The notes under the pieces were generated by a model. The model was not told the origin of the DNA. It worked only from the letters and a program-made list of their open reading frames with translations, and did not search any database. Below, in pieces: positions 1-6,558 of a stretch of DNA of 6,558 nucleotides (the first letter of the stretch is position 1; each line of letters starts with the position of its first letter). A program made the position numbers and the translations under genes. Location: assembly GCA_947588915.1 (NCBI GenBank), contig CANPZA010000083.1:1-6558 (forward strand), given 5' to 3'. This DNA comes from an uncultured Clostridia bacterium (GTDB taxonomy: Bacteria; Bacillota_A; Clostridia; TANB77; CAG-508).

Positions 1-22
1 AGTGTGAAAAATTGACATTTTA

Positions 23-77
23 GGTCTTAGGAACCAGTGCCAACGGCGTGGGGGTTCGAGTCCCTTCATCCGCACCA
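23..77 (+). other. Attachment-site core: 3' part of tRNA-Leu(UAG), no 5' half
   Basis: The segment carries the 3' part of a tRNA-Leu. It has the anticodon TAG at 28-30, a long class-II variable arm (TGCC/GGCG, 38-48), a T arm with loop TTCGAGT at 55-61 and stem 50-54/62-66, the acceptor 3' strand 67-73, a discriminator A and an encoded CCA at 75-77. Upstream of base 23 the anticodon stem no longer pairs (A22 faces A36, T21 faces G37) and no D arm is recognisable. This is therefore not an intact tRNA. It is most likely the tRNA-identity core through which a phage integrates, restoring the host gene's 3' end. The neighbouring integrase supports this. The partner att site is outside the window. 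Confidence 0.75.
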
Positions 78-84
78 CAGTAAG

Positions 85-115
85 AAAAAAAGGGACTTTT
101 GTAAGTCTCTTTTTT
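85..115. terminator. Bidirectional intrinsic terminator after the tRNA fragment and after int
   Basis: A hairpin has 9-bp arms at 90-98 and 103-111 (one G-U pair) around the loop TTGT. On the plus strand it runs into a T-tract (110-115). On the minus strand it runs into seven Ts (complement of 85-91). It can end tRNA-side transcription going right and integrase transcription going left. Confidence 0.75.
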
Positions 116-134
116 ATGCTATTTTTGATAAAAT

Positions 135-156
135 TAATGCAATAGTAATGCAATAG
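135..156. repeat. Two tandem 11-bp direct repeats, probable integrase arm-type sites
   Basis: TAATGCAATAG occurs twice back to back (135-145 and 146-156) between the tRNA-derived core and the 3' end of the integrase gene. Phage and conjugative-element tyrosine integrases with an N-terminal arm-binding domain recognise short direct repeats flanking the core. Position and copy number fit that role. This is an inference; I found no further copy in the window. Confidence 0.5.
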
Positions 157-160
157 CTTT

Positions 161-1282
161 TTAGTTTATTTTTTTCATTTGTTCTTCCATAAATTCTAAA
201 GAAACAGAAGTATATATGTTGTCAGTTACAGTACTTCCTTCAACATGACCTACCATTGATTGAATAACTACCAATGGGATACCTTTTTCTTGGCATCTTG
301 TAATAAACGTATGTCGTAATTTATGTGTTGTTAAATCTTCTGTAATGTTTAAACTATCAAGAAAATTATTTATTCTTCTTGGTAAAATTAAAGAATTTTG
401 ATTGTAATCCCAAAATAATAAATTATTAATATTAGTAATCTTTTGATGTAAAATATCAGTAATGATTTTTTTAGTTGTAGGAGTCATTGGAAAAGTACGT
501 TTGCCTTTATCTATACCAGTTTTTCGATTATATGTTTTAGTATGTTCTCCTAAAAAATATATTCCTTTTTTTCTTGTTAATGTTCTATACACAGTTATTG
601 TATTTTTTTCTAAATCTATACAATCTTTTGACAATGCTAAAATTTCACTTATTCTCATTCCAGTATTTAATTGTAAGAATACGATATTTTTATATTGTTC
701 TTTATTTGATACATTATTCAAACATTCAATAAGTTTCGCTTCTTCTTCTGTTGTTAAAGCATTAATTTCTTTATTTTTTTTACTAGAAATGGGTTTTGTC
801 AATGTTTCATCATTCATTGGATTAAATACTATCTTTCTTCGAGATATAGCAATATAAAATGTTTTATATAACAATAGCCAAATTTTTTTAATTGAACTAT
901 TGGAATAATTTCTAATTTTATCTTTTGCCAATTCAATATCATCAACTGTTATTTTCTGTATAGGCTTATTGATAAAATTATTACAAGTTCTTTTTATTTG
1001 TTCAATTGTTTTTAAATCTCTATCATAGGATGAATCTCCAATTAAATTATCTTTATATTTTTGTTCAATATGTCTTTCTAATATTTCAATAAAAGTATCC
1101 TTGTTTTTTTCAATATAAGTGCCATTATCTAATTTCTCTTTTGTTGCTGTAACTCTCTTTCTGAAAGCTCTTTCACTTTCATTTTTCTTTTGTCTAAGTG
1201 TTTGTCTTTTACCAGAAGGCTCTGTATATTGGAATATCCATCTTTGTAGAGATTCTGAAAAGTATAAGCTTCCGCTCTCCAT
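161..1282 (-). CDS. int: Phage integrase, tyrosine recombinase family
   Basis: This is a site-specific recombinase for integration and excision at the tRNA-Leu site. Residues about 1-55 resemble an AP2-like arm-binding domain (GSLYFSESLQRW, EPSGKRQTL). Residues about 60-165 are a SAM-like core-binding domain. The catalytic domain follows, with Arg210 (NTGMRISEIL), a Lys around 254-261 (RKTGIDKGKR), His320/Arg323 (HKLRH), His346 (VGH) and nucleophile Tyr357. All expected catalytic residues are visible. The ATG at 1282 has only a weak upstream AAAGG. An upstream ATG at 1328 with a good GGAG opens a different frame, ending in NGE just where family members commonly have NGEGS. Removing base 1274 would join the frames into a protein of about 388 residues, so the N-terminus may be frameshifted. 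It transcribes leftward toward the att core. Confidence 0.93.
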   Translation of the reverse strand: MESGSLYFSESLQRWIFQYTEPSGKRQTLRQKKNESERAFRKRVTATKEKLDNGTYIEKNKDTFIEILERHIEQKYKDNLIGDSSYDRDLKTIEQIKRTCNNFINKPIQKITVDDIELAKDKIRNYSNSSIKKIWLLLYKTFYIAISRRKIVFNPMNDETLTKPISSKKNKEINALTTEEEAKLIECLNNVSNKEQYKNIVFLQLNTGMRISEILALSKDCIDLEKNTITVYRTLTRKKGIYFLGEHTKTYNRKTGIDKGKRTFPMTPTTKKIITDILHQKITNINNLLFWDYNQNSLILPRRINNFLDSLNITEDLTTHKLRHTFITRCQEKGIPLVVIQSMVGHVEGSTVTDNIYTSVSLEFMEEQMKKIN

Positions 1283-1328
1283 TTGCTACAGCCTTTGGCT
1301 TTCCATTTTTTTGTTTCTTTTCTTCCAT

Positions 1329-1340
1329 AATAAAAACTCC
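1329..1340 (-). promoter_or_regulatory. Strong RBS for an upstream integrase start at 1328
   Basis: On the minus strand GGAG (1340-1337) lies 8 bases before an ATG at 1328-1326. That ATG encodes an MEEKKQ-type basic leader that runs into the integrase in another frame. The spacing is better than for the in-frame ATG at 1282. This suggests that translation originally began here, before an indel near 1274. Confidence 0.5.
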
Positions 1341-1362
1341 TTTTCTACTTACGAAAAAGAGC

Positions 1363-1391
1363 TTGCATTTTATACACAAATATTGTATAAT
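1363..1391 (+). promoter_or_regulatory. Candidate sigma-A promoter for the small RNA
   Basis: TTGCAT (1363-1368) and TATAAT (1386-1391) are separated by 17 bases. The -10 is perfect and the -35 keeps only the TTG. The start would be near 1397-1399, about 75 bases before the end of the T-tract of a terminator on the same strand. No protein-coding gene lies between. Confidence 0.45.
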
Positions 1392-1397
1392 TAAAAT

Positions 1398-1472
1398 ACA
1401 AAGTCTTTTCATAAGATTTTGTTTGACTTATGATAGTGTGTTTGTTTGTGAGATGGCACACTATCTTTTTTT
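1398..1472 (+). ncRNA. Candidate trans-acting antisense small RNA
   Basis: A stretch of about 75 bases has a promoter-like element directly upstream and a strong terminator at its 3' end, with no plausible protein. It can fold a 5' hairpin (1409-1415 with 1427-1433, 7 bp, U-rich 11-base loop 1416-1426) followed by the terminator hairpin, which competes for bases 1432-1433. Bases 1404-1429 are complementary to 2982-3007, which spans the 5' leader and Shine-Dalgarno of the zinc-ribbon gene: 24 Watson-Crick pairs, one G-U, one mismatch. It also lies antisense to any repressor-operon transcript reading through into int. An AAGTCTT half-site like those at the early operators lies at 1401-1407. Existence and function are inferred; a shared protein-binding site is the main alternative. 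Confidence 0.5.
1432..1472 (+). terminator. Intrinsic terminator of the small RNA
   Basis: A perfect 9-bp stem, GATAGTGTG (1432-1440) with CACACTATC (1457-1465), is followed by seven Ts (1466-1472) on the plus strand. On the minus strand the hairpin is followed by ATAAG and not a T-tract. It is therefore directional and would not stop the leftward immunity operon. Confidence 0.8.
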
Positions 1473-1482
1473 ATTTATATTG

Positions 1483-1899
1483 TTAATTAAAACAACCATA
1501 TTTATCGACATAGAAATCAATACAATCAATCATATATTTTACTTCTACATCAAATTCTTCAGCTAATTCATAAATATTTAATCCTTTTAAAATTTTTTCT
1601 TTTAACTTATTATAAGGAATTAAAATAGAATAAGCCCATTTTAATGCTCTTAATTCACATTTTCTAATTAAAATATCAGATGCTGTGAAAGGATACAAAC
1701 TATTACAATAATAATGTCCTAATTCTTCAGCAAGTAGTTCTTTTTCTTCAGATGAATTATCTATTTTTGAATAGTCAATCCCTATATAGTAATTATCATT
1801 ATTTTTGATTATTCTAGCTTTTTTTTCTTTCCAATTAAAGTTATAAATATCAATATTTTCATTGTAAGAAATATCATAAAGTTTTTCTAATGTATTCAA
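1483..1899 (-). CDS. ImmA/IrrE-like metallopeptidase-family protein
   Basis: This is a 138-residue protein beside a phage repressor, the usual place for ImmA-type proteins, which inactivate a partner repressor by proteolysis and so trigger induction. The motif LAEELGHYY (56-64) matches the zinc-peptidase helix HExxH, but the first His is Glu58 here. Glu59 and His62 remain, and Glu82 in the next helix (KCELRALKWA) is a candidate third ligand. The segment ILIPYNKL (92-99) and the C-terminal helices also fit the family. The start is TTG at 1899 with GGAGG (1914-1910) 10 bases upstream; the RBS lies just ahead of the repressor stop codon, so the two are probably coupled. Whether it retains protease activity without the first His is unclear. 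Confidence 0.8.
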   Translation of the reverse strand: MNTLEKLYDISYNENIDIYNFNWKEKKARIIKNNDNYYIGIDYSKIDNSSEEKELLAEELGHYYCNSLYPFTASDILIRKCELRALKWAYSILIPYNKLKEKILKGLNIYELAEEFDVEVKYMIDCIDFYVDKYGCFN

Positions 1900-1917
1900 T
1901 TTAATAATACCTCCATA

Positions 1918-2241
1918 TTATTTTTTCTTTTTAGATTTTACATATTTTATAAAATCATTAACTTCTTTTAAATCTGTAACTGTTAGTCCTTCAGTATTAA
2001 GACCTTTATATGATGCAATTCTAATATTAGATAAATCTAAATTTTCAGAAAATAATTCATCAAAAGTTATATCAAAAAACTGGCATATTTTAGTTGCTGT
2101 ACTTAATCTAATATCTGACACATTTCCTTGGAAAATATTTTTTAGAGTCGAATAAGGAATATCCATTAACATTGCTAATTTCTTCTTATTAGTAATTCCT
2201 TTTTCTTTCATAAGTAATTCTAATCTGTTTGCAATATCCAA
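1918..2241 (-). CDS. Phage repressor, Cro/CI (XRE-family) HTH
   Basis: A protein of about 107 residues probably maintains lysogeny by binding operators in the divergent promoter region. The N-terminal half is a lambda-repressor-like HTH: NRLELLMKEKGIT, then KKKLAMLMDIPYSTLKNIFQG as helices 2-3 (about residues 18-39), and the typical ICQFFDITFDELF (52-64). The C-terminal tail ends in KSKKKK and is too short for a self-cleaving LexA-like domain, which fits control by the neighbouring ImmA-like protein. I prefer the TTG at 2241, preceded by AGGTGG (2251-2246, only 4 bases of spacing). Another in-frame TTG at 2259 lacks an RBS. It is the first gene of a leftward operon with the ImmA-like gene. 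Confidence 0.85.
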   Translation of the reverse strand: MDIANRLELLMKEKGITNKKKLAMLMDIPYSTLKNIFQGNVSDIRLSTATKICQFFDITFDELFSENLDLSNIRIASYKGLNTEGLTVTDLKEVNDFIKYVKSKKKK

Positions 2242-2271
2242 AAAACCACCTACTCTCAATTAATATAAAAC

Positions 2272-2300
2272 ATTATAACAAATATTGAAAAAAAAGTAAA
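2272..2300 (-). promoter_or_regulatory. Leftward promoter of the repressor operon
   Basis: On the minus strand TTTACT (2300-2295) and TATAAT (2277-2272) are 17 bases apart. The -10 is perfect and the -35 matches 4 of 6. Transcription would start near 2265, giving a short leader before the repressor's TTG at 2241. The promoter diverges from the early promoter about 45-70 bases away. Confidence 0.6.
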
Positions 2301-2326
2301 TAGAAAGAGACAAAAAAAAATAAAAA

Positions 2327-2344
2327 AAGTTTAAAAAAAGTCTT
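2327..2344. promoter_or_regulatory. Second, degenerate operator overlapping the early -35
   Basis: This 18-base stretch matches the palindrome at 2382-2399 at 13 of 18 positions, including the whole right half AAAAGTCTT. It covers the first two bases of the TTGACA -35. It probably binds the same repressor more weakly. Inferred from sequence similarity only, in an A-rich context that inflates chance matches. Confidence 0.4.
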
Positions 2345-2370
2345 GACAAAAAATTTTATTAGTGTATAAT
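2343..2370 (+). promoter_or_regulatory. Rightward early promoter
   Basis: A perfect TTGACA (2343-2348) and a perfect TATAAT (2365-2370) are separated by 16 bases. The predicted start is near 2377. It drives the rightward early operon beginning at 2435 and is flanked by probable operators. Confidence 0.8.
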
Positions 2371-2381
2371 AAAAACATCAA

Positions 2382-2399
2382 AAGACTTTTAAAAGTCTT
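2382..2399. promoter_or_regulatory. 18-bp perfect palindrome, probable repressor operator
   Basis: AAGACTTTTAAAAGTCTT reads the same on both strands. It starts about 12 bases after the early -10, so a bound repressor would block initiation or clearance. The half-site AAGTCTT/AAGACTT recurs at 2338-2344, 2625-2631 and 1401-1407. This is the best candidate for the HTH repressor's site. Confidence 0.7.
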
Positions 2400-2434
2400 A
2401 AAAGGTTTTTAAATACAAAAAGGAGGTGATTAAT

Positions 2435-2620
2435 ATGCCAAAAGAAATAATGACAGTTCAAGATGTTGTAGAAGAATTTGGGATAGCAGAACCAGCTGTG
2501 TATAAAATTTTTAAAGATAAAGATTTAGCAGTTCAGCAATATACAAAGCCAATGTTCGTTTTAAGAAGTAAATTACTAGAATATTTTGAAACTAGACACG
2601 ATTATTTAAGTAACAACTAA
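2435..2620 (+). CDS. Small HTH DNA-binding protein, Xis/MerR-like
   Basis: This 61-residue protein looks like a single helix-turn-helix of the excisionase/MerR-like (HTH_17) type: MTVQDVVEEFGI (6-17) as helix 1 and turn, PAVYKIFKD (20-28) as recognition helix, and a wing-like YTKPMFVLRSKLLEYF (36-51). It is the first gene of the early operon, where phages often place a Cro-like or excisionase-like regulator. The start is ATG 2435, directly after a near-perfect anti-SD match, AGGAGGTGAT (2421-2430). A GTG inside that RBS would give only a 3-residue extension and is unlikely. Excisionase versus Cro-like regulator cannot be told from sequence. Confidence 0.8.
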   Translation: MPKEIMTVQDVVEEFGIAEPAVYKIFKDKDLAVQQYTKPMFVLRSKLLEYFETRHDYLSNN

Positions 2621-2662
2621 TGACAAGACTTAATTATTTTATTAAGGAAAGGAAGTGATATT

Positions 2663-2914
2663 ATGAAATTTTTATTCAGTAAAAAGTCAAAACAAATTGA
2701 AAATTTATCAGAAGAAGTAAATAAACTTAACAGACAATTATATTATAACAGAAAAAATGATATAAATGATTTTATTTCAATATTAGAACAAATCCAAAAA
2801 ACAAATAATGAAAACTTACAATGGAAAAAAAGACAATGCATTATTAATAATGAAACTAGTTTAGCAATAGAAAACTACAAGAATAAAATAATAGAACTAG
2901 ATATAAACGCTTAA
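2663..2914 (+). CDS. Hypothetical coiled-coil protein
   Basis: An 83-residue protein that I do not recognise. It begins MKFLFSKKSKQ and continues with heptad-like leucine/isoleucine spacing (IENLSEEVNKLNRQL, 12-26; ISILEQIQ, 38-45), so a coiled coil is likely. It is rich in Lys, Asn and Glu, with no signal peptide and no catalytic motif. The RBS is AGGAAGTGAT (2650-2659), with the ATG shortly after. It is second in the early operon, 42 bases after the HTH gene, and the gap carries an AAGACTT half-site (2625-2631). Confidence 0.65.
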   Translation: MKFLFSKKSKQIENLSEEVNKLNRQLYYNRKNDINDFISILEQIQKTNNENLQWKKRQCIINNETSLAIENYKNKIIELDINA

Positions 2915-2941
2915 ATAAATACCTAGCTCTAAAAAAATTAA

Positions 2942-2969
2942 TTAACAAAATACAATTAGATTATACAAT
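2942..2969 (+). promoter_or_regulatory. Possible internal promoter before the zinc-ribbon gene
   Basis: TTAACA (2942-2947) and TACAAT (2964-2969) are 16 bases apart, each 5 of 6 to consensus. A start near 2976 would place the small-RNA-complementary segment 2982-3007 at the very 5' end of the transcript. AT-rich DNA gives many such matches by chance. Confidence 0.35.
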
Positions 2970-2981
2970 AATACAAAAATA

Positions 2982-3007
2982 AAGTCAAACAAATTCTTAT
3001 GAAAGGA
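2982..3007 (+). promoter_or_regulatory. Leader/RBS segment complementary to the candidate small RNA
   Basis: These 26 bases match the reverse complement of 1404-1429 at 24 positions. Of the other two, one still pairs as G-U in RNA (3005 with 1406) and one is a mismatch (2994 with 1417). Similarity stops sharply on both sides. The segment ends in the Shine-Dalgarno AAAGG (3002-3006) of the gene at 3018, so pairing would hide the ribosome binding site. Confidence 0.6.
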
Positions 3008-3017
3008 AATATGAGAT

Positions 3018-3233
3018 ATGGATTATTTAGATTTAGAAGCAGAAAGATTGAAATTCGACCCACAAGAAGCACATATTTGTTTAAAATGTGATAGATGTAA
3101 TACTGAAATTTATGAAAATCAAGAATATTATCTTTACGAAAGAGATTGTCTTTGTGAACAATGTTTTGATGAAATTCAAGCAGATGAAAAAAAAGAATGT
3201 GAACGAATTGCAGGGGAAGATAATGGAGATTAA
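3018..3233 (+). CDS. Small zinc-ribbon-like protein
   Basis: A 71-residue acidic protein. Two Cys pairs, CDRC (24-27) and CEQC (46-49), with extra Cys21 and Cys44, are spaced as in a zinc ribbon or treble-clef finger: CxxC, about 18 residues, CxxC. The centre (IYENQEYYLYERDCLCEQCFDEI) resembles LIM/zinc-ribbon domains of small phage early proteins; the partner is unknown. The start is ATG 3018. AAAGG lies at 3002-3006, a long 11-base spacing; another ATG at 3011 is in a different frame and dies early. The leader/RBS is the predicted target of the small RNA at 1398-1472. It overlaps the next gene by 11 bases. Confidence 0.75.
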   Translation: MDYLDLEAERLKFDPQEAHICLKCDRCNTEIYENQEYYLYERDCLCEQCFDEIQADEKKECERIAGEDNGD

Positions 3234-3393
3234 AGAAATGTCAAATGAACAACTTGTAAGATATTACATTTGCACAAAAAGAGAATTAAAAACAATACAA
3301 AGTACAATAAAACAATATGAAGATGAACTAAACAAAAGATTTGATACTGGTACTTTAGTAGAAAGAAAGGAAGAGGAAAATGGAGAAAATTGA
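3223..3393 (+). CDS. Hypothetical small helical protein
   Basis: A 56-residue, mostly helical, highly charged protein (MEIKEMSNEQLVRYY..., ending EENGEN) that I do not recognise. The open frame extends upstream to 3088, but that part lies inside the zinc-ribbon gene. ATG 3223 has AGGGG (3212-3216) 6 bases upstream and is the credible start. It overlaps the zinc-ribbon gene by 11 bases and the next gene by 14, so all three are likely translationally coupled and any repression of 3018 could affect it. Confidence 0.65.
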   Translation: MEIKEMSNEQLVRYYICTKRELKTIQSTIKQYEDELNKRFDTGTLVERKEEENGEN

Positions 3394-3934
3394 TTTAGAA
3401 AAATTAAGACAAGTTCCTTTATACGACTTTAATCCTTTTAAAACAGAGGAAGAAAAATTAAGAGAGAAAGTATATTTTCTTGAATTAGAAGTAGATAAAT
3501 TAAAAGAGAAACAAGTCAAACTTCCAGAACGATACATAATTAACGAAAATGCTTGCATCTTATTTTGGCAAAATGGAGAAAAGACAGTTGTAAAAAGATG
3601 TGCTTATGATGCATTTAATCCAAGATTAGCATTTCTAACAGCCTTTTTTCAACATTATGTGGATATGAGTAAAAATAAAGCTAACAAGTATTTAGCAAGT
3701 TTACAAGTAGAAAAAGAACCAAAACAAAAACCTAAACATATGAAAGAAGAAGCAAAGCCTGAAATTGGAAATAGAGTTGAAATAATAAAAGAAGATTTTT
3801 GTTCAAAAAAAGGTTGGAAAGGCAAAATTACTAAAATAGATACTGCTAATAATGTATTTCAAGTAAATTATGATAATGGAGAAAAATGGTGGGTAAGCAA
3901 AGAACAAACAAAATTAATCAAGGAGGAAAAATAG
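3380..3934 (+). CDS. Phage protein with coiled coil and C-terminal KOW/SH3-like domain
   Basis: A 184-residue protein with three parts. Residues about 20-48 form a leucine/lysine coiled coil (EEEKLREKVYFLELEVDKL). Residues 52-108 are a module I recognise from low-GC phage early proteins (INENACILFWQNGEKTVVKR, then AFLTAFFQHYV and MSKNKANKYL). After a basic linker (112-125), residues about 128-181 look like a small beta-barrel of the KOW/SH3 kind (GNRVEII, GWKGKITKID, FQVNYDNGEKWWV). Function unknown; KOW-like folds bind nucleic acid or protein. ATG 3380 lies inside the end of the preceding gene with a purine-rich GGAAGAGG RBS. It ends immediately before the ERF gene with no gap. Confidence 0.75.
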   Translation: MEKIDLEKLRQVPLYDFNPFKTEEEKLREKVYFLELEVDKLKEKQVKLPERYIINENACILFWQNGEKTVVKRCAYDAFNPRLAFLTAFFQHYVDMSKNKANKYLASLQVEKEPKQKPKHMKEEAKPEIGNRVEIIKEDFCSKKGWKGKITKIDTANNVFQVNYDNGEKWWVSKEQTKLIKEEK

Positions 3935-4576
3935 ATGAATATATATGAAAAATTATTAAATATACAAAGTGAATTAAAAGCTCCAAAAAATCAACACAAT
4001 AATTTTGGTAATTATGATTATAGAAGTTGTGAAGATATATTAGAGGCAGTAAAACCTTTATGCAAAGAAAATAAGGTTGTATTAAACATATCAGATGAAA
4101 TAGTAATGATAGGACAAAGATACTATGTAAAAGCAACTGCAACATTGGTAGATTTAGAAAATACAAAAGATAATGGTATTCCAGCAATAGAAAATGTTGC
4201 TTATGCTAGAGAAGAAGAACAAAAGAAGGGAATGGATTTATCACAGGTAACAGGTGCAACAAGTTCTTATGCAAGAAAATATGCATTAAATGGATTGTTC
4301 TGTATAGATGATACAAAAGATGCTGATACAGATGCTTTCAAAAAGCAACAAGATAAAGGAAATAATAAATTACAAAATACATATCAAAAGCCAGTACAAC
4401 AAGCACCAAAACTAATATCAGATGCACAACGCAAAAGATTATATGCAATAGCAAACGGAAATAATGAAGTAGCAAAAAGAGTATTAGCAAGATATGGCTA
4501 TGAAAGTTCAGAACAAATAAAAGTAAGTGATTATGAAAAAATCTGCAATGATATAGAAGCAGAAATAAATATGTAA
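3935..4576 (+). CDS. erf: ERF-family single-strand annealing recombinase
   Basis: A 213-residue protein of the ERF superfamily (P22 Essential Recombination Function). Such proteins anneal complementary single strands and support phage recombination and circularization. Diagnostic segments are an N-terminal FGNYDYRSCEDILEAVKP (24-41), a central beta region (VVLNISDEI, YYVKATATLVD, 48-73), and GMDLSQVTGATSSYARKYAL (99-118) followed by DDTKDAD (125-131). A Gln/Lys-rich linker (137-157) joins a small C-terminal helical module (ISDAQRKRLYAIA, 161-173). The RBS AGGAGG (3921-3926) lies inside the previous gene's end. The SSB-like protein 400 bases downstream is a typical functional partner. No exonuclease gene is seen in the window. 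Confidence 0.92.
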   Translation: MNIYEKLLNIQSELKAPKNQHNNFGNYDYRSCEDILEAVKPLCKENKVVLNISDEIVMIGQRYYVKATATLVDLENTKDNGIPAIENVAYAREEEQKKGMDLSQVTGATSSYARKYALNGLFCIDDTKDADTDAFKKQQDKGNNKLQNTYQKPVQQAPKLISDAQRKRLYAIANGNNEVAKRVLARYGYESSEQIKVSDYEKICNDIEAEINM

Positions 4577-4588
4577 AAAGGGGGAAAT

Positions 4589-4795
4589 ATGGAAAAAAAT
4601 TATATTAATTACTCAGGAAAAACACATTTTTATATAAATTTAATCGATAAAGAGTATGGAGTAAGGGTAAGTGTAGAAGATACACCAAAAGCAAGTAAAA
4701 TTATAAAAGAAATTTTAGAAGATAGAAAAGAACAAATAAATATTTGGCTAGATGATTGGAAAAATGAAAAAATAAAAGGAGGACAACTAATATGA
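4589..4795 (+). CDS. Hypothetical small protein
   Basis: A 68-residue soluble-looking protein that I do not recognise. The N-terminal half may form beta strands (THFYINLIDKEYGVRVSVED, 12-31). The C-terminal half is helical and charged (ASKIIKEILEDRKEQINIWLDDWKNEK). The RBS AAGGGGG lies just before ATG 4589. Its 3' end carries AGGAGG, which serves the next gene, and its TGA overlaps that gene's ATG (ATGA). Its place between ERF and the SSB-like gene suggests the recombination/replication operon, nothing more specific. Confidence 0.65.
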   Translation: MEKNYINYSGKTHFYINLIDKEYGVRVSVEDTPKASKIIKEILEDRKEQINIWLDDWKNEKIKGGQLI

Positions 4796-4971
4796 AAAGA
4801 TTAGGGAAAGCATTGTTAAAAACAATAACATTGCTAGTAATAATTTTAGTAATAGATTTTGTTTTAAATTTAATATTGGATTTATTACCTTGGATAGCAC
4901 CTATATTACTTATATTAACAATTATATTACTAATAATATTTTATTATTTACAAGAGAAGGAGGATAACTAA
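4792..4971 (+). CDS. Small two-helix membrane protein
   Basis: A 59-residue protein with a short basic N-terminus (MKRLGKALLK), a first hydrophobic segment at about 11-33 (TITLLVIILVIDFVLNLILD...), a Pro-Trp turn (LPWIAP, 32-37), a second hydrophobic segment at about 36-52 (ILLILTIILLIIFYY), and an acidic tail QEKEDN. It is therefore probably a two-span inner-membrane hairpin. No family recognised. Roles such as superinfection exclusion or membrane tethering of replication are possible but unsupported. The ATG overlaps the preceding stop as ATGA and its TAA overlaps the next ATG, so expression is coupled. Its 3' end supplies the AGGAGG of the SSB-like gene. Confidence 0.75.
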   Translation: MKRLGKALLKTITLLVIILVIDFVLNLILDLLPWIAPILLILTIILLIIFYYLQEKEDN

Positions 4972-5378
4972 TGAACATATCAGGTGAAGCAAGAATTTTG
5001 AAAGATGATAGAGGTGTTTATAAAACAACACTTGTTAGTACAGATGCTAACAAAGAAACTGGAGAAGAAGAAAAAATATTTATGAAAATAAATGTTGGTT
5101 TCAAAAAAGGTGTTGAAGTAAAGAATAAAACAAAAATTAATATAACAAATGGATTTATAACATTTTTTAGAATTGATACAGGAGAAGTAAAAGAAGATGG
5201 AAAAACAGACTATAAATACTTCCCTAAACTCGTGATAATGGATTTTGAGATAGTTGAAGATGGAGTAGATGAAGTTTATTCTTCTAAACCTAAAAAAGCT
5301 GTAGAAAGCAATTTTAATGATGATACATTTGGTGGATATTATCCAGATACATATTCAGAAGATACTCTGCCATTTTAA
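4971..5378 (+). CDS. SSB-like single-stranded DNA-binding protein
   Basis: A 135-residue protein with an all-beta N-terminal body (MNISGEARILKDD; YKTTLVSTD; KIFMKINVGF; NKTKINITNGFITFF; PKLVIMDFEIV), compatible with an OB fold. A low-complexity linker (about 101-125) follows. The acidic hydrophobic tip SEDTLPF (129-135) resembles the C-terminal tip (DDIPF) through which bacterial SSBs recruit partner proteins. It lacks obvious close similarity to classical Ssb, so I call it SSB-like on tail, size and context: ERF lies upstream and the replisome organizer downstream. ATG 4971 has AGGAGG (4958-4963) 7 bases upstream. It is followed by 141 bases of noncoding, GC-rich sequence. Confidence 0.7.
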   Translation: MNISGEARILKDDRGVYKTTLVSTDANKETGEEEKIFMKINVGFKKGVEVKNKTKINITNGFITFFRIDTGEVKEDGKTDYKYFPKLVIMDFEIVEDGVDEVYSSKPKKAVESNFNDDTFGGYYPDTYSEDTLPF

Positions 5379-5390
5379 ATAAAAAAACAA

Positions 5391-5503
5391 CTAGGGTAGG
5401 CGAAAATAAAGTCTGCCCCTTTAATAAAAATACGGTGGCAAGTACCCAACAATATGGGGAGGGCTTCAATTCCGTGTAAGTGATTAGGCTTACAGAACGT
5501 TCT
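5391..5503 (+). ncRNA. Candidate structured RNA (three hairpins) before the replisome organizer
   Basis: This noncoding gap is far more GC-rich than its surroundings: 48 of 110 bases between 5391 and 5500 by my count. It can fold into three successive hairpins. P1 is 5394-5401 with 5411-5418 (8 bp with two G-U, A-rich loop). P2 has outer stem 5430-5435/5472-5477, inner AAGU 5440-5443/5463-5466 and CCC 5445-5447/5456-5458. P3 is 5475-5480/5489-5494 (UGUAAG/CUUACA), which competes with the base of P2. The perfect palindrome AGAACGTTCT (5494-5503) follows, then AGGAGG (5509-5514) of the next gene. It could be a regulatory leader, ribozyme or origin-associated element. I do not recognise a known class. 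Confidence 0.5.
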
Positions 5504-5519
5504 AACATAGGAGGAAATT

Positions 5520-6200
5520 ATGGCTATTATAAGAAACAGAAACAAAGAAAAATACACAGTTGTAGATAGTGCAATATTTAAAAATAAAAATTTATCCTTA
5601 AAAGCAAGGGGAATGTTACTAACATTATTAAGTTTGCCAGATGACTGGGAATTTAGTGAAAATGGATTAGAATCATTATTTTGTGATGGAATTACAGCCA
5701 TAAAAACAGCACTAAAAGAATTGGAAAACGAAGGATATTTAATTAGAGAAAAATACAAAAATGAAAAAGGGCAATTTAGTACATATTGGACTATATTAGA
5801 AAATCCGCAACAGAAAATCCGCGATGGAAATTCCGCAACGGAAAATGATACCCAATCTAATACTAAAATAAAATACTTAAATAATAATATATGTCCATCA
5901 AAAGATGAACAAGATAATCCACCTTTGAAGGAAACAGAATTAGCAGATAACTTTGATAAGATATGGAAACTGTATCCTAGAAAAGATGGTAAAAATACAG
6001 CATATAGGCATTATAAGGCTTGGCTTGAAGGAAGAATGTATGCAGGAAGAAAAGTAAAACTCGATAATAAGCAAATGTGGTATGCAACAAAGAGATATGC
6101 TGATTTAGTGGAAAAAGAAAAAATAGACAAGCAGTATATCAAAATGGGAAGTACATTTTTCAATGAAGCTATTATGGAGTTTGTGGAGGAGGAAAAATAA
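5520..6200 (+). CDS. Phage replisome organizer / replication initiation protein
   Basis: A 226-residue protein. The N-terminal winged-helix domain (about 10-92: LSLKARGMLLTLLSLPDDWEFS, then AIKTALKELENEGYLIRE, FSTYWTIL) is typical of phage replication initiators in Firmicutes, which bind origin repeats and recruit helicase loader and helicase. A variable hydrophilic linker (93-140) follows. The C-terminal module (FDKIWKLYPRKDGKNTAYRHYKAWL, 145-169; GSTFFNEAIMEF, 210-221) is common in these proteins. The linker DNA holds three 14-bp iterons. ATG 5520 has AGGAGG (5509-5514) 5 bases upstream. The gene follows the structured segment 5391-5503 and overlaps the next gene by one base. Confidence 0.87.
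   Translation: MAIIRNRNKEKYTVVDSAIFKNKNLSLKARGMLLTLLSLPDDWEFSENGLESLFCDGITAIKTALKELENEGYLIREKYKNEKGQFSTYWTILENPQQKIRDGNSATENDTQSNTKIKYLNNNICPSKDEQDNPPLKETELADNFDKIWKLYPRKDGKNTAYRHYKAWLEGRMYAGRKVKLDNKQMWYATKRYADLVEKEKIDKQYIKMGSTFFNEAIMEFVEEEK
5799..5846. repeat. 14-bp iterons: probable phage replication origin
   Basis: Three head-to-tail 14-base units occur: GAAAATCCGCAACA (5799-5812), GAAAATCCGCGATG (5813-5826) and GAAATTCCGCAACG (5827-5840). A partial fourth, GAAAAT (5841-5846), follows. The period of 14 is not a multiple of 3, so the protein does not repeat and conservation acts on DNA. The third unit contains TTCCG-CAA-CGGAA, an inverted repeat. Lying in the linker of the initiator gene, this matches the lambda O layout and suggests self-encoded initiator sites. 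Confidence 0.65.
5851..5892. other. AT-rich stretch beside the iterons, possible unwinding element
   Basis: Directly after the iterons comes a run of almost only A and T (TAATACTAAAATAAAATA, then TTAAATAATAATATAT), coding for a low-complexity KIKYLNNN linker. An AT-rich region beside initiator repeats is the usual place of strand opening. The genome is AT-rich overall, so this alone is weak evidence. Confidence 0.35.
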
Positions 6201-6487
6201 TGGAAAAATATAATATAAAAGGCAAGTTAATTATGCCACATAATGTATTGTTTGCAGTTACAAGCCCAGATGATTGGGAAATGACGAGATTGATACTATT
6301 AGAGAGAATGTCAGATTGTAATTATGATGAGTATGTTTTATTAGAAGGTTATCATTGCTCTTGCTATGGATTTGATGAAACAGAATGGGATTGTATTAAG
6401 TTGACGAAAGACGAATTAAATAAAATTTTAGAAAATGAAAAATATGGTTTAAGAAAAGAATTAAAAGATTTTTTGGAGCATAGTTAA
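6200..6487 (+). CDS. Hypothetical phage early protein with HCSC motif
   Basis: A 95-residue protein of a type I associate with phage early regions but cannot name functionally. Visible features are a central LLEGYHCSCYGFDETEWDCIKL (47-68), with His52, Cys53, Cys55 and Cys65 as possible metal ligands, and a helical C-terminus (TKDELNKILENEKYGLRKELKDFL). No membrane segment. ATG 6200 overlaps the stop of the replisome-organizer gene by one base (taATG) and is served by GGAGGAGG (6185-6192), so the two are coupled. Confidence 0.75.
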   Translation: MEKYNIKGKLIMPHNVLFAVTSPDDWEMTRLILLERMSDCNYDEYVLLEGYHCSCYGFDETEWDCIKLTKDELNKILENEKYGLRKELKDFLEHS

Positions 6488-6488
6488 G

Positions 6489-6558
6489 ATGAATAATCCA
6501 GAACAAATAAAACAACTATTAACACCAATTATGGTAGCACAGCATTATCTTGGACAAG
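6489..6558 (+). CDS. Start of a replication gene, possibly a primase (cut by window end)
   Basis: An open frame begins at ATG 6489, one base after the previous stop, with GGAG (6475-6478) 10 bases upstream. The first 23 residues (MNNPEQIKQLLTPIMVAQHYLGQ) are all that is visible. The pattern of a short helix leading to a hydrophobic A-x-H-Y-L-G turn resembles the N-terminus of CHC2 zinc-finger primases, and a primase is common after a replisome organizer. No zinc motif is visible before the window ends, so the function is a guess. Confidence 0.55.
   Translation, partial: MNNPEQIKQLLTPIMVAQHYLGQ

Follow-up and report, generated by a model that had tools for sequence, protein, structure and literature searches.

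A candidate trans-encoded antisense RNA beside the integrase gene of clostridial prophages, complementary to the leader of an early zinc-ribbon gene

The c4 RNA of phages P1 and P7 arises by processing of the leader whose operon it regulates, and the sar RNA of phage P22 comes from the complementary strand of the very DNA that encodes its target. A handful of phages, those with c4 and sar among them, are known to make antisense RNAs that act on a ribosome-binding site (RBS), according to the sections of a review that deal with these RNAs (PMC12197685). There, c4 is described as a 77-nt RNA, complementary to the RBS region of ant and part of phage immunity, whose complementary parts are said to lie in RNA loops; sar, labelled trans in the review's table, is described as an RNA of 68-69 nt, which pairs to block translation initiation of the early gene ant; OOP of lambda is a 77-nt antisense RNA, cis-encoded opposite cII, of the lysis-lysogeny decision (PMC12197685). 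In four prophages of Streptococcus pyogenes, RNA-seq revealed small RNAs upstream of the integrase gene (SP119_SR034, SR071, SR086 and SR106); in the sections devoted to them they are called antisense and thought to silence the integrase, and no pairing with an early-gene RBS is described (PMC6431027).

The DNA analysed here, referred to as the window, is a stretch of 6,558 nt from an uncultured Clostridia bacterium. Unlike c4, which is released from a leader, its candidate small RNA has a promoter-like site and a terminator of its own, about 1.6 kb from the target with genes between; it also adjoins the integrase gene, and its target is not a known antirepressor. Whereas sar and its target share the same DNA, the two sites in the window (1404-1429 and 2982-3007) are separate. 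With OOP it would share the nature of a short phage antisense RNA, differing in being encoded in trans. It has a weak covariance match to the pT181 ctRNA (Rfam RF00242; 1387-1480, 21.2 bits, E 1, with a gathering score of 56), but, unlike plasmid copy-number RNAs of that kind, no plasmid replication gene as its partner. In kind it would resemble c4, likewise short and, as far as the review presents it, with complementarity to the RBS region of a gene on the lytic side of its own phage (PMC12197685). With the S. pyogenes RNAs, compared by position only and as presented in those sections, it shares a place upstream of the integrase in a prophage of a Firmicute (PMC6431027). No description of this RNA family was found in the literature searched, subscription papers being mostly outside its reach; what appears to be new is the combination of an integrase-side location, separate transcription and targets differing between elements.

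The small RNA unit, its surroundings and its distribution

The window looks like one end of an integrative element, a prophage or something similar. The features around the small RNA are the following.

1-78, 3' half of a tRNA-like sequence, within 1-120, followed by a terminator-like hairpin
161..1282, minus strand, tyrosine integrase gene (PF00589, E 1.4e-22), divergent from the small RNA
1334..1364, minus strand, integrase leader hairpin enclosing the integrase Shine-Dalgarno, by folding; likewise in L002, L008 and L012-L016
1363..1391, plus strand, promoter-like site of the small RNA, TTGCAT-17-TATAAT (-35 at 1363-1368, -10 at 1386-1391)
1398..1472, plus strand, small RNA unit, ~75 nt (covariance model R1, 34 loci aligned)
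1399..1421, plus strand, 5' hairpin SL1, arms 1399-1407 / 1413-1421, loop UUCAU, in the minimum-energy fold
1404..1429, plus strand, antisense segment (most of SL1 and the linker), 26 positions complementary to 2982-3007
1432..1472, plus strand, Rho-independent terminator with a large loop containing UUUGUGAGA and a U run; 10/10 pairs changed on both sides in 34 loci

From left to right, the leftward integrase gene is followed by the small RNA unit, a leftward M78-peptidase gene, a leftward gene for a Cro/C1-type repressor, and then a rightward early operon, encoding a small HTH-like protein, the zinc-ribbon protein, an ERF annealing protein and a replication protein. The region 1-120 is probably the attachment-site end of the element, ARAGORN calling no tRNA at 1-78. 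Comparison with known phages and plasmids yielded no match to the window.

Three further observations concern this layout. A perfect 18-bp palindrome, AAGACTTTTAAAAGTCTT, adjoins the repressor and early promoters at 2382-2399, and is likely a repressor operator. Three 14-bp tandem units (AGAAAATCCGCAAC and variants) lie at 5798-5839, within the replication-protein gene; tandem repeats of such kind can be origin iterons. On the minus strand, the long integrase frame begins at 1282, while at 1328 a different frame begins, at a start preceded by a good Shine-Dalgarno; in L002, L012, L013, L014 and L015 this region is a single uninterrupted frame. The frame may be broken here, the true start may lie later, or the sequencing may be at fault.

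The first relative, the IMG/VR contig L002 (integrase 68%, M78 peptidase 75% and zinc ribbon 52% identical), has the unit at the same place as the window, with a paired part very different in letters; near its end lies a sequence similar to window 1-120, in reverse orientation. Searching with the zinc-ribbon protein (27 hits, 25 of which were used as protein set A5, P0004 and P0026 being left out) led to the viral contigs L007 and L008 and to five Clostridia MAG contigs, L012-L016, and a genome search added L059, L060 and L061. The window, L002, L008 and L012-L016 are referred to as core loci (n=8); together with L059 and L060 they make 10 elements holding both the unit and an intact zinc-ribbon gene. 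L007 contains the gene, and no unit was found on this contig, which ends beyond the repressor, without the integrase. In L061 the unit is accompanied by a zinc-ribbon relic with stops, at which no complement was found.

The promoter-like site TTGCAT-17-TATAAT and the strong terminator at 1432-1472, both proposed in the preliminary description, were confirmed by reading the sequence, and TTGCAT or TTGCAA, a 17-nt spacer and TATAAT precede the unit in all eight core loci. An automatic signal scan omitted both signals, because it accepts a -35 only under a 4-of-6 rule and a loop only up to 8 nt. R1 matches the window at 1388-1470 with 96.8 bits, the window being one of the eight sequences behind the model. 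Rfam gave no match in the window, and the 16 hits obtained with a stretch of 181 bases were all below the gathering cut-off.

RNAalifold and the covariance model give a 5' hairpin (SL1), a linker and the terminator. In the 34-locus alignment, which was fitted to the structure, 95.9% of the cells of SL1 and terminator are paired, and 19/19 pairs, including the 9/9 of SL1, show changes on both sides; this level was reached by 0/500 shuffles, and slid controls pair in 32-53%. An unfitted alignment of eight sequences has 92.0% of the cells paired. The SL1 cells of the fitted alignment include 38 G-U and 3 A-C combinations. Wobble is tolerated in RNA, and a DNA palindrome would have no reason to prefer G-U; since G-U is far commoner than A-C, SL1 is better read as an RNA hairpin than as a DNA palindrome. 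The 7-bp hairpin with a U-rich loop that had been described before (1409-1415 / 1427-1433) is possible, pairing in 37/42 cells of eight sequences, with 14 further cells being gaps. It was rejected as the main fold, since both the minimum-energy fold and the conservation over 34 loci point to SL1, and it may be an alternative fold competing with SL1. A separate observation concerns the loop motif UUUGYGAGAC / UUUGGCGAC, whose reverse complement is found in the terminator loops of L076, L079 and L081, unlike most other loci; in L076 and L081 this motif belongs to the 16-nt complement of a target leader described below.

Within the host family, 40 of the 292 genomes searched have a match to R1 at E<=0.1 and 25 at E<=0.001; within the class, R1 matches 1/391 genomes at E<=0.001, which is the query genome itself. 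Both samples are even draws under strict filters, and the counts are lower bounds; the family search missed the genomes of L059 and L060. Of its 42 match rows, 28 were fetched and 3 were already in the set, the weaker rest being left out; L061 came from a separate search. The 38 loci studied are thus the 28 from the R1 genome matches, the eight core loci, L059 and L060. L087 and L088, weak hits without the layout, were left out of the 34-locus alignment and of the scoring with 34 RNAs; L089 and L109 were left out altogether, and the short copies L017-L058 and L090 are used only where named. A recombinase lies within 450 nt of the unit in 29/38 loci, tyrosine in type, or serine in L069 and L071; in L073 only the N-terminal integrase domain was matched. 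No unit was detected in L003-L005, L010, L011 or in seven short loci, and exact pattern scans of viral contigs gave no match. As judged from these comparisons of sequence, the candidate small RNAs make up a family with a conserved structure, which occurs in prophages of one clostridial family.

Pairing with early-gene leaders

The target and the genes behind it are listed below.

2982..3007, plus strand, target, leader and Shine-Dalgarno of the zinc-ribbon gene
3018..3233, plus strand, zinc-ribbon (target) gene, 71-aa CxxC..CxxC protein, LIM-like
3223..3393, plus strand, 56-aa ORF overlapping the zinc-ribbon gene, start set by relatives
3380..3934, plus strand, next early ORF, overlapping the 56-aa ORF
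3935..4576, plus strand, ERF-family single-strand annealing protein gene (PF04404, E 1.4e-43)

The zinc-ribbon protein has PDB profile hits to the LIM domains of PINCH1 (best E 2.1e-4). By profile, this phage protein resembles part of a eukaryotic LIM domain; its structure model is of low confidence (pLDDT 70) and gave no Foldseek hit at E<=0.001. The 56-aa ORF, which begins at 3223, before the zinc-ribbon gene ends at 3233, is probably translationally coupled to it; the following ORF, without a Pfam match at E<=0.001, begins at 3380, before 3393, and the ERF gene starts at 3935. As these early genes overlap, blocking the first should lower the next.

In the window, 1404-1429 was confirmed to pair with 2982-3007 over 26 positions (24 Watson-Crick, one G-U, one mismatch), as had been reported, and the target ends, as also claimed, in the Shine-Dalgarno, AAAGGA, 10 nt ahead of the ATG at 3018. 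These segments make up inverted repeat I3, whose 26 nt are 92% complementary; no other of the 25 listed inverted-repeat pairs, out of 168, reaches this level. The duplex of the RNA 5' part with the target has an energy of -35.0 kcal/mol; dinucleotide shuffles average -11.9, and 0/1000 reach it. Among 1050 windows of the locus the target ranks first (z -6.4; surroundings of the small RNA left out), as it does among 18 RBSs, the integrase RBS being left out of the latter ranking. The pairing in the window is therefore far beyond chance. Its most constant part in the window clade is the linker, UUUGUUUGACUUA.

The same ranking, in which the RNA 5' part was compared with 60-nt windows on both strands, leaving out the surroundings of the RNA and of the integrase RBS, places the zinc-ribbon RBS first in each of the eight core loci, among 1,050-1,995 windows (z -4.8 to -8.5) and among 17-34 RBSs, narrowly so among the RBSs of L012 (z -3.0 vs -2.9). 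Dinucleotide shuffles as good as the RNA with its own target were 0/1000 in every core locus. The zinc-ribbon RBS is thus the best partner of the RNA in 8/10 elements with both parts; in the other two, L059 and L060, it is an average partner (best rank 557/1376 and 706/1596). The pairing extends over 26 positions in the window and over 32-35 in L008, where it is longest. In L002 it joins CUUUCCAAAGUG in the RNA to CACUUUGGAAAGG in the zinc-ribbon leader, in two helical segments separated by 4 bases of the target that stay unpaired. In L012, L013, L015 and L016, the SL1/loop half has drifted from the target, and the linker still matches.

Each RNA was also paired with the targets of the other loci. 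Without unfolding costs, the cross table separates three sequence types. The L002 RNA reaches a duplex energy of -39.1 on its own target, and no other target takes it beyond -14.7; for the L008 RNA the corresponding values are -40.4 and -17.9. The RNAs of the window clade pair with every target of their clade and also with that of L002 (-20.4 to -34.6), to which L012 (-25.3 vs -25.1) and L016 (-34.6 vs -30.4) score better than to their own. With unfolding costs counted, the table becomes block-diagonal over four sequence types, and the window-clade RNAs reach only -2.9 to -10.3 with the L002 target, against -12.1 to -20.0 with their own. Own pairs in nine loci, including L063 described below, range from -9.7 to -27.9, and 0/200 random windows of the same locus are as good. 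Scored against all 34 RNAs, the loci rank their own RNA first (L002, L008 and L063), second (window) or fourth to tenth (L012-L016); the targets of L012-L016 are nearly alike.

Joint change of the two segments in relatives, which the preliminary description had proposed as a check, with independent change as a refutation, is thus mostly borne out, by the top partner in 8/10 elements and by the block-diagonal table; it holds for the linker, and only partly for the loop half, which has drifted in four loci. Two features of RBS-blocking phage antisense RNAs of the c4 and sar kind, complementarity to an RBS region of the same phage and, for the most part, joint change, are found here.

A further measure, the ungapped match of the whole RNA anywhere in its locus, bears on the reading of the complementarity as chance, or as a functionless leftover of a small duplication. 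Among 120 shuffles, those scoring as high were 0 in the window, L008, L015, L016 and L081, 1 in L076, 4 in L014, 5 in L013, 7 in L059, 8 in L060, 11 in L012, 41 in L002 and 115 in L063. That A+T-rich sequence yields many weak matches, and that L002 and L063 are not significant by this score, would suit such a reading; the five loci with 0/120, and complementarity kept by widely different sequence types, leave it with hardly any credibility.

Other elements appear to have other targets. In L063, the gene at the zinc-ribbon place encodes a PD-(D/E)XK exonuclease, and its RBS pairs, more weakly, with a changed SL1 and linker; this case rests on position and duplex energy, the ungapped search giving the 115/120 quoted above. 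In L076 and L081, it is the 5' arm and loop of the terminator that find a perfect 16-nt complement, which lies in the leader of a phrog_6058 gene, just ahead of its RBS. Once these two loci had shown this second mode, L059 and L060 were recognised as further cases: L060 has a 15-nt perfect complement just upstream of the RBS of a phrog_6058 gene, and L059 one of 14 nt just upstream of the RBS of a small ORF, for which no family match was found at E<=0.001. With unfolding counted, random windows as good were 0/200 in L059, L060 and L081 and 3/200 in L076. The phrog_6058 proteins targeted in L060, L076 and L081 may be excisionase-like.

A target was thus found in 13/38 loci (the eight core loci, L063, L076, L081, L059 and L060). 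In the other 25, none was found within ~6 kb, nor, for 18 of them, in 2.6-19.9 kb of further downstream DNA; two of the 25 (L079 and L088) have less than 150 nt downstream. In the scoring against the 34 RNAs, which covered 25 non-core loci, the own RNA had in these a mean rank of 14.2/34, vs 17.5 by chance. L068, where the own RNA ranks first, and L070, where it ranks second, were rejected as target cases, their duplexes being too weak.

DNA-level constraints and the integrase leader

The target also carries a signal on the opposite strand.

2960..2988, minus strand, leftward promoter-like site TTGACT-17-TATAAT, 11 of 12 consensus, with its -35 inside the target

A transcript starting at this site would be antisense to the first early genes and would extend into the repressor gene. 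The establishment promoter of lambda has a similarly leftward, antisense arrangement, and the site is possibly a promoter for repressor establishment. TTGACT/A-17-TATAAT, with the -35 inside the target, is found opposite the target strand in 7/8 core loci and is absent at the L008 target; in L063 a leftward promoter-like site lies beside the target, just outside the pairing. At the other pairing site, SL1 shares a likeness within elements with the sequence that precedes the -35 of the RNA, 0/10000 permutations over 36 loci being as good; in the window, 1346-1368 and the reverse complement of 1399-1421 are the segments concerned, which are alike within elements more than between. A common operator, or one regulator, for the divergent promoters of RNA and integrase would fit this resemblance.

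Both sets of observations could mean that the complementarity reflects a shared DNA site bound by a protein, involving the leftward promoter at the target and the region upstream of the integrase promoter at 1404-1429. We consider this unlikely. L008 has the longest pairing, yet no promoter at its target; in L063 the pairing lies outside the -35; in L002 two helices form only if 4 bases between them stay unpaired; and the likeness of SL1 to the stretch upstream of the -35 ranks the window only 15/36 and L002 17/36. The preliminary description had named conservation of DNA symmetry, rather than of pairing, as a finding that would speak against an antisense RNA; this is disfavoured by the unpaired bases of L002 and by the G-U pairs (38, vs 3 A-C) that SL1 keeps, which also disfavour SL1 as a pure DNA operator. 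As an operator of the repressor, SL1 was rejected too: by reading only, the palindromes near the repressor promoter (2382-2399 in the window, and in L002) look different from it. DNA-level constraints thus act on both pairing sites. On their own they do not account for the pairing: the promoter is missing in L008 and lies outside the paired part in L063, the duplex of L002 requires unpaired bases, and different leaders are the partners in L059, L060, L076 and L081.

The integrase leader is another conceivable partner, and the early mRNA leader might then be a sponge, titrating a small RNA that mainly serves a different purpose, such as control of the integrase mRNA. In all eight core loci a hairpin of the integrase leader sequesters its Shine-Dalgarno, folding it against a CUUU-type run like that of SL1; a recombinase lies beside the unit in 29/38 loci, whereas a target is known in only 13/38; and integrase silencing was suggested for the S. 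pyogenes prophage RNAs in the sections dealing with them (PMC6431027). In the core loci, however, this leader is an ordinary partner, 5 to 148 of 150 random windows being as good. Its duplex energies are -11.5 to -20.4, vs -28.0 to -41.1 for the target, and its net energies -1.3 to -4.9, vs -12.1 to -27.9, so that it was rejected as the partner there. In L078, the RNA 5' part pairs unusually well with the other-strand leader upstream of the unit; it is the only one of 36 loci to stand out (0/150 random windows as good), but not when unfolding is counted (net -3.3). A sponge is, on these figures, quite improbable.

Proposed mechanism and meaning

Computation establishes the unit, its conserved structure and a pairing mostly changed together with the target. 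The reading of the pairing as antisense, put forward in the preliminary description, is supported by these data, and it is highly likely that the unit at 1398-1472 specifies a trans-encoded antisense RNA, which would block translation of an early gene of its own prophage. As far as sequence can tell, the small RNA would very probably be a genetic off-switch for that gene.

In the mechanism that we propose, transcription of the small RNA would start at a promoter of its own, divergent from the integrase gene, and stop at its own terminator. The U-rich loop of SL1 would read the Shine-Dalgarno in the mRNA of the early gene at 3018, and the single-stranded linker the dozen bases upstream of it. 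The resulting duplex, of ~26 positions, would cover the RBS and stop translation of the zinc ribbon; via the overlapping frames, the genes behind it, leading into the ERF recombination operon, would also be lowered. In a lysogen, the early operon would be kept silent in this way if the repressor leaks, and a role in keeping lysogeny or in excluding related phages is suggested.

In a wider sense, and with the arguments for and against about evenly balanced in our view, the prophages of one clostridial family may carry an integrase-linked antisense RNA, with a fixed frame and a rewritten reading part, as a second, RNA-based immunity. The frame would consist of the 5' hairpin, the linker and the terminator, and the reading part would be the linker or the terminator loop, rewritten to fit the early gene of its own element, be it the zinc-ribbon, exonuclease or phrog_6058 gene. 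A lysogen would then shut down early operons brought in by relatives that share its leader, and leave those of others unaffected. The family is defined by structure and offers natural RNA-target sets, several of which are expected to exclude one another, so that specificity and retargeting become directly testable in laboratory hosts. It would also offer a first handle on the conserved early LIM-like zinc-ribbon gene.
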